Shown here piece after piece: positions 1 to 64,000 of a stretch of 64,000 nt of DNA; the stretch's first letter is position 1; each line of letters starts with the position of its first letter. Source of the DNA: Actinomyces vulturis (GTDB lineage: Bacteria; Actinomycetota; Actinomycetes; Actinomycetales; Actinomycetaceae). Below the pieces are notes generated by a model. That model saw only the letters and a list, made by a program, of their open reading frames with translations, was not told the origin of the DNA and made no database searches. The position numbers and the translations under genes are program-made. The stretch lies in assembly GCF_001687305.1 (NCBI RefSeq), contig NZ_LZRK01000004.1, positions 186,001 through 250,000 of the forward strand, written 5' to 3'.

Positions 1-302
1 ATCAGCTTCTGCTTCAGATCGCCCCACTGGTACTGCTGGATATCAACCTTGATATTGTGTTCTTTTTCGAATGCGGCGATGACATCCATATAAGCCTTGT
101 AGTCACGCCCTGCAGACAGGTAGAAGACAAGCGTCTTGCCGGTACGCTCACCTTCAACGCCGCCTTCTGAGACTTCCTCATTTCCTCCTACTCCCCCAGG
201 CGAAGAGCATGCGGCGAGAGTAAGTGCTGCTGCAGCGGCTGCACCAGCGAGAAATGCGCGGCGAGGAACTGCGGACAGTGTGGTGTAGGTGCTACGCGTC
301 AT
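1..302 (-). CDS. ABC transporter substrate-binding lipoprotein, sugar type (3' part missing)
   Basis: About 100 N-terminal codons are visible; the gene runs off the left edge. The start ATG at 302 has an AGGAAAG ribosome site. The N-terminus has twin arginines (PRRAF), an Ala-rich hydrophobic stretch and a lipobox LAAC near residue 32, so it is an exported lipoprotein. After an acidic linker the mature part begins KTLVFYL, followed by an AAFEKEHNIKVDI segment, which is how family 1 (sugar/oligosaccharide) binding proteins start. The LacI-family gene directly upstream on the same strand supports sugar uptake. The substrate cannot be read from this fragment, and permease genes would lie beyond the window. 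Confidence 0.8.
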   Translation of the reverse strand, partial: MTRSTYTTLSAVPRRAFLAGAAAAAALTLAACSSPGGVGGNEEVSEGGVEGERTGKTLVFYLSAGRDYKAYMDVIAAFEKEHNIKVDIQQYQWGDLKQKL

Positions 303-329
303 TGCGTCTTTCCTTACTATCTATGTGGT

Positions 330-398
330 GATGCAAGCGCATCGGTGTGAGTGATGGTGGTGATCTTTCACCAACGACGTGATTAAGGGGCTCACGTC
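330..398. promoter_or_regulatory. Inverted repeats between lacI-type gene and ABC gene
   Basis: Three inverted repeats lie close together: GATGC-4-GCATC at 330-343, TGGTGA-TCTT-TCACCA at 358-373, and GACGTGA-9-TCACGTC at 376-398, the last overlapping the LacI-family stop codon. They may be operators for the binding-protein gene, a terminator for the regulator gene, or both. None is identical to the 12-bp palindrome upstream of the regulator. Confidence 0.35.
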
Positions 399-1456
399 AT
401 GTCATTCGACATCTCGCTAGGAGTTGTTTGCCGAATGAACAACCGCCATCCTTCGTTGATGACGGAAGAATGTGGGTTGGTTCCCTGGAGTCGGGACCAG
501 AAATGAGCAAGCATCGAGTTCACGGATTCTTCACTCATGCCAATAGTGGTCAGTGGGGGCTGCATCATGGCACCTTCTGCGCTAGCACCCGTTCCAACAA
601 TGCTTAGTTCTTGCGGAATCTTCAGATCAAGATGTTGCGCAGCCATCATCATGCCAATAGCGCCACGGTCGGATGCACAGTACAGGGCCTGAGGACGAGG
701 AGTTTGTGCCAGTGCACAAATGCCCACACGGTATGCCTGAGGAATCGTCGCCGCATCACAGGTAAGTACCCATGGCTGGCGATGATGCTGACGGCACCAG
801 GAAAGGTATGAGGGATAGCGTTCATCCTGTTGTCCCATTGCTTCATCGGCTTCACCGGGATGCTGACCGACATAGGCGATCGTTTCACATCCATTAGCGT
901 GAAGATGGTCGAGTGCCTCACCTACTGCACCAGCTTCATCGGTATAGATCACGTCATACGAGGAGGAATCATCAATTGATAAATCCTCAATAGGGGCGCC
1001 ACAATTCTCAACGACCATGACAGGGACAGGCGGGGTTGGCAAGGAGTTCATCAATTCACGGCGCGTGTTTTGTGAACAGGACACTAACGCACCATCACAA
1101 AGACCACTTCGAAGAGTTTCAGCAATAACATCATCGTGTCCCTCGTCAACGGCGATGGAGACTAATAGATAGTCATGGTCAGCAAAAAAGCGTTGAGCAT
1201 GAAGAATGTAGCGTTCAACGAAGCGATCCATCGGAGCGTTGTAAAACAACGCCACCGTACGAGTCCGTCCTCTCCTCAGCGATTGGGCGCTCCGGTCACG
1301 AACGTAACCAAGATCTTGAGCGGCAGCAAGCACGCGTTCTTGAGTCTTTGCACTAAATCGCTGAGCTTTATTCCCACCAGCAAGAATGTAGGAAACAGTG
1401 GACACACTGACACCGCAGGCCTGTGCCACATCGGTGAGTTGAGTGCGTCGTTGCAT
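392..1456 (-). CDS. LacI-family transcriptional regulator
   Basis: Sugar-responsive repressor of about 354 residues, the usual family length. The N-terminus (MQRRTQLTDVAQACGVSVST) is the LacI helix-turn-helix, followed by the hinge helix region (SAQSLRRGRTRTVALFY) and a periplasmic-binding-like effector domain. ATG 1456 puts the HTH at the canonical distance from the N-terminus; a GTG at 1480 would add 8 residues, and neither has a clear Shine-Dalgarno. It lies upstream of and codirectional with a sugar-type ABC binding lipoprotein, which it probably controls. A perfect 12-bp palindrome 34 bp upstream of the start suggests autoregulation. The effector sugar is unknown. Confidence 0.88.
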   Translation of the reverse strand: MQRRTQLTDVAQACGVSVSTVSYILAGGNKAQRFSAKTQERVLAAAQDLGYVRDRSAQSLRRGRTRTVALFYNAPMDRFVERYILHAQRFFADHDYLLVSIAVDEGHDDVIAETLRSGLCDGALVSCSQNTRRELMNSLPTPPVPVMVVENCGAPIEDLSIDDSSSYDVIYTDEAGAVGEALDHLHANGCETIAYVGQHPGEADEAMGQQDERYPSYLSWCRQHHRQPWVLTCDAATIPQAYRVGICALAQTPRPQALYCASDRGAIGMMMAAQHLDLKIPQELSIVGTGASAEGAMMQPPLTTIGMSEESVNSMLAHFWSRLQGTNPHSSVINEGWRLFIRQTTPSEMSNDMT

Positions 1457-1489
1457 AAACACTATGATGCACGTCACCACAATAGTTGG

Positions 1490-1501
1490 TCAAACGTTTG
1501 A
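1490..1501. promoter_or_regulatory. LacI-type operator palindrome
   Basis: TCAAACGTTTGA is a perfect 12-bp palindrome with the central CG typical of LacI-family operators. It lies just upstream of the LacI-family gene, next to AT-rich TATATATT that could serve as a -10 element, so it would allow autorepression. Confidence 0.6.
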
Positions 1502-1537
1502 ATATATATCTATTGAGATAACTATTACTTAGGTAAA

Positions 1538-1583
1538 CCTAAGGGTGATGGTCCTAGTTTCTATCAGAACCACCACCCTTAGG
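1538..1583 (-). terminator. Terminator hairpin after RNase E/G gene
   Basis: A 15-bp stem with one mismatch pairs 1538-1552 with 1569-1583 (CCTAAGGGTG against CACCCTTAGG at the base). It lies 33 bp beyond the RNase E/G stop. On the minus strand it is followed by TTTACC, a weak U-tract. The adjacent CTTAGG-TAAA-CCTAAG (1528-1543) is a competing smaller hairpin. Confidence 0.6.
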
Positions 1584-1615
1584 CTTAGTTATGCAATATT
1601 GTCAGGCTTTTGCAT

Positions 1616-4600
1616 TCACTCTGCTTCAGCAATACCTGCCTTGCCAGTCGCTACGACGCGACGACGACGAGTGCGCGCCTTGAGTGCAGAGCCTCCCCCG
1701 GTCAACACAGTGGTGCCGTTGTTATCATCAGCAGAATCAGCAGACGCCTCATCAACGGCCCGAGAAGCCGGCACGGTCTTGCCAGTGACTTCAATCGGCT
1801 CAGTCACCGAAGGAGGGGCAGCCTTGGCGCTACGTACTGCGCGACGTTTACGCGGCACAGCAGACTTCGTCACAACGACGCTCTTAGCAACCATCTCCCT
1901 CTCGGTATGTCCCTGCGCATCGGAGTCATGTGAAGTCGCAGGATCCATTGAAGCATCTGCATTATCCGCAGGGGCCTGAATACTACGACGTAACTGACGC
2001 TTTTTTGATACAGATTTCTCTGCTTGATTTTCCTTGTCATCTGACATAGAAGTCGCGCCTGGAGCATCAGCCTCACTACCTTCTCCCTCACTAGGAGTGC
2101 TTTGAGGCGAGGGGGATCGGCGAGAAGAACGCTCACCCCCTCTGGATGAACGGCGCGAACGAGAAGAACGAGAGCGACTAGAGAATTCGGTAGATTCGCC
2201 AACTACCACATCAGTATTCTCAGTTAACGCATCATCCGGGACATCATCGGAGTCACGATTATCCCCTGCCTGAAAATCTTTATGCTCGCCAGCAGGATTC
2301 TCCTGAGCATCAGCATCTCCATCAGACTCCTGTGCCAGACGTTCACGCTTTTTTGCTTCAGCGGCGGCAGCAATCTGAGCCAAAGTCTGACTCACAGCAG
2401 CGCGCTGCATCGAGGACTGATCGTCCTCATCAGTCATGTTCTCACCATCACGCTGATCCGCGTTATGGGAACGGTCGGGACGTGAACGATTCTTACGTCG
2501 TGAACGAGAAGAATCGACGTCATCACTATGGGAGGCGTTAGCGGAATTGTCCTGCGCGACGTCATTCTTTTTATTTTGACGCTGCTTTCGACGTGGGGGA
2601 ACTTGAGCAGAGACAGAATTGTCAATGTCAGCGTTCTCGACAGGAGCATCATGAACGATAAAGCCCCTGCCGTTACAGCATTCACACGTGGTAGAGAACG
2701 CTTCAACCAAGCCCTGCCCCACACGTTTACGTGTCATCTGCACCAAGCCCAGGCTGGTCACTTCAGTGACCTGGTGGCGTGTGCGGTCACGCGCCAAGCA
2801 CTCAACAAGACGACGAAGCACCAGATCACGGTTGGACTCAAGAACCATGTCCACAAAGTCAATAACCACCATGCCGCCGATATCGCGCAGGCGCAGTTGA
2901 CGCACGATTTCTTCGGCAGCCTCGATGTTGTTCTTCGTTACCGTTTCTTCAAGAGTACCGCCGGCGGTGAATCGACCAGTGTTCACATCGACCACGGTCA
3001 TCGCTTCGGTACGGTCAATAACGATAGTACCGCCACTAGGCAACCAGACCTTACGGTCAAAGCCTTTCGCCAGTTGCTCATCTACACGATGAGCAGCGAA
3101 TACATCATCCTTGCTAGTCCAGTGACTCAGGCGTTCACTAAGGTCCGGGGAGACTTCGCCGATGTATTCGGAGATAGTGGCCCATGCCGTGTCACCAGAG
3201 ACGATCAACTTATTGAAGTCTTCGTTAAAGACGTCGCGGACCACACGCAGAGCAAGTTCAGGTTCGCCCTTGAGGAGTACAGGGGCTTTAGCGGACCCCT
3301 TCGCAACCTGCTTGGCTTTCTTATCAATGGTTTCCCACTGCTTGCTCAGGCGCTGCACGTCCTGGGCGATCTGTTCTTCGGTGGCCCCCTCAGCGGCAGT
3401 GCGCACAATGACACCGGCATTGTCTGGGACAACCTTTTTGAGAATCTTCTTCAGACGGGCACGCTCAGTGTCAGGAAGTTTGCGGGAAATACCAGTCATC
3501 GAGCCACCAGGTACGAGAACCAGGTAGCGGCCAGCCAGGGTGATCTGGCTGGTCAAACGAGCGCCCTTATGGCCAATCGGATCCTTGGTGACCTGAACGA
3601 GAACAGTGTCACCGCTCTTGAGTGCATCCTCGATACGACGCGGCTTGCCTTCCATCCCTGCGGCATCCCAGTTGACTTCGCCGGCGTAAAGAACGGCATT
3701 ACGGTCCTCGCCGAGGTCCACGAACGCCGCTTCCATTGAGGGAAGAACATTCTGGACTCGTCCAATGTAGACGTTACCCACCATGGAGGTCTGAGTGTGT
3801 CGAGCCACGTAGTGTTCAACAAGCAGACCATCTTCAATCACGGCGATCTGATTAAGACCGTCCTTTTCACGCACAATCATCGAGCGATCAACACTCTCGC
3901 GGCGTGCGAGGAATTCCGCTTCAGTAACAATCGGGCGGCGACGGCCAGCCATGCGGCCTTCACGACGACGCTGACGTTTAGCCTCAAGGCGAGTGGAGCC
4001 CTTCAGCGCGGTAATTTCATCACGCACGTCGCGTGAAGAATCAGAACGAGTACGGCTACGGCGACGGCGACGGCGACGCGAGGAACCGGTGTATTCTTCC
4101 TCATCGCTCTCATCCTCATCAGATGAATCAGACTCATCGGTAGACTCGCCATCAGAATCGTCCTGAGCGGAGCGGGTACGACTACGGCGCCCACGCCCTC
4201 CCCTACGGCGACGACGCCGAGTGGTGCTTTCTTCGTCATCATCCTCAGTGGATTCTGACTCATCTTCCGTCTCTTCGGACTGATCAACAATTAAGTCCTC
4301 TCCGTCATCGTCACGACGCTTCCGGAGACGAGTAGGTGAAGACTTCAATGAACGGCCGGAGGTTGCTGCAGCAAGTTCTTCAAGATCATGGGCAACTGAC
4401 TCGGTGGAATCTTCCTCCGGTCCGCCAAGACTCTGGTCATCACTGTCCCCCGGACGGGAAACAGAGCGAGAACGAGAAGAACGCACGCTCGTGGACTTTT
4501 TCCCTGAAGAACGAGTCGGTTTGTCCTGGCGGGATTGACCAGATTCTGCGGATTCATTTTCCTCATCAGCAGATGCACTGGCAGACCTCTCAGCGGTCTT

Positions 4601-4993
4601 GGAACTTTTCGTCCCCTTCTTTTTCGAATCAGATTTCTTAGCCTCTGACTTCTTCACGTCAGTCTTCTTCCTGGAAGACTTACGCTCAGTCTTTTCTTCA
4701 ACCTCATCAGATGATTCTGCGAGAGAAGCGAAGGCAGGCTGATCTGCCGACGTCGCGCGGCGGCGTCGACGAGCACGCGTGGGGTCAGGAGTTTGGAACA
4801 GAAGAGATGCCGCTGGAAGACGGACTTCAGTCTGTTCGCCAGCAGGACCAGTGGTGGGCTGACTCAGTTCAGGAGTGGAAGCCGACTCAGGCTGGGTTGA
4901 AGGAGCAGTAGCCTTACGGCGAGTACGGTGAGCGGGCTGTGACTGCGAATCATTGGACTCAGCAGGCGTAGTTGCCTCTGACGTAGGCGTCAT
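1616..4993 (-). CDS. rne: Ribonuclease E/G with long charged N- and C-terminal arms
   Basis: Endoribonuclease for mRNA decay and rRNA/tRNA processing. The start ATG 4993 has GGAG six bases upstream, giving 1125 residues. The catalytic core is at about 370-780: an S1 domain (NVYIGRVQNVLPSMEAAFVD), the DNase I-like part with metal-binding Asp in VVDVNTG near 666 and VIDFVDM, and the Zn-link cysteines CECCNGRG near 769. The first ~370 residues are disordered, alternating Ser/Glu/Asp-rich and Arg-rich blocks. The last ~345 are similarly charged, ending in Arg-rich motifs. Such arms in actinobacterial RNase E usually bind RNA and degradosome partners. A hairpin terminator follows the stop. Confidence 0.95.
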   Translation of the reverse strand: MTPTSEATTPAESNDSQSQPAHRTRRKATAPSTQPESASTPELSQPTTGPAGEQTEVRLPAASLLFQTPDPTRARRRRRATSADQPAFASLAESSDEVEEKTERKSSRKKTDVKKSEAKKSDSKKKGTKSSKTAERSASASADEENESAESGQSRQDKPTRSSGKKSTSVRSSRSRSVSRPGDSDDQSLGGPEEDSTESVAHDLEELAAATSGRSLKSSPTRLRKRRDDDGEDLIVDQSEETEDESESTEDDDEESTTRRRRRRGGRGRRSRTRSAQDDSDGESTDESDSSDEDESDEEEYTGSSRRRRRRRSRTRSDSSRDVRDEITALKGSTRLEAKRQRRREGRMAGRRRPIVTEAEFLARRESVDRSMIVREKDGLNQIAVIEDGLLVEHYVARHTQTSMVGNVYIGRVQNVLPSMEAAFVDLGEDRNAVLYAGEVNWDAAGMEGKPRRIEDALKSGDTVLVQVTKDPIGHKGARLTSQITLAGRYLVLVPGGSMTGISRKLPDTERARLKKILKKVVPDNAGVIVRTAAEGATEEQIAQDVQRLSKQWETIDKKAKQVAKGSAKAPVLLKGEPELALRVVRDVFNEDFNKLIVSGDTAWATISEYIGEVSPDLSERLSHWTSKDDVFAAHRVDEQLAKGFDRKVWLPSGGTIVIDRTEAMTVVDVNTGRFTAGGTLEETVTKNNIEAAEEIVRQLRLRDIGGMVVIDFVDMVLESNRDLVLRRLVECLARDRTRHQVTEVTSLGLVQMTRKRVGQGLVEAFSTTCECCNGRGFIVHDAPVENADIDNSVSAQVPPRRKQRQNKKNDVAQDNSANASHSDDVDSSRSRRKNRSRPDRSHNADQRDGENMTDEDDQSSMQRAAVSQTLAQIAAAAEAKKRERLAQESDGDADAQENPAGEHKDFQAGDNRDSDDVPDDALTENTDVVVGESTEFSSRSRSSRSRRSSRGGERSSRRSPSPQSTPSEGEGSEADAPGATSMSDDKENQAEKSVSKKRQLRRSIQAPADNADASMDPATSHDSDAQGHTEREMVAKSVVVTKSAVPRKRRAVRSAKAAPPSVTEPIEVTGKTVPASRAVDEASADSADDNNGTTVLTGGGSALKARTRRRRVVATGKAGIAEAE

Positions 4994-5355
4994 GATGGTC
5001 TCCATGGCAGGGACGCACACGTACCTGTGCCCCCTGTCGGGCAAGCCCCACAATGGTGGGGAGAAAAAGTCTCATCGAGCGCATAGGCGCCATCCGGGGC
5101 ACTCATCTTCTTGATTTTTTGCAGCGACGCCACTGAAGGCGGCGCAAGAAAATCACAAGCACGGACGGATGATTGATTCCTGCCCGGTACGAGGTAGGCA
5201 TCAACTGGGGTCAGTATCCCACATTTTTATGACGATTCTTGGCAAGGCTTCATGACACTTTGTCTTAAATGCCGGTAGAATCTACCTAATTGATGAGCAG
5301 TGGTGACACAAACCACTACCAAACCATTTTGACCCACAACCGAAAGGTGGCGCCA
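4994..5355. promoter_or_regulatory. Divergent promoter region rne / cydA, with predicted cydA promoter
   Basis: This 362-bp gap holds no gene I can support. On the plus strand, ATGACA (5252-5257), an 18-bp spacer and TAGAAT (5276-5281) make a plausible sigma70-type promoter for cydA, giving a leader of about 70 nt. An AAAGGTGG ribosome site at 5343-5350 precedes the GTG start. No clear operator for a redox regulator was seen. Confidence 0.5.
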
Positions 5356-6822
5356 GTGAGCATTGCACCAATGGCGCTAGATTCACTTGATCTAGCGCGA
5401 TGGCAGTTCGGCATCACAACCGTCTACCACTTCATCCTCGTTCCGCTCACGATCGGTCTTAGCCCGCTCGTGGCATTTATGGAAACGCGCTGGCTCAAGA
5501 CCGGAAATGAACAGTGGCTCACCGCCACGAAGTTCTTCGGCAAACTCCTGCTGATCAACTTTGCACTCGGTGTGGCAACCGGTATCGTCCAAGAATTCCA
5601 GTTCGGCATGAACTGGTCGGAATACTCTCGCGCCGTAGGCAATATCTTCGGCGCTCCCCTTGCCTTCGAAGCGCTGCTTGCCTTCTTCATGGAATCCACT
5701 TTCCTGGGACTATGGATCTTCGGCTGGGATCGCCTTAGCCCCAAACTCCACAACCTATGCATGTGGATGGTGGCCATTGGTGTGAATGTTTCTGCCTTCT
5801 TCATCTTGGCCGCTAACTCTTGGATGCAGCACCCCGTGGGCGCTGTTGTCAACCCCGAAACTGGACGTTTTGAACTTGACGGTGTGAGCGGTTTCTTTGC
5901 TGTTCTCGCCAACCCCATCTTATGGACCACCATCGTCCACGTTATTGCGACCTCTTTCCTTGTCGCAGGCACCATCGTGATGGGCATCTCCGTGTGGTGG
6001 ATGGTCAAGGCTTCCCGTGCAGGCGAGAACTTCGAGGCACGTGAACTCTGGCGCCGCACCACTCACTTCGGTGCTGTTGTCGTCATCGTTGCTGGACTGC
6101 TCACCGCAGGCTCCGGTCACATCCAGGGCCAGATCACCTACCATGAGCAGCCCACCAAGATGGCTGCCGCAGAGGCTCTCTGCGACACAGAAAAGGGTGC
6201 AAGTTTCACGGCAATGGCATTCGGTGACTGCGAAAGTGGTATCACCCGTATCATCGAAGTGCCTAAGGTCTATTCCTTCCTAGCCACCAATGATTTCAAC
6301 TCTGAAATGACGGGCCTTAACGATCTTCAGACCGAATACGCCCAGCGCTTCGGTGAAGACGTTAATTACTCCCCCAACGTCATGATTACTTTCTGGACTT
6401 TCCGTCTCATGATCGGCCTGGGCCTGTTGTCAGTGGTTATCGGACTTGGAGTCCTGTGGCTCATCCGTGGCAACAAGCTCATCTCCAACTCCAAGCTCGG
6501 CACCCTGGCGCTATGGACCACTCCCCTACCCTTCCTGGGCGCAAGTTTCGGCTGGATCTTCACTGAAATGGGTCGTCAGCCTTGGGTTGTTGCCCCCAAC
6601 CTCAATGACCCCACGTCCATGGTGTACATGCTCACCCAGGACGGTGTATCTACCGTGGTCTCCAGTGCATCCGTACTGACCTCTATGGTGATCTTCACCC
6701 TCCTGTACGCAGCACTCGGCGTGGTCTGGTTCATGCTCTTCCGTCGCTACGTCCGCGAAGGTGTTCGCACCCCCGTGGCGCAGGCAGAAGAATCAGCCTC
6801 CAACCTCTCATTTAGTTACTGA
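5356..6822 (+). CDS. cydA: Cytochrome bd ubiquinol/menaquinol oxidase subunit I
   Basis: Subunit I of the high-affinity terminal oxidase, a membrane protein of about 488 residues. I chose GTG 5356 because of AAAGGTGG five bases upstream and because the conserved N-terminus (LDLARWQFG) follows closely; an upstream ATG at 5290 has no ribosome site. Visible landmarks: His in TTVYHFILVP (haem b595 ligand), glutamates in FEALLAFFMEST, His in WMQHPVG (haem b558 ligand region) and the GRQPW motif. cydB follows after 26 bp. cydD and cydC lie 3 kb downstream, separated by two minus-strand genes. Confidence 0.96.
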   Translation: MSIAPMALDSLDLARWQFGITTVYHFILVPLTIGLSPLVAFMETRWLKTGNEQWLTATKFFGKLLLINFALGVATGIVQEFQFGMNWSEYSRAVGNIFGAPLAFEALLAFFMESTFLGLWIFGWDRLSPKLHNLCMWMVAIGVNVSAFFILAANSWMQHPVGAVVNPETGRFELDGVSGFFAVLANPILWTTIVHVIATSFLVAGTIVMGISVWWMVKASRAGENFEARELWRRTTHFGAVVVIVAGLLTAGSGHIQGQITYHEQPTKMAAAEALCDTEKGASFTAMAFGDCESGITRIIEVPKVYSFLATNDFNSEMTGLNDLQTEYAQRFGEDVNYSPNVMITFWTFRLMIGLGLLSVVIGLGVLWLIRGNKLISNSKLGTLALWTTPLPFLGASFGWIFTEMGRQPWVVAPNLNDPTSMVYMLTQDGVSTVVSSASVLTSMVIFTLLYAALGVVWFMLFRRYVREGVRTPVAQAEESASNLSFSY

Positions 6823-6848
6823 GCCTAGAGAGAAAAAGGACAACGATA

Positions 6849-7979
6849 ATGACACTCTCTATCCTCTGGTTCATCCTCATCGCCATCCTCTGGATCGGCT
6901 ACCTCACCCTCGAAGGTTTCGACTTTGGCGTAGGTATGCTGCTGCGCCCGCTCGCTAAAAACGAGCAGGAACGCCGTGCCATGCTTAAAACCATTGGACC
7001 TCACTGGGATGGCAACGAAGTGTGGCTGCTCACCGCTGGTGGCGCTACATTCGCAGCATTCCCTGAATGGTACGGAACCCTCTTCTCCGGTGCCTACCTG
7101 GTGCTCTTCCTCATCCTCCTGGCCCTCATCGTGCGTATCTGCGCCATCGAATGGCGCGGTAAGATCAACGACCAGGCCTGGCGTGACCGCTGGGACTGGG
7201 CTCACACCATCTCCGCATGGCTGCCCTCCATCCTCTGGGGTGCTGCTTTCGCCAACTTGGTTCAGGGCATGAAGATCGAGGTTGTCACCACGGCAACCGG
7301 TGAGGTTGTTCCTCCCGCAGAAGTTCCCGCTGACAGCCTCCTGGCCGGTGCTTCCCACCAGCTCACCGGTGGCTTCTGGAGCCTCATCACCCCCTTCACC
7401 TTGCTTGGTGGCGTAGTGACCTGCCTGCTGTTCCTGACCCACGGTGCTCTGTACGTGGCACTCAAGACCGCTGGTGATCTATCGTCGCGTGCTGAAGCAC
7501 TGGCTAAGAAGACCGGTATCGCCTCCATCGCTGCCACCGCTATTTGGGCCCTGTGGGCACAACTTGCCTACTCCCCCAATGCCATTGCGTGGCTACCCCT
7601 CATCCTGACCGCTCTTGCACTCATTGCTTCCTACGCGATGCTGCTCAAGGGACGCCAGGGATGGGCATTTGGTCTGCACTTCGCTGGAATCGCTGGCGCC
7701 GTGGTGTACATCTTCTCCAATATGGCACCTGACATCATGCGTTCCTCCATCAATCCGGCCTACTCCTTGACCATCACGCAGGGCGCATCCACTAACACCA
7801 CCCTCATCATCATGACCGTGGCTGCAGTGATTTTCGTTCCCGTGGTGCTCTTCTACACAATCTGGGGCTACAAGGTCTTCTCCGCTCGTATCCATGCTGA
7901 TGCGATCGATACCAACGAGGGCCTCCACCCCACCAAGGTTCGTGATTCCTCTCAGCCTGTTGCTCACATCGGCTACTAA
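6849..7979 (+). CDS. cydB: Cytochrome bd oxidase subunit II
   Basis: Membrane partner of CydA, 376 residues, with about eight hydrophobic segments. The opening (ILWIGYLTLEGFDFGVGML) and the motif GPHWDGNEVWLLTAGGATFAAFP are characteristic of CydB. An AAAGGA site precedes ATG 6849. It is cotranscribed with cydA, and an 18-bp stem terminator follows 35 bp after the stop. Confidence 0.96.
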   Translation: MTLSILWFILIAILWIGYLTLEGFDFGVGMLLRPLAKNEQERRAMLKTIGPHWDGNEVWLLTAGGATFAAFPEWYGTLFSGAYLVLFLILLALIVRICAIEWRGKINDQAWRDRWDWAHTISAWLPSILWGAAFANLVQGMKIEVVTTATGEVVPPAEVPADSLLAGASHQLTGGFWSLITPFTLLGGVVTCLLFLTHGALYVALKTAGDLSSRAEALAKKTGIASIAATAIWALWAQLAYSPNAIAWLPLILTALALIASYAMLLKGRQGWAFGLHFAGIAGAVVYIFSNMAPDIMRSSINPAYSLTITQGASTNTTLIIMTVAAVIFVPVVLFYTIWGYKVFSARIHADAIDTNEGLHPTKVRDSSQPVAHIGY

Positions 7980-8014
7980 GTTTGAGATGAACTGAATCCT
8001 CACGATTCATTGAC

Positions 8015-8052
8015 GTGGTGGGGCGGCCAGCATTTGCTGGCCGCCCCACCAC
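8015..8052 (+). terminator. Terminator after cydAB
   Basis: A perfect 18-bp stem (GTGGTGGGGCGGCCAGCA and its complement) with a minimal loop, followed by CGTTTATC. The U-tract is short, but the stem is very stable. It closes the cydAB transcript. Confidence 0.85.
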
Positions 8053-8400
8053 CGTTTATCTCAAGGACTAATCGTTATGAAGTGAAGTTGTGAAGACTCG
8101 CCATTCATGTTGAACTGCAGTGCTTCGTCGCAACGGTGTTATTTGGGAACGATCACCGCACGATGAATGAATCGTTGAGCACCAGTGAGATGAAATACGC
8201 TCATCATCACGTGCGATCAAATGCCCTCACCATCAATCGGAAGGCGCTTAAAACACTACTTTTAACGAACTCAACACCCTTTAACAGTACATACAAATAG
8301 TCTTTATACAAATAGTCTTTCCATAAGAAAGGATCAGTTTCGCGTTAACGAAATAGTTGCCATGCAAATAAGCACTCAACCTTGCAGTCAACAAGTTTGT
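8053..8400. other. 348-bp gap without a supported gene
   Basis: The gap lies between the ends of the convergent cydAB and TSUP genes. It is more AT-rich than its surroundings. I see no ORF with a credible ribosome site and no RNA gene. The one notable feature is a 15-bp perfect tandem repeat at 8291-8320. Confidence 0.5.
8291..8320. repeat. Perfect 15-bp tandem direct repeat
   Basis: ATACAAATAGTCTTT occurs twice back to back (8291-8305 and 8306-8320). It lies about 80 bp beyond the stop of the TSUP exporter gene. It could be a protein-binding site or replication slippage; no partner copy was noticed elsewhere. Confidence 0.8.
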
Positions 8401-9228
8401 TTAGAAAACAGTCTTGACCACAGTCACGCCAGCAACAGCCACCAGCAAGATCGCGAACAGGAAGGTCAAGGTTGACGGCTTGGCTCGCTGAGACAGTGGG
8501 CCACCAATGACACCACCAAGTGACGATGCAGCGGTAAAGGCAAGAACAACGGGCCAATCAATTACCGTACTACCACCCAGACGTTTAGCCAGTGATACAG
8601 CCGCAGCAATAATCATCACCACTAGGCTGGTGCCCGAAGCACTACGCATGTCAAATCGCAGAACCAACATAAGCACGGGTACCACGGCGAAGCCCCCGCC
8701 TACACCAAAAAATCCGGTCAACATTCCGGTCGCTGTGGCAGCAATAATCACAGCGCCCATACCACGCGCGGGCTTTTCTTCATGCTCCGATTCTCCTTGC
8801 GCTGTCAGTGCCTCAGGCTCATGAATCACGGTTTTATTAAGGAGTTTTTCTACGTATGCCTGACGTTTGGCATCACGGAACATAAAAATGCTCACGGTAC
8901 TCAGGAGGATGGCAAAACTTAGCATGAGCGTGTGCTCGCTGACCTGCTCGTTCGCCCATGAACCGATCAGCGCGCCCGCGCTGGACAACGCCCCAAAGAT
9001 CGCGCCTTCGCGCCAACGTACTTGTCTACGCTTCGCCTTATTGGGAAGTGAAGCCATTGCGGTAATCATGACGATGACAAGAGATTCTGCGGTGGCGCTG
9101 TGTGCTGGCTGACTGAGCAAGTACATGAGTGCAGGAACGGAAAGAATGCCTCCGCCTGCGCCAAGGGCTCCCACCACGATGCCCACGCCGATTCCCACGA
9201 GAAGGGCAGTTGCTAGCGACATCGCCAT
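8401..9228 (-). CDS. TSUP (TauE/SafE, DUF81) family anion exporter
   Basis: Integral membrane protein of 275 residues with the two repeated Gly-rich halves of the TauE/SafE family: the first opens GALGAGGGILSVPALMYLL, the second GFFGVGGGFAVVPVLMLVL. Members move sulfite, sulfoacetate or other small anions out of the cell. A roughly 35-residue charged loop separates the halves. The start ATG 9228 has an AGAAG site eight bases upstream. It lies 194 bp downstream of a sulfatase-maturating enzyme on the same strand, so export of a sulfur anion is a reasonable guess, not shown. Confidence 0.85.
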   Translation of the reverse strand: MAMSLATALLVGIGVGIVVGALGAGGGILSVPALMYLLSQPAHSATAESLVIVMITAMASLPNKAKRRQVRWREGAIFGALSSAGALIGSWANEQVSEHTLMLSFAILLSTVSIFMFRDAKRQAYVEKLLNKTVIHEPEALTAQGESEHEEKPARGMGAVIIAATATGMLTGFFGVGGGFAVVPVLMLVLRFDMRSASGTSLVVMIIAAAVSLAKRLGGSTVIDWPVVLAFTAASSLGGVIGGPLSQRAKPSTLTFLFAILLVAVAGVTVVKTVF

Positions 9229-9422
9229 GGTAAGTCTTCTTTCTTTCCAACACAGATCTATTCGTCACGATCTACCGTCAAGCATAAACCTTGTTTATTC
9301 AGGCGCTTCGTGGACCTCTAGTCATGCACAGCGCACCATCCATTTCCCTGGCATGATCACCCTGGCTTGATCAGTTCACCTGGCGGGCCCCTGGCCTGGT
9401 CCAGCCCCTTGGCTCGGCTCTA

Positions 9423-10712
9423 TTAACGCATTTGCGGGCGCAGGCGCTGACGTACCTGAGGATCCATCACCTCAGCAGGTGCTTGGCCAGCACGAATCAA
9501 CCGTGCCATGGCCACAAGGTCAGGGCGAATTGAGCGATAGAAATACTCATACCCCGGGCACAAGTAGTTCTGGCCGTCTTCCCCATCCACGGATTTGACG
9601 AAGCGATCCTTGGGACAGCCGCCATGACAGAACTTCCGCACGGTGCACCGTTGGCATTGAGCGGTTAATTCAACACTCTTCTTGAGTGCAAACTCATTCA
9701 TCCGCTCAGTGCTAGCAGCCTCAGCGAAGCTCATGTCTCGCACGTTACCAAGCAACCAGTCTGGCTCCACCCAGTGGTCACAGGCATAAATGTCGCCGTT
9801 AAATTCCATGGCGAAGTTGTTGCCACATTCAGGTGCATGAACACAGACGCTAGCAATACCAAACATGGCACTGAGCGCGCTATCAAAGTCCTGAACATAA
9901 ATACGGCCCACATCGCGAGTCACCCATACATCGAAAATCTGAGTGAGAAACCGACCATAAGCGAGCGGATCAACGCTACGCGACGTCACGGCGTCTCCAC
10001 TTTGTTGATAAAGAAGGCCCACGCTCCAGCCCTGTTCGGCCTTTTGGAGCTCACGTACGTCAACGCGTTCCACGATAGGAATGAACTGGATGAATTCGGC
10101 GCCGAGGTCCTTGGTGAAGTACTCGTAGACCTCAAGGGCGTGATCCTGATTAGCGGCGTGAACGGTGCACAGGATGTTGCAGCGAACGCCGGCATCCTGA
10201 AGAAGTTTCCAGCCACGGATAACCTGAGCGTGGGTGGCGCGTCCTGCTTTATTGACTCGGTATGCATCGTGCAGCGGCGCGGGGCCATCGATTGATACGC
10301 CAACGAGGAAATCATGGCGTGCCAGGAAACTGGCCCATTGTGGGGTGATAAGTGTGCCATTCGTTTGGAGGGCATGGGTAACGCTTTGAGTGGGGCGTCT
10401 ATAGTGCTCACACAATTCGATGACACGCTCAAAAAACGGCAAACCACGCATCGTAGGCTCGCCACCTTGCCAAAGCATAGTCACCTCACCATCAGGGCTG
10501 TTGGCAAGGTGCTGAGCCACGTAACGTTCCAGCGTTTCCTCATCCATCACCTGACGGGCCGAATCGTAAAGGAGTTCTTTGGAGAGGAAGAAGCAGTAGG
10601 AGCAGTCGAGATTACAGGCGGCTCCAGTTGGCTTGGTAACCACTGAGAAAGGCAGGCGACGCCGATCACTCACCTCAACAGGAGAACTCACCTGAGTGGT
10701 TGTCTTACTCAA
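9423..10712 (-). CDS. Anaerobic sulfatase-maturating enzyme (radical SAM/SPASM)
   Basis: Radical SAM protein of 429 residues that would convert the active-site Cys or Ser of a sulfatase to formylglycine. The CxxxCxxC cluster motif is CNLDCSYC (Cys33, 37, 40), followed by LWQGGEPTMRGLPFF and SIDGPAPLHDAYR, typical of anSME. The C-terminal SPASM domain carries the auxiliary cluster cysteines (CVHAPECGN, YACDHWV, CQRCTVRKFCHGGCPKD, then a final Cys). Translation starts at TTG 10712 with a strong AAGGAG site six bases upstream. No sulfatase gene is in the window, so its substrate must be encoded elsewhere. It could also serve another Cys/Ser-type target. Confidence 0.88.
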   Translation of the reverse strand: MSKTTTQVSSPVEVSDRRRLPFSVVTKPTGAACNLDCSYCFFLSKELLYDSARQVMDEETLERYVAQHLANSPDGEVTMLWQGGEPTMRGLPFFERVIELCEHYRRPTQSVTHALQTNGTLITPQWASFLARHDFLVGVSIDGPAPLHDAYRVNKAGRATHAQVIRGWKLLQDAGVRCNILCTVHAANQDHALEVYEYFTKDLGAEFIQFIPIVERVDVRELQKAEQGWSVGLLYQQSGDAVTSRSVDPLAYGRFLTQIFDVWVTRDVGRIYVQDFDSALSAMFGIASVCVHAPECGNNFAMEFNGDIYACDHWVEPDWLLGNVRDMSFAEAASTERMNEFALKKSVELTAQCQRCTVRKFCHGGCPKDRFVKSVDGEDGQNYLCPGYEYFYRSIRPDLVAMARLIRAGQAPAEVMDPQVRQRLRPQMR

Positions 10713-10984
10713 TCGATTCTCCTTTTAATGACCAAACGCCTTCATTAATGCTCTTCCGTGATGAAGCCAAAGTTCCAAGATGTCTCGTGCTGTTCCCCAA
10801 GCACATACGGGTCAGCGCACTGACGACACAACAATGTTTCTGTACTCATAGCCCCCATCTGGCGTGTAGACAAGCGGTAATCACCGCACAATGACCAGTG
10901 ATTTTTTAAGGAACGCCTTGTGGAACGGCGCTGTATCAGACACCATCGTATCGACTTTGTTGTGGTCTACGTGTCAATGCCCCG

Positions 10985-10996
10985 TATCCTTTGGGG
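10985..10996 (+). promoter_or_regulatory. Predicted -10 element for a leaderless cydDC transcript
   Basis: TATCCT at 10985-10990 is followed by only six bases (TTGGGG) before GTG 10997, with no AGGAGG-like site. TTGTGG 25 bp upstream is a weak -35 candidate. This spacing fits transcription starting at or next to the start codon. The rest of the 284-bp gap between the anSME gene and cydD holds no supported gene. Confidence 0.4.
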
Positions 10997-12706
10997 GTGA
11001 AACCTTTAGATCCGCGACTCATGCGTTATGCCACGCCAGCACGAATCTACATTGCCACCACTGTGATGACCGGTGTGGTGATGACTGCTCTTGTGATGGG
11101 ACAAGCGTGGCTAATTTCGCGGGTCTTAGCTGATGTTATTTCCCACAACGCCTCCTGGGAGACGGTGAAAAACAGCGTCTACGTATTGCTTGGGGTTTTC
11201 GTTATCCGTGGCGTTGTGATGATGGTGCAAGAAGCACTAGCGCACCGAGCCTCCAGCCAAACCATTGCAGTTCTTCGCGAGAAGATTCTGCGCCATGCCG
11301 CAGCCCTTGGACCTCGTTGGCAGTCTGAACACGCTACGTCCACAGTCACTCTGGTCACGCGAGGTATTGATGATTTAGAACCGTATTTCACCCGTTACAT
11401 TCCTCAACTCATTCTTGCTTCAACGCTCACCCCAGCGCTCGTATTGGTGATGGCCACACAGGATATTGCTTCCACTATTGCCGTGGTACTAACAATTCCG
11501 TTGATCCCCATCTTCATGATTCTCATCGGCAAACTCACCCAGAAGTACTCTGAGGAGCGTTTAGTCTCCATGCAGCGTTTGGGTGACCAAATGATGGATC
11601 TTGTGGCCGGTCTGCCCACATTGAAGGCACTGGGCCGTGAAAATGGCCCTGCTGAACGTGTCCGTACCTTAGGCAAGGCATATAACTCCACCACCATGGC
11701 TACGTTGCGGGTTGCTTTTCTCTCAGGTGCAGTCTTGGAATTCCTCACCACTTTGAGTGTGGCAATCGTGGCTGTAGAAGTCGGTTTCCGTCTCCTCTTT
11801 GGCCGTGTCGAACTGGCACCTGCTCTCTTCGTCATTATGGTGGCCCCTGAGATTTACCAACCACTGCGCCAGGTAGGTTTCCATTTCCATGCCAGTGCTA
11901 ACGGCGTGGCTGCTGCTGCAGCAGCATGCGACATTCTTGACCTTCCAATTCCGGAGGAAGGCACTAAGAATCCGGGCGATCTGTCTATTTCAACCATCGT
12001 CTGCGAGGACGTCAGTGTGAAAGCACGAGGAATGTGGGCGCCCTACCGCTGCCAAGCAATCATCAAGCCTGGTGAGATTGTGGCGTTAACGGGAGCATCC
12101 GGTGTTGGGAAAACAACACTGGTTCACACCCTCCTAGGACTCCTCCCGCCTGATGAGGGGCGTATTTACCTCGAATCCACCACTACGGATGGTCAAGTAC
12201 GCCGCATTGATTTAGCGGATGTGGACAAGGAACAGTGGCATTCACTCATTACTTGGGTGCCACAACGACCTGTACTCTTTCCCGGAACCGTAGCGCACGC
12301 GGTGCTCGATCTTCGCCATTCTTCCCTCTCGTGGGCCAACCTCTCCCCCCAGCAGCAGGCCCGAGCTAGCGGTGCAGCGGACATAGTGGGAGTTACCGAC
12401 GTCATTAACGAATTACCAGAAGGTTGGGACACCCACATTGGTTACGGTGGCGTGGGCCTCAGCGTGGGCCAACGCCAGCGCGTAGCCCTGGCTCAGGCAC
12501 TCGTCAGTGATGCTCCCTTGGTTATCCTTGATGAGCCCACCGCCCATCTTGATGCCCGAAGTGAGTCCCTGGTTGGCAATGGCGTGCGTGCTATTGCTGC
12601 TCAAGGTCGTACCGTCATTGTGATTGCTCACCGCCAAGCCTTACTCAACGTGGCCGATACACATATTGCTGTGCATAACCACGCGTTTGCCCCGGAGGCC
12701 GTGTGA
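10997..12706 (+). CDS. cydD: Thiol reductant ABC exporter subunit CydD
   Basis: Half of the CydDC exporter needed to assemble cytochrome bd, about 569 residues. GTG 10997 gives the family N-terminus KPLDPRL. An N-terminal six-helix membrane domain (to about 320) is followed by the ATPase domain: Walker A GASGVGKTT near 365, signature LSVGQRQR near 487, Walker B LVILDEPTAH near 510. The signature has Val where LSGGQ is usual. The stop overlaps the cydC start by one base (TGATG), so the two are translationally coupled. Confidence 0.93.
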   Translation: MKPLDPRLMRYATPARIYIATTVMTGVVMTALVMGQAWLISRVLADVISHNASWETVKNSVYVLLGVFVIRGVVMMVQEALAHRASSQTIAVLREKILRHAAALGPRWQSEHATSTVTLVTRGIDDLEPYFTRYIPQLILASTLTPALVLVMATQDIASTIAVVLTIPLIPIFMILIGKLTQKYSEERLVSMQRLGDQMMDLVAGLPTLKALGRENGPAERVRTLGKAYNSTTMATLRVAFLSGAVLEFLTTLSVAIVAVEVGFRLLFGRVELAPALFVIMVAPEIYQPLRQVGFHFHASANGVAAAAAACDILDLPIPEEGTKNPGDLSISTIVCEDVSVKARGMWAPYRCQAIIKPGEIVALTGASGVGKTTLVHTLLGLLPPDEGRIYLESTTTDGQVRRIDLADVDKEQWHSLITWVPQRPVLFPGTVAHAVLDLRHSSLSWANLSPQQQARASGAADIVGVTDVINELPEGWDTHIGYGGVGLSVGQRQRVALAQALVSDAPLVILDEPTAHLDARSESLVGNGVRAIAAQGRTVIVIAHRQALLNVADTHIAVHNHAFAPEAV

Positions 12707-14721
12707 TGACTACTTCTTCTTCTCCCGTTTCTTCCTCTGTCATGGACTCGACAACTGCCATGTCTTCCCCTGGCAGCACTACTGGGCAAGACTCACACCG
12801 CGGCAAGGCCCAACACTTCACGTTACCTAATGTTGAGTGGACAAGTTTGTGGCGCGCCATTGCTCTGCTTGACGTGTCCCGCTCACGTTTTACTTGGAGC
12901 GTGATTGCTGGTGCTGGCGGTTTGGTTAGTGCCATTGGCCTGGCTGCTGTGGCCGCGTGGCTGATTGCTCGCGCTTCCCAGCATCCCGACGTAGTCATGC
13001 TTGGGGTGGCTCCCGTGGCCGTGCGCCTGTTCGGTATTTCTCGCGCCGTCCTGCGTTACATTGAACGCCTCGTCTCCCATGACACAGCGTTGCGAGGTAT
13101 GACGAGCCTGCGTGCCACCGTGTACGAAACACTCGCCCATTCACGTACTGACACTGTAGCCAGCCTCGAACGCGGCGACGTGCTCGCCCGTATCGGTGCT
13201 GATATCGATGCCGTGGGTGACGTTGTCGTACGTTCGCTCTTACCTATATGCGTAGCCTTCACCGTTGGCATTGCTACCACCGTATTTCTGTGCTTTATCG
13301 ATATACGCGCTGGACTGTTAGTGGGCCTGTGTCTCATTCTCTCGGGTGTTCTTGGCCCATGGGCTACGCTACGTTCAGCACGTGCAGCTGAACTTACTCA
13401 GCGTATGAATGAGCGAGACTTGACGACCACGACGATGACTATGGTGCGTGAAGCGAGCCAGTTACAGGTCAGCGGCACGATGGGCCAAATGCGCGATCAC
13501 CTCAGTGATATCGAGCGATCTCTCCAAATGGGGAAAGATCGTGCAGCACGCCCGGCAGCATTGGCTGCAGCAGTCGACATTATGGCCACCGGCCTAGCGG
13601 TGGTGGGTTCTGCCATTATCGGTATTGAAGCCGTGCATTCTGGCGCTATCCCCCACGTCATGTTGGCCGTCTTAGTATTGACTCCCCTCGCGGCATTTGA
13701 GGGTACGGCCATGATGAGCGGCGCTAGTGTTCAATTAGTGCGCTCGGCTGATGCTGCTCATCGCATCATCACTCTTCTTGATCATGCAACGGATACGGCA
13801 GAAGAAACTTCCCCCACCTCCTCGCACGTCATAAGGGAATCCTCCCATGCCATGACAAGCCCCTCAAACCATGCGATTACCGATTTCCCTGTTGTTCCGG
13901 CGACATCGGTAGCCTCTGATTCAGTTGCATTCTCCGACCTCAGACCATCCCTCTCAGGCACAGTTAACCAACCTGTGACACTACGTGCTGAAAACCTAGC
14001 CGTTGGGTGGCCAGGCGGTCCCGTTGTTCTCGAGGGCATTAACCTCTCACTCACCGTCGGTTCCCGTGTCGCCATTGTGGGCCCCTCAGGAATCGGTAAA
14101 TCTACACTGCTCTACACCCTTGCTGGTCTGCTAGAGCCACGTGCAGGCAGCGTCACTATTAACGGCGAACACCTATGGGGTGCTGATCGCGCACATGTTG
14201 CCTCGATGGTGGCCATGACTGCCGAAGATGCTCATATTTTCCACACCACGATCCTGGAAAACCTCCGTGTCGCACGTGGTGATCTCACTGAAGATGAAGC
14301 ATTGAACCTTCTCTATCAAGTCAACCTTGGTTCTTGGGTCCGTTCACTCCCTGAAGGTTTAGATACTCTGCTGGGAAGTGACGCATCGAGTGTCTCCGGT
14401 GGTGAACGGCGTCGAATTCTATTGGCACGTGCCCTCGCTGCCCCCGCGCCGCTCATGCTTCTCGATGAACCTACCGAACACATGGATCCTGCCACCGCCG
14501 ACGCCGTGGTAGGACGTATGCTCTCCACTCATCCTGATCGTGGAGTCCTCGCCGTCACGCACCGCTTAAGCGCCGTAACTAAAGCAGACGACATTCTTGT
14601 CATCGCCAAAGGCAAAAATTCCCCTGCCCGAGTCAAAGAACGCGGTACGCACGAATACCTCCTCACTCACGATGAGGGATACCGTTGGTCGTGGACACAG
14701 GAGCAGAACAATGACCGTTAG
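12706..14721 (+). CDS. cydC: Thiol reductant ABC exporter subunit CydC
   Basis: Partner of CydD, about 671 residues. ATG 12706 is preceded by GGAGG at 12694-12698. After a Ser/Thr-rich N-terminal tail of about 45 residues comes the membrane domain (AAVAAWLIARAS, AVRLFGISRAVLRYIERLVS), then a low-complexity linker of about 60 residues (near 360-420). The ATPase domain has Walker A GPSGIGKST near 458, signature VSGGERRR near 562 and Walker B LMLLDEPTEH near 582. The tail and linker make it longer than most CydC. Its end overlaps the histidine kinase start by 11 bp. Confidence 0.93.
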   Translation: MTTSSSPVSSSVMDSTTAMSSPGSTTGQDSHRGKAQHFTLPNVEWTSLWRAIALLDVSRSRFTWSVIAGAGGLVSAIGLAAVAAWLIARASQHPDVVMLGVAPVAVRLFGISRAVLRYIERLVSHDTALRGMTSLRATVYETLAHSRTDTVASLERGDVLARIGADIDAVGDVVVRSLLPICVAFTVGIATTVFLCFIDIRAGLLVGLCLILSGVLGPWATLRSARAAELTQRMNERDLTTTTMTMVREASQLQVSGTMGQMRDHLSDIERSLQMGKDRAARPAALAAAVDIMATGLAVVGSAIIGIEAVHSGAIPHVMLAVLVLTPLAAFEGTAMMSGASVQLVRSADAAHRIITLLDHATDTAEETSPTSSHVIRESSHAMTSPSNHAITDFPVVPATSVASDSVAFSDLRPSLSGTVNQPVTLRAENLAVGWPGGPVVLEGINLSLTVGSRVAIVGPSGIGKSTLLYTLAGLLEPRAGSVTINGEHLWGADRAHVASMVAMTAEDAHIFHTTILENLRVARGDLTEDEALNLLYQVNLGSWVRSLPEGLDTLLGSDASSVSGGERRRILLARALAAPAPLMLLDEPTEHMDPATADAVVGRMLSTHPDRGVLAVTHRLSAVTKADDILVIAKGKNSPARVKERGTHEYLLTHDEGYRWSWTQEQNNDR

Positions 14722-16627
14722 CCCGTATGACCACATTCGCTTCCCCGGGGTTCCCGATGATTTTGAGGTCCCGGACATGCCAATGCCCGCCACCGCCACG
14801 CCAGACGACCCTGACGGATACGGAGCGGTTGCTTGGGCGGTACATGCCTCTCGCTTAACCTCTACGCGTGCCGGTGCAGCAGTCCTTCCCGAAGAACACC
14901 TCGACAGCGACACGGTGGATCTCCTCCAAGCAGCCCTGCGCCTCACCAGTTCTCTCAAAGTGCGTGACGCCCTACGCGCTCTCGCTGACTCTGCCTGCTC
15001 ACTGACTGGAGCAGCCTGGGGAACTATCGCGGTCCTTTCCCATACCGATGAAGTAGGCACCATTCATACGGGGCATCCCACCGCCACCACTGAGGAACTT
15101 GCTCACCGTATTTCCCTTAGCACTCCCTCCGCTAACAACGCCCCTTCCGAGGCGATGCCCTCAGACACTGGTCAGGTCATCATCGATAACGATCTCGGGG
15201 TTTCTCAAGCCTTCACCGGTCCTATCGAAGGCGAAGGCGGAGGCAATCTCCTCACCGTTCCTCTCCAAATGCATGGCCAGATTTATGGCCGCATGTACCT
15301 ATGCGATAAACCCGGAGGTTTTACCAACGACGACGTGACCACGGTGCTCACCCTCGCTGGCGCAGCAGCGGTGGCCGTAGAAAATGCTCGTCTCTACCGT
15401 CAGGCTCGTGACCGCGAACAGTGGATGTTCGTCTCTCAGGAACTCACTACCCTGCTACTCAGCGGTATGGATCAAGAAGATGTGCTTATGCATATCGCTC
15501 AGCGTGTGCGGACCGTCTCTCATGCTGATACTGCTGCGTTGATTCTGCCCAGTGTTGGCGATTCATGGGTGTGCGAGATTGCTGAAGGCAAGCACGCTCA
15601 TGAACTCGTCGGCACTTTCTTCCCTCCCGAAGGACGTGCGCGTACCACCCTTGAGCGTGGTGAGGGTCTTACGGTTGCGTCGCTCGCCCATGAAGATGTT
15701 GTTCTTGTTGAGGTGCTCAAGCAATTCGGTCCCGCGCTTTTTGCGCCCATGATGTTCCAAGGACGCGGAGTGGGAGTCATGCTATTGCTCCGTGAACAAG
15801 GCGCACCGGCCTTCACCAGCCAAGACCTGGAAATCGCTGAACTAGTGGCAGGCCAAGCCACCATGGCATTTGAGCTTGCAGATGCTCAGCATGCTGAGGA
15901 AATGGCTACTCTTCTTGATGAACGTGCACGAATCGGCCGAGACCTTCACGATCTTGCTATCCAACAGTTGTTTGCTACCGGGATGCAGATTTCTGCCGCG
16001 CGCGAGTCAATTGCCCGCGGAGAGAAGGTGGATTGCGAGCAAGTGTGTATTGCTCTCGACCAGTCCTTGGCTGCTGTCGATGACTCGGTACGTCAGATTC
16101 GTTCGATTGTCCGCTCCCTGCGCGAACCTGATGATGACGTAAGCCTTGTTGAACGCTTGCGCCGTGAAGCTTCTTTGGCTCGTACCGCCTTGGGCTTTGC
16201 ACCCTCGCTTGTGTTAAGTCTGGATGGCCTGCCGTTAACGGTGAATTCACGCGATGAAGAAGACCAACTCATTGACACTATTGATTCTCTCATCGATCAA
16301 GACGTCGCTGATGACATGGTGGCTGTCGTCCGTGAGGGTCTGAGTAACGTGGCCCGTCATGCACATGCCTCATCAGTGACGGTCGACGTGCGGGTGGAGA
16401 GCGGGCGAATCGATTCGTCTCATCCTCAGGTAGAAATCATCGTGCGAGATGACGGCGTGGGCGTAGATCCCGCGGTGACCCGCTGCTCGGGGACAGCCAA
16501 TATGGCTGAGCGTGCACGCAGGCACGGTGGTTCCTTCGTCATGGGTCCCCGTGCTCGTTCTGACGGTGCTCGTCGCGGAACCTGCTTCACCTGGATTGCG
16601 TCACTATCTGGTGAAGTCGTTGTGTGA
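14711..16627 (+). CDS. GAF-domain sensor histidine kinase (NarL/DevS class)
   Basis: Predicted soluble sensor kinase of about 638 residues with no clear membrane segment. ATG 14711 lies inside the end of cydC and has GGAG seven bases upstream. Two GAF domains are at about 80-220 and 240-385, followed by HisKA_3 with the phospho-acceptor His in RDLHDLAIQQLF (near 411). The ATPase domain has the N-box REGLSNVARHAHA, DDGVGVD and a final GTANMAERARRHGG. This layout resembles DevS/DosS redox sensors of actinobacteria, but no haem ligand can be assigned by eye. Cotranscription with cydDC suggests it senses oxygen, redox or respiratory state. The probable partner regulator is convergent and ends 135 bp downstream. 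Confidence 0.9.
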   Translation: MTVSPYDHIRFPGVPDDFEVPDMPMPATATPDDPDGYGAVAWAVHASRLTSTRAGAAVLPEEHLDSDTVDLLQAALRLTSSLKVRDALRALADSACSLTGAAWGTIAVLSHTDEVGTIHTGHPTATTEELAHRISLSTPSANNAPSEAMPSDTGQVIIDNDLGVSQAFTGPIEGEGGGNLLTVPLQMHGQIYGRMYLCDKPGGFTNDDVTTVLTLAGAAAVAVENARLYRQARDREQWMFVSQELTTLLLSGMDQEDVLMHIAQRVRTVSHADTAALILPSVGDSWVCEIAEGKHAHELVGTFFPPEGRARTTLERGEGLTVASLAHEDVVLVEVLKQFGPALFAPMMFQGRGVGVMLLLREQGAPAFTSQDLEIAELVAGQATMAFELADAQHAEEMATLLDERARIGRDLHDLAIQQLFATGMQISAARESIARGEKVDCEQVCIALDQSLAAVDDSVRQIRSIVRSLREPDDDVSLVERLRREASLARTALGFAPSLVLSLDGLPLTVNSRDEEDQLIDTIDSLIDQDVADDMVAVVREGLSNVARHAHASSVTVDVRVESGRIDSSHPQVEIIVRDDGVGVDPAVTRCSGTANMAERARRHGGSFVMGPRARSDGARRGTCFTWIASLSGEVVV

Positions 16628-16762
16628 TACACGTTTCTTACCAAAAAGTGATCATTCGACACGGCAAGACTCTCATTAGTCAAAAAGCCAAGATCCCCCT
16701 CAACAAATCAGTGTGAGAGCGTATCGACTCAACAGCGCCGTGATATCAGCACAAACTCAAAC

Positions 16763-17416
16763 TTAGTTTTTGCGCCAACCGGATGCTCGCTGGCCTGCCA
16801 CCCATGCAGCTACCTGGGTGCGGCGCTGAAGACCCATCTTGGCCAAGAGGGAGGTGATGTGATTCTTGACAGTCTTCTCGGCCACGCCAAGTTTTTCACC
16901 GATCTCACGGTTAGAAAGACCATCACCAATCAGTTCGAGAACCTTGCGCTCAGCGTTCGTCAGGTCAGCAGTGGGGTCATCATGATCGGCACGACGGCGA
17001 CGCACCGTACGCTCATCAAGCAGGACACGTCCCGAAGCCACGGCACGAACCACATCGCTAATCTCAGCACCGTTCACCGTCTTAAGCAGATAAGCACGAG
17101 CACCAGCATCCAGGGCCAAGGCGAGAGCATCATCATCATCAAAACTGGTCAGCACGATGGGATAGGCGTTGGGAAGAAGTTCACGAATCTCCCGCATCAG
17201 TTCAATACCCGTGCCGTCAGGTAACTGCAGATCAACAAGAAGGACATCAGGGTGCACCAATTCTGCACGACGCATCGCCTCAGATTTACTGCCCGCTTCG
17301 GCAACAACATACAGGCCTTCAGCGCGGTCGATAATCTCAGCAATTCCTCGACGAACGATCTCATGATCGTCAATAATCATCACGCGGACGGGGTTCACGG
17401 GTACAGGGTTCACCAT
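16763..17416 (-). CDS. NarL/LuxR-family response regulator
   Basis: DNA-binding response regulator of 217 residues from ATG 17416; in-frame starts at 17443 or further upstream are possible but would give a non-standard N-terminal tail. Receiver domain: acidic pair Asp16-Asp17, phospho-acceptor Asp62 (LLVDLQLPDG), Thr90 and Lys112. C-terminal LuxR-type HTH: LTNAERKVLELIGDGLSNRE followed by LGVAEKTVKNHI. It is the likely partner of the GAF kinase that converges on it, and therefore a candidate regulator of cyd genes. Two near-identical 23-bp repeats upstream of the start could be its own binding sites. Confidence 0.9.
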   Translation of the reverse strand: MVNPVPVNPVRVMIIDDHEIVRRGIAEIIDRAEGLYVVAEAGSKSEAMRRAELVHPDVLLVDLQLPDGTGIELMREIRELLPNAYPIVLTSFDDDDALALALDAGARAYLLKTVNGAEISDVVRAVASGRVLLDERTVRRRRADHDDPTADLTNAERKVLELIGDGLSNREIGEKLGVAEKTVKNHITSLLAKMGLQRRTQVAAWVAGQRASGWRKN

Positions 17417-17515
17417 ACTGGCTACATTATCAGCGACAGGCATTTTTCGCCATGATGACAACGTTTCCACGCCACTCCCGCCCAGGTACACAACCACCAC
17501 TACCCCGTGCGCACT

Positions 17516-17561
17516 GTTCGCGCACCCACGGTATCCACGTTCGCACACCCACGATACCCGC
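17516..17561. repeat. Tandem 23-bp imperfect direct repeats upstream of response regulator
   Basis: Two adjacent copies (17516-17538 and 17539-17561), each beginning GTTCG and sharing CACCCACG, differ at four positions. They lie 100-145 bp upstream of the chosen regulator start. Direct repeats there suit a response-regulator binding region, though slippage is equally possible. Confidence 0.55.
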
Positions 17562-17663
17562 AGGCCTTCTCCAGTATGTGAGACAGTCTCAGCACAATCT
17601 CATCCCCGACTTCAACACACTTATCCGCATAAGGAAAAGCAAGGAAATCAGGGAAGCCGCCCC

Positions 17664-18485
17664 CTAATTCACGCTGTGACCATCACGACGGCCACCAGCG
17701 TGGGCACTCGACGGTGCAGCCTTGAGTGCATCAGTAGCTCCGGGAAGGTTCAAGCCACCGTCACCGTGACGTTCGTGGAGCACCCCGAATGCTTGTTGCG
17801 CTGAATCATGCTCAGCGATCTTCTTCGACGATCCAGTACCCTTACCGATCACCTCACCATCAACGATGGCTGATGCGGTGAAAACTTTGCGGTGGTCGGG
17901 GCCGGAGAAGACCACCTCGTAGGTAGGAGCGCCGAGCCCATGAACCGCGCAAAGTTCTTGGAGACTGGTCTTCCAATCAAGGTCTGCCCCGCGCATTTGT
18001 GCTCGCTCAAGAAAGCCAGAGACTAATCGCAATACCACTTCCCGAGATTTTTCAATGCCGTGAGTCAAGTACATCGCACCGATAAGAGCCTCAAGTGTGT
18101 CAGACAAGATTGAGTCCTTATCCTGACCACCCGAGAGAGACTCCCCCACACCCAGTTTGATGAACTCTCCCAAGCCTAAAGTCCGCGCTACACTCGCAAG
18201 TGCAGGCTCAGAAACAGTAGCTGCACGCATACGTGCTAATTGGCCTTCAGGCAACTGAGGATGATTGCGGTAAAGATAATCAGTCACCACCACACCAAGA
18301 ACTGAATCGCCAAGAAATTCGAGACGTTCGTTCGTGGGAACGTTGCCGTTCTCATGAGCCCAGGAGCGATGAGTTAGTGCCAATTCAAGCAGTTCCGGCT
18401 CAATAGGAACGCCCCAGCGGTAAACCAGAACGTTCGTGTCCGTACGAAAGACGGGGACATGTTTTTTTCCACGACGACGAGGCAT
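17664..18485 (-). CDS. rnc: Ribonuclease III
   Basis: Double-strand RNA endonuclease for rRNA and mRNA processing, about 273 residues. The start ATG 18485 overlaps the stop of the upstream DUF177 gene (TGATG), with a G-rich site upstream. The signature NERLEFLGDSVLG (near 52-64) and the second acidic site DTLEALIGAMYL are intact. The double-strand RNA-binding domain follows (DWKTSLQEL ... GSSKKIAEHDSAQQAF). A Gly/Ala/Ser/His-rich tail of about 35 residues is extra. Last gene of the coaD to rnc group. Confidence 0.95.
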   Translation of the reverse strand: MPRRRGKKHVPVFRTDTNVLVYRWGVPIEPELLELALTHRSWAHENGNVPTNERLEFLGDSVLGVVVTDYLYRNHPQLPEGQLARMRAATVSEPALASVARTLGLGEFIKLGVGESLSGGQDKDSILSDTLEALIGAMYLTHGIEKSREVVLRLVSGFLERAQMRGADLDWKTSLQELCAVHGLGAPTYEVVFSGPDHRKVFTASAIVDGEVIGKGTGSSKKIAEHDSAQQAFGVLHERHGDGGLNLPGATDALKAAPSSAHAGGRRDGHSVN

Positions 18486-19078
18486 CACTTGCCCCCGTCT
18501 TGCCCGCTTCCAGCCTGCCCATCTGCGTCAGCCTGAGCCTGGTTGAGGAGCGTGCCGAGGCTTGCCCAACGAGGGTCAATAACCTCATGGACATGGTCGT
18601 CGGGAAGATCAGCAAAACGTTCACCGCATTCAGAGCACAAGCCCTCGCAGTTGTCATCGCATAAGGGTTTGAAGGGAAGGCGAAGAACGAGTGCGTCGCG
18701 AATAGCAGGTTCCAAATCGAGGCTATTTTCACCCACCTCGAACAGGTCACGTGCTTCATCATCCCCATCTTCTGCGTGCTTAATAGCGGCAGTGGGGAAA
18801 ACGTAGAGTTCGTTGAAAGAGACGGTCTGCGTCTGGTCTACGTCACCAAGGCAACGCACGCATTCGCCGTGCACATCAATGGTTGCACTTCCCGATGCGA
18901 GTACACCGTCTTCCACGCTGGTCAACGTTCCGTGAGCTTCGATTGGCGAGCCGGGGCGCGCACCGATGACTGCTGTTCCCATGTCATTAGGGGCAGGAGC
19001 AGTTACGTCAAATTCCTTCATGGAGCCCACCTGGCGGGGAAGGTCCACGATGCTGACATGGAAGTTATTCGTCGTCAT
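18485..19078 (-). CDS. YceD/DUF177 family protein
   Basis: Protein of about 197 residues from ATG 19078 (an in-frame GTG at 19099 would add seven). The YceD core includes CVRCLGDVDQ and a Cys cluster CDDNCEGLCSECGERF typical of Gram-positive members, likely a metal knuckle. In many bacteria the gene sits beside rpmF and functions around 23S rRNA; here rpmF is absent and rnc follows directly with overlapping codons. Biochemical role not established. Confidence 0.85.
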   Translation of the reverse strand: MTTNNFHVSIVDLPRQVGSMKEFDVTAPAPNDMGTAVIGARPGSPIEAHGTLTSVEDGVLASGSATIDVHGECVRCLGDVDQTQTVSFNELYVFPTAAIKHAEDGDDEARDLFEVGENSLDLEPAIRDALVLRLPFKPLCDDNCEGLCSECGERFADLPDDHVHEVIDPRWASLGTLLNQAQADADGQAGSGQDGGK

Positions 19079-19132
19079 AGTCTCTTCGTTACGAGTCACG
19101 GATTGAACACTGGCCGGTGGCCAGAGTGAACA

Positions 19133-19702
19133 TTACAGGTGCGCGCTGGAACGGGAAGGATCCACGGACCAGCCAGCGCGACGTCGTGAAGAAGCGGCTG
19201 GGGCTTCTTCGTCAATCGGTCCATTATCCACACTACCCAGGCGCTGCGCCAGAGCAGCACGTCCGGCAGCAACTTGGTCGGCGATGCGATCCACTTCTTC
19301 CTGAAGGCGCGCCAGGGAGTTATCAGAGTAGGAATCGGCGCCATGACGGAGACGATCAGCCTTTTCTTCAGCGGCTCGAATGATCTCATCAGCCTTCTGT
19401 GTTGCTCCACGCACAACGTTTTCTGAGGCAATAAGGCGTTCTGCTTCTTCCTGAGCACGCAGGATAAGGCGGTCGGCTTCTTCACGACCTTGGGAGAGTA
19501 CGTCATCTGCATCAGCCACGATGCCTTCTGCCTGGCGTACAGCCTGAGGTACGGAACGGCGGGCAGCGTCAATAAGGTCAAGTGCTTCATCACGGTTGAC
19601 GATTACTGAGGCGCTCATCGGCATGGTGCGGGCGTTGGCGATGAGTTCGTCGAGTTCATCGAGGATTCGCAGCAGATCGTCGCCAGCGTCGTAAAGTGCC
19701 AT
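19133..19702 (-). CDS. Coiled-coil (DivIVA-like) cell-division/cytoskeletal protein
   Basis: A 189-residue protein, mostly long helices rich in Glu, Ala, Arg and Gln (about 40-150), with heptad-like REEADRLILRAQEEAERLI and ATQKADEIIRAAEEKADRL, and a disordered C-terminal tail. It lacks the DivIVA N-terminal motif seen in the real divIVA of this window. Actinobacteria commonly have such a gene next to coaD; function is unknown, and annotations vary between ATP-synthase-b-like and DivIVA-like. Confidence 0.7.
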   Translation of the reverse strand: MALYDAGDDLLRILDELDELIANARTMPMSASVIVNRDEALDLIDAARRSVPQAVRQAEGIVADADDVLSQGREEADRLILRAQEEAERLIASENVVRGATQKADEIIRAAEEKADRLRHGADSYSDNSLARLQEEVDRIADQVAAGRAALAQRLGSVDNGPIDEEAPAASSRRRAGWSVDPSRSSAHL

Positions 19703-19746
19703 GGTGTGCTCCTGGGTGATGGGTAAAGGGACGGATAAATGACGGC

Positions 19747-20232
19747 TTAGGAGTTCTCACGTACTAAGAACTGGCTAATGAGCGCTAAAGCCGGTTGGGG
19801 AACGTAAGCATTCACCTCACCGCCCCAACTAAGAATCTCTCGGACAGCCGATGATGACACGTGGGTCAGTGAAGGACGCGAAGGCAGGAACATGGTGTCT
19901 ATGCCTGCCAGTTCTCGGTTTAGAGCCGCCATCGTGGATTCCGATTCGGCATCAATGCCGCCTCGAATTCCTTTGATAAGAACATTCGCTCCACGGTGCA
20001 CTGACCATGGAGCAATGAGTCCATCGACGACCTCAATGCGGACGTTATTAAGGTCTGCGGTACACGCACGAAGCATCTGTTCGCGCTGTTCGAGAGTAAA
20101 CAGATGCCGGCCTGCTTTGTCGGGATTGTGAGCGATGACGACGATGAGTTCATCAACCACACTGCTGGCACGTTCAATCACATCCATGTGCCCCATGGTG
20201 ATGGGGTCAAAGGATCCAGGGTAAACGGCCAT
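19747..20232 (-). CDS. coaD: Phosphopantetheine adenylyltransferase
   Basis: Penultimate step of coenzyme A synthesis: 4'-phosphopantetheine plus ATP to dephospho-CoA. The nucleotidyltransferase motif GSFDPITMGHMDVI is at the N-terminus. IKGIRGGIDAESE and the C-terminal SSSAVREI match the family. I use ATG 20232, giving 161 residues, the usual length; ATG 20238 or upstream GTGs are possible because no clear ribosome site is visible. Divergent from rsmD, as in many actinobacteria. Confidence 0.95.
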   Translation of the reverse strand: MAVYPGSFDPITMGHMDVIERASSVVDELIVVIAHNPDKAGRHLFTLEQREQMLRACTADLNNVRIEVVDGLIAPWSVHRGANVLIKGIRGGIDAESESTMAALNRELAGIDTMFLPSRPSLTHVSSSAVREILSWGGEVNAYVPQPALALISQFLVRENS

Positions 20233-20348
20233 GCTCATAAGGGTCACGCTACCGCGAGCGCAGGCAGGGTTTGTGGACACGCGCCGGATAAGTGGCAGGA
20301 CAGATGCAAAGGTCTAGGTAGTGTAAGCGTGAGGGTTAAAGTGGTGTC

Positions 20349-20915
20349 ATGACTCGAATCGTTGCTGGTAGTGCCGGAGGCTTGCGGCTTACTGTGCCTT
20401 CCCAAGGTACTCGTCCTACGTCAGAGCGTGTGCGTGAGGCTTTGTTCTCTCGTCTCGAGCATGATGAGGTTCTTGCTGGCGCTCGGGTTCTGGACCTTTT
20501 TGCTGGCTCAGGCGCCTTGGGCCTTGAGGCTGCTAGCCGTGGCGCTGGTGAAGTGACCTTGGTGGATTTGTCTCGTCAAGCCGTAGGCGTGATGGAAAGG
20601 AACATCGCCACGGTTTCGAAGGCATTACCTAAGGTTCGTATGCGCGCAGTGTGCGGGAATGTGGCAGTCTTCGTTTCTCAGGGGGCTACCCCAATGGACC
20701 TGGTTTTTCTTGACCCGCCCTATGACGTGACTAGCGATGAACTGGATTTAATTATTGCCACCGTGGCTGCTCAATGGTTGGCGCCCAATGGCACGATTAT
20801 TGTGGAACGTTCGAGTCGTTCTGCTCCCCCTGTGTGGCCGAAGATCCTTAAGGAGTTGAAGTCCAAAAAGTACGGAGAGACTGCCTTGTATCTCGCTTAT
20901 CTCCCCGTGGACTAA
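20349..20915 (+). CDS. rsmD: 16S rRNA (guanine-966-N2)-methyltransferase
   Basis: SAM-dependent methyltransferase of 188 residues. Motif I VLDLFAGSGALGLEAASRGA, catalytic FLDPPYD, and the N-terminal RIVAGSAGGLRL ... GTRPTSERVREALF signature identify RsmD. Divergent from coaD with 116 bp between them, convergent with recG. Confidence 0.95.
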   Translation: MTRIVAGSAGGLRLTVPSQGTRPTSERVREALFSRLEHDEVLAGARVLDLFAGSGALGLEAASRGAGEVTLVDLSRQAVGVMERNIATVSKALPKVRMRAVCGNVAVFVSQGATPMDLVFLDPPYDVTSDELDLIIATVAAQWLAPNGTIIVERSSRSAPPVWPKILKELKSKKYGETALYLAYLPVD

Positions 20916-21103
20916 ATTCGTTGCTCACGATTCCTCCTTCTAGGGATCCACGTCCTAATTCACGAGTTCGTCGCCACTAAGACATGCTTCCTTGACCTAT
21001 ATCCATCATCTCGACGCAAGGGAACACATCGGTCGGTCAGATACTCGCCTGTGTTCTATCGATGTTTATGACATCGACAGCGTTTCCATTAGCGCAATCG
21101 TTA

Positions 21104-23647
21104 TCAAGACTTATCAAGGAAAGCCTTATTGTCCTCATCAAGGCGAATGGCGATACGCATGGCCAGTTCTTTACGCTCACGTAGCGTCGGATCATCGTTA
21201 ACGATACGTGTGGCGAGTTCTCGAGCTTGCTCGATGACCTTAGAGTGACGAGTGACATTGAGAAGGCGAAGATGTTTTTTCCCACCTGACTGCGCACGCC
21301 CCAGCACGTCACCTTCGCGGCGCAAGGCCAAATCCTGTTCAGATAGGTCGAAGCCGTTAGGGTTTTGCTGAAACACCGTAAGACGCTCGTAGGTAGGAGT
21401 CTCTGGCATTGCGCTAGTGACAGCCATACATAGACCGCGTTTATCCCCACGGCCCACACGGCCCCGTAACTGGTGTAATTGGGATAGGCCGAATCGTTCG
21501 GCTCCCATGATGATCATCATTGTGGCGTCAGGAACGTCAATGCCTACTTCGATAACGGTGGTGGCCACCATGATGGGCGCTTGACCGCTGGCAAAGCGTT
21601 CCATTGCAGCGGCTTTATCCTCACTAGGCATGGGGCCGGTCATCACAACGTGGTCGTAGCGTTTCAAGGGGATAATGGACGGCAGTAATGTGCAAACGTC
21701 CTTAACGCTCATAGGCATCGGCGGACCAGGAGGTTGCTGCGGCGTGTGCTCGCCAAATCCGGGAAGTACAGACAGCAGGTCACGTTCGAATGCTAGGTCG
21801 TCACTCAGTACCGGGATGTCGTCATTCGACGCCGCTTTGTTCCCTCCGTTTCCTTCCTGACCTGTATCTGTTGCCGGGTAAATGGCTGGGCACACAATAA
21901 AGACTCTGCCTCCGTCAGCAATTTCCTGTGCAGCCCTCTCCCACATGCGGGTCACCCAGCGTTCATTGCCCCACGGGACGAGGAATGTATCGAAACCAGC
22001 ACGCGAAGCTGGGCAGGAAGAAATAACGGAAATATCCAGGTCTCCCACGACGGTCATTGCGACAGTTCGTGGGATCGGTGTTGCGGTCATGGTGAGCATG
22101 TGAGGAATGCGTGGGAGGGGCAGGCGAGTATTCCCCCCGTTAAGACGCCCCTGCACACCGCTGCGGGTATCACAATTTGATACCGCGCTAGGAGTATCAG
22201 ATACGGTGGCCTCGCTATCCGCGAGCGCACCACATGTGTCCTTAGCAAAGTACGCGGCCCCCTCGATGGATTCAGTGGCGCGTTGCCGTAGTGCATCGCG
22301 TTGAGCCACACCGAAACGATGCTGCTCATCAACCACGACAAGTGCCAGACCAGGAATCTGGACCGTGTCGCTAAACAGTGCGTGTGTCCCCACCACGATG
22401 CACGGATACCCAGATGCCAATCCGGCCAATACTTCACGCTTAGCTTTCGCGGGCATGGATGCGGCTAAAACATGAACGGGAAGTTCATGAGTCAAAGTTC
22501 CTAATTGGGTGCGAATCGTCTGAGCGTGTTGAAAGGCAAGAACTTCTGTGGGAGCAACGAAAGCCGCCTGTCCATCACAATCCACGGCACGCAACATTGC
22601 TCGCAGAGCCACGAGAGTTTTGCCGCTCCCCACGTCACCTTGGACCAGTCGGGACATGGGGATGGGTTGGGCCATATCGGCGTCGATCTCCTGACCCACG
22701 GTAATTTGGTCATGGGTGAGTTCAAAAGGCAAGGAGGCATCGAAGCGCTCGCGGAAGTTAGTGGTACGAGTTTGTTCTGTGCACAGCCAGGCAATGTGTT
22801 CGGTACGGCGATCGTGCCGACGTTGAGCCAAAATCACCTGAACGGTGAGAGCCTCATCGAAACGTAGACGTTCCAAAGCAGCCTGGTAATGCGAGTCCAC
22901 CACGGGTCGGTGGAGCCACTGGTAGGCCTGATAGAGAGTGATAAGCCCGTACTGTTCAAGTTCTTCTCCGTTCAATGGCTCAGGGATGTCACTCTCATCA
23001 AGTTGGTCGAGCACTGTGGCAATGGCTTTACTAATACGCCAGGTGGGTAACGTGGCGCTGGCACGGTAGACGGGAATAGGCCGTGCAATGAAGGCGTCGC
23101 GCTCCTCATCGCTCATTTCTGCCAATACGTGATATTTGGGGTTCTTGAGTTGGCGTTTGCCACGGAACTCATCAACGGTTCCACTCATAATGACGGTACT
23201 GCCCGGTGTGAGAGTGTTGCCAAGGCCTTTCATATAACCGCGAGTACCAAAGAACACCGTTTCCATCAATGAGTGTCCGTCACTGATAGTCACCACGGCA
23301 CGGGCTTGGACACGTCCAGAAAAAACTTGGTGAACAGTAATGTCCTCAATCGTGGCATGAATGGTCGCTGTTTCTCCCAGGCTGAGTCGATCAAGTTGTG
23401 TGAGTTCACCCCAGGTATCCCAGCGTCGCGGGATGTTGTTAAGGAGGTCGCTGACTGTGCCCATCCCCAGAGCCTCCAGGGCCTGCGCGGTTTTGGGCCC
23501 TAGGACTTTCTCGAGGGGTTTTTCAATGAAGGGTACAGCCCCAGGCATGGCTGTTAGTCCCCGCTTTACTGGAGGCTTACCTAAACGCCGAGATGAAGAA
23601 GGCTTGGCTGGTGCTGGGGTGTGCGGTGCGGTCTTATGATCTGCCAC
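21104..23647 (-). CDS. recG: ATP-dependent DNA helicase RecG
   Basis: Branch-migrating helicase that remodels stalled forks, 847 residues. It starts at GTG 23647 with AAGGA upstream. An N-terminal wedge/OB domain is followed by motif I GDVGSGKTLVALRAM, motif II VVVDEQHRFG, motif III MTATPIPRT and motif VI QLRGRVGRG. An insertion of about 60 residues between DEQH and TATP (Ser/Thr/Asp/Gly-rich, near 465-520) and a Gly/Pro-rich insertion near 640 lengthen it. It follows the DAK2/DegV gene after 11 bp. Confidence 0.95.
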   Translation of the reverse strand: MADHKTAPHTPAPAKPSSSRRLGKPPVKRGLTAMPGAVPFIEKPLEKVLGPKTAQALEALGMGTVSDLLNNIPRRWDTWGELTQLDRLSLGETATIHATIEDITVHQVFSGRVQARAVVTISDGHSLMETVFFGTRGYMKGLGNTLTPGSTVIMSGTVDEFRGKRQLKNPKYHVLAEMSDEERDAFIARPIPVYRASATLPTWRISKAIATVLDQLDESDIPEPLNGEELEQYGLITLYQAYQWLHRPVVDSHYQAALERLRFDEALTVQVILAQRRHDRRTEHIAWLCTEQTRTTNFRERFDASLPFELTHDQITVGQEIDADMAQPIPMSRLVQGDVGSGKTLVALRAMLRAVDCDGQAAFVAPTEVLAFQHAQTIRTQLGTLTHELPVHVLAASMPAKAKREVLAGLASGYPCIVVGTHALFSDTVQIPGLALVVVDEQHRFGVAQRDALRQRATESIEGAAYFAKDTCGALADSEATVSDTPSAVSNCDTRSGVQGRLNGGNTRLPLPRIPHMLTMTATPIPRTVAMTVVGDLDISVISSCPASRAGFDTFLVPWGNERWVTRMWERAAQEIADGGRVFIVCPAIYPATDTGQEGNGGNKAASNDDIPVLSDDLAFERDLLSVLPGFGEHTPQQPPGPPMPMSVKDVCTLLPSIIPLKRYDHVVMTGPMPSEDKAAAMERFASGQAPIMVATTVIEVGIDVPDATMMIIMGAERFGLSQLHQLRGRVGRGDKRGLCMAVTSAMPETPTYERLTVFQQNPNGFDLSEQDLALRREGDVLGRAQSGGKKHLRLLNVTRHSKVIEQARELATRIVNDDPTLRERKELAMRIAIRLDEDNKAFLDKS

Positions 23648-23658
23648 GACACGGTTCC

Positions 23659-25425
23659 TTATTCCAGGGAACAGAGCACATCTGGAGTGGGCTGAGCACT
23701 CTTAAGGATGGTGACTTCAATATCGAGATCACCGCAGGCGATAGCATCATCGATATACCAAGGTAGGTCACTGGGGGCGTGAGCGCCAAGCATGACGGTA
23801 AGGAGTTCATCGTCGCGTCCCACGGCGTCAATAATGCGCGCGGCAACGTCAGCGGGTTCCTGATCGCGTGCATCCAGCGTGTAGGTGCGGATACCTGCGA
23901 CGGCATGACGAACAGCTAAGGTAGCCGCCTGGACAATGGCTGCGGGTTCAGATGAATGGCGGTAACGCTGATTAATAAGCACATCACTAGCCACAGCAAC
24001 CGATCCCGCCATAACCATCGCTTCATCGGTGGTGTCCGCGACGATCACGTCATTGGGCCAGGTCAGTGAGGGTTCAGTATCTGCACCGGAACTAGCTGCT
24101 CGTGAACGTGCCATAAGCGAGCGGGATGCTGCGTGAGCATCCACGGCGCTCTTATCATCACAGGCCAGCACAATAACGGCAGGGGCTCCGGCGTCAATGA
24201 CGGCGCGAACGATGCCGTCTCGATCGGGGCAGTAAGACACCACTGCCCCGGTGCGAGCAAGTTGTTCGATAAGTCCAGGTGCGCGGGTGCAGGCCACCAC
24301 GGCGCAGGGGCGTTGCTGACGAGTCTCAGCAGCATTGTCTGTCTCTTCGTTGTGCTGCTGTGAGCGGTTGCGGGCGAAACGTGCTGCCTCTAAGCGGAGC
24401 ACTTGCGCTCCCCCAGCGCTTGAGGACTGACCGGGGAGAGGAGGTTCTGCGGTGGCGGCGCGAATGGAACTGGGGTGGAGATGGTGAATACACACGCCTC
24501 GTGCTTTGCCTTGAACCGGCAGAGCAGAGCGAGGACTATCAGTGTGGACATGAACCTGATACAGGCCAATTCCTAACACGTCCGCGGTTCCCACTACGCC
24601 AACGCTGTGCCCCACGCGATCTAGTCGTTCGCGTAGTGCAGCAGCCTGAGCAGTTGTTCCTTCAAAGAGGTACATCACCTCAAACTCGCCTTTGCCATGG
24701 GACAAGTCATGGCCTGGCACACCTTGGGCGTGAACGGAACCAGTAGCAGTTAAATCGTTAAGCATGGACAAAGCCACTTCTGCATATTGACTCTCAGGTC
24801 CACTAATCACATCCGCCAAGGCGGTGAGCATCAGCATAAAGGCGGCAGCACCCGCATCCACTGGCCCGTGACCGTGCCCGGAAGTCTCCACCACGCCTTC
24901 TTGACAGGCAAAGACGGCGGCGGTGATAACAGCTTCAAGTGTGGCTGGTGTCTGTGCGCTGGAAGCAGCCATCGTCTCCTCGGCGGCACACGCAGCATCA
25001 TCTGCCACCGTCAGCAAAGTGGCCTCCACCGGGTGAGAGATGGCCTCCCTGCTGGAACGAGCCATAGCGCGTAGCGCACGAGTCAATTCCACCGGCCGTA
25101 TTTTTTCTGACGACGCCGAACAGCCTACCTGGTCTGCAAAAGCCGCCAACGCTTGGCTGATCAGAAGACCAGAATTACCGCGTGCTGCGGTGACCGCAGC
25201 AGTAGAGGCCAATTGAGCGACACTGAGCAAGTCGGCGTCAAGCAAAGATTCAATGGCTCTATCGGCAGCTGACAAGGTCAGCAGAACATTAGTGCCCGTG
25301 TCGGAATCAGGGATAGGAAAGACGTTCAGTGCGTTGACTACTGTCCGGCTGCGTTGGGCAATAAGGTGGGCTTGGTGAAGCCACTGCCTCATGGCGGGGG
25401 CGTCGATGACGGACAGTGCAGGCAC
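23659..25425 (-). CDS. DAK2 (DhaL)-DegV-like fusion, FakA-type fatty acid kinase family
   Basis: A 588-residue protein. The N-terminal DhaL nucleotide-binding domain has the metal/phosphate motif NVFPIPDSDTGTN (near 35-47) and ARGNSGLLISQAL. The middle and C-terminal parts resemble the YloV/FakA type, in which the kinase phosphorylates fatty acids held by a separate DegV protein. A low-complexity Gln/Asn/Glu stretch is near 355-375. GTG 25425 has AAGGAG five bases upstream. The rpmB / DAK2 / recG neighbourhood is conserved in actinobacteria. No separate DegV (FakB) gene is in the window. Confidence 0.85.
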   Translation of the reverse strand: MPALSVIDAPAMRQWLHQAHLIAQRSRTVVNALNVFPIPDSDTGTNVLLTLSAADRAIESLLDADLLSVAQLASTAAVTAARGNSGLLISQALAAFADQVGCSASSEKIRPVELTRALRAMARSSREAISHPVEATLLTVADDAACAAEETMAASSAQTPATLEAVITAAVFACQEGVVETSGHGHGPVDAGAAAFMLMLTALADVISGPESQYAEVALSMLNDLTATGSVHAQGVPGHDLSHGKGEFEVMYLFEGTTAQAAALRERLDRVGHSVGVVGTADVLGIGLYQVHVHTDSPRSALPVQGKARGVCIHHLHPSSIRAATAEPPLPGQSSSAGGAQVLRLEAARFARNRSQQHNEETDNAAETRQQRPCAVVACTRAPGLIEQLARTGAVVSYCPDRDGIVRAVIDAGAPAVIVLACDDKSAVDAHAASRSLMARSRAASSGADTEPSLTWPNDVIVADTTDEAMVMAGSVAVASDVLINQRYRHSSEPAAIVQAATLAVRHAVAGIRTYTLDARDQEPADVAARIIDAVGRDDELLTVMLGAHAPSDLPWYIDDAIACGDLDIEVTILKSAQPTPDVLCSLE

Positions 25426-25533
25426 GGCGTCTCCTTGCGTGGGAGGGGAAGTGCTGCCATGATAAGCAGCGTTCTCATAGGTTTTACCCTACTCTGAGCC
25501 CCTAAGTGTGTGACACTCCACGTACGAAGAGTT

Positions 25534-25562
25534 TTGTAGTGGCGCTCAATGATGGGTATCCT
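25534..25562 (+). promoter_or_regulatory. Predicted rpmB promoter
   Basis: TTGTAG (25534-25539), a 17-bp spacer and TATCCT (25557-25562), about 100 bp upstream of the rpmB start. The region is divergent from the DAK2/DegV gene. Confidence 0.5.
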
Positions 25563-25662
25563 GTTCGAGTTGCCTGGGCTTATGAGTCTAGGCGGTAAGA
25601 CCTTAGCGTCACCTACTAACACGGTGGGTGCCGCATCATCCCAGAAGATCAGGAGTGTGACC

Positions 25663-25854
25663 GTGGCTGCTGTTTGCGACGTTTGCGGCAAGGGCCCCAT
25701 CTTCGGCAAGAGCGTCTCGCACTCCCACGTGCGGACCAACCGCCGATGGAACCCCAACATCCAGCGCGTGCGTGCCCTCGTGGGAGGCGCCCCTAAGCGT
25801 CTGAACGTGTGCACGTCTTGCCTCAAGGCTGGCAAGGTAACCCGCAACATCTGA
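25663..25854 (+). CDS. rpmB: 50S ribosomal protein L28 (zinc-binding C+ form)
   Basis: Ribosomal protein of 63 residues. I chose GTG 25663 because AGGAG lies seven bases upstream and the product then begins AAVCDVCGKGP, the standard L28 N-terminus. Two CxxC pairs (CDVC and CTSC) mark the zinc-ribbon form, which some actinobacteria replace with a Cys-free paralogue under zinc starvation. A hairpin terminator follows. Confidence 0.95.
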   Translation: MAAVCDVCGKGPIFGKSVSHSHVRTNRRWNPNIQRVRALVGGAPKRLNVCTSCLKAGKVTRNI

Positions 25855-25880
25855 GCGTTTAACGTTACAGACATTCATCC

Positions 25881-25912
25881 AAGCCGTCTTTCACCATAGT
25901 GAAAGGCGGCTT
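25881..25912 (+). terminator. Terminator after rpmB
   Basis: A 14-bp stem (AAGCCGTCTTTCAC with GTGAAAGGCGGCTT, one G-U pair) around a CATA loop, 27 bp after the rpmB stop, followed by GTGTGTTG. Stable stem, poor U-tract. Confidence 0.75.
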
Positions 25913-25986
25913 GTGTGTTGCTATGGGGAGACCTCCCCATTATTCTCACTGGATTTTCCCAGGATTTTCATGGCATCGTTAATGAC

Positions 25987-26565
25987 ATGAAGAAAACACA
26001 CGCTCTCATTGTTGCATCCGCCCTCATCGCTTCCATGGGTTTGGCCGCCTGTGAAGCAGATGACTCCAGCACTGCTCAAGCTCCTGATGCTGTAGCAACT
26101 CAGTCCGCCGATGAGGCAACCACTGACGATGCAGCAACCCAGGCTCCAAAGGAGAAAGACACCTCCAATTCAGGAGACATGAACCTCCGCACCGTGGCCA
26201 TCGACGAAACGGTTCCTGGTGACTGCCTCCTTTCCTACGAGAGTGCCAAAATCGACTACGGCAATGTTGATCTAGTCGACTGCTCTTACCCCCACGATGC
26301 AGAAATCATCACTACCAGCCACGGAAATCTCCGAGACTCTAACGGGAAGAACATCACCACAGCTACTCCTGATATGGACCTTCCCAGTCTCGCTGCAGAT
26401 TACAACTGTGACGAGTTGATGACTCCGCTTATCAAGGACAAGTACCTTTCTGAGGTATCTGTCGCTGCAGTTGCCCCCACCGTGGAAACCTGGAACAACG
26501 GTACCCAGTTCTGGACCTGCATCGCAGTGACTGACACTCTCGTTGAAGAATCCGTCCAGAAGTAA
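25987..26565 (+). CDS. Lipoprotein with septum-formation-like domain
   Basis: A 192-residue secreted lipoprotein. ATG 25987 gives a clean signal peptide (KKTHALIVASALIASMGLAAC) with lipobox LAAC; the ribosome site is weak. A Thr/Asp/Ala-rich disordered linker (about 25-65) precedes a domain with PGDCLLSY and VDCSYPHDAEII, resembling the Cys-paired septum_form domain of actinobacterial envelope proteins. Four Cys in the mature domain probably form disulfides. A strong terminator lies about 100 bp downstream, inside the end of convergent thiL. Function unknown. Confidence 0.75.
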   Translation: MKKTHALIVASALIASMGLAACEADDSSTAQAPDAVATQSADEATTDDAATQAPKEKDTSNSGDMNLRTVAIDETVPGDCLLSYESAKIDYGNVDLVDCSYPHDAEIITTSHGNLRDSNGKNITTATPDMDLPSLAADYNCDELMTPLIKDKYLSEVSVAAVAPTVETWNNGTQFWTCIAVTDTLVEESVQK

Positions 26566-26633
26566 GGCCCCCATCTGACTTCTCACCGCCAATACTCACG
26601 GCCACGGCTCAGCGATAACCTCTCGGGGCCCGG

Positions 26634-27962
26634 TTAGTGACTTGAGGTGAAATGATCCCACCCCATCTCGTGGGCCGGGTGTTCTCCTATAAGAACACCC
26701 GGCCCACGAGTGTTTTCTTTCTCGGAAAGACTGCCAGTGATATCAAAAGACTCAACACGGCCAATAATGCGAACTCCCCTAGAACGTAGACTGCTTTTTT
26801 CCCAGTTCTCAGGGGATAACGTAGCAACCAGCCCATGATCCTCTCCACCAGAAAGAACCCATGAACGAGCCAAAGCGTAGGCAGCTTCTAACTGAGTTCG
26901 ATTGATTGAACGTCGGCTCACCTCATCGGGATTCGTAAAAGGCTCTGGGGCAACTGGCAAGCCTGAGTGAGCGGAAACAGGTAACGATGTGTCCGAATAA
27001 TTTTTCGGTTTCGAAGCAACCGGTACGTGTCCATGTGTGACGAGGAAAAATGCGATAGGCAGAACAGCGGCAATATCAGTTGTCAGTCCCGATCGAAGTG
27101 AACAATCAGCATCTAATGGTCCCGATTCTGCCGACGCATCTGAATTGGGACTCGCTTCTATCTCTCCCCCTGTATCTGGTCTGCCTAAAGGCTCCAATGA
27201 TTCTGACTCGTCCAGGACCATGACTACGTTGCTTGCTTTAGCCATTCGGCTGAGGTCGCGAACGAGAGAATCAGATACATCCATCATCGCATTCGCTCCT
27301 GCCTGAGCCATTACTGGCCCCATGGCAAGCGGAGGCTCAGGCGCACGGAAGATCCGTAACGCCTCGGCAGCTTCCTCTTCACATCCTTGGCACTGCGAAG
27401 CCTCACTAATCCCCGCATTCATTAAGGCTAGACCTGCAGCGCTGCGGCCAAGAGTTCCCGCATGGATGATGAGATCACCCATCTGGGCACCTGTGCGCAC
27501 GACCGGACGAACACCATCAGGGCACTGCCCCATGACAGTCACTGAAATCATCAGTGTGGGACCAGCACTGAGGTCTCCCCCAACGACTCCGGCTCCGCAA
27601 TCATCGCAGGCACGGGCAAACCCTCGAGCTAGTCCTCGAACCCACTCAACAGTAGTCTGCGGTGGCATGACGAGCCCTACAACAAGTGATTCTGGAACGG
27701 CGCCCATCGCCGCGACGTCGGCAAGATTCTGCGCGGCGGCGCGCGCACCAATCTCCTCAGCAGTGGAAAAAGAGGTCACAAAGTGATGGTTTTCAACCAA
27801 GACATCCGTGCTGACACACATTTGCTGACTGGGCACAGCAAGAACTGCACAGTCATCCCCCACATCAACTACTGCCGACTGACAACGAGGAAGGTGCGGG
27901 GTGAAGGCAGTAAGAAGTTCATCCTCGCTGACGTCACTGACCCGCACCTGATCCTTAGTCAT
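26634..27962 (-). CDS. thiL: Thiamine-monophosphate kinase with a long internal insertion
   Basis: Phosphorylates thiamine monophosphate to thiamine diphosphate. The AIR-synthase-like fold motifs are present: VDVGDDCAVL (near 32-41), STDVLVENHHF, NLADVAAMGA, VVGGDLSAG, MMDVSDSLVRDLSRMA and LSGGEDHGLVAT, ending in GWDHF. At 442 residues it is roughly 110 longer than usual: a Ser/Asp/Pro-rich insertion separates MMDVSDSLVRD from LSGGEDHG. The VSDSL motif has Ser where VSDGL is usual. It follows ddl after 14 bp. The last codons contain the terminator of the convergent lipoprotein gene. Confidence 0.9.
   Translation of the reverse strand: MTKDQVRVSDVSEDELLTAFTPHLPRCQSAVVDVGDDCAVLAVPSQQMCVSTDVLVENHHFVTSFSTAEEIGARAAAQNLADVAAMGAVPESLVVGLVMPPQTTVEWVRGLARGFARACDDCGAGVVGGDLSAGPTLMISVTVMGQCPDGVRPVVRTGAQMGDLIIHAGTLGRSAAGLALMNAGISEASQCQGCEEEAAEALRIFRAPEPPLAMGPVMAQAGANAMMDVSDSLVRDLSRMAKASNVVMVLDESESLEPLGRPDTGGEIEASPNSDASAESGPLDADCSLRSGLTTDIAAVLPIAFFLVTHGHVPVASKPKNYSDTSLPVSAHSGLPVAPEPFTNPDEVSRRSINRTQLEAAYALARSWVLSGGEDHGLVATLSPENWEKSSLRSRGVRIIGRVESFDITGSLSEKENTRGPGVLIGEHPAHEMGWDHFTSSH
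26667..26710 (+). terminator. Strong intrinsic terminator inside the thiL coding end
   Basis: A perfect 19-bp stem (arms 26667-26685 and 26692-26710, CTCGTGGGCCGGGTGTTCT and complement) with loop CCTATA, followed on the plus strand by TGTTTTCTTT. It ends the plus-strand lipoprotein transcript. The DNA also codes for ThiL residues just before the conserved GWDHF C-terminus. Confidence 0.88.
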
Positions 27963-27976
27963 GATTGGTTGTGTCC

Positions 27977-29206
27977 TCAGCGGTTCACCGACAAAGGCCG
28001 TTCGAGAGCCAAATCAATTAACTCGCTAACTAGGCTGGAGTAATCCAGACCGCCTACCTGCCACATGTAGGGATACATGGAGAAGGGGGTGAAGCCAGGC
28101 ATCGTATTGATTTCGTTAACAATCACGGCTCCCTGGTTAGTCAGGAAGAAATCCACGCGGGCAAGACCTTCACCATCGATCGCTGCGAAAGCGCGGGCCG
28201 CAGTGCGCATGAGTAAGTCACGCTCAGAATTTTCCATAGGCGCCGGACACACCATGGATACCGCATCATGAGCAACATACTTGGTCTCATAATCGTAGAA
28301 CTCACCGGCACCTTGGGAGGCATCCATAACGATTTCTCCAGGAGGAGCCACACGAGTCTGTCCCGGCTCATGACCGGCGAGAACCGCCACCTCAATTTCG
28401 CGACCCACAATACCTGATTCCACAAGTACCTTAGGGTCAACCGTGCGAGCAATCTCGATAGCCTTTTCCAGGTCTTCACGACGGTCAACCTTAGTAATCC
28501 CCAAAGATGAACCTGCGCGTGAAGGCTTCACGAATACAGGGTAATCCAATGCCTGGCAAGCATCGAGAACAGCGGCTCGGTCGGTAAGCCATCGTTCGTC
28601 ATTCACGGCCACATAAGGTGCTGTAGGAATACCTGCAGCGGTCAGCATGATTTTAGTGACCTGTTTATCCATTGCAGCAGCAGATGCCAAGACACCGCAT
28701 CCCACGTATCGCACACCAAGAAGATCGAGCATGCCCTGAATGGTTCCGTCTTCACCACCGGGACCATGGAGAAGGGGGAAGACCACATCAACCTGACCAT
28801 AATCCTGAGTATGTCCATCAGGGAAGGTCACAGTGAGCAAGCCACCACTCATGGACAATGCCACACGCGCCAGACCATGTTCTTCCTCAGAAATGGTTAC
28901 GCCGCTACCGTCAGGGCGTAGTGCGTAATTCTCGGGCTGGTCAGACACCAACAGCCACTGTCCATCCGGAGCAATAGCCACGGGAATCACGTCATAACGT
29001 TCACGATCGATTGCACCCAGCACACCTGCGGCGGTGGCACAGGAAATCTCATGCTCGCCGCTCTGACCACCAAAGACCACAGCCACGCGGGGCTTACGGC
29101 CAGAGCGCTGAGGTGAGTCATCAGCGAATTCTGGACGGTCGGCGTCGTCAGGCATCAGTGGTGTGGATGCGCTGCCGGGCTGGGTAGCGGGATGGAAACT
29201 ATTCAT
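27977..29206 (-). CDS. ddl: D-alanine--D-alanine ligase
   Basis: ATP-grasp enzyme making the D-Ala-D-Ala dipeptide for peptidoglycan, 409 residues. VVFGGQSGEHEIS near 44, HGPGGEDGTIQGML, KPSRAGSSLGI and the metal-binding NEINTMPGFTPFSMYP are intact. The first ~38 residues are a Pro/Asp/Ser-rich extension before the usual start of the fold; ATG 29155 would remove half of it. Within the conserved gpsA-ddl-thiL order, although a plus-strand lipoprotein gene intervenes before gpsA. Confidence 0.95.
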   Translation of the reverse strand: MNSFHPATQPGSASTPLMPDDADRPEFADDSPQRSGRKPRVAVVFGGQSGEHEISCATAAGVLGAIDRERYDVIPVAIAPDGQWLLVSDQPENYALRPDGSGVTISEEEHGLARVALSMSGGLLTVTFPDGHTQDYGQVDVVFPLLHGPGGEDGTIQGMLDLLGVRYVGCGVLASAAAMDKQVTKIMLTAAGIPTAPYVAVNDERWLTDRAAVLDACQALDYPVFVKPSRAGSSLGITKVDRREDLEKAIEIARTVDPKVLVESGIVGREIEVAVLAGHEPGQTRVAPPGEIVMDASQGAGEFYDYETKYVAHDAVSMVCPAPMENSERDLLMRTAARAFAAIDGEGLARVDFFLTNQGAVIVNEINTMPGFTPFSMYPYMWQVGGLDYSSLVSELIDLALERPLSVNR

Positions 29207-29279
29207 GTCTCAACGCTACCGCCACTTGACCCACTACACTGGAATGCACACCGCAGAGGCCATGAGAAAGGTCAATCAC

Positions 29280-29954
29280 ATGTCCCATCACAGCCCCCGC
29301 CGTACACTTGCCGCTTTGACGTGCACGCTTTGCCTTGCGGCCATTGGTTTAACCGCGTGCTCGTCCCCCTCTGAGTCAGCCCCTGCGCCGTCGAGTGAAG
29401 CACCGAGTGCCGCTCCAGCGCCCACACTAGAGGTGACCACCTCCCCCACTCCGGTCGCTCCCATTTCCCCGAGTGCACCTGCCGATAACTCTGACGACGC
29501 CGAACCCGCCATTGCTTGGAAACACACCGACACGCAACACAAGGCCGGCGAATCTGCTCACTTCGATCAACCCACATCAGTGATGAATATCCGCACTGCC
29601 ACTCACGATGGCTACGACCGTATCGTGGTGGACATCAGTAATACGCCTCAACTGGGGTGGTTTGCTTCGCTATCCACTGAAGCTTTCACCGCAGGCAAAG
29701 GCGAGGCTGTTGACGTGCCAGGCTCACGCGTTCTCACTGTATCGTTCTCCCCCGTGAGCTGGCTGAAATCGGCGCCTGGAGCCATTACTGACACAGCCAC
29801 TGGCGATGCCGTAGGTCCTGCAATCCAGGGCTATGTGTACACGCCGCCATTTGAGGCGCAAGCTGACTTGTTCATCGGCATTGAGGGCAACGAATACCGC
29901 GTGTTCCAGTTGGATAATCCAACGCGCCTCGTTGTTGACGTCAAGCACCCCTGA
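29280..29954 (+). CDS. AMIN-like domain lipoprotein
   Basis: A 224-residue predicted lipoprotein. ATG 29280 has AAAGG eight bases upstream. The signal peptide ends in GLTACSS, followed by a Pro/Ser/Ala-rich linker of about 70 residues. The C-terminal domain has HDGYDRIVVDISN ... LVVDVKHP, the beta-rich pattern of actinobacterial AMIN-like (possible glycan-binding) domains. It is divergent from ddl and convergent with gpsA, with which it shares no operon. Function unknown. Confidence 0.75.
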   Translation: MSHHSPRRTLAALTCTLCLAAIGLTACSSPSESAPAPSSEAPSAAPAPTLEVTTSPTPVAPISPSAPADNSDDAEPAIAWKHTDTQHKAGESAHFDQPTSVMNIRTATHDGYDRIVVDISNTPQLGWFASLSTEAFTAGKGEAVDVPGSRVLTVSFSPVSWLKSAPGAITDTATGDAVGPAIQGYVYTPPFEAQADLFIGIEGNEYRVFQLDNPTRLVVDVKHP

Positions 29955-30090
29955 TTCTGCTCTGGTTTCTTTAAGGCATCATCTGATTACCTAGAGATGG
30001 CACGCCTAGTACCCCGGCGGAACATTCACTGTGCAGCCTGAGCCATTTGTACCGAAGGGGTCTTGGAAAGACGTTCTTCAGCAGAATTTC

Positions 30091-31260
30091 CTAGAGAACA
30101 GGGGCATGCACGCCTTCTGCCTTGCGCGGACGTGAAAGGAGACGATCAATGACGTCTTGCACGTCAGCACCGTGTTCAACCACAGCCACCACCGCGGCAG
30201 TAATCGGCATATCCACGCCATAGTGGGTAGCAATCTCAGCGATGGCTGCGCAGGACTTGGCGCCTTCTGCCACACCTTGAGACACGCGTGCTGCCTGCTC
30301 CACACTCAGGCCCTGGCCTACGCGACGGCCAAAAGAATGGTTACGGCTGAGCGGAGATGAGCAGGTGGCAACAAGGTCCCCCATGCCAGCCAGGCCAGCG
30401 AAGGTTTCCATGTCTGCACCAAGAACGGAGCCTAGACGAGTCATTTCCACCAAACCTCGAGTAATGAGTGCGGCCTTGGAATTATCACCGAAGTCGCAGC
30501 CATCAGCAATACCCACTGCCAAGGCGATGACGTTCTTAATCGCCCCGCACAGTTCCACGCCGAGCACGTCATTGTTGGTGTAAGGGCGGAAGTACCCAGT
30601 GGCGCACAGGCCAGCAACGCGTTCTGCTACTTCTTGGTTCTCGCAAGCCACTACCGTGGCCGTGGGCTGCTGGGCAGCAATTTCACGGGCGAGGTTGGGG
30701 CCGGAGACTACTGCAACGGTCGAGGGATCAACACCGCAGACGTCTGCAAGCAGAGTGCTCATGCGCATGCCTGTTCCCTTTTCGATGCCCTTCATCAAGG
30801 AGACGATGATGGCGCCATCCTCAATGAAGGGAACCATTGGCGTGAGGATTTCACGGGCTTGCTGAGACGGCACAGCGACTACCACCACGCTGGCTCCGCG
30901 AAGGACCTGCTCATAATCAGTACTTGCGGTGATGGAGGAAGGCAGTGCACGGCCAGGAACGTAGCGTTCGTTAGTTCCGGAGTTAATTTCGGCAGCCAGC
31001 GCTTGGCGCCGTGTCCACAAGGCTACCTGGCAGCCAGCATCGGCTAGGACACAAGCGAAGGTGGTTCCCCATGCGCCTGAGCCAATCACGGCAACATGAG
31101 TGGCTTCTCCCCCAGCGCGAGATGCATCGGCAGTTGTCGATTGGGTGGCACGGTGGCGCGAGGTAGACGCTGCCCCTTCCTGCACGTCCTGAGCGCAGCC
31201 ACACGCAGAGGAATCCGAGGTGTGTTCGTCGGGCACGGACATGCCTGCCTGGTCCTTCAT
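30091..31260 (-). CDS. gpsA: Glycerol-3-phosphate dehydrogenase [NAD(P)+]
   Basis: Reduces dihydroxyacetone phosphate to sn-glycerol 3-phosphate for phospholipid synthesis. 389 residues. Rossmann motif VIGSGAWGTTFA near 58-69, SLMKGIEKGTG, SGPNLAREIA, the catalytic region ELCGAIKNVIALAVGI and GLAGMGDLVATCSSPLSRN. A Ser/Thr/Ala-rich N-terminal extension of about 53 residues with CGC at 20-22 precedes the fold; no closer in-frame start is obvious. The adjacent plsC uses the product. Confidence 0.95.
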   Translation of the reverse strand: MKDQAGMSVPDEHTSDSSACGCAQDVQEGAASTSRHRATQSTTADASRAGGEATHVAVIGSGAWGTTFACVLADAGCQVALWTRRQALAAEINSGTNERYVPGRALPSSITASTDYEQVLRGASVVVVAVPSQQAREILTPMVPFIEDGAIIVSLMKGIEKGTGMRMSTLLADVCGVDPSTVAVVSGPNLAREIAAQQPTATVVACENQEVAERVAGLCATGYFRPYTNNDVLGVELCGAIKNVIALAVGIADGCDFGDNSKAALITRGLVEMTRLGSVLGADMETFAGLAGMGDLVATCSSPLSRNHSFGRRVGQGLSVEQAARVSQGVAEGAKSCAAIAEIATHYGVDMPITAAVVAVVEHGADVQDVIDRLLSRPRKAEGVHAPVL

Positions 31261-31363
31261 CTCGTCTGTCCTCTCCGTGGTCTCGTCATCGGTGACGCGA
31301 CAAAAGCATCGCTGCTTTCGTCAAATTATGGGGATTGTCAGGGCACTTCAGTAGTCAGCGGAC

Positions 31364-32173
31364 TCAGCGTAAGTCGGAGTGTGACTCGTCGGCTGAGTCG
31401 GTGGATTCCGGTGTGGGATCGGGTTTACGCACGCCGATCTTTCCCTTACCAGGGTTACCGTCATAGGCGAAATCGTAGGGGCGCGGGGCTTGTTCTCCGC
31501 GCAATTCTTCAACGAGTTCGGTGATGGCCTTCATGATGAAAGCGGTGGCAGCACGAACGGCGTCACGATCGTTGTGATCGGTGCCGAAGGAACTCATATC
31601 GAGTGGTTCACCAATGAGTACCTCGACCTTTTTCCTGCCGAAAGGATGAATATGACGGGAGTAAGTGTCAAGAATATGGTGGGCTCCCCATTGGCCCATC
31701 GGGAGCACAGGAGCGCCGGTAGCCATGGCAAGACGTGCCGCACCGGTCTTACCGGTCATAGGCCACTTGAGTGGATCACGTGTCAGGGTTCCTTCAGGGA
31801 ACACCATGACGCATTCACCGTTGCGGATGTATTCCTCGGCGGCTTCCAGTGCGTGCCCAGCGCTGGTAGTGGCTCGCTGAACGGGAATCTGTCCACCGGC
31901 AGTGAGGATGGCCCCCAAGACGGGAACATCGAACAAGGTCGACTTGGCGAGGGAATGCGTGGGTATGCCAGCATCGACTAGCGCACGCATGGCGGTGAGC
32001 GAGTCAAGTTCAGAAATATGGTTAGCCACGGCAATGAACCCGCCTGAAGAGGGAATGTTTTCTACTCCACGCACGCTTTGCCGGCTCATGGCCTTTAGTG
32101 CGGGGATGATTACTCCCCGAGCAGCAAAACGGTAAAACGGGGTGAAGGATCGTCCGGGCACTGAGGTATTCAC
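31364..32173 (-). CDS. plsC: 1-acylglycerol-3-phosphate acyltransferase family protein
   Basis: Phospholipid acyltransferase of 269 residues. It has the catalytic NHISELDS (NHx4D, His52 and Asp57) and the substrate motif VFPEGTLTRD. It starts at GTG 32173, overlapping the murA stop by four bases (GTGA). A disordered Pro/Asp/Ser-rich tail ends the protein. It sits between murA and gpsA in the usual actinobacterial order. Confidence 0.92.
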   Translation of the reverse strand: MNTSVPGRSFTPFYRFAARGVIIPALKAMSRQSVRGVENIPSSGGFIAVANHISELDSLTAMRALVDAGIPTHSLAKSTLFDVPVLGAILTAGGQIPVQRATTSAGHALEAAEEYIRNGECVMVFPEGTLTRDPLKWPMTGKTGAARLAMATGAPVLPMGQWGAHHILDTYSRHIHPFGRKKVEVLIGEPLDMSSFGTDHNDRDAVRAATAFIMKAITELVEELRGEQAPRPYDFAYDGNPGKGKIGVRKPDPTPESTDSADESHSDLR

Positions 32174-33492
32174 TTGATGCGCTCCACTCGTGCGTCGAGA
32201 GCCTCAAGTTTTTCCATGAAGCGTTCGTATCCGCGGTCGATGAGGTTAATGCCCGAAACGTGGCTAGTACCTTCAGCTGACAGTGCAGCGATGAGGTGGG
32301 AAAAACCGCCACGAAGGTCAGGCACTTCGATATCTGCGCCATGCAGTGGCGTGGGTCCGGAGATGACTGCAGAGTGGTAAAAGTTTTGAGCTCCAAAGCG
32401 GCACTTCGCACCTCCCAGACACTCGCGGTAGACCTGGATATTGGCGCCCATTTTGTTGAGGGCCTCAGTGAAGCCGAAGCGGTTTTCGTACACCGTTTCG
32501 TGAACGATGGACAGGCCTTGGGCCTGGGTCAGTGCCACCACGAGAGGCTGCTGCCAGTCAGTCATGAAGCCGGGGTGGACATTGGTTTCCAAGGCCTGGG
32601 AACGTAGTTGGCCACCGGGGTGGTAGAAACGAATGCCATCATCGTGCACATCGAATGCGCCACCAACCTTACGGTAGATGTTGAGGAAGGTGGACATGGC
32701 GGTTTGACGTGCTCCACGGACGAAAATATCGCCGTGTGTGGCCAGTGCAGCACTCGCCCAGGAGGCGGCTTCGATACGGTCAGGCAGAGCAACGTGGGTG
32801 AAACCGGTGAGGTGGTCCACGCCTTCAATGGTGATGGTGCGGTCAGTGTCCACACTGATGATGGCGCCCATCTTCTGCAGCACGTCAATGAGGTCGATGA
32901 TTTCAGGTTCGACTGCTGCGCCGTGAAGGACGGTAATGCCCTCGGCTCGCACTGCCGCAAGAAGAGTCTGTTCAGTAGCACCGACGGAGGGATAGGGCAG
33001 TTCAATCTTGGTGCCACGTAGGCGACGAGGGGCAGACAAAGTGAGTCCACCATCAGAGCGGTCAATTGTCGCACCAAAATTCTGAAGGATTTGAAGGTGG
33101 AAATCCACGGGACGGTCACCAATGTGGCAACCACCAAGGTCGGGAATGAAGGCTTTGCCGAGTCGATGAAGGAGCGGACCACACAGGAGGATCGGAATAC
33201 GGGAGGATCCCGCATGACGACCGATATCAGCAATCTGGGCACTCTCCACGTCTGTGGGGTCAAGATAGAGCACGCCTGCGTTCTGGTCGATATCCACGGT
33301 TACACCGTGAATGCGCAGCAATGCACTGACTACTTCCACGTCACGGATCATGGGGGCGTTGCGAATGGTGGATTGGCTTTCTCCTAAGAGTGCAGCCACC
33401 ATGGCTTTCGGGACGAGGTTCTTTGCTCCTCGAACGGTAATTTCACCGTGTAGTGGGCGTGAACCTTCAACCTTCAGCACACCATCGACCAT
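32170..33492 (-). CDS. murA: UDP-N-acetylglucosamine 1-carboxyvinyltransferase
   Basis: First committed step of peptidoglycan synthesis, 440 residues. ATG 33492 has a full AGGAGG upstream. RGAKNLVPKAM holds the conserved Lys-Asn pair. Cys122 in LGGCHIGDRPVD is the residue equivalent to E. coli Cys115, the fosfomycin target, unlike the Asp found in mycobacteria. First gene of the murA-plsC-gpsA group; divergent from the IclR-type regulator. Confidence 0.96.
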   Translation of the reverse strand: MVDGVLKVEGSRPLHGEITVRGAKNLVPKAMVAALLGESQSTIRNAPMIRDVEVVSALLRIHGVTVDIDQNAGVLYLDPTDVESAQIADIGRHAGSSRIPILLCGPLLHRLGKAFIPDLGGCHIGDRPVDFHLQILQNFGATIDRSDGGLTLSAPRRLRGTKIELPYPSVGATEQTLLAAVRAEGITVLHGAAVEPEIIDLIDVLQKMGAIISVDTDRTITIEGVDHLTGFTHVALPDRIEAASWASAALATHGDIFVRGARQTAMSTFLNIYRKVGGAFDVHDDGIRFYHPGGQLRSQALETNVHPGFMTDWQQPLVVALTQAQGLSIVHETVYENRFGFTEALNKMGANIQVYRECLGGAKCRFGAQNFYHSAVISGPTPLHGADIEVPDLRGGFSHLIAALSAEGTSHVSGINLIDRGYERFMEKLEALDARVERIK

Positions 33493-33634
33493 GACGAACC
33501 TCCTATTTCTCGCCGGTGTGGTTGACCATAACCGGCTCGTCCAAGAATATCGGCTCTAGGCCAATTACTTCATTTATTTTGCGTGTGCCTGCTTACACTT
33601 GAAATCTCAATAAGTGGAATGGCAGTATCAGAGT

Positions 33635-34372
33635 ATGGACACTATGTCGGACGACGGTGGTAGCGGCGTCGGAGTCATCGATAAGGCCGCTACTGTTCTC
33701 ACCGCTTTAGAGGCCGGGCCCGCTACTTTAGCCCAGTTGGTTAGCGCCACAGGTTTGGCTCGCCCTACTGCTCATCGTATTTCTGTCGCACTTGAGTATC
33801 ACCGCCTAGTTACGCGTGACGCCCATGGCCGTTTTGTTCTTGGTCCTCGTATCACTGAGTTAGCCGCATCTGCTGGCGAAGATCATCTTCTTGCTGCCGC
33901 GGGTCCAGTGCTAGTTGCGCTACGCGATAAAACTCACGAATCTGCCCAACTGTACCGACGCCAAGGTGATATGCGCATTTGCGTAGCAAATGCCGAGCGC
34001 CCCGTAGGTTTACGCGACTCAATTCCCGTGGGTGCCACTTTATCCATGCTTGCGGGTTCTGCGGCCCAGATCCTCCTTGCGTGGGAGGAACCTGAACGCC
34101 TGCATCGAGGTCTTCAAAATGCTCATTTCACTGCCACGATGCTTTCCGCTGTTCGACGCCGCGGGTGGGCTCAGTCCGTCGCTGAACGCGAACCAGGAGT
34201 CGCCTCGGTCAGTGCTCCGGTCCGTAACGCTCACGGTCACGTAATTGCTGCTATCTCGATTTCCGGCCCGATTGACCGCATGGGACGTCAGCCCGGACGT
34301 GTTCATGGCGCTACGCTTATTGCTGCAGGAAAACGATTGAGCGATATCGTGGCTTCTGCTCATGAAGGATAG
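33635..34372 (+). CDS. IclR-family regulator, NdgR/LtbR-like
   Basis: A 245-residue regulator from ATG 33635 (GTG 33614 is also possible). N-terminal winged HTH (GVGVIDKAATVLTALEAGPA, LARPTAHRISVALEYHRLV), then the IclR effector domain with AQLYRRQGDMRICVANAERP, AWEEPERLHRGLQ and RRRGWAQSVAEREPGVASVS. These segments are very close to Streptomyces NdgR as I recall it, which controls leucine and amino acid metabolism. NdgR genes are normally divergent from leuCD; here the divergent neighbour is murA. Five bases separate its stop from the next gene. Confidence 0.88.
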   Translation: MDTMSDDGGSGVGVIDKAATVLTALEAGPATLAQLVSATGLARPTAHRISVALEYHRLVTRDAHGRFVLGPRITELAASAGEDHLLAAAGPVLVALRDKTHESAQLYRRQGDMRICVANAERPVGLRDSIPVGATLSMLAGSAAQILLAWEEPERLHRGLQNAHFTATMLSAVRRRGWAQSVAEREPGVASVSAPVRNAHGHVIAAISISGPIDRMGRQPGRVHGATLIAAGKRLSDIVASAHEG

Positions 34373-34377
34373 GGGCT

Positions 34378-35523
34378 ATGCGCCAAACGCTACTGATTAC
34401 AAATGATTTTCCACCTGTTGTTGGTGGCATCCAGTCGTATCTTGACGATTACACACGGCGCCTTGATTCAGAAGCACTCACTGTTCTGTGTTCTACTCCC
34501 CCAGGCCCTGACGGTGTTGAGGCGGGCCAAGAGTGGGATGCTCAGGCACCATTTGATGTGCACCGCATGAAAACATCAATGCTTCTTCCTACTCCTGATG
34601 TTGCTGCACAGATGCGTCGCATTATTGAGGAAAAACATATAGAGACCGTGTGGTTCGGTGCCGCCGCCCCAATGGGTCTGCTTGGTGGCGCAGCAAAGAA
34701 GGCGGGAGCCACGAAAGTTATTGCCACTACCCATGGTCACGAAATTGGGTGGGGCATGGTTCCTGGCGGTCACGCCGCAGTGAAGAAAATTTTCGCTGAT
34801 GCGGACGTTATTACGTATATCTCTCAGTACACTTTGTCAAAGTTGAGCAAACACATCGGTAACAAGCCGGTGGTTCATTTACCTAGCGGCATTGATATTG
34901 ATCGATTCCACCCCCAGGGGCGTAAGCGTCTGCAGTTACGTAAAAAGTACGGGATCGGAGAAGCTCCTACGGCTGTCTGCGTATCTCGCTTGGTTCCTCG
35001 AAAAGGTCAGGATGCGCTCATCGAAGCGTGGCCCCGTGTGGTGGAGCAGATTTCTGATGCTCGTCTGGTCATTGTGGGCTGGGGTGCATACGCCAAGCAC
35101 TTGGCGATGTTGAAGCGCAAGAGCCCAGTTCGTGACCACATCATTTTGACTGGTCCTGTTGATTACGATCAGTTGCCTGCCCACGTAGCTATGGCTGATG
35201 TCTTCGCCATGCCGTGCCGCACTCGTTGGGGTGGCTTGGACCTTGAAGGTCTGGGCATTGTGTTCCTTGAGGCCAGTGCCTGTGAGATTCCAGTAATTGC
35301 TGGTGATTCTGGTGGCGCACCTGAAACTGTCATCGAAGGCGAGACTGGCCTTGTGGTCAATGGCCGCGATGAGGATCAATTAGTTGACGCGCTAGTGACA
35401 CTGCTTGGAGATCCGCAGAAGGCGGCACGCATGGGCATTGCTGGTCGCAAACTCATGGAGGAGCAGTGGACCTGGCCTCACTTAGTTGAGCGCCTGGTCG
35501 ACGCTATCGATAGCCGCCCGTAG
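34378..35523 (+). CDS. GT4 glycosyltransferase, PimB-like mannosyltransferase
   Basis: A 381-residue GT-B glycosyltransferase. The N-terminal DFPPVVGGIQSYL and THGHEIGW, the donor-site RLVPRKGQDALIEAWPRV and the E-x7-E motif in EGLGIVFLEASACEIPVIAG fit family GT4. Overall it looks most like actinobacterial PimB', which adds mannose to phosphatidylinositol mannosides, but specificity cannot be proved by eye. AAGGA precedes ATG 34378; it is cotranscribed with the IclR-type gene. Confidence 0.8.
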   Translation: MRQTLLITNDFPPVVGGIQSYLDDYTRRLDSEALTVLCSTPPGPDGVEAGQEWDAQAPFDVHRMKTSMLLPTPDVAAQMRRIIEEKHIETVWFGAAAPMGLLGGAAKKAGATKVIATTHGHEIGWGMVPGGHAAVKKIFADADVITYISQYTLSKLSKHIGNKPVVHLPSGIDIDRFHPQGRKRLQLRKKYGIGEAPTAVCVSRLVPRKGQDALIEAWPRVVEQISDARLVIVGWGAYAKHLAMLKRKSPVRDHIILTGPVDYDQLPAHVAMADVFAMPCRTRWGGLDLEGLGIVFLEASACEIPVIAGDSGGAPETVIEGETGLVVNGRDEDQLVDALVTLLGDPQKAARMGIAGRKLMEEQWTWPHLVERLVDAIDSRP

Positions 35524-35562
35524 TTGACGGCGAATCGAATACTTGCGAACTTTTCGCGAATC

Positions 35563-36015
35563 TCAGCCAGTGTGTGATTTGCGCAGGTCTTCGATTGCTG
35601 CCGCGAAATCGTCGAGCGAATCGAAGGATGAATACACCGAGGCGAAGCGAAGGTAGGCGACTTCGTCCAGTTCACGAAGTGGGCCGAGAATAGCCAAGCC
35701 GATGTCATGAGAATCGATCTGTGCTTGACCAGTTGCGCGCACCGCTTCTTCAACCTTATGGGCCAAGAATGCGAGTTGATCATCGGTGACGGGGCGACCT
35801 TGGCATGCGCGGCGCACACCGACGATGACTTTGTCACGACTAAACGGTTCGATCACCCCGGAGCGTTTCTTCACCGAGAGACTCGAGGTCTCTGTGGTGG
35901 TGAAACGACGACCACACTGAGGGCATTCTCGTCTGCGCCGAATTGACATCCCATCTTCTGCGGTTCGAGAGTCGACCACACGCGAATCCGTGTTTCGGCA
36001 GAAGGGGCAATGCAC
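35563..36015 (-). CDS. nrdR: Transcriptional repressor NrdR
   Basis: Repressor of ribonucleotide reductase genes, 150 residues. I chose GTG 36015 because GGAG lies six bases upstream and the product begins HCPFC. The zinc ribbon uses Cys3, Cys6, Cys31 and Cys34 (CPFC, CPQC). The ATP-cone follows ([18 protein letters not shown] ... VEEAVRATG). No nrd gene is in the window, so targets lie elsewhere. Its position next to the LysM gene and lexA is common in actinobacteria. Confidence 0.95.
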
Positions 36016-36259
36016 CGCGGGCTCCTTGGACAGTGAGTGACTTAGGTGTCCACGGTAGGCAACGTGAGCACCTTCATGCAAACGCGTTCACTGTTCCTCA
36101 GGAAATTCGTCTCTACCGCCGCTCACAATTCCGCTGTGAGAAACGCACAGCGATCACCCCGTCGCTCCCGGTGATGTTGCACATCAGATTCCTCCCCTCC
36201 TCACAATTACGCGCATATCAAGCGGAAACCCTGAGATGGAGTAAAACAACGAACTAAGT

Positions 36260-37096
36260 TCAGTTGCCTTCTGCGAGCATTGCTTCGCCGGTCAAGGGAA
36301 TGACCAACTGCTGACCCGCTTCAATGGTGGAGGACTGAAGATTGTTCAGTTCGGCAATGCGAGCGACAGTTTGAGCAATATTCTCGCTACCGGTTGCTTC
36401 GGCAATGTCCCAAAGGGTTTGGCCGGGGCGGACCACAGTTACAGCCGTTGCTTCCTGAGGAGTGACCTCGCTGGTCAGAGCAGCTCCTGCATAGCCCGCA
36501 CCGAGGCAAGCCATGACAACAAACATTGCGGCAACAACGCCTCGAACAAGTTTGTCACTCACGTTAAGAGCAGAAGCAAGAGCAGCAATGATGCCCTTGC
36601 GAATCTGACCGTGCGGGGCAGATACTGTTGTCTGCTGGAACGAAACGTCCTGCGCAGTGTAGGCCATACGGACGGCTTCACGACGCGCGGTAACTTCACG
36701 CTGGGCGAGTACACGAGGACGAGCATGAACAGCAGGACGCTGAGTATGTGAACCCATCACCTGAGATGCAGGACGATTCTGTCCGGCACGAACTACTCGC
36801 TTGGGCTCAGGCTGCAGAGATTCTCGTTCAACTGCGAGGCGACGAGCCTGGGCGGCACGAACAGCAGGATGGTTAGGTGCCAGGTCAGCGACATTCATCG
36901 ACAGAGAAAGACTGTCCATATCAACATGTTCTGGACACTTAACCTGAGAGGCAGCAATCTCATCAACGAGTTCAGGAGTTACCAAGCGAAGATGTGCACG
37001 ACGTCCCTGAGCATCACGTACTGCCTTCTCATTTGCGGACGCAACACCCTGAAGACGCAGCGCTGTGGGCTGTGCGGAAATGGGTAGTGCGGTCAT
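36260..37096 (-). CDS. LysM membrane protein, probable SOS-induced division inhibitor
   Basis: A 278-residue protein. ATG 37096 has AGGAGGG upstream. A long basic cytoplasmic N-terminal part with several HPAVRAAQARR-like segments is followed by one membrane helix (LVRGVVAAMFVVMACLGAGYAGAAL, about 190-215) and a single LysM domain (VRPGQTLWDIAEATGS ... NNLQSSTIEAGQQLVIP). It is divergent from lexA with LexA boxes in the shared promoter. In mycobacteria and corynebacteria the gene at this place (Rv2719c/ChiZ, DivS) is damage-induced and blocks division. That role is inferred here from position, topology and operators. Confidence 0.8.
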   Translation of the reverse strand: MTALPISAQPTALRLQGVASANEKAVRDAQGRRAHLRLVTPELVDEIAASQVKCPEHVDMDSLSLSMNVADLAPNHPAVRAAQARRLAVERESLQPEPKRVVRAGQNRPASQVMGSHTQRPAVHARPRVLAQREVTARREAVRMAYTAQDVSFQQTTVSAPHGQIRKGIIAALASALNVSDKLVRGVVAAMFVVMACLGAGYAGAALTSEVTPQEATAVTVVRPGQTLWDIAEATGSENIAQTVARIAELNNLQSSTIEAGQQLVIPLTGEAMLAEGN

Positions 37097-37110
37097 TATG
37101 CCCTCCTGAT

Positions 37111-37204
37111 AGAACGTATGTTCGACGAACATCTGTTCGATAGCCTAACTCCTATTTTTCGAAACGTCTACTATTTTTCGAACAAATGTTTGAAAGTGTG
37201 TTCG
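37111..37204. promoter_or_regulatory. SOS (LexA) box cluster in divergent lexA / LysM promoter
   Basis: Four candidate boxes of the actinobacterial CGAAC-N4-GTTCG type: AGAACGTATGTTCG (37111-37124), CGAACATCTGTTCG (37126-37139, perfect), CGAACAAATGTTTG (37179-37192) and the degenerate TGAAAGTGTGTTCG (37191-37204). For lexA, -35 TTGAAA (37190-37195) and -10 TAGGCT (37213-37218) have a 17-bp spacer and are overlapped or abutted by boxes 3 and 4. For the LysM gene, a -10 TAGGCT is complementary to 37142-37147 and boxes 1 and 2 lie just downstream of it. Confidence 0.85.
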
Positions 37205-37215
37205 TTTCCCTTTAG

Positions 37216-37230
37216 GCTTGTGACACAAGC
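37216..37230. promoter_or_regulatory. 15-bp palindrome at the lexA promoter
   Basis: GCTTGTG-A-CACAAGC is a perfect inverted repeat overlapping the end of the predicted lexA -10 and the likely transcription start. It does not match the LexA box, so a second regulator or a 5' mRNA hairpin is possible. Confidence 0.45.
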
Positions 37231-37299
37231 ACACAGCAGACCACTGACATTTATTCCGGTCATGGTTTGTACGTCGCACCCGAAGTCAAGGAGTTCCTC

Positions 37300-38070
37300 A
37301 TGACTCAGGATTCATCCACCCGCGCATCGCACAGCGATCAGCCCACCATTGCTGAACGCCGCGAATCGCTTGATGCGCGTTCGCGTGCGATTTATGACGC
37401 CATCGTCGAACAAGTTAACGAGTTGGGCTACCCGCCTTCACTCCGTGAGATCGGTAGCCGAGTCGGCCTCTCTAGCCCTTCCTCGGTGAAGCATCAGTTG
37501 ACCAAACTGGAAGACATGGGTCTACTCCGCCGTGACCCCCACCGTCCACGCACTATTGAAGTCGTGATGGACGAATCTATTCAGGAAGAGTCAAACGCAG
37601 CCTCCTCTGATGATGACAGCGAGTCAGGCCAAGCCCATGTGGTGGTCACCGGCCCTTGGGCGGATCGCTATGAAGTCGATGCTCCAGTAGCCGTTCCTCT
37701 TGTCGGTCGCGTCGCTGCCGGCGCTCCGATTCTTGCTGAGCAGGATGTTGACGATGTCATGGCACTCCCCCGCCGCCTGACTGGCGACGGCGAACTGTTC
37801 ATGCTCGAAGTTAACGGCGACTCAATGATTGAAGCCGCAATTTGTGATGGTGACTGGGTGGTTGTTCGCCGTCAAAATGATGCCAACGTCGGAGATATCG
37901 TTGCCGCGATGCTGGACGATGTTGATGGCTCCAGCGCCACCATTAAGGTGCTTTCTCGCAAGGATGGCCACCAGTGGCTCCTCCCCCGCAATGAGAACTA
38001 CGCGCCCATCCCCGCCGATCACGCCCAGATCATGGGCAAGGTCGTCTCCGTCCTCCGCGCTATCCGATAG
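37300..38070 (+). CDS. lexA: LexA repressor
   Basis: SOS repressor and autoprotease, 256 residues. ATG 37300 has AGGAG six bases upstream. The N-terminal winged HTH has YPPSLREIGSRVGLSSPSSV. Self-cleavage site is Ala140-Gly141 (GRVAAGAP), nucleophile Ser175 (NGDSMIEA), general-base Lys216 (ATIKVL). An acidic Ser/Asp linker (about 91-110) joins the domains. It is autoregulated through boxes upstream; a strong terminator follows. Confidence 0.97.
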   Translation: MTQDSSTRASHSDQPTIAERRESLDARSRAIYDAIVEQVNELGYPPSLREIGSRVGLSSPSSVKHQLTKLEDMGLLRRDPHRPRTIEVVMDESIQEESNAASSDDDSESGQAHVVVTGPWADRYEVDAPVAVPLVGRVAAGAPILAEQDVDDVMALPRRLTGDGELFMLEVNGDSMIEAAICDGDWVVVRRQNDANVGDIVAAMLDDVDGSSATIKVLSRKDGHQWLLPRNENYAPIPADHAQIMGKVVSVLRAIR

Positions 38071-38157
38071 TCACCGGTCGCGAATGTCCAAGTACCCCGC
38101 AATCAAGTCAGGCAGAACAGTACTTCAGAGTGTTCTCGATAAATTCAGCCTCATATA

Positions 38158-38205
38158 AACGTGTGGTGGTGATGACCCGCAGGTCATCACCACCACACGT
38201 TTTTT
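38158..38205. terminator. Bidirectional terminator between lexA and ldh
   Basis: A perfect 20-bp stem (arms 38158-38177 and 38182-38201) with loop CGCA, followed on the plus strand by a T-run through 38205. In the opposite direction the stem is followed by TATATG after TTT, so it can also stop the convergent ldh transcript. Confidence 0.92.
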
Positions 38206-38232
38206 CAGACTAATAAAGCCTCACAGGCGAAC

Positions 38233-39240
38233 TCAGTACCCCAAGCCTCGTGCGACGGAGCGCAGGCGCTCAGCGGAAGCGGTCAAGCGATCGCGCTCAT
38301 CGAGGGTGAGAGGAAGGTCAAGACGGCGGCCTGCACCTTCACGACCCACGATGGTGGGGACGGCCATGCAGACATCAGAGATGCCATGCCACTGATCGAG
38401 CAGCGGGGAAACAGTAAGCACGCGTTCCTCATCGTTGAGCACAGCACCGATGATGCGGGAAACAGCCAGGCCCACAGCATAGTTAGTTGCGCCCTTGCCT
38501 TCGATGATGCGGTAAGCAGAACGGACCACATCGTGAGCGATACGGTCACGCTTAGCCTGATCGAAGAATCCGCCGTCAATGGTGGGCCCCCAATGCTGGA
38601 GGGGAACGCCACCGATCTGTGCACTGGACCAGAGGGGAACCTCAGAGTCACCGTGTTCACCGGCAATATAGCCGTGGATGTTCTGAACAGCCGTACCGGT
38701 TTCGAGGCTGACAAGGTAACGCAGGCGTGAGGTATCCAGCACCGTACCGGAACCGAACATCTGATTCTCCGGCAAACCAGAAATCTTCAAAGAACAATAG
38801 GTGACCACATCGACAGGGTTGGCCACGAGAATGTAAACAGCGTTAGGAGCAACCTTGAGCAGGTTGGGCAGAATCTTTTCCATAATGCCCACGGTGGCAC
38901 CTGCCAAATCAAGACGAGATTGGCCAGGCTTCTGCTTAGCACCTGCAGTAATCACCACAACGTCCGCATCGCGGCAAATCTCTACATCATCACTACCAGC
39001 CACCGAGGCGGCAGGAGTGAACTGAATGCCATGGGCAATATCGAGTGCTTCAGCCTCAACCTTTTCCTTGGCAATGTCCTGCAAAACGACTTCACGGGCA
39101 ACACCCTTCATCACACATGCGTAGGCGAGGGTGGAACCCACTGCGCCGGCGCCGATGATGGCAACTTTCGAGGGGTGACCGGAACGCGGCTTGGTGGGGT
39201 ATGACCCCTCGGCTGCGTTGGTAATTGGGGCCTCAGACAC
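38233..39240 (-). CDS. ldh: L-lactate dehydrogenase
   Basis: Reduces pyruvate to L-lactate with NADH, 335 residues. I chose GTG 39240 because GAGGAG lies six bases upstream. Rossmann motif VAIIGAGAVGSTLAYA, NAD region VVITAGAKQKPGQSRLDL with the substrate Arg, ANPVDVVTYC, and the active-site GEHGDSEVP with catalytic His. Long enough and with GAGAVGS typical of lactate rather than malate dehydrogenase. Fermentative partner to the respiratory bd oxidase. Confidence 0.95.
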   Translation of the reverse strand: MSEAPITNAAEGSYPTKPRSGHPSKVAIIGAGAVGSTLAYACVMKGVAREVVLQDIAKEKVEAEALDIAHGIQFTPAASVAGSDDVEICRDADVVVITAGAKQKPGQSRLDLAGATVGIMEKILPNLLKVAPNAVYILVANPVDVVTYCSLKISGLPENQMFGSGTVLDTSRLRYLVSLETGTAVQNIHGYIAGEHGDSEVPLWSSAQIGGVPLQHWGPTIDGGFFDQAKRDRIAHDVVRSAYRIIEGKGATNYAVGLAVSRIIGAVLNDEERVLTVSPLLDQWHGISDVCMAVPTIVGREGAGRRLDLPLTLDERDRLTASAERLRSVARGLGY

Positions 39241-39330
39241 GGTGGTCTCCTCTACGTCGGTAGTCCGCTTCAACGATGTGCATGACACATCCCCTCTAGT
39301 CTATCTGGAATGAGTGCTTGGAAGCAGTAT

Positions 39331-39343
39331 GCAAATAATTTGC
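39331..39343. promoter_or_regulatory. 13-bp palindrome in the ldh / trp divergent region
   Basis: GCAAAT-A-ATTTGC is a perfect inverted repeat 91 bp upstream of the ldh start and 33 bp upstream of the trp leader peptide. A weak plus-strand promoter candidate (TTGCGA 39340-39345, 16 bp, GATAGC 39362-39367) overlaps it. It could be an operator for either gene. Confidence 0.4.
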
Positions 39344-39375
39344 GAATGCACGTACTAGCACGATAGCCTGCCGCT

Positions 39376-39417
39376 ATGACGTTGACATGTAGCCAAGCAT
39401 GGTGGTGGCTCCGCTAA
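39376..39417 (+). CDS. trpL: trp operon leader peptide
   Basis: A 13-codon ORF encoding MTLTCSQAWWWLR, with three consecutive Trp codons at 39400-39408 and stop TAA 39415-39417. It is followed at once by mutually exclusive hairpins and a terminator, then trpE. No Shine-Dalgarno precedes the ATG; a predicted -10 ends eight bases upstream, so the transcript may be leaderless. Confidence 0.9.
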   Translation: MTLTCSQAWWWLR

Positions 39418-39482
39418 GGCGAGCCACTACGCAACCGTCATCTGCTTTTGCGGGCTCGCCTTCTAGGCGGGCCCACGTTTTT
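39405..39482 (+). promoter_or_regulatory. Trp transcription attenuator (four-segment)
   Basis: Segment 1 GTGGCTC (39405-39411, within the Trp codons) pairs with segment 2 GAGCCAC (39421-39427). Segment 2 GGCGAGCC (39418-39425) can instead pair with segment 3 GGCTCGCC (39453-39460), the antiterminator. Segment 3 GGGCTCGCC (39452-39460) pairs with segment 4 GGCGGGCCC (39466-39474) across TTCTA with one G-U pair, followed by ACGTTTTTC, an intrinsic terminator. Stalling on scarce Trp-tRNA would favour 2:3 and readthrough into trpE. Confidence 0.9.
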
Positions 39483-39530
39483 CTCATGAGGCCCGAATGG
39501 AGAGAGCCGAACTATGAGAGGAACGTTTTG

Positions 39531-41189
39531 ATGAGATCTTGTGACGCGATCACCCCACCTGTAGTCGCTACGCGCCAGGTGTCCTATCATCCCGATTCCA
39601 CCGCCATCGTGCGCCACTTAGTTAATCAGGAACTCATTGCTTCTCATGATGGTCGCCCCACCGACTGCGTAGTTCTCGACTCAGCAGACATTGCGTCAAA
39701 GCAGTCGCTTACGTCCATCGCGGTTCTCGACTCTACAGTTCGCCTCACATGCCGTGGCCCTAAGGTGATTGTCGACGCCGTGGGTTCATCCGACGATTCC
39801 TCCTCCAGTATTCATCGCCTGGCTAACGAATTGGCTGAACACGTCGTTGAACAGTCCGATACCCGCCTCATCCTTCATATTGATTCAGTCAAAGAATCAG
39901 AAATGGATGAACGCTCTCGCCTCAAAAGCCTGTCCACCCTAGCCCCTCTGCGTCTCTTGGCTCACGCAGAAGTAGACCACCCACACCTTCCTCTCATCGC
40001 AGGCTCTTTCGCTTTTGACTACCTGGATTCCATCGAAGATCTTCCCCCTGTTGACGATGGTGCCAACACATGGCCTGACTATCTTTTCTATGACGCTGCC
40101 ATCATCATGGTCACTGACCACACCAGTGCCACGATTTCCCTCGTTGGCGCTTCTTACGATGGTGACTACATTAATCGGCGCCTCGATGAACTCGCTGCCT
40201 CAATTTCTTCCTTCGCTACCGCCTCTGGTGAACAGGTCAGCGAAACCGTTGCCGCGGCGTCGGCAGAAGAAAACGGTGAGGAGACTGGAAGCCAAGACAT
40301 CATTCACGCTTGCCCCACAGTCAGCAATACTGATTTTGAGCACATGGTGACCCAGATGCAGGCCCACATTGCTGATGGTGACATTTACCAGGTAGTCCCC
40401 AGCCGCGGATTTGTTATGAATTGTCCCAATCCGATGGAGGCCTACGCGCACCTGCGTGCAACTAACCCCAGCCCCTATATGTTTTACCTGTCCACTCCTG
40501 AAGGTGAACTGTTCGGCGCCTCACCTGAATCGTCCTTGCTCTATCACGTACCGACTAACGAGGTCTCGATCCGCCCCATCGCCGGTACACGCCCACGCGG
40601 CCTGAACCCTGACGGCACCATCGATCATGAGCGTGATACTCGCCTTGAACTCGAATTGCGTACCGATAACAAGGAGTTGGCCGAGCATCTCATGCTCGTA
40701 GACCTTGCCCGCAACGATGTAGCTCGCGTCAGCACCCCCGGTACACGACAGGTGACCACCCTGTTACGAGTAGACCGCTACAGCCGCGTCATGCACCTGG
40801 TCTCTGAAGTCACTGGTCAGTTAGCTGAGGACCTTGATTCACTTGATGCGCTACGTGCCTCAATGACCATGGGGACCCTCACCGGTGCCCCCAAGATTTC
40901 AGCAGCTAGTCTTATTCGCCGCTATGAAGGCCAACGCCGCGGCAGTTATGGAGGTGCCGTTGGTTATCTTCGTGGCGATGGTGAACTCGACACTTGCATT
41001 GTCATTCGTTCCGCTTTCGTCCGTGACGGCAAGGCTCTAGTTCAGGCTGGCGCCGGCGTGGTGGGTTCTTCTCAACCTCATGCTGAAGCTATGGAAACCG
41101 TTCACAAAGCACGTGCGGTTCTTGAAGCCATTGCCGCCGCTCAGGGCGTGGACCTAGTCATTGATAAGGAGGCACGTCCATGCGTGTGA
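39531..41189 (+). CDS. trpE: Anthranilate synthase component I
   Basis: Converts chorismate to anthranilate using ammonia from TrpG, 552 residues. ATG 39531 lies about nine bases after GAGAGGA and comes just after the attenuator. An N-terminal regulatory part has VVLDSAD at the place of the Trp-binding LLES motif. The catalytic domain has GDIYQVVPSRGF, IRPIAGTRPRG, DLARNDVARV and TLTGAPKISA. A Glu/Ser/Ala-rich insertion is near 235-260. It overlaps trpG by 10 bp. Confidence 0.95.
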   Translation: MRSCDAITPPVVATRQVSYHPDSTAIVRHLVNQELIASHDGRPTDCVVLDSADIASKQSLTSIAVLDSTVRLTCRGPKVIVDAVGSSDDSSSSIHRLANELAEHVVEQSDTRLILHIDSVKESEMDERSRLKSLSTLAPLRLLAHAEVDHPHLPLIAGSFAFDYLDSIEDLPPVDDGANTWPDYLFYDAAIIMVTDHTSATISLVGASYDGDYINRRLDELAASISSFATASGEQVSETVAAASAEENGEETGSQDIIHACPTVSNTDFEHMVTQMQAHIADGDIYQVVPSRGFVMNCPNPMEAYAHLRATNPSPYMFYLSTPEGELFGASPESSLLYHVPTNEVSIRPIAGTRPRGLNPDGTIDHERDTRLELELRTDNKELAEHLMLVDLARNDVARVSTPGTRQVTTLLRVDRYSRVMHLVSEVTGQLAEDLDSLDALRASMTMGTLTGAPKISAASLIRRYEGQRRGSYGGAVGYLRGDGELDTCIVIRSAFVRDGKALVQAGAGVVGSSQPHAEAMETVHKARAVLEAIAAAQGVDLVIDKEARPCV

Positions 41190-41992
41190 TTATGTTAGAT
41201 AATCATGATTCTTTTGCCTACAACTTGGTTGATCTGTTCACCACGCTAGGCCACGAAGTGGACGTCTACCGCAACTCTGCCCCTGCCGAGACCTTTAAGC
41301 GCGCCCTTGAGCCCACGGATGCCGAACGTGCTGTGGGTATCCGTCCGCTCTTGTGTCTCTCGCCTGGCCCCGGTCATCCGCGCACCAGTGGATGCCTCAT
41401 GGAAATGGTGAGGTGGGCTATCGAGTCTGATGTTCCAACTCTGGGCATTTGCTTAGGTTTCCAGGCCATGGTTGAAGCCTGTGGTGGCACGGTGGACCGC
41501 GTCCCTGCTATTCATGGCAAAACATGGACCGTGAACCTCACGAATGACGGTGTCAAGCACCCTGGTTTTGCTCACCTCGTCGATGCTCGTCGTGAGAGTG
41601 ATACTGCTCTCACCATCGATGTGGCTCGCTACCACTCACTTGGTACCCGCGAGCTGCCCAGTGACTTAGTTGCTCTCGCCTCCACTAGTGAAAGCATCGT
41701 CATGGCAGCCGCACACCGCACTTCCCCAATGGTGGGCGTACAGTTCCATCCCGAGTCGATACTGACACCTCAAGGTCCGTCAATGATGAATGCGCTAATC
41801 GCGTACCTGACCAGGCAGCCTCAAGCCTCTGAAAGTGCCGTAGTAACAGCCGATTCCACTCATCCGTGCGAGTCCCACTCCAACTCCGCTCACACTCCCG
41901 CCTCTGAGACCCCGATGGCAAGCGAATTCTTCGCCTCTCCCAACGTTTCTGATCACCGCCCCTCGCACTTTTCCCTAGGACGTCACTCATGA
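41180..41992 (+). CDS. trpG: Anthranilate synthase component II (glutamine amidotransferase)
   Basis: Releases ammonia from glutamine for TrpE, 270 residues. ATG 41180 has AAGGAGG upstream. Catalytic triad: Cys91 in LGICLGFQA, His and Glu in VGVQFHPES. The last ~55 residues after the domain (His/Ser/Pro/Ala-rich) are an unusual low-complexity tail. It overlaps trpD by four bases (ATGA). Confidence 0.95.
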   Translation: MRVIMLDNHDSFAYNLVDLFTTLGHEVDVYRNSAPAETFKRALEPTDAERAVGIRPLLCLSPGPGHPRTSGCLMEMVRWAIESDVPTLGICLGFQAMVEACGGTVDRVPAIHGKTWTVNLTNDGVKHPGFAHLVDARRESDTALTIDVARYHSLGTRELPSDLVALASTSESIVMAAAHRTSPMVGVQFHPESILTPQGPSMMNALIAYLTRQPQASESAVVTADSTHPCESHSNSAHTPASETPMASEFFASPNVSDHRPSHFSLGRHS

Positions 41993-43044
41993 CTGCTACC
42001 AATATCAATACCGACCTCACCGTTCCCGCACTGGTTCGTTCCATCATCTGCGGCGAACGCCTTGACGATTCCCACACCCAATCCCTCATGGAAGCCCTCA
42101 CCCGGGGCGAACTCAGTGAAATCCAGGTTGCTGCTGTCCTATCTGGCCTTCATGCGCGTGGTGAAACTGCTACCGAATTGGCCGCAACAGCCCGTGTTTT
42201 TCGTAAAGCCGCTACAGACTTCCCTTATGAGCAACCCACCGATGTTGCTGACGGCCTAATCGACATCGTGGGAACCGGAGGCGACGGCGCACATTCCATT
42301 AATATCTCTACCACCGCTGGTCTGGTGCTCGCTTCCATGGGAGTGCACGTAGCCAAACACGGTAACCGCTCAGTATCTTCTCGTTGCGGCGCTGCTGATG
42401 TGCTTGAAGAACTTGGCTTGGACCTCGAAGCATCCCCCCAAGACTCTGCTCAGTTGCTTGCTGAGACAAACTTTTGTTTCCTGTTCGCCCAGGCCTACCA
42501 CCCTGCTATGCGTTTTGTTGGGCCGGTGCGTCGTGCTTTGGCCAGTCCCACAATTTTCAATCTCGTTGGCCCTCTGATTAACCCTGCTCCCCTGTCCTAC
42601 CAGGTGATGGGCGTAGCCAATCCTGACCTTATGGATCTGGTTGCTCAGGCGATGATGGAGTTAGGCCGTAGCCGCGCACTAGTAGTTCATGGTGATGGTA
42701 TGGATGAAATTGCGGTCCACGGTTCTACCCAGATGCGCCTGGTAGATAACGGCAATATTTCCACCCTTACACTCACTCCTGAAGAGATGGGCATTTCCAC
42801 TCATCCTAAGAGTTCTACTCGCGGCGGAGATGCCCAGGAGAATGCCGAGATTACTCGTGCCATTCTTGAAGGTACTGCTACCGACGCCTATATGGATGCG
42901 GTCGCTGTGAACGCGGGCGCCGCACTGTTCGTGGTAAACCGCGTTGAGTCCATTGCGGAAGGTACTGCGATGGCCATGGAACACATGCGTGCAGGTCGTC
43001 CCGCCCAGCATCTGACCACCATCATTAATCGGGTTCGTGCCTGA
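41989..43044 (+). CDS. trpD: Anthranilate phosphoribosyltransferase
   Basis: Transfers phosphoribose from PRPP to anthranilate, 351 residues. PRPP-binding GTGGDGAHSINIST (near 91-104), KHGNRSVSSRCGAADVLEELG, RFVGPVRRAL and VVHGDGMDEI are typical. It is coupled to trpG by a four-base overlap and followed 43 bp later by the trpCB fusion. Confidence 0.96.
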   Translation: MTATNINTDLTVPALVRSIICGERLDDSHTQSLMEALTRGELSEIQVAAVLSGLHARGETATELAATARVFRKAATDFPYEQPTDVADGLIDIVGTGGDGAHSINISTTAGLVLASMGVHVAKHGNRSVSSRCGAADVLEELGLDLEASPQDSAQLLAETNFCFLFAQAYHPAMRFVGPVRRALASPTIFNLVGPLINPAPLSYQVMGVANPDLMDLVAQAMMELGRSRALVVHGDGMDEIAVHGSTQMRLVDNGNISTLTLTPEEMGISTHPKSSTRGGDAQENAEITRAILEGTATDAYMDAVAVNAGAALFVVNRVESIAEGTAMAMEHMRAGRPAQHLTTIINRVRA

Positions 43045-43087
43045 AGGCAGCCCATCTCGCACTACTCGTATTTGAGGAATAATCAGC

Positions 43088-45397
43088 ATGAGCCCCTTTA
43101 ACCCCGTTCCGAACGAACTACGTGAATCAGGTACGGTTCTTGATTCCATCGTCGCCCAACGACGTACTCGTCTTGCTGAACTCACCGACCAGTACGCCGA
43201 GCTGGATCGCGCAACACTTCCCCGTTCTAATCGAAGTTTTGAAGATGCTCTACGTACCCGGAGCGCTGACGGTGCAGTACGTGAGCATGGACCGGCCATC
43301 ATCATGGAATGTAAGAGTGCTTCGCCCACGCTCGGTCAGATTGCCACGGATTACTCTGCCGCACTCCTTGCCCGCTCCTACGCTCCTGTTGCAGCAGCTA
43401 TCAGCGTGCTCACTGAGCCTGACCGCTTCGGTGGGGACTTAGCTGATGTGACTGCCGTACGTGACTCTGTGGATCTGCCGGTGCTGTGCAAAGACTTCAT
43501 CATTGACCCTGTTCAGGTACTGGCCGCCCGCTATCACGGAGCCGACGCCGTCTTGCTTATGCTCGCTATCCTCGATGATGAGCAGTACCGCTACCTTGCG
43601 GGCCTCGCTGCTTCCCTGGGCATGGATGTCCTCACTGAGGTGGACACTCCTGAGCATATGCAGCGCGCTGCTGAGTTAGGCGCTCGCATCATTGGTGTGA
43701 ACAACCGCAACCTGCGCACACTCGAAACCGATCTTGCTCGTACGGAGGAACTTGCTCCTCTGGCTCCTGCGGGCGTGGTGCTGGTGGCTGAGTCTGGTGT
43801 GAAGTCCCGTGACGATATTGAGCGCGTTGCTCCGTTTGTCGACGCCGTCCTAGTGGGTTCCAGCCTGTCTGGTTCCGATGATCCTGCCGCAGCTGCCCGT
43901 ACTCTTGCTGGCGGTCAGCCCACTATGGGTCCCCTTTACGCTGCTCGTCAGGCGGTCACTGCTGCGTGGACTCCACGGAGCCCTGAAGAAATGCGACGCC
44001 GCGGTGAGGCGATGGCTGCTCGTTACGCTGCGGATGTTCAGCAGGCAGTTGAGGGCGATCAGTCTGAGGCTTCTGTGGCCACGGTTGCTGGCGCTGGAGA
44101 CCCAGACCTGTCAACGCAGACCGGTACTCCTCTTCCCGCATACTTCGGTCCTTTCGGTGGTCAGTACGTCCCCCAGTTGTTAATTCCGGCGTTAGACCAG
44201 TTGGAAGAAGCTCTCGTGGATGCTCTCAATGACCCAACATTCATTAAGGAGGTGCGCGATCTTCTTCGCCTGTATTTGGGTCGCCCCACTCCCCTGACTC
44301 GTACTCGTAATCTTCCCCTTGATGGACAGGCCACCATCCTTCTTAAACGTGAGGATTTGGTGCATGGTGGTGCGCACAAGGGTAATCAGGTTCTTGGCCA
44401 GGCTCTTTTAGCAAAGCGCATGGGTAAGACGCGTATCATCGCCGAAACTGGGGCTGGTCAGCACGGTACTGCTACGGCGATGGTCTGTGCTCTTTTAGGT
44501 TTGGACTGCACCATTTACATGGGTGCCACCGATGTTGTTCGCCAGGCACCTAATGTCGAACGTATGGAACTCATGGGAGCGACTGTTGTTCCTGTTACCG
44601 CTGGTGCTGGCACCCTGAAAGATGCGGTTAATGAAGCACTCCGCGATTGGACGGCGTCTTTCGCCACCTCTCACTACCTGCTGGGCACAGCGGCTGGCCC
44701 GCACCCTTTCCCCACGATGGTGCGTGAATTCCACCGCGTTATTTCTACTGAAACCCGCGCCCAGGTACTCGACCAAATTGGTCGCCTCCCTGATGCTGTG
44801 GTGGCCTGTGTGGGTGGTGGTTCTAATGCCATCGGCATGTTCGCTGACTTCATCGATGATGAGGATGTTGCTCTGTTCGGCGTTGAGCCTGCTGGTCACG
44901 GTGTTGATACTGATGAGCACGGCGCCCCGATCCACGGCGGCAAGATTGGCGTTCTCCACGGTGCTCGCTCGTACCTTATGCGTACAGCGGAGGGGCAGAT
45001 TCGTGAGTCATACTCCGTGTCTGCAGGCTTGGATTACCCTGGCGTGGGCCCTGAACATTCATGGCTAAGTGCCAGTGGCCGAGCAACCTATGTGCCGGTG
45101 GGTGACGAAGAAGCCATTGAGGCATTCCTTGCTCTGTCCCGTCACGAGGGCATCATTCCTGCTCTGGAATCGTCGCACGCTTTGGCTTATGCACTGCGTC
45201 TGGCCAGGGAGGGACAGTTCACGGCCTCCGATGGTTCCGCTCCTGTCATCGTGGTGTGCCTATCCGGCCGTGGCGATAAAGATCTTGAACAAGTCCGCCA
45301 GGTACTGGGCGGTTCATTCTCTGAGGATGGTGCTGTTGCTCGCGCCGCTGAACTCGTGGGTCAGAATCATGATGACCGCATTGGAAAGGACCTGTGA
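43088..45397 (+). CDS. trpCB: Fused indole-3-glycerol-phosphate synthase / tryptophan synthase beta
   Basis: One 769-residue chain. TrpC part about 1-280: catalytic Lys76 in [29 protein letters not shown] and [11 protein letters not shown] linker to about 348 leads to Trp[19 protein letters not shown] Lys431 in [45 protein letters not shown] and [12 protein letters not shown]. The TrpB half resembles the enterobacterial type, except that the residue after the PLP Lys is Gly, where Thr is usual. GAGGA lies about ten bases before ATG 43088. TrpA follows with overlapping codons. Confidence 0.95.
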
Positions 45398-46254
45398 TGT
45401 CTCGCTACGCACCTGTTTTTGACCGCTTAGCTCAGGCTCGAGAAGGGGCTCTTGTCCCTTTCGTCATGGTGGGTGATCCCTCCATTGATGATTCTTTGGC
45501 CATCATCGACGCCTTGATTGAAGGTGGCGCAGATGCTCTGGAATTGGGGATTCCTTTTTCTGATCCAGTAGCCGATGGTCCCACCATTCAGCGTTCTCAC
45601 CTGCGTGGTTTGGCCTCACAGGTCACCATGGAAACCTGCTTTGAGGCACTTGAGCGCTTACGTACCAAACACCCTGATATTCCTGTGGGGCTGCTGGTCT
45701 ACGCTAATGTTCCTTTCTCCATGGGCACACGTCACTTCTACCAGCGTTGCCGCGAGGTGGGCGTGGACAGCGTCCTGATCCCTGATGTACCTACGCGTGA
45801 AAGCGCTCAGATTGTGACTGCGGCTCGTGAGGCAGGCGTAGATAGCGTTTTTATCGCTCCGCCAAGCGCCAACGCGCAGACCCTCAAGCAGGTTGCTGAT
45901 CTTTCCGAGGGGTACATTTATGCTGTCTCACGCGTTGGCGTCACCGGTGTAGAACATGAGGCCGGCACAGAAACACTGGATACGGCTATTGATGTGATTC
46001 GCTCTCACACCTCTACGCCGGTGCTGTTGGGCTTCGGTATTTCCCGCCCCGATCATGTGCGCGCTGCTGTCGATCATGGCGCTGATGGTGCGATTACCGG
46101 TAGCGCTACTGTGGCCATCATTGAGAAGTATTGCGTTGCTGACCCGGGTGATACCGAGGAAGAAGAGTACCGCTGCCGCATTGATGACCGTGATGGCTTA
46201 GCTCGCGAACTCACCGCTTTCATCAAGTCAATGAAGCAGGCAACTATGAAGTAA
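45397..46254 (+). CDS. trpA: Tryptophan synthase alpha subunit
   Basis: Cleaves indole-3-glycerol phosphate and passes indole to TrpB, 285 residues. ATG 45397 overlaps the trpCB stop (TGATG), with AAAGGA upstream. Catalytic Glu and Asp in ELGIPFSDPVADGPTIQ, then VLIPDVPTRES and SRVGVTGVEHEAG. An acidic insertion (DPGDTEEEEYRCRIDDRDG) precedes the C-terminus. Last gene of the tightly packed trp operon. Confidence 0.95.
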   Translation: MSRYAPVFDRLAQAREGALVPFVMVGDPSIDDSLAIIDALIEGGADALELGIPFSDPVADGPTIQRSHLRGLASQVTMETCFEALERLRTKHPDIPVGLLVYANVPFSMGTRHFYQRCREVGVDSVLIPDVPTRESAQIVTAAREAGVDSVFIAPPSANAQTLKQVADLSEGYIYAVSRVGVTGVEHEAGTETLDTAIDVIRSHTSTPVLLGFGISRPDHVRAAVDHGADGAITGSATVAIIEKYCVADPGDTEEEEYRCRIDDRDGLARELTAFIKSMKQATMK

Positions 46255-46481
46255 TAGCGCTCTAGAGACTATGAGGCTCTTCGGCTGTCTTGCCTGAGGT
46301 CTACGTCGTATGCCAAGTGCTCCAATAGTCTGTACGTGCTTAGCCTCGCGTTGCTCAAGCCATTAACCGCTCGTGGTTTTGAGGCAGTTACAGCACATAT
46401 GCCTGAACGTCACGAGGTGTCAGCCACCGGAGTATCACTTGCACGCTCAACATTTCAAACCACCAACCAAAGAATGAAGTC

Positions 46482-47321
46482 ATGACTCCTTTTACGATTC
46501 TTCCGGCCATTGATATCAAGGGCGGCCGTAACGTGCGCCCTGTGGGTGGCGATGATTCTCAGAGTAACGACTATGGTGATCCCCTCGAAATTGCTCATTA
46601 TTGGAAAGAATCAGGCGCTTCATGGATTCATTTGGTCGATCTTGATGCAGCTTTTAGTCGCGGTCATAACCGTGAATTGATTACCCGCATCATTAATTCT
46701 TGCGGAGTCAATGTTCAACTCTCCGGTGGCCTATCAGATGAGGAAGCATTGGTCTGGGCACTAGGTACTGGTGCTCACCGGATCAACATTTCTTCAGGCG
46801 CTCTTGTCCATCGTGATTTGGTGAACCGTGTCATTGCCGAGAACCCGAATCGATGTGCTGTGGCCTTAGATGTGAGCCTTGAGGATCATGAGGGGAAGCC
46901 TGCTGATGCTCCTCGTCCTGATGATGACACTCTTGGTGAAGTGTCAATGACTACCTCGCCAATCACGGAGGATAGCCAGCTCCATTACCATGTGCGTCCG
47001 CGCGGCTCTCAATGCGATGTTGGCGATTTATGGAAAATACTCGACTGGCTTGGCGCAACTGGTGTGTGTGCGTACACGGTGACGGATGTGCAACGAGATG
47101 GCGCAATGAGTGGACCGGGGTATGTTCTCATGGAAGCAATAGCGCGTCGTTCGCAAGTTCCGATGTTTGCCAGTGGCGGTGTACGAAGTGTGGCTGACCT
47201 ACAGCGATTAAAGGCTCTGCCTTATATTCATGGCGCTGTGGTCGGTAAGGCCTTCGCTGTCGAAGCTTTAGATGCCAGCGTTTTAGCCCAGTTCTCTAAC
47301 GAGGGGCCTTCCGCTCAGTAG
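46482..47321 (+). CDS. PriA/HisA-family phosphoribosyl isomerase, likely the TrpF enzyme
   Basis: A TIM-barrel isomerase of 279 residues. In actinobacteria PriA serves both histidine (HisA) and tryptophan (TrpF) synthesis, and no trpF is in the adjacent trp operon. Aligned by eye to PriA: Asp11, Arg19, His50 and Ser81 are conserved, and the second catalytic Asp is in TVTDVQRDGAMSGPG (Asp202). The loop normally reading RGRGW has become RPRGS (172-176), losing the Trp that stacks on the HisA substrate. Position 85 is Ser instead of Arg, and about 30 residues are inserted near 134-168. A specialised TrpF function is inferred. 227 bp separate it from trpA; the ribosome site is weak. Confidence 0.82.
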   Translation: MTPFTILPAIDIKGGRNVRPVGGDDSQSNDYGDPLEIAHYWKESGASWIHLVDLDAAFSRGHNRELITRIINSCGVNVQLSGGLSDEEALVWALGTGAHRINISSGALVHRDLVNRVIAENPNRCAVALDVSLEDHEGKPADAPRPDDDTLGEVSMTTSPITEDSQLHYHVRPRGSQCDVGDLWKILDWLGATGVCAYTVTDVQRDGAMSGPGYVLMEAIARRSQVPMFASGGVRSVADLQRLKALPYIHGAVVGKAFAVEALDASVLAQFSNEGPSAQ

Positions 47322-47324
47322 TGC

Positions 47325-47588
47325 TCAACGCAGGCTGAGGAACATCTTCTCCAGTTTCTTCGCATCCAATGATTCCCCATCGGGATCTTGGCGAATGCAC
47401 TCATGCATAGACTGGGCAATAATGGCTAGACCTGCTCGGTCAATCGCCGTGGAAACTGCGGCGATTTGGGTGATGACATCCTCGCAGGATCGGCCTTCTT
47501 CGATCATGCGGATGACTGCCTGAAGTTGACCGTTAGCTCGCTTGAGTCGAGTGAGTGTGGGTTTGACGGCCTGAGGATCAATTTCCAT
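47325..47588 (-). CDS. CsoR/RcnR-family (DUF156) repressor
   Basis: Small all-helical repressor, 87 residues, opening KPTLTRLKRANGQLQAVIRMIEEGRSCEDV. Of the copper-sensing Cys-His-Cys set, Cys35 and Cys64 are present. The middle position, four residues before Cys64, is Ser60, and a His lies at 62. It is therefore not a canonical Cu(I) CsoR; a two-Cys persulfide sensor (CstR-like) or an altered metal sensor is possible. A matching GC-rich palindrome lies upstream of the Cys-rich gene in front of it on the same strand. Confidence 0.82.
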   Translation of the reverse strand: MEIDPQAVKPTLTRLKRANGQLQAVIRMIEEGRSCEDVITQIAAVSTAIDRAGLAIIAQSMHECIRQDPDGESLDAKKLEKMFLSLR

Positions 47589-47723
47589 GGTCTATTCGTA
47601 TCACCGACCAACGCGCTTGAGGCGATACACGCCTTGAAATCACACAATGAAATACCACGTGAGGCACACGCTAAGTTCAGCGCGTGCCTCACAGGATAGT
47701 CAGTGATGAGTCGGTTACTCAGA

Positions 47724-47906
47724 TCAGCGTCCGAATAGGCGAGCGAAAAAACCGCCGGAAGACTGACTGTTATCAGATTGAGAAGCGTCAGTGGAGCAGG
47801 TGCAACGCTGATCGCGAGGGACATTCTTCATCACGGCGTCAACGTGACGGCCGCATCCGGCCCAGGTGGTCTTTTTGCATTGACGGCAGGTGACCGCACG
47901 GCACAT
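47724..47906 (-). CDS. Small Cys-rich protein, CGxHV type
   Basis: A 60-residue protein with AGGAG eight bases before ATG 47906. It has CRAVTCRQCKKTTWAGCGRH then VDAVMKNVP and CTC: seven Cys and a His in the first 37 residues, spaced like a zinc knuckle or small metal-binding protein, then a Ser-rich stretch and a C-terminal GGFFARLFGR that could be amphipathic. Similar short proteins are common and uncharacterised in actinobacteria. It lies directly downstream of a CsoR-type operator and upstream of the repressor gene. Confidence 0.72.
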   Translation of the reverse strand: MCRAVTCRQCKKTTWAGCGRHVDAVMKNVPRDQRCTCSTDASQSDNSQSSGGFFARLFGR

Positions 47907-47957
47907 GGTGGTTACTCCTGAATGTGTGAGGGGTTTCAGAGGACTATCCCAACCACC

Positions 47958-47977
47958 TTATACCCCCTGGGGTATAA
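47958..47977. promoter_or_regulatory. CsoR/CstR-type operator
   Basis: TTATACCCCCTGGGGTATAA is a perfect inverted repeat with 9-bp arms around CT. Its ATACCCC...GGGGTAT core is the operator style of DUF156 repressors. It lies 52-71 bp upstream of the Cys-rich gene start and includes a TATAAG-like -10 on the minus strand, so repressor binding would block the promoter. Confidence 0.75.
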
Positions 47978-47981
47978 AAAT

Positions 47982-49955
47982 CTAGGGCTGACTCAACCGT
48001 TCTAACGCACCTAACACTGTGTCCCGATCAGTGGTACGCCATAAAGGTGGCATCGAATCAACAAGAAAAGAACCATATCGAGCAGATACCAAACGCGAAT
48101 CCAGCACTGCCACCACGCCACGATCATCAGTCCGACGAATCAAACGACCAGCCCCCTGAGCCATCAACAAAGCAGCATGCGTAGCAGCCACAGTCATAAA
48201 GGGATTCCCGCCAACGCTACGTACCTTTTCCATCCGTGCACTAGCCACAGGTTCCCCCGGACGCGGGAATGGAATACGGTCAATAAGCACTAAACGACAC
48301 GTGTGACCAGGAACATCTACACCCTGCCACAAGCTGACCGTCCCCACAAGACAAGCACGATCATCTTTAGCGAATTCTTCGACCAGACTAGGCAGTTGAT
48401 CTTCTCCCTGACAGAAAACCGGGAGGTCAGTTTCATCGCGAAGTACCTGTGCGGCGTCTTCAGCGGCTTGACGTGAAGAAAACAGACCGAGCATGCCGCC
48501 ATCACTGGCCTTAGCCAAGGCAACCACCTCGTCCAGCGCCTGGTCACTAATCCCCATCGACGGCGCAGGAAGGTGAGAAGCAACATACAAAATCCCCTGC
48601 TTCGCATACGTAAATGGACTACCTACATCCAGACCAGTCCATGATGCATCAGCCAAAGTCATACCGACGGTACGTGCCATGACATCAAACTTTCCGCCTA
48701 GTGCAAGAGTGGCTGAAGTAAGAATGGCGGTATGGTCATTGAACAGCGTGTTTGCCACCGCTCCGGCCACCTCAATGGGGGCGATCATAAGTCGCGCTGG
48801 ATCAACTCCCCCACGGGGACGCTCAATCCACGCCACATCGCGACACTGAGGAATAGAATCACTCAACGCACGGGTCACACAATCCACAAGATCAGCCACG
48901 GCAGTCCGGGCGACGCTGAGTGCACCAGATTGAGAAGAATCAGCCTGAACTTTAGCACGAATATCAGCATGCATCTGACGTGCGGCTTGCTCCACGCTAG
49001 CAAGCGCGGCACGCAAAGAAGCGCTAATAGTTTCCAAGCGTCCTTCTTCAAGTTCGGCTAGGGCAAGACCTAATTCTTGACCCGCCTGCATTAAGTCTTC
49101 CCCCAGGACATCAGCGTCTCGCCTCGCCGTTTTCGCCACGCGAGTCACCGACGCCGCAGAGATACTCACACTTCCCTGACTGCGTACCCGATCAGCTAAG
49201 TCATGCGCCTCATCAACAACAAGAACATCATGGTCAGGAAGAACGTGGTTGTTTCCTGCTACGGCGATTCCGAGCAAAGCATGATTGGTGACCACCACAT
49301 CCGCATCCTGGCAGTCATTACGGGCTAGTTGGGCGAAGCATTCGTCCTTCAGCGGGCATTTACCGCCCAAACATTCAGCTTTACTCACGCTAACTTGAGC
49401 CCAAGCTTTATCAGAAACCCCCGGAACCAGATCGTCGCGGTCCCCTGTTTCCGTGGTTGTAGCCCACGAACGAATACGAACGACTTGCTCCCCCAAAGAC
49501 GCAGTAGATGCTTTACCAACTTTGGAGGATTTACTGGATGTAGCTTCCTCAGCGTCGAAAAGAGTGGGCTCATCGGAGGGGTAGCCGCCACCCATCTTGT
49601 GCTTGCACAGGTAGTTGTTCCACCCTTTAAGTAGTGAAACCTTGGGTTCGTTGCCATGAACTGAGGCAATAGCACGTGCCGCTAAAGGAGCGTCTTTGGT
49701 GAGAATTTGACGCTGAAGAGCAAGGGTTGCCGTGGAGACCACGGCTTTGGTGCCGTGACAGACGCAAGCATTCATCACGGGGATGAGATAGCCTAAGGAT
49801 TTACCTGTGCCGGTTCCTGCTTGGATAAGGAGGTGGCGCTCATCGCTCATGGCGGAGTCGATTTCCTTCGCCATACGGATTTGGCCTTGGCGAGCCTTGC
49901 CACCAATTTCTTCTACGGCATGGTCAAGTGCCCGCTCTATCGCGGACTTGCTCAT
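47982..49955 (-). CDS. dinG: DinG-family ATP-dependent DNA helicase
   Basis: XPD/DinG-type 5'-3' helicase, about 657 residues. Walker A IQAGTGTGKSLGYL, motif II VVDEAHDL, motif VI QGAGRLIRRTDDRG. Fe-S cluster cysteines are plausible in NYLCKH, CLGGKCPLKDEC. ATG 49955 overlaps the hflX stop by four bases (ATGA), so the pair is coupled. An insertion rich in Ser/Lys (SSKSSKVGKAS) lies between the first Fe-S Cys and the rest. No SOS box was seen for it. Confidence 0.92.
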   Translation of the reverse strand: MSKSAIERALDHAVEEIGGKARQGQIRMAKEIDSAMSDERHLLIQAGTGTGKSLGYLIPVMNACVCHGTKAVVSTATLALQRQILTKDAPLAARAIASVHGNEPKVSLLKGWNNYLCKHKMGGGYPSDEPTLFDAEEATSSKSSKVGKASTASLGEQVVRIRSWATTTETGDRDDLVPGVSDKAWAQVSVSKAECLGGKCPLKDECFAQLARNDCQDADVVVTNHALLGIAVAGNNHVLPDHDVLVVDEAHDLADRVRSQGSVSISAASVTRVAKTARRDADVLGEDLMQAGQELGLALAELEEGRLETISASLRAALASVEQAARQMHADIRAKVQADSSQSGALSVARTAVADLVDCVTRALSDSIPQCRDVAWIERPRGGVDPARLMIAPIEVAGAVANTLFNDHTAILTSATLALGGKFDVMARTVGMTLADASWTGLDVGSPFTYAKQGILYVASHLPAPSMGISDQALDEVVALAKASDGGMLGLFSSRQAAEDAAQVLRDETDLPVFCQGEDQLPSLVEEFAKDDRACLVGTVSLWQGVDVPGHTCRLVLIDRIPFPRPGEPVASARMEKVRSVGGNPFMTVAATHAALLMAQGAGRLIRRTDDRGVVAVLDSRLVSARYGSFLVDSMPPLWRTTDRDTVLGALERLSQP

Positions 49956-51562
49956 GACAGATCGCATTCCTTCAAAGCGCTAGCCAAGGAACCATCCACG
50001 CGTGCCCTCACGTGCGTACCTTGCTCGGTATGTTCAAGGAATTCAATTTCCCCATCAGCGTGAATACGGGAAATAAGATCACCGCGGTTATAACCGATCA
50101 CCACATCAACTTCCACATTGGGGCGGGGAAGTGAATTGGCGATGCGTTCAGTGAGTTCATCCATTCCCTCACCGGTGCGGGCAGAGACGGCCACACATCC
50201 CGGATATTGCGTGCGCAGGGCTGCCAACGTGATCGAGTCTGCAAGGTCAGACTTATTGAGCACGATAATTTCGGGGACATCTGCTCCGCCGGGGATATCA
50301 GCAATCACTTCACGAACGGCCTTAACCTGACCAACGGGATCCGGGTGTGCAGCGTCCACAACGTGAAGAAGTAGGTCTGCTCCGGCGACTTCCTCAAGCG
50401 TGGAACGGAAAGCTTCCACCAGTTCGTGAGGAAGGTTGCGTACAAACCCCACGGTGTCAGTGAGCGTGTAGACGCGTCCATCTGCGGTAGTGGCGCTACG
50501 CACGGTGGGATCCAGGGTAGCGAAAAGAGCGTCATGGACCATCACGCCAGCACCGGTGAGACGGTTCAGGACGGAAGACTTCCCTGCGTTGGTATATCCG
50601 GCGATAGCAACAGAAGGAATCTGTGAGCGATGACGAGAGCCGCGCTTTGTTTCACGCGAGGGTGCCATGGCGTTAATGTCACGGCGTAGTTTGGCCATGC
50701 GATGACGAATACGGCGACGGTCCAATTCAATCTTGGTTTCACCAGGACCACGCGACCCAATACCCTGACCACCTGCTACACGGCCACCAGCCTGACGGCT
50801 CATCGATTCGCCCCAACCACGCAAGCGTGGCAAAAGGTATTCGAGTTGGGCCAGTTCTACCTGGGCTTTACCTTCGCGACTCTTGGCATGCTGAGCGAAA
50901 ATATCCAAGATCAAAGCGGTGCGATCAACAACCTTGACCTTGACCACGTCTTCCAATCCACGACGCTGGGAAGGGGCAAGATCGGAATCGACGATCACCG
51001 TATCGGCGCCGTTCGCAGCCACGATATCTGCCAATTCATTAGCTTTACCCTTGCCAAGATACGTGGCTGGGTCTGGGGTATCGCGTCGCTGTAGCAAAGC
51101 GTCAAGCACCTGAGAACCTGCGGTCTCAGCGAGCGCGGCAAGTTCTGCCAAGGAGTTCTCTGCTTCATCCGCACTGCCGGAGTACAGGCCTACGAGCACA
51201 ACGCGCTCAAGACGAATTTGTCGGTATTCAACTTCACTGACGTCTTCAAGTTCAGTGGATAAGCCCGCCACACGCTTGAGTGCAGCGCGCTCTTCACGTT
51301 CCATGGCGCCAGCATCCATACGCAGCGCTTCATCGTGCTGGTCCTGGGTGGAGGCGAGCGCAGCAGTGTGCCGAGCGAGGATTCGGGCTACCACATCATC
51401 AGCAGTGACAACATCGTTTGTTGAGGCGTTGGTGCTGGTCTGCGACGCATCAGTATGAGTCTCATTTGAGACGGGTGATGAGGAATTCTGAGAATGCTCG
51501 GTACGGCTCTCGTCGGTGGTCAATGAGTCGCAACTTGACTGATGCACGGTAGAGGAGTTCAA
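49952..51562 (-). CDS. hflX: GTPase HflX
   Basis: Ribosome-associated GTPase that splits stalled 70S ribosomes, 536 residues. HflX domain with DPATYLGKGKANEL and QVELAQLEYLLPRLRG, GxGPGETKIE (GSRGPGETKIELDRRRI), then the G domain: GYTNAGKSSVLN, TLTDTVGFVRNLP, NKSD. An N-terminal Ser/Thr/Asn-rich extension of about 55 residues is unusual. It starts at TTG 51562 with AAGGA five bases upstream. Confidence 0.95.
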   Translation of the reverse strand: MNSSTVHQSSCDSLTTDESRTEHSQNSSSPVSNETHTDASQTSTNASTNDVVTADDVVARILARHTAALASTQDQHDEALRMDAGAMEREERAALKRVAGLSTELEDVSEVEYRQIRLERVVLVGLYSGSADEAENSLAELAALAETAGSQVLDALLQRRDTPDPATYLGKGKANELADIVAANGADTVIVDSDLAPSQRRGLEDVVKVKVVDRTALILDIFAQHAKSREGKAQVELAQLEYLLPRLRGWGESMSRQAGGRVAGGQGIGSRGPGETKIELDRRRIRHRMAKLRRDINAMAPSRETKRGSRHRSQIPSVAIAGYTNAGKSSVLNRLTGAGVMVHDALFATLDPTVRSATTADGRVYTLTDTVGFVRNLPHELVEAFRSTLEEVAGADLLLHVVDAAHPDPVGQVKAVREVIADIPGGADVPEIIVLNKSDLADSITLAALRTQYPGCVAVSARTGEGMDELTERIANSLPRPNVEVDVVIGYNRGDLISRIHADGEIEFLEHTEQGTHVRARVDGSLASALKECDLS

Positions 51563-51626
51563 CCTGGTCCTTCGCTTGGGATTCTTATTCCTCTAGTCTA
51601 CCGATGTGAGGGCCTAGCCCTCCATC

Positions 51627-52283
51627 ATGGACACCTCGGGTTACTCTTATGGCGTGAACGATCATTACTTCAGTGCCATCCCGCAGTCCGATGATCACGA
51701 GCGCACCACGATGCTCACGATTCGCGGCCGCGAGTATGCCGTCACGAGCGCTGGCGGCGTGTTCTGTCCTGGTCGCGTGGATTTAGGTACTCAAGTTCTA
51801 CTCAAGCATGTTCCAGATCCCGCCCCGGAGAGTTTCTGCGTTGATGTGGGCTGTGGTTGGGGTCCGATTACTTTAGCGTTGGCTCATTCTTGCCCCGATG
51901 GCGAGGTAGTTGGCGTTGATGTCAATGAGCGCAGCATGGATTTAACTGCTCGTAACGCCAAGCAGGCTGGTTTTGAACATGTGTCTGTTCACCAGGCAGA
52001 GTCCTTTGCCCAGCATTTGGCTGACAGTGGCCAAAAGATTGACGTGATCTGGTCCAATCCCCCGGTACGTATTGGTAAGCAGGCACTTCATGCTCTGCTT
52101 GCTCTGTGGTTGCCTCTTCTGGCTGATGACGGCGAGGCGTGGCTCGTGGTGGGGAAAAACCTCGGCGCCGACTCCCTTGCGTCGTGGCTCCGTATGCAGG
52201 GCTGGAACGTAGAAAAGGCTCACTCTGCCAAGGGGTATCGAGTTTTGTGCGTGCGCCCGCAACTCGCCAAGGCTGCTGCCTGA
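51627..52283 (+). CDS. Class I SAM-dependent methyltransferase (RsmC/RlmG-like)
   Basis: A 218-residue methyltransferase from ATG 51627. A GTG at 51654, six bases after TACTCT, is an alternative leaderless start that would make the protein 209 residues. Motif I FCVDVGCGWGPITLALA, then VGVDVNERSMDLTARNA and the catalytic SNPPVRIGK mark the rRNA guanine-N2 methyltransferase group. It is divergent from hflX; the exact rRNA target is unknown. Confidence 0.85.
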   Translation: MDTSGYSYGVNDHYFSAIPQSDDHERTTMLTIRGREYAVTSAGGVFCPGRVDLGTQVLLKHVPDPAPESFCVDVGCGWGPITLALAHSCPDGEVVGVDVNERSMDLTARNAKQAGFEHVSVHQAESFAQHLADSGQKIDVIWSNPPVRIGKQALHALLALWLPLLADDGEAWLVVGKNLGADSLASWLRMQGWNVEKAHSAKGYRVLCVRPQLAKAAA

Positions 52284-52306
52284 TTCGTTAATTTGTCAGG
52301 TATTAG

Positions 52307-53335
52307 TCAGTTTATTGGGTAGGCGATAGTTGCGATCTTTTTGACGCGTACGGTCACCATGAAAGGCAGGGATTCGTCCTCATCTTGCTCAGAGTCTGGC
52401 TCTTCACCCTTATCCAAGTTGATGAGCAAGTCTCGTGCACTGGTGGGAGGAATATTCACGGCAATTTCGCCATGAGGGGTCACCAGCATGACGCCATCGA
52501 GGGGATCATCGTTCCACAGGCTCAAGGCTGCACCACATGCACATGCGGCACCCAACCATGAGGTCACGGAAGCGTCCTGGGGGGAGAGGACGTCGAGAGC
52601 AGCACGCATCATGACGGCGTCGCCTTCGTCAGCAGTAGACGCTGTATCGAGAGTTTCTTCATCAAGGGCCACCATGAGTGCCACAGCGCAGCCGTCGGGT
52701 AGTTCCGGTTCACAGCGAACTGCACCGTTGGTAGCCAGTGCGCGGGCAAGTTGACGCGATTCATCCGCATCGGGGACAGCGACGACGAGGCACGGTTGAG
52801 GGGTAAGAATCGTGAGACCTGCCCATACACCATTCATGCCAGGGATGGTCACGGTAGTATCCCATCCATCCTTCATAGAAACGGTATGGGGATAGTGCAG
52901 GTTCATGAAACCTGCATCAATGATCCATGCGTCATTCATACGGGTTAGTGAGCAGGCGCCCATCCGTGTGCCCACCACGAGGCTGCCATCGGCGTCAGTG
53001 TGAGCCAGTGCGTGCTCATCGTCAGTGAGCACGCTGGTTGCCACGGCTTGTCCCGACAGTGACCATGAGGAAACCTGACCGTCTGCTTTATAAGCATCAA
53101 CGAACCATTCAGCTTCGGGCACTTCAGTGAGGTAGGCTTCTCCCCCAGGCATTGCACTGGTGCGAGCCAGACGCACAAATACATCGGCTCCGATTCCGCT
53201 ACGGCGATCGCAAAGTTCGCGGACCCAAGACTCGCTGATCTCCTCCGTACAGTCAGGATCAACGAGAACCAAGACGTCATCATCAGCAGCATGTGCTTTG
53301 ATCACTGTTCGGGTCGGGGAATCAGTCATGGCCAT
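52307..53335 (-). CDS. DapF-like protein lacking catalytic residues
   Basis: A 342-residue homologue of diaminopimelate epimerase at the usual dapF position next to miaA and hflX. Family traces: CDRRSGIGADVFVRL (42-56) and KADG (83-86). In active DapF the ADG is followed by SxxxxCGNG with the catalytic Cys; here the aligned residue is Ser92 within QVSSWSLSGQA. The second motif, normally GETxxCGTGA, has become WLGAACACGAA (260-270) with no Glu. The N-terminal Asn-containing GxxNDF has become AADDDV. The frame is intact and codon use is normal, so it is maintained rather than decayed. Enzyme activity is unlikely; role unknown. ATG 53329 is an alternative start. Confidence 0.75.
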   Translation of the reverse strand: MAMTDSPTRTVIKAHAADDDVLVLVDPDCTEEISESWVRELCDRRSGIGADVFVRLARTSAMPGGEAYLTEVPEAEWFVDAYKADGQVSSWSLSGQAVATSVLTDDEHALAHTDADGSLVVGTRMGACSLTRMNDAWIIDAGFMNLHYPHTVSMKDGWDTTVTIPGMNGVWAGLTILTPQPCLVVAVPDADESRQLARALATNGAVRCEPELPDGCAVALMVALDEETLDTASTADEGDAVMMRAALDVLSPQDASVTSWLGAACACGAALSLWNDDPLDGVMLVTPHGEIAVNIPPTSARDLLINLDKGEEPDSEQDEDESLPFMVTVRVKKIATIAYPIN

Positions 53336-53462
53336 AGCCTACGGCACATAGGTGTGAGTGCTGTAGTTCAGGTCTCTGCCGCGGGTTGTGTCACTGGCTC
53401 AGCATTTTTCTCCCAGCATCCTTGGGAGTCTCGCGGCGGAGGTCACGAGTTGCGTCACTAAC

Positions 53463-54431
53463 TCAGCGTTTTCGCCGGTCAATAGTATCCATGGCTTGAG
53501 ATACCAGGGCCTCCCACGCCCAATCAGGAACCTCACCGTGCTCATCCATTTCAAGGTCAAGCCAGGTAATACGTGGGTCACGGCGGAACCATTTCAACTG
53601 ACGAGAGGCAAGTTTCCGTGTGGCCACAGCAGTGGCTTCAATGGCTTCATGTTCGTTCATCACCCCGTCAATCACCGCGATTGCTTGAGAGTAACCGATG
53701 GCTTTACTGGCTGTGGGGCCTTCACGCAAACCTTCTTGGAGAAGGCGTTCGGTTTCTTCAACCAGTCCCCCCTCAAACATCGCTTGTGCTCGACGAACAA
53801 TTCGTGCATTCAGCCCTTCCCTGTTGGTACGAATAGCCAGGTGACAGGTGGGAATACGGTCCACGTATGGTGGAAGTGAGGCAGAGAACTTGTGTCCGGT
53901 TAGTTCCATCACCTCCAGGGCACGGACGATCTTGCGTCGGTTGGAGGAGTCGATTTTTTGAGCGGATTCTGGATCTTTACGTTCAAGTTCACGATAAACC
54001 GCATTGAGCCCCTCAGCATCGACACGATTATCGATTTTCCTGCGAAGGTCACGGTCTGTGCCGGGAAATTCGAAATAATCGGTAACTGCCCGAACATACA
54101 GACCTGAGCCTCCAACCACAATGGGCTGACGCAGGCTTCCCGCGATTCGGTCGACGTCTGCGCAGGCATAGCGTTGGTAGGCGGCCACACTCGCCTCGTC
54201 GGTCACATGAAGCACATCAATTTGTGCATGCTCGATACCACGACGATCATCTACGGGAATCTTCGCTGTCCCAATGTCCATTCCACGGTAGAGCTGAGAA
54301 GCATCGGCGTTGATGATACCCACGAGTTCATTCGGTTTGTGGGGGGCAGGTGCAAGCGCACAGGCAATGTCCAAGGCTAGGTCAGATTTCCCACTAGCCG
54401 TGGGGCCTACTACTGCAATTAACGAATCCAC
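53463..54431 (-). CDS. miaA: tRNA dimethylallyltransferase
   Basis: Adds a dimethylallyl group to A37 of tRNAs reading UNN codons, 322 residues. P-loop VVGPTASGKSDLAL at 7-20, NADASQLYRGMDIGTAK, VVGGSGLYVRAV and TRKLASRQLKWFRRD are diagnostic. Encoded upstream of the DapF-like gene on the same strand. Confidence 0.96.
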   Translation of the reverse strand: MDSLIAVVGPTASGKSDLALDIACALAPAPHKPNELVGIINADASQLYRGMDIGTAKIPVDDRRGIEHAQIDVLHVTDEASVAAYQRYACADVDRIAGSLRQPIVVGGSGLYVRAVTDYFEFPGTDRDLRRKIDNRVDAEGLNAVYRELERKDPESAQKIDSSNRRKIVRALEVMELTGHKFSASLPPYVDRIPTCHLAIRTNREGLNARIVRRAQAMFEGGLVEETERLLQEGLREGPTASKAIGYSQAIAVIDGVMNEHEAIEATAVATRKLASRQLKWFRRDPRITWLDLEMDEHGEVPDWAWEALVSQAMDTIDRRKR

Positions 54432-54527
54432 AGGCGAACTTTAGCAATATCGTCTCTCTGCTGGCAGGTCGATGCAATGAGCGAACAGAAGGAATGGTTG
54501 TCAGTAGGGCACCGGTAGAATGTCCGT

Positions 54528-54998
54528 ATGCCTGATTCGCTGACTGCTAATGCTATCCCCCAGGAGGTTCCCCGCCTGGTGGATCAGGAGCGCGTGCGCC
54601 AAGCAGTGGAACGGGCGGAACTGCACTATGTCAGTGATGAGCACGGTAATATTGCTCTTCCTTGGCGCATTGTCACTATGCAAATAGTGTTCCAGGATGT
54701 GCGTGCCTTGCAGATGCGCGGCATGTGGCATCGCATCGCGTCTATGGAGTACATTGACGATCTGCGTGCCTTGGCGATGCAGTGGAATGCTCACCGTATC
54801 GGTCCTAAGGCTCATGTGAGCATTGATGATGATGGTCGCGTGTCCCTGCATGGCGAATACACGGTACCGATTCGTGCAGGTATGACTGACACGCAACTTG
54901 ATTACTTCCTTCAGACTGGTGTGCGTCTGCTCATGGCTTTGATGATGCAAGCGGAAGAGGTCTTCCCCGATCCGCTGATTGCGGTGGTGGAAGAATGA
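54528..54998 (+). CDS. YbjN-domain protein (first of a pair)
   Basis: A 156-residue cytoplasmic protein with the YbjN/type III chaperone-like fold pattern: an alternating strand region (ALPWRIVTMQIVF), HRIGPKAHVSIDDDGRVSLHGEYTVPI and a C-terminal helix GVRLLMALMMQAEEVFP. No catalytic motif. It overlaps the next gene by four bases (ATGA). Function unknown; paired YbjN genes near miaA/miaB are common in actinobacteria. Confidence 0.75.
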   Translation: MPDSLTANAIPQEVPRLVDQERVRQAVERAELHYVSDEHGNIALPWRIVTMQIVFQDVRALQMRGMWHRIASMEYIDDLRALAMQWNAHRIGPKAHVSIDDDGRVSLHGEYTVPIRAGMTDTQLDYFLQTGVRLLMALMMQAEEVFPDPLIAVVEE

Positions 54999-55681
54999 GT
55001 ATGCTCAACCGTTTCCAACGTGCCTGGCAAGTGCTAATCGGAAATGATGCCGAGGCATCTATTACCCCCGCCGAGCACTGTGATGACTCTCGTTCGCTAG
55101 GTGCTGTTCGTGCTGTAGTTCGCCACGCTGAGAATATGGTGCGCCGGGATACTCATGGTGAGGGTGAGCGCTCCCCTGAATCCTCTGAAGAAGGTGGAAC
55201 AAGGAAGTCAGAACAGTCTGCTGAAGTTTCACGTATTCCTGCTCCCCTTTCGCTGGACCGTGTGGAGAATTACCTAACGGGCCAGAACTATGTTGTGACG
55301 CGCGAACATGACCCTGACGATGTATCTCACGAATGCCTCAAAGGTTCATGGAATGACGTCACCATCATTTTGGACATTCCACCTGAGCATGACGGTTGGC
55401 TGCTGGTTAGTGCAGATTCAGAAAGTCCTATTGCACCTGTCGATGGGGGTGACTTACTTGCTATCGCGGCCAATGATTGGAACCGTGAACGCTTCTTCCC
55501 TTCGGTTTCTGTCCTGCGTACCGCGGTGGGGTGGCATCTGCGAGCCATCTATATGCAGGACATGCGTGCTGGTGTCACAGATGAACAGTTAGAACTTCAC
55601 GTCGATACAGGTTTGTCCTCCTGCGTGCAAGCGTTGCGAGAAGTCCGTCCACTCCTTCTCGAAGGCCCCGACCCACTATAA
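54995..55681 (+). CDS. YbjN-domain protein (second of a pair)
   Basis: A 228-residue protein. About 85 N-terminal residues are variable and charged, followed by a YbjN domain: SLDRVENYLTGQNYVVTREH, VTIILDIPPEHDGWLLVSAD and NDWNRERFFPSVSVL, with LELHVDTGLSSCVQALREV near the end. It is translationally coupled to the first YbjN gene, so the two may form a heteromer. Function unknown. The 254 bp downstream hold small inverted repeats (for example GATGCT...AGCATC near 55765) but no gene. Confidence 0.75.
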   Translation: MSMLNRFQRAWQVLIGNDAEASITPAEHCDDSRSLGAVRAVVRHAENMVRRDTHGEGERSPESSEEGGTRKSEQSAEVSRIPAPLSLDRVENYLTGQNYVVTREHDPDDVSHECLKGSWNDVTIILDIPPEHDGWLLVSADSESPIAPVDGGDLLAIAANDWNRERFFPSVSVLRTAVGWHLRAIYMQDMRAGVTDEQLELHVDTGLSSCVQALREVRPLLLEGPDPL

Positions 55682-55935
55682 AATCTCGCAACTTTTGATC
55701 TACACGTGGCTCCCTTACGTATTGAGGTGACCGATGTTCAACTCAGAGCACTCAAGCCATAAGGATGCTGATCACCATTAGCATCTACTTTCATGACGCG
55801 GATGTTATGGGCCAGCAGGCCGTGAACGGTGCTGATCCTTGTCAGCGTCCACGTATCTCTCAGTGTTGTCCATACACGTGCCAAAGGCACTCGTAAACTG
55901 CTCTCATCGTCACCTTGAGAAGACAGGATTCCTTA

Positions 55936-56367
55936 TCACAGGTACTGGTACTTGTTGAGGTTCATGGCCAGAATCAGGCCACACACCAGGCAGGCCACGT
56001 TCGCAACGTAGAAGTTCAATGTGGGGGCTGCCGCAGCCAAGATGAGTCCTGAGATCACCCACGTGGGGCGATCAGTAAAGGTTCCCACCAGTGCACTGAC
56101 GGTAAAGAACAGTGCCACCACCATGAGCACCCAGGCGAATGCACCCACAGGCAGCGTCAGAGACATGTAGAGAGCCCACGACGTCGTAAACAACGCAGTG
56201 ACGAGTCCAAAAATAGCCACGCCCTGGAGCCACTTAGGCCAAGCAGCGAAAGCAAAGGGAAACTTAGGAAGGCGACGCTTCGGCGTCCGCTTGTTCTGGC
56301 GAGCGAGTCGCTCTTCGCGTTCTTGCTGTGCTGCCTTGGCTGGGTTTCCGGAACGATGTGGACTCAT
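55936..56367 (-). CDS. Small membrane protein, function unknown
   Basis: A 143-residue protein from ATG 56367. A basic N-terminal third (QQEREERLARQNKRTPKRRL) is followed by four hydrophobic segments (WLQGVAIFGLVTALF, FAWVLMVVALFFTVSALVG, WVISGLILAAAAPTLN, ANVACLVCGLILAM) ending in NLNKYQYL. I do not recognise a named family. Divergent from the S4 protein gene. Confidence 0.65.
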   Translation of the reverse strand: MSPHRSGNPAKAAQQEREERLARQNKRTPKRRLPKFPFAFAAWPKWLQGVAIFGLVTALFTTSWALYMSLTLPVGAFAWVLMVVALFFTVSALVGTFTDRPTWVISGLILAAAAPTLNFYVANVACLVCGLILAMNLNKYQYL

Positions 56368-56393
56368 ACTCAATAGCCTAGAGGAGAACAGTC

Positions 56394-56438
56394 ATGAGAA
56401 ACTACTTCCATGACTTCACAGGACTTTCCCGTTATTAG
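56394..56438 (+). CDS. Possible upstream ORF overlapping the S4 gene
   Basis: A 14-codon ORF (MRNYFHDFTGLSRY) is placed correctly behind the only good ribosome site (GAGGAGA near 56381). It overlaps the S4 gene start in another frame. Whether it is translated is not known. Confidence 0.3.
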   Translation: MRNYFHDFTGLSRY

Positions 56439-56649
56439 CGTACGCGGTGACATTAAACTCGGCCAGTTCCTCAAACTGGCTAACCTCGTTGAAGACGGCG
56501 CCACCGCCCGCATCGCTGTGCAGTCCGGTGACGTGTACGTCAACGGTGAAGTCGACACTCGCCGCGGCCATATTCTTGCCGATGGTGATGTCATCACCCT
56601 CGACGCTCCCACCGGCCTTGATGGCGCAATTGTCCACATCGAAGGCTAA
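56410..56649 (+). CDS. S4-domain RNA-binding protein
   Basis: A 79-residue protein, essentially one S4 domain: IKLGQFLKLANLVEDGATARIA, VYVNGEVDTRRGHILADGDVITL. It resembles the YbcJ/YaaA type of stand-alone S4 proteins, thought to bind structured RNA. The ATG has no ribosome site at normal distance; GAGGAGA is better placed for the short ORF starting at 56394. An in-frame TGA at 56395 excludes a longer upstream start. Confidence 0.82.
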   Translation: MTSQDFPVISVRGDIKLGQFLKLANLVEDGATARIAVQSGDVYVNGEVDTRRGHILADGDVITLDAPTGLDGAIVHIEG

Positions 56650-56738
56650 GGCTCACAGTTAACACTAAATAGTTATTCAAAGACTAGGAACATACTTCAG
56701 CGCTTCACGCCTCGGTACACCCCAGCCCCGGTCACTTC

Positions 56739-59700
56739 TTAATGATTCAGGCAACCCGGACCCAAGAGAGCTTTGAGGTCAGAGAAAAATGCTGCACTAG
56801 CCTCAACCCTGAATTGATCGCTAAGTTGAGTGCGCACTTCACGTCCCGGTGAGGTGAGGTTAAGCCGTACTGTGGACATACCAGTGTGTCGTTCCAAGAC
56901 GATCTTTAACTGCTCAACCAGAGCCGTAGTGCAGCGATTGGACGGCAGTCGAATCGTCACAGCTTCATGAGTAGCACTGCTAGTGTCAGGAATAGTCATT
57001 TCCTGGGCGTAAATAGACACTTGGCCGTCACGTCGATTGACGCGCCCGCGTACAGTCACCACCACATCAGTTGCCAATGCGGTAGAAACCGTCTGGTAAG
57101 TCTGCGGGAAAAACAGCACATCGACGCTACCGCCAAGATCCTCAACCTGAGCGATTGCCCAAAGATTGCCCTGTTTCGTGGTTTTACGAGTCAATGACGT
57201 GATAAGGCCAGCAACAGTGACCACAACGCCTTCAGGCTTAGCATCCTCATCTTGAAGATCACCGATCTGGGTATCTGCAAGTTTCGAAAGCAACGCTTCA
57301 AGGCCCATCAGCGGATGGTCAGAAACGTATAAGCCGAGCATGTCGCGTTCGTGAGCGAGTTTTTCTTTCTTATCCCACTCCGGCCCATCAGGAACGGTCG
57401 TGGAGAACACGGGGCCAGAGGCGAAGGGATCATCACCGCTGTCTCCAAGCATGCCGCCAAAGAGGTCAAACTGACCTGCTGCCTCATTACGCTTAACCCC
57501 AATGATTTCGTCAACGAAATCTTCGTGGCAGATATGCAGGCAGCGGCGAGTGGCACCCAGGGAGTCAAAGGCACCTGCTTTGATAAGCGAATCGATGGTG
57601 CGCTTGTTGCAGACCACAGCCGGGACCTTGTCGAGGAAATCCTCAAAACTGGTGAACTGGCCTTTTTCTTCACGGGCCTTAACGATGGCATCCACCACGT
57701 TGATGCCTACGTTACGCACCGCAGCCAAACCGAAACGAATGTCATTACCCACAGCGGCGAACTGTGCGTTGGATTCGTTCACATCTGGCGGGAGCACCGT
57801 GATTCCCATGTGACGACATTCGCCTAGATACACAGCGAGTTTGTCTTTATTGTCCTTCTGACTAGTCAAAAGGGCAGCCATGTACTCCGTGGGGTAATTT
57901 GCCTTGAGGTAGGCCGTCCAATAGGAGACCACACCGTAGGCGGCTGAGTGGGCCTTATTGAAGGCGTACGCGGAGAAGGGAACCACAATGTCCCACAGAG
58001 TCTTAATAGATTCTTCGCTATAGCCGTTATCAAGCATGCCCTGGCGGAATCCAACGAATTCCTTCGCAAGAATTTCGGGTTTCTTTTTACCCATGGCTTT
58101 ACGCAGTTTATCTGCCGCGCCCATGGAGAAACCTGCCAGTTGCTGGGCAATCTGCATGACCTGTTCCTGGTACACGATCAGACCGTGTGTAGTTCCAAGA
58201 ATGGGTTCGAGAACGTCAGCGAGTTCCGGGTGAATCGGAACGATTTCCTGTAGGCCGTTTTTTCGCAGTGCGTAGTTCGTATGAGAGTCCGCACCCATGG
58301 GGCCGGGACGATACAAGGCGCCCACAGCGGAAATGTCTTCGAAGTTGTCAGGCTTCATGAGGCGCAGCAGGGTGCGCATACCGCCACCATCAAGTTGGAA
58401 GACGCCGAGGGTCTCACCGCGTGAGAGTAGTGCGTAGGTATTTGGGTCATCCAGACCGATGTTGTCAATATCAACCGGTGGCTTATCGTTAGCCACGATG
58501 TTTTCAAGGGCGTCGGAGATGACGGTGAGGTTGCGCAGTCCCAAGAAGTCCATCTTGAGCAAGCCGAGGGTCTCACACGTGGGGTAATCGAATTGGGTGA
58601 TGACGGCGCCATCTTGGACGCGCTGCATCATGGGAATAATGTCCACGAGTGGGTGTGAACTCATGATCACAGCGCAGGCGTGTACGCCCCACTGGCGAGT
58701 CATGCCTTCAAGGCCCTTGGCTAACTCAACGATGCGCTGGGCGTCTTGATCTTCGGAATAGAGTTTACGGAACTCTTCCGCTTCAGCGTAGCGCTTATCT
58801 TCCTTGTTGAAAATACCCTTGATGGTGATGTCTTTGCCCTGGACGGAGGGAGGCATGGCCTTAGTCAGGCGGTCACCCACCGCATAGGGGTAGCCCATGA
58901 CGCGCGAGGAGTCTTTGAGGGACTGTTTGGCTTTAATGACGCCGTAGGTCACCACCTGGCTGACACGGTCATCACCATATTTATTTTTGACATACTCGAT
59001 TACTTCTTCACGCCTACGTTCGTCAAAGTCGACGTCAATATCAGGCATGGAGATACGCTCGGGGTTAAGGAAGCGTTCAAAAATGAGGCCGTGTTCGAGA
59101 GGGTTGAGTTCGGTGATGCCCATTGCGTAGGCAACCATGGAACCAGCACCGGAACCACGGCCAGGCCCTACACGAATTCCTTGAGATTTGGCCCAGTTGA
59201 TGTAGTCAGCGACCACCAAGAAGTAGCCGGGGAATCCCATCTGGACGATCACGCCAATTTCGTATTCAGCCTGCTTACGGCAGTCATCAGGGATATTACC
59301 GTTGAAGCGTTTTTCCATGCCTCGCCAGCATTCTTTAACGAACCACGATTCGTCGGTTTCCCCTTCGGGGACGGGGAAGATTGGCATGAAGTTGGCGCCG
59401 TCGTCTGTGGTCTTGAAATGCACATCGCATTGTTCGGCAACGAGCAAGGTGTTGTCACAGGCTTGTGGCAACTCTTTGAAGAGGTTGCGCATTTCGTGGC
59501 CGGGGCGAAGGTAGTAAGTATCTCCGTCGAATTTGAAGCGGTCGGGATCGGAGAGAATAGAACCAGAGTTGATGCAGAGCATGGCATCTTGGACTTCGCG
59601 GTCCTCAGGGCGCACGTAGTGAGAGTCGTTCGTGGCCAGGAGGGGGGCGTTAATGTCCTTGCTGATTTGCAGTAAGTCTTTGGTGACTCGGGTTTCGATG

Positions 59701-60299
59701 TCGAGTCCGTGGTCCATCAGTTCGACGTAGAAGTAATCCTTGCCAAAGATATCCTGAAGTTCGCGTGCTGCCTCAAGAGCGGCATCGTATTGGCCTAGTC
59801 GCAGTCGGGTCTGGATTTCACCTGAGGGGCAGCCGGTGGTACCGATGAGGCCTTTGGAGTAGCGCGAGAGCAAGTCACGGTCGATGCGTGGGCTTTTTCC
59901 CCACTGCCCTTCGAGGGAGGCGTAGGAGTCCATGCGCATGAGGTTGTGCAGGCCCTCATTGTCGCGGCTAAGCAGGGTCATGTGTGTGTAGGAGCCACGT
60001 GCGGACACGTCATCGCTCCGTTGACTTTCATCACCCCAGAAGACACGGGTCTTGTCGAAGCGGGAGGTTCCGGGGGTCATGTACGCTTCCACACCAATGA
60101 TTGGTTTGATGCCTGCTTTAGTGCATGCGGCGTAGAACTCGTAGGCACCGAACATGTAGCCATGGTCAGTGATCGCTAGTGCCGGCTGGCCAAGGCGTAC
60201 CGCTTCAGCGACATAATCAGCGATTTTGCCTGCTCCGTCCAGCATGGAGTAATCCGTGTGGACGTGGAGGTGAACAAAATCGTCTGCAGTGTTGGCCAT
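56739..60299 (-). CDS. dnaE: DNA polymerase III alpha subunit
   Basis: Replicative polymerase, 1186 residues. N-terminal PHP domain (FVHLHVHTDYSMLDGAGKI, ALAITDHGYMFGAYEF), polymerase palm with catalytic Asp in MPDIDVDFDERRR, GPGRGSGAGSMVAYA, tandem HhH region and a C-terminal OB domain (VVVTVAGLITSLTRKTTKQG). DnaE1-type rather than the mutagenic DnaE2. Its start is nine bases beyond the GNAT gene stop and has no Shine-Dalgarno, so it probably relies on coupling or on a leaderless start. Confidence 0.97.
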   Translation of the reverse strand: MANTADDFVHLHVHTDYSMLDGAGKIADYVAEAVRLGQPALAITDHGYMFGAYEFYAACTKAGIKPIIGVEAYMTPGTSRFDKTRVFWGDESQRSDDVSARGSYTHMTLLSRDNEGLHNLMRMDSYASLEGQWGKSPRIDRDLLSRYSKGLIGTTGCPSGEIQTRLRLGQYDAALEAARELQDIFGKDYFYVELMDHGLDIETRVTKDLLQISKDINAPLLATNDSHYVRPEDREVQDAMLCINSGSILSDPDRFKFDGDTYYLRPGHEMRNLFKELPQACDNTLLVAEQCDVHFKTTDDGANFMPIFPVPEGETDESWFVKECWRGMEKRFNGNIPDDCRKQAEYEIGVIVQMGFPGYFLVVADYINWAKSQGIRVGPGRGSGAGSMVAYAMGITELNPLEHGLIFERFLNPERISMPDIDVDFDERRREEVIEYVKNKYGDDRVSQVVTYGVIKAKQSLKDSSRVMGYPYAVGDRLTKAMPPSVQGKDITIKGIFNKEDKRYAEAEEFRKLYSEDQDAQRIVELAKGLEGMTRQWGVHACAVIMSSHPLVDIIPMMQRVQDGAVITQFDYPTCETLGLLKMDFLGLRNLTVISDALENIVANDKPPVDIDNIGLDDPNTYALLSRGETLGVFQLDGGGMRTLLRLMKPDNFEDISAVGALYRPGPMGADSHTNYALRKNGLQEIVPIHPELADVLEPILGTTHGLIVYQEQVMQIAQQLAGFSMGAADKLRKAMGKKKPEILAKEFVGFRQGMLDNGYSEESIKTLWDIVVPFSAYAFNKAHSAAYGVVSYWTAYLKANYPTEYMAALLTSQKDNKDKLAVYLGECRHMGITVLPPDVNESNAQFAAVGNDIRFGLAAVRNVGINVVDAIVKAREEKGQFTSFEDFLDKVPAVVCNKRTIDSLIKAGAFDSLGATRRCLHICHEDFVDEIIGVKRNEAAGQFDLFGGMLGDSGDDPFASGPVFSTTVPDGPEWDKKEKLAHERDMLGLYVSDHPLMGLEALLSKLADTQIGDLQDEDAKPEGVVVTVAGLITSLTRKTTKQGNLWAIAQVEDLGGSVDVLFFPQTYQTVSTALATDVVVTVRGRVNRRDGQVSIYAQEMTIPDTSSATHEAVTIRLPSNRCTTALVEQLKIVLERHTGMSTVRLNLTSPGREVRTQLSDQFRVEASAAFFSDLKALLGPGCLNH

Positions 60300-60308
60300 G
60301 AGGGTAGT

Positions 60309-60863
60309 TTAGCGAACCGGACCTCGCACGACGCGTGCCATATCTTGATGAGGAATGCCTGCATCGAGGTAACTTTCGCCGCTTACTACCTCATATCCGA
60401 GCTTGGAGTAGAAGCCCATGGCCTGTTCTTGTGCGCTGAGAATCACGGTAACTTCTCCTTCACCAGTGGGCTGGCCGAAGGAGTCAGTAATCGGCACGGA
60501 TCCACCAACAAGTGCCATGGTTTCAACTTCGCGAACCAGACGTGCTCCCAGCCCGGTCCCGCGTGCTTCTTTCACGACGGCGAGGCGACCTAAGTGGACC
60601 TGGCCGAGGTGATCTGGGTCTTGTAGGAGACGGGCAGTTCCCAATGGGTTGCCTTCTGCATCTGTAGCCAGGATGTGGAGGGTGGAGCCAGCTTCATCGA
60701 GGAGGTCGACTTCTTCTTCAAAGGGGACGTGTTGTTCGCCGACGAATACTTCGAGTCGAATACCCAGGCAAAGGTCTTTGATTTCTTGGCTGACGGGATC
60801 ATCCGCATCCCCCAAGGCGTAGCGCATGGTTCCGGGCTCTTGGGGCGTGGGCATCTGAGTCAT
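60309..60863 (-). CDS. GNAT-family N-acetyltransferase (ElaA-like)
   Basis: A 184-residue acetyltransferase. RLEVFVGEQHVPFEEEVD is typical of the ElaA/YjcF type; acetyl-CoA loop VVKEARGTGLGARLVREVE and C-terminal GFYSKLGYEVVSG follow. An extra loop (GGSVPITDSFGQPTGEG) lies between the last two core strands. Substrate unknown. Between rluD and dnaE on one strand with short gaps. Confidence 0.8.
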   Translation of the reverse strand: MTQMPTPQEPGTMRYALGDADDPVSQEIKDLCLGIRLEVFVGEQHVPFEEEVDLLDEAGSTLHILATDAEGNPLGTARLLQDPDHLGQVHLGRLAVVKEARGTGLGARLVREVETMALVGGSVPITDSFGQPTGEGEVTVILSAQEQAMGFYSKLGYEVVSGESYLDAGIPHQDMARVVRGPVR

Positions 60864-60904
60864 GGTGGAAGCCTACCTATCTTGTCTGGGGGTGTAGTAA
60901 CGAA

Positions 60905-61822
60905 TTAAAGGCGAACCACGTCGAGCGCGTGCTGGAGATCTGCAGGGTACTGCGATTCCCAGATCATCCACTCCCCTGTCACTGGGTGGGCTACACCGAG
61001 TCCCACAGCGTGAAGCCATTGACGAGTCAGGCCTGTCTTCTCAGTGAGTACGGGATCTGCACCATAGGTTTCATCACCCAAGCAGGGATGCCCCATGGCA
61101 GAAGTGTGGACGCGGATCTGGTGGGTGCGTCCGGTCTCGAGTTCGATTTCGAGTAATGAGGCTCCAGGCATCGCTTCGATAGTGTCGTAGTGGGTGCGTG
61201 ATTCGCGTCCGCCATCAATGATGGCCATTTTCCATTCCCGCGATGGGTGGCGGCCGATAGGCGCGTCAATGGTGCCGCTCATCGGGTCCATGTGTCCGTG
61301 GACTAGCGCATGATAGGTCTTGTCCACGGTGTGATGACGAAAAGCGTTTTTGAGGACTGAGTAGGCGATTTCGCTTCGTGCCACGATCATAATGCCGGAA
61401 GTTCCCACATCGAGGCGGGAGACGATTCCTTGGCGCTCTGCTGCCCCTGATGTGGAGACGGTGATGGACATGGCTTTAAGAGCACCGAGGACGTCCGGAC
61501 CGTCCCACCCCATTGAGGGATGTGCAGCGATTCCTGCAGGTTTGTCTACCACCACAATGTGGTCATCAATATAGATGATGCCCATGTTGTCTACAGGAGT
61601 AGCAACAGGTTCAGTGGGGCGTGGTGCTGGCATGTCCACGTCAAGGAACTGCCCTGCGCTAACACGTTCCGATTTTCCGAGTTCTTTACCAGCCAACGTG
61701 ACGGCGCCGTGAGTGCATAGTTCACCAACTTTGCTGCGTGAAAGCCCGGTCATGCGTGCGAGGGCTATATCGACACGTTCGCCTTCAAGTCCGTCTGGTA
61801 CTGGAAAGGTTCGCAGTGTCAT
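60905..61822 (-). CDS. rluD: RluD-type 23S rRNA pseudouridine synthase
   Basis: Makes pseudouridines in 23S rRNA, 305 residues. N-terminal S4 domain (GERVDIALARMTGLSRSKVGELCTHG written in parts: RVDIALARM, SRSKVGEL) then catalytic Asp138 in SRLDVGTSGIMIVA and the C-terminal TGRTHQIRVHTSAMGHPCLGD. RLDVGTSG replaces the E. coli RLDKDTSG. The start overlaps the lspA stop by four bases (ATGA); the lspA-rluD pair is conserved in Gram-positives. Confidence 0.93.
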   Translation of the reverse strand: MTLRTFPVPDGLEGERVDIALARMTGLSRSKVGELCTHGAVTLAGKELGKSERVSAGQFLDVDMPAPRPTEPVATPVDNMGIIYIDDHIVVVDKPAGIAAHPSMGWDGPDVLGALKAMSITVSTSGAAERQGIVSRLDVGTSGIMIVARSEIAYSVLKNAFRHHTVDKTYHALVHGHMDPMSGTIDAPIGRHPSREWKMAIIDGGRESRTHYDTIEAMPGASLLEIELETGRTHQIRVHTSAMGHPCLGDETYGADPVLTEKTGLTRQWLHAVGLGVAHPVTGEWMIWESQYPADLQHALDVVRL

Positions 61823-62373
61823 TCTGGTGCGTCCTCGGTTTTCTCTGTGGTGGTCTTCTGAGTATCGGTGACAGGTTTACCGTCAAATCCCACGTTGGTT
61901 AAGGTCAGCCAGGCAACTCCAATAGCGGCAAACACAATAGCGATGTCCGCAACGTTACCCACGAAGTGACCGTCATAGTTAATGAAATCTACGACGTGCC
62001 CCTGGCCAAAGCCAGGTTCGCGGATGAGGCGGTCAATGAGGTTACCGGCTGCTCCCCCTGCGGTCAGGCCTAGAACCCATGCCCAAGGAATATGGTGGAC
62101 CCGTGGAGTCAGCACAGCAATCGCGATCACAACTGCTGTGGCAAGGAGGGTGAAGATCCAGGTCGCTGAGGTGGCGAAGGAGAATGCGGCACCAGGATTA
62201 TGGACAAGAACGAGTGTGAGAAAGTGGCCGATGAGTGGTTGTTCATGCCCATCAGCCAGTGCACTCAGTGCCCACATTTTGCTCAGTTGATCTGCCACAA
62301 GCACTGCGAACGCTACACCCCACATGGTGAGTGCGGTTGAGCGTGGTGCCTTGGTGTCAGCGCGCTGTGCCAT
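61819..62373 (-). CDS. lspA: Lipoprotein signal peptidase
   Basis: Cleaves lipoprotein signal peptides, 184 residues with four membrane segments. Catalytic aspartates are Asp114 (AGNLIDRL) and Asp129 (GHVVDFINY); HNPGAAFSF is the other conserved motif. It would process the three lipoproteins seen in this window. Overlaps rluD by four bases. Confidence 0.96.
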   Translation of the reverse strand: MAQRADTKAPRSTALTMWGVAFAVLVADQLSKMWALSALADGHEQPLIGHFLTLVLVHNPGAAFSFATSATWIFTLLATAVVIAIAVLTPRVHHIPWAWVLGLTAGGAAGNLIDRLIREPGFGQGHVVDFINYDGHFVGNVADIAIVFAAIGVAWLTLTNVGFDGKPVTDTQKTTTEKTEDAPE

Positions 62374-62433
62374 GAAATGAGTGGCCTATCGTTCAGTGAT
62401 TCAGTAGTGCTGTGGTGAGCATAGTCTAATGCG

Positions 62434-62468
62434 CACGATGGCGGCGCCTTACAGGCGCCGCCATCGTG
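62434..62468 (-). terminator. Hairpin between divIVA and lspA
   Basis: A perfect 15-bp stem (CACGATGGCGGCGCC and complement) around TTACA. It lacks a U-tract, so it may be an attenuating or processing hairpin that separates divIVA expression from lspA rather than a complete terminator. Confidence 0.55.
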
Positions 62469-62562
62469 GTGGTGTCATGTGATGAGCACACTACCCCGAC
62501 GGGTACTGCTCATGCTGACGGTGTGAACTGCTTGAGCAGCACCCATCAGGCGAACCTGTAGA

Positions 62563-63150
62563 TCACAGGTTGGGGGATACAGCCTCGGAGTTGGATTCCT
62601 CCACGTTGGCCAGCAGGCCAGAGAGGTAACTCTTGAGGCGGGTACGGTAGTCGGATTCGAAACGACGCAGTTCGTCAATGGTGTGTTCCAGGCCGCTGCG
62701 CTCCTTCTCAAGCTGGGCGAGGGTGCGGTTACGCTGGTCTTCAGCGTCACGAACGATCTGTTCACCGGTGGAGCGTGCTTCGGCAACGATACGCTCGCCT
62801 TCGGCCTTGCCATTGGCAACGTGCTCGTCGTGCAGACGCTGAGCCAGTTCAAGCATGCCGGATGCTGCTACGGGTGCTTCGGAGGCAGCAGCGACGGGTG
62901 CTGCGGCGGCCACGGGGGCGGGCTGCTCAACGACGGGTTCTTCAACCACGGGCTGAGCGGGGGCTGCTGCCTGACCGCTTGTAGCGGCTTCGAGCTTAGC
63001 CTTGAGTTCTGCGTTCTCAGCCTCGAGCTGACGCATGGCCTCAACGACCTCGTCAAGGAACTCGTCGACCTCGTCCTGCTCGTAGCCCTCACGGAACTTG
63101 GTCGCCTGGAACTTCTTATTGAGGACGTCGTCTGCTGTCAGCAGCGTCAT
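62563..63150 (-). CDS. divIVA: DivIVA/Wag31 polar growth protein
   Basis: Recruits the cell-wall machinery to poles and septum, 195 residues. ATG 63150 has GAGGTGA upstream and gives the canonical N-terminus LLTADDVLNKKFQATKFREG and YEQDEVDEFLDEV. A first short coiled coil is followed by an Ala/Pro/Val/Glu linker (about 60-100) and a second long coiled coil ending in SLSGL-like segments (KSYLSGLLANVEE). The promoter lies in the 290 bp to yggT, where no other gene was seen. Confidence 0.95.
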   Translation of the reverse strand: MTLLTADDVLNKKFQATKFREGYEQDEVDEFLDEVVEAMRQLEAENAELKAKLEAATSGQAAAPAQPVVEEPVVEQPAPVAAAAPVAAASEAPVAASGMLELAQRLHDEHVANGKAEGERIVAEARSTGEQIVRDAEDQRNRTLAQLEKERSGLEHTIDELRRFESDYRTRLKSYLSGLLANVEESNSEAVSPNL

Positions 63151-63441
63151 GGTCGTCACCTCGGTTGTCTGTAGTACGAACATCAGGCCCCATGGTTCGG
63201 AGCGCTAATGAAAAGATTACCTGAACTTAAGAGTTCAGGGCGGAAAAAGCAAAACTAACCAACGAGGGAAGGCTTGGTCCCACTTTTCCCATGTGCAACA
63301 TTTACCACATTAGCATGCACTAGGCACACGAAGCGGTCAAGAGATCACATAATGTCACAGTTTTATCACGCGTAGTCACGATCAATGAACCCATGCAAAG
63401 AACCGTGATAACCACCACGGTTCTTCAGCAAAACAAGGATT

Positions 63442-63744
63442 TCAAACTACTCGAAGCAGCGACAATAAGACTCGTTGAACAATGACAATCGCAAAATACA
63501 GGACAATAAATCCCATTGAGAATCCCACATTTCCCATACGCAGGGCCGGGATTTTGCGGTCGAGCCAGTTCAGTGGCGGGTCTGTGAGTGTGTATACCAG
63601 GTTCGCGATCACCAGAACAATGCCTCGTGGTTGCCAGGAGCGGGCAAACATCATCACCCAGTCAAGAATGACGCGCAGGATCAGTACGAGGGTGTAGAGG
63701 CGAAGTAGGTGAAGGGCAATAAGGATTATCGGAGCCACGCTCAA
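63442..63744 (-). CDS. YggT family membrane protein
   Basis: A 100-residue protein with two hydrophobic segments (IILIALHLLRLYTLVLILRVI, GFIVLYFAIVIVQRVLLSLL) separated by the conserved YTLTDPPLNWLDRKIP loop of YggT/CCB3 proteins. The start is TTG 63744 or GTG 63738. It sits between sepF and divIVA, the standard place in Gram-positives; a division-related role is suggested by context only. Confidence 0.88.
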   Translation of the reverse strand: MSVAPIILIALHLLRLYTLVLILRVILDWVMMFARSWQPRGIVLVIANLVYTLTDPPLNWLDRKIPALRMGNVGFSMGFIVLYFAIVIVQRVLLSLLRVV

Positions 63745-63753
63745 TAAACTCGC

Positions 63754-64000
63754 TCAGTTTTGGGCAAAAAAGCCAGCAGTTGCCGGTGCGGTGGCACCTT
63801 CAATTTCCACGGTAGCAGGGGTAAGCAGGAAGACGCGGGGGGTCACGCGCTCAATAGAGCCACGCAAACCGAACACGAGACCTGCAGAGAAATCCACCAT
63901 ACGGCGCGCGTCGCTCTCAGTCATGTCAGTGAGATTGACGATTACGGGCACTCCATCACGGAATGCTTCGCCGATCAGGCGTGCTTCGTTGTAACTGGAG
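63754..64000 (-). CDS. sepF: Cell division protein SepF (5' part missing)
   Basis: The C-terminal ~82 codons; the gene continues past the right edge. [35 protein letters not shown] and [14 protein letters not shown] are the SepF core that polymerises and tethers FtsZ to the membrane. GTG 63951 is internal, not the start, because conserved residues continue upstream. A short Ala/Thr tail follows the core. ftsZ would be expected further upstream, outside the window. Confidence 0.93.

Follow-up and report, generated by a model that had tools for sequence, protein, structure and literature searches.

The gene at 52307..53335 (minus strand) of the window, the whole 64,000-nucleotide stretch of Actinomyces vulturis DNA that was analysed, encodes a catalytically dead orthologue of the diaminopimelate (DAP) epimerase DapF, a protein of 342 amino acids designated P0001. 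Eroded DapF proteins of the same kind recur across the genus, and we consider it probable that DapF, once a bypass through the DAP dehydrogenase Ddh had made it redundant as an epimerase, was kept as a non-catalytic protein. Interest in DapF has centered on its epimerase reaction and its use as an antibiotic target; in the literature on DapF, Actinomyces, ddh, pseudoenzymes and moonlighting that was searched, no title among those listed describes a dead DapF in Actinomyces.

Reverse complementation of 52307-53335 yields a 342-residue translation with zero internal stops; the plus-strand frame contains stops. The full-length open frame of the original prediction was thereby confirmed, with its coordinates right and its strand assigned as minus. 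P0001 is also longer than a normal DapF, as had been proposed, and carries an acidic 13-residue insert near its C terminus (approximately residues 311-323; 52367..52405, minus strand, from the alignment) that is missing in 29 other aligned Actinomyces DapF proteins. In profile searches the protein does not reach the curated family scores, with 20.5 bits (E=2.6e-4) against TIGR00652, for which the cut-off is 114.65 bits, and 13.5 bits (E=0.076) against PF01678, for which it is 34.7 bits. DapF from C. glutamicum (5h2g) matches residues 11-98 with E=1.5e-8. The AlphaFold2 model of P0001 (pLDDT 83.6, pTM 0.82) adopts the DapF fold, and a Foldseek search with this model ranked DapF structures best, headed by C. 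glutamicum DapF 5h2y (E 3.5e-16, TMt 0.77).

The genomic context agrees with this assignment. The upstream neighbor is miaA, which encodes an IPP transferase (53463..54431, minus strand) and also served as the rate comparator below; a methyltransferase-small gene (rsmC-like; 51627..52283) adjoins dapF on the plus strand, and the next gene of the locus encodes an HflX-type GTPase (49952..51562, minus strand). A dapF locus with miaA and hflX is usual in actinobacteria. By its neighbors, scaffold and fold, P0001 is a very diverged DapF at the dapF locus, as originally proposed. The host represents a small-genome, diverged lineage of Actinomyces, and its miaA product is 53-61% identical to those of the relatives listed. 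Elsewhere in the window, a 769-amino acid reading frame at 43088-45397 combines indole-3-glycerol phosphate synthase (TrpC) with a PLP-dependent TrpB-like domain.

The active site was assessed at 12 positions that we take to be the catalytic and pocket residues of DapF, in E. coli/H. influenzae numbering: Cys73, Cys217, Asn11, Asn64, G74, N75, N157, N190, Glu208, Arg209, G218, and T219. In an alignment of P0001 with dapF homologues from 48 other Actinomyces genomes, all 12 are replaced. Both catalytic cysteines are absent: Ser92 occupies the Cys73 position (53060..53062), where the MCGN motif has become WSLS, and Trp260 occupies the Cys217 position (52556..52558), where SCGTG has become SWLGA. 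Ser251-Pro252 stands at Glu208-Arg209 (52580..52585), with the ERGxGET motif lost, Asp19 at Asn11 (53279..53281), and Lys83 at Asn64 (53087..53089; all on the minus strand and placed by alignment). The protein has changed at G74, N75, N157, N190, G218, and T219 as well, so that, cysteines excluded, 0 of 10 substrate-binding Asn, Glu and Arg and adjoining pocket residues are kept. A passage in PMC12039745 names Asn11, Gln44, and Glu208 as DapF active-site residues; Gln44 lies outside the 12 positions scored. The three motif losses read earlier from the window's letters, a serine at the catalytic cysteine, a second motif without GE and CGTG, and a missing N-terminal Asn motif, are all borne out.

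An alignment that places the catalytic Cys and Glu elsewhere, leaving P0001 a working epimerase, was considered as a rival reading. Cys265 and Cys267 lie only a few residues past the expected position, but the alignment with the intact relative G124 is gap-free in both motif blocks, and A266, A270, L271, and W274 match. Moreover, Asn11, Asn64, Asn75, Asn190, Glu208, and Arg209 are lost too, and flanking steps of the pathway, dapE over its cut-off and any match to lysA, are missing from the genome. The losses stand, and a misalignment is hardly credible.

In the window's genome (G000; 99.98% complete, 10 contigs), searches at E<=0.001 returned no match for lysA, ddh, dapB, or the actinobacterial dapD; lysA, dapB, and dapD were each matched in all of the other 48 Actinomyces genomes. 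For dapE there were three weak matches (best E 2e-5) and none over the cut-off, and no second dapF was found with the DAP_epimerase profile at E<=0.001, a model for which P0001 itself is too diverged. The sole DHDPS-family match, G000:C3:140989, was rejected as DapA at 164 bits against a dapA cut-off of 206. By models it is nearer to DapA than to NanA (164.8 versus 114.6 bits), and it adjoins a NanE-type epimerase gene that scores above the cut-off of its own model, along with genes for a ROK-family kinase and an ABC transporter, a region (L123 3068-9938, approximately G000:C3 139 to 146 kb) that, with its DHDPS-family lyase, is a possible sialic-acid operon. Even if this gene encoded DapA, the pathway would still be incomplete, since dapB, ddh, and lysA are missing. 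With no match to dapB, dapD, ddh, or lysA, and neither dapE nor dapA over the cut-off, the organism should not make DAP and would be expected to depend on external lysine. The peptidoglycan type was approached through MurE, which is present in G000 and reads ENPR where DNPR is the usual DAP motif; the motif is not decisive, and the MurE substrate is unsafe to call from sequence. In passages of PMC6612551, nothing bears on the peptidoglycan type of Actinomyces itself.

The original prediction had linked the dead DapF to an organism that no longer makes DAP. For the window's organism, loss of DAP synthesis is supported; as a general cause it fails, because 26 of 48 relatives lack one or both catalytic cysteines despite having lysA and dapB matches. 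Each of these 26 carries ddh over the cut-off and none carries dapE over the cut-off, and on gene content a ddh bypass would fit the pattern of losses better than the loss of DAP synthesis. A dapF homologue is present in 49 of 49 Actinomyces genomes, and of 47 relatives whose locus was examined, 45 have miaA as its neighbor. All 12 positions are intact in 21 of the 49, a single non-cysteine position has changed in G162, and 27 lack one or both catalytic cysteines (G207 was scored from the first half of the gene only). The 20 genomes with dapE over the cut-off all have an intact DapF (20/20), whereas among the 29 dapE-negative genomes a cysteine is lost in 27, G162 shows its one change, and only G176 is intact (Fisher 8e-12 for dapE versus cysteine loss, with genomes treated as independent though related). 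The ddh gene is over its cut-off in 42 of 49 genomes; all six ddh-negative, lysA-positive genomes have both intact DapF and dapE, and the seventh ddh-negative genome is that of the window. Since both cysteines are still present in 16 of the 42 ddh-positive genomes, ddh alone does not force their loss, and ddh, dapE, and intact DapF occur together in 14 genomes.

The erosion is graded, from 0 positions in G176, which has no dapE, through 1 in G162, 3 in G062, and 4-5 in the oris/naeslundii clade, to 12 in G000. The four A. oris genomes scored carry ddh and have Tyr in place of Cys217. Counting G000, the dapF tree shows 7 maximal all-eroded clades and the miaA tree shows 10, although the trees are arbitrarily rooted and several nodes are weakly supported; G207 was left out of the trees and codon models, and G197 and G200, with no miaA match in the part of their genome examined, were left out of the miaA tree. 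Position calls are less sure in the G149 group, whose 7 genomes have 4 extra residues inserted within the first motif block, and in G174 and G205, which have a gap in the second, but in all of these the motifs are plainly gone. The 26 ddh-positive eroded genomes all retain dapF, as an open frame in 25 and a broken one in G207. The latter was not accepted as a true pseudogene, the G207 genome being 82% complete and its ddh likewise split between frames. A match to the actinobacterial DapD is present in 48 of 49 Actinomyces genomes (e.g., L128, L125, and L126), with 47 of the matches over the cut-off, and the 28 relatives without dapE over the cut-off are included; the DapD core is largely conserved in 14 aligned sequences, 11 of them from genomes without dapE. 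A DapD succinylase has no obvious use without the subsequent enzymes.

A dead gene may simply be a relic in slow decay, left without function by the ddh bypass in the relatives or by loss of the pathway in the window's species and too young to have gathered stops. This is a possible account and the main rival to retention, strongest for the window's own gene, and its predictions were compared with rates of codon evolution estimated with a custom codon-likelihood script. Across five eroded clades, which hold 20 of the 25 modelled genomes with an eroded gene, omega was 0.078-0.133, compared to 0.022-0.093 in six intact sets, and omega=1 was rejected in every eroded clade and intact set (2dL 81.5 or more; 81.5-462.5 in the eroded clades). 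The estimator is biased low, since 18 neutral simulations (6 in each of three clades) returned 0.42-0.79 where 1 was expected, but the values observed in clades made up of dead copies are still well below that range. On the full tree, where the fits were stopped at a loose tolerance before full convergence, omega was 0.073 for intact, 0.114 for eroded, 0.106 for stem, and 0.131 for G000 branches. Fixing the eroded omega at 1 cost 735 lnL units in these fits, and equating it with the lower intact value cost 15.3 (2dL 30.6). The comparison of dN/dS across relatives that had been suggested as a check thus favors the retained but changed function of the original prediction, with purifying selection seen in the dead relatives.

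Retention was not uniform along the protein. The 21 intact genes share 140 invariant alignment columns, 128 of them outside the pocket; in these 128, the 25 eroded genomes retain the invariant residue in 2867 of 3200 cells, compared to 100 of 250 pocket cells (sorting cysteines excluded). None of the 26 scored dead copies deviates at 41 columns, which could simply be folding constraints. Under a conservative neutral expectation, the eroded crown should have gathered at least about 34 stop-creating changes and the G000 branch at least about 19; none is seen in the 25 eroded genomes or in G000. Loss of catalytic residues with constraint on the protein preserved, the mark of a pseudoenzyme, is accordingly found in the eroded Actinomyces clades. 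Neither these absent stops nor the omega values fit slow decay, whereas the relaxation of constraint relative to intact DapF does: besides the higher omega, the median dapF/miaA distance ratio rises from 0.63 for intact to 1.37 for eroded genes and 1.69 for G000. Constraint on the eroded genes is relaxed but not free. The window's own gene offers slow decay more room, keeping just 67 of 128 non-pocket invariant residues and 0 of 10 in the pocket (cysteines excluded). Fixing omega at 1 on its branch, which is saturated and shifted in composition, cost 16.9 lnL units (2dL 34), and its GC3 (0.55 for dapF, 0.44-0.61 for 11 window genes) may violate the model's assumption of stationary codon composition; the evidence for selection is therefore weaker when G000 is taken by itself.

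Low omega also bears on the idea that only an open frame is needed, translation through dapF averting polarity on downstream genes or coupling to a neighbor. The arrangement of miaA, dapF, and hflX, on the same strand and in that order in the window and in the loci examined from another genus of the family, g21, would suit such a role. However, it predicts near-neutral amino-acid change, at odds with omega of 0.08-0.13 and the kept scaffold residues, and dapF is separated from hflX by the rsmC-like gene, which lies on the opposite strand, so that we regard this explanation as very improbable.

A further alternative is a new enzyme, in which the DapF fold would act on another substrate with other catalytic residues. 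PhzF-type members of the DapF superfamily have made such a shift in substrate and catalytic residues, and in the Foldseek comparison the fold is common to PhzF and proline racemases; Chlamydia DapF is reported to be active on a second substrate (PMC5885031). Against this, the replacements differ among lineages (N, Y, F, A, T, S, L, or D for Cys73; S, Y, T, G, or W for Cys217), and no more than five columns combine invariance across the 25 eroded copies with variation among intact ones, none of them among the 12 scored pocket columns. Because the pocket columns show no shared new residue, a new enzyme is improbable. Loss of the pocket combined with constraint elsewhere is fittingly read as a non-catalytic scaffold function.

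The wider family was surveyed in a draw of 200 genomes, of which 109 have a dapF match and 115-116 have ddh over the cut-off (counts in the text use 115; the Fisher test used 116, hence 62 rather than 61 below, and Fisher values outside the genus treat related genomes as independent). The 74 dapF copies from 72 genomes of other genera comprise 63 intact, 8 eroded, and 3 unscored (G190, G045, and G198, dropped as frame-broken or partial, 3/74 rows); the eroded count includes G018, of which only the N-terminal part is present, as well as G060 and G021, whose matches each fall into two pieces. Intact copies are found in ddh-negative (41) and ddh-positive (22) genomes, and all 8 eroded copies are in ddh-positive genomes. 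Genus g21 contributes six eroded copies, with omega 0.085, and in the three g21 loci examined (G051, G106, and G118) the eroded copy sits at the native miaA-dapF-rsmC-hflX locus, as it does in G060 of another genus. In G051 and G106 (L212-L215) an intact copy also occurs elsewhere, suggesting a later replacement or acquisition.

Outright loss is, however, the commoner outcome in ddh-positive genomes outside Actinomyces: 55 of 83 have no detectable dapF, a count in which strongly diverged relics could be missed. Any second role of DapF is therefore not universal. Both this figure and the truncated gene of G018, an open reading frame of 178 amino acids outside the genus, are what slow decay would lead one to expect, but it does not account for the retention of dapF by 26 of 26 ddh-positive eroded Actinomyces, compared to 6 of 61 ddh-positive genomes without intact DapF outside the genus. 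Taken together with the rates and the absent stops, this leaves slow decay an unlikely explanation.

Based on these data, a model centered on retention would run as follows. In Actinomyces, Ddh would make meso-DAP directly, a bypass after which the cell would need neither DapE nor epimerization by DapF. One lineage after another would have lost dapE first, with decay of the DapF pocket following, while purifying selection preserved the polypeptide for an additional, scaffold-based role that needs no catalysis. This role would most likely consist of binding another protein and would be older than the loss of catalysis. The window's species appears to have gone further, losing the lysine/DAP pathway and retaining 0 of 12 pocket residues in a DapF that is still open and predicted to fold. 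In its broadest form, the model would make DapF of the Actinomycetaceae a two-function protein with an old, selected non-catalytic function, which becomes visible where ddh makes the epimerase redundant and is the sole function left in the window's species, without its lysine pathway; we see the case for and against this broader claim as evenly poised.

More generally, repeated natural inactivation of DapF under constraint would provide evolutionary evidence for a second role beyond E. coli and the Gram-negatives, and the dead Actinomyces proteins would be ready-made separation-of-function variants. In practical terms, inferring a DAP/lysine pathway from the presence of dapF can mislead in Actinomyces.

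P0001 resembles the diaminopimelate epimerase (TIGR00652, PF01678; C. glutamicum 5h2g/5h2y) in its fold, its locus beside miaA, and many scaffold residues; it differs from the enzyme in having neither the catalytic cysteines, nor Glu/Arg, nor any of the 12 scored pocket residues, in scoring under the family cut-offs, and in belonging to a genome without the DAP pathway. With the other eroded Actinomyces proteins (A. oris, A. naeslundii, A. denticolens, A. bovis, and others) it shares the miaA neighbor, the type of loss, and an open frame, but those genomes have matches to dapB, lysA, and ddh, whereas G000 has none and shows the deepest erosion. The one precedent found for a non-catalytic role is in E. 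coli, where DapF(C73&217A) binds and stimulates RppH (PMC4227774) and the dimer-breaking, inactive Y268A/R36A variant still does both (PMC7144940). Regulation of an RNA pyrophosphohydrolase is by this analogy just a candidate for the retained function. The likeness to the E. coli DapF-RppH system (PMC4227774; complexes 6d13 and 6vck) would lie in a non-catalytic role independent of the cysteines; in E. coli, however, the enzyme is intact and performs both jobs, while in P0001 the catalytic residues are gone, as judged from sequence.
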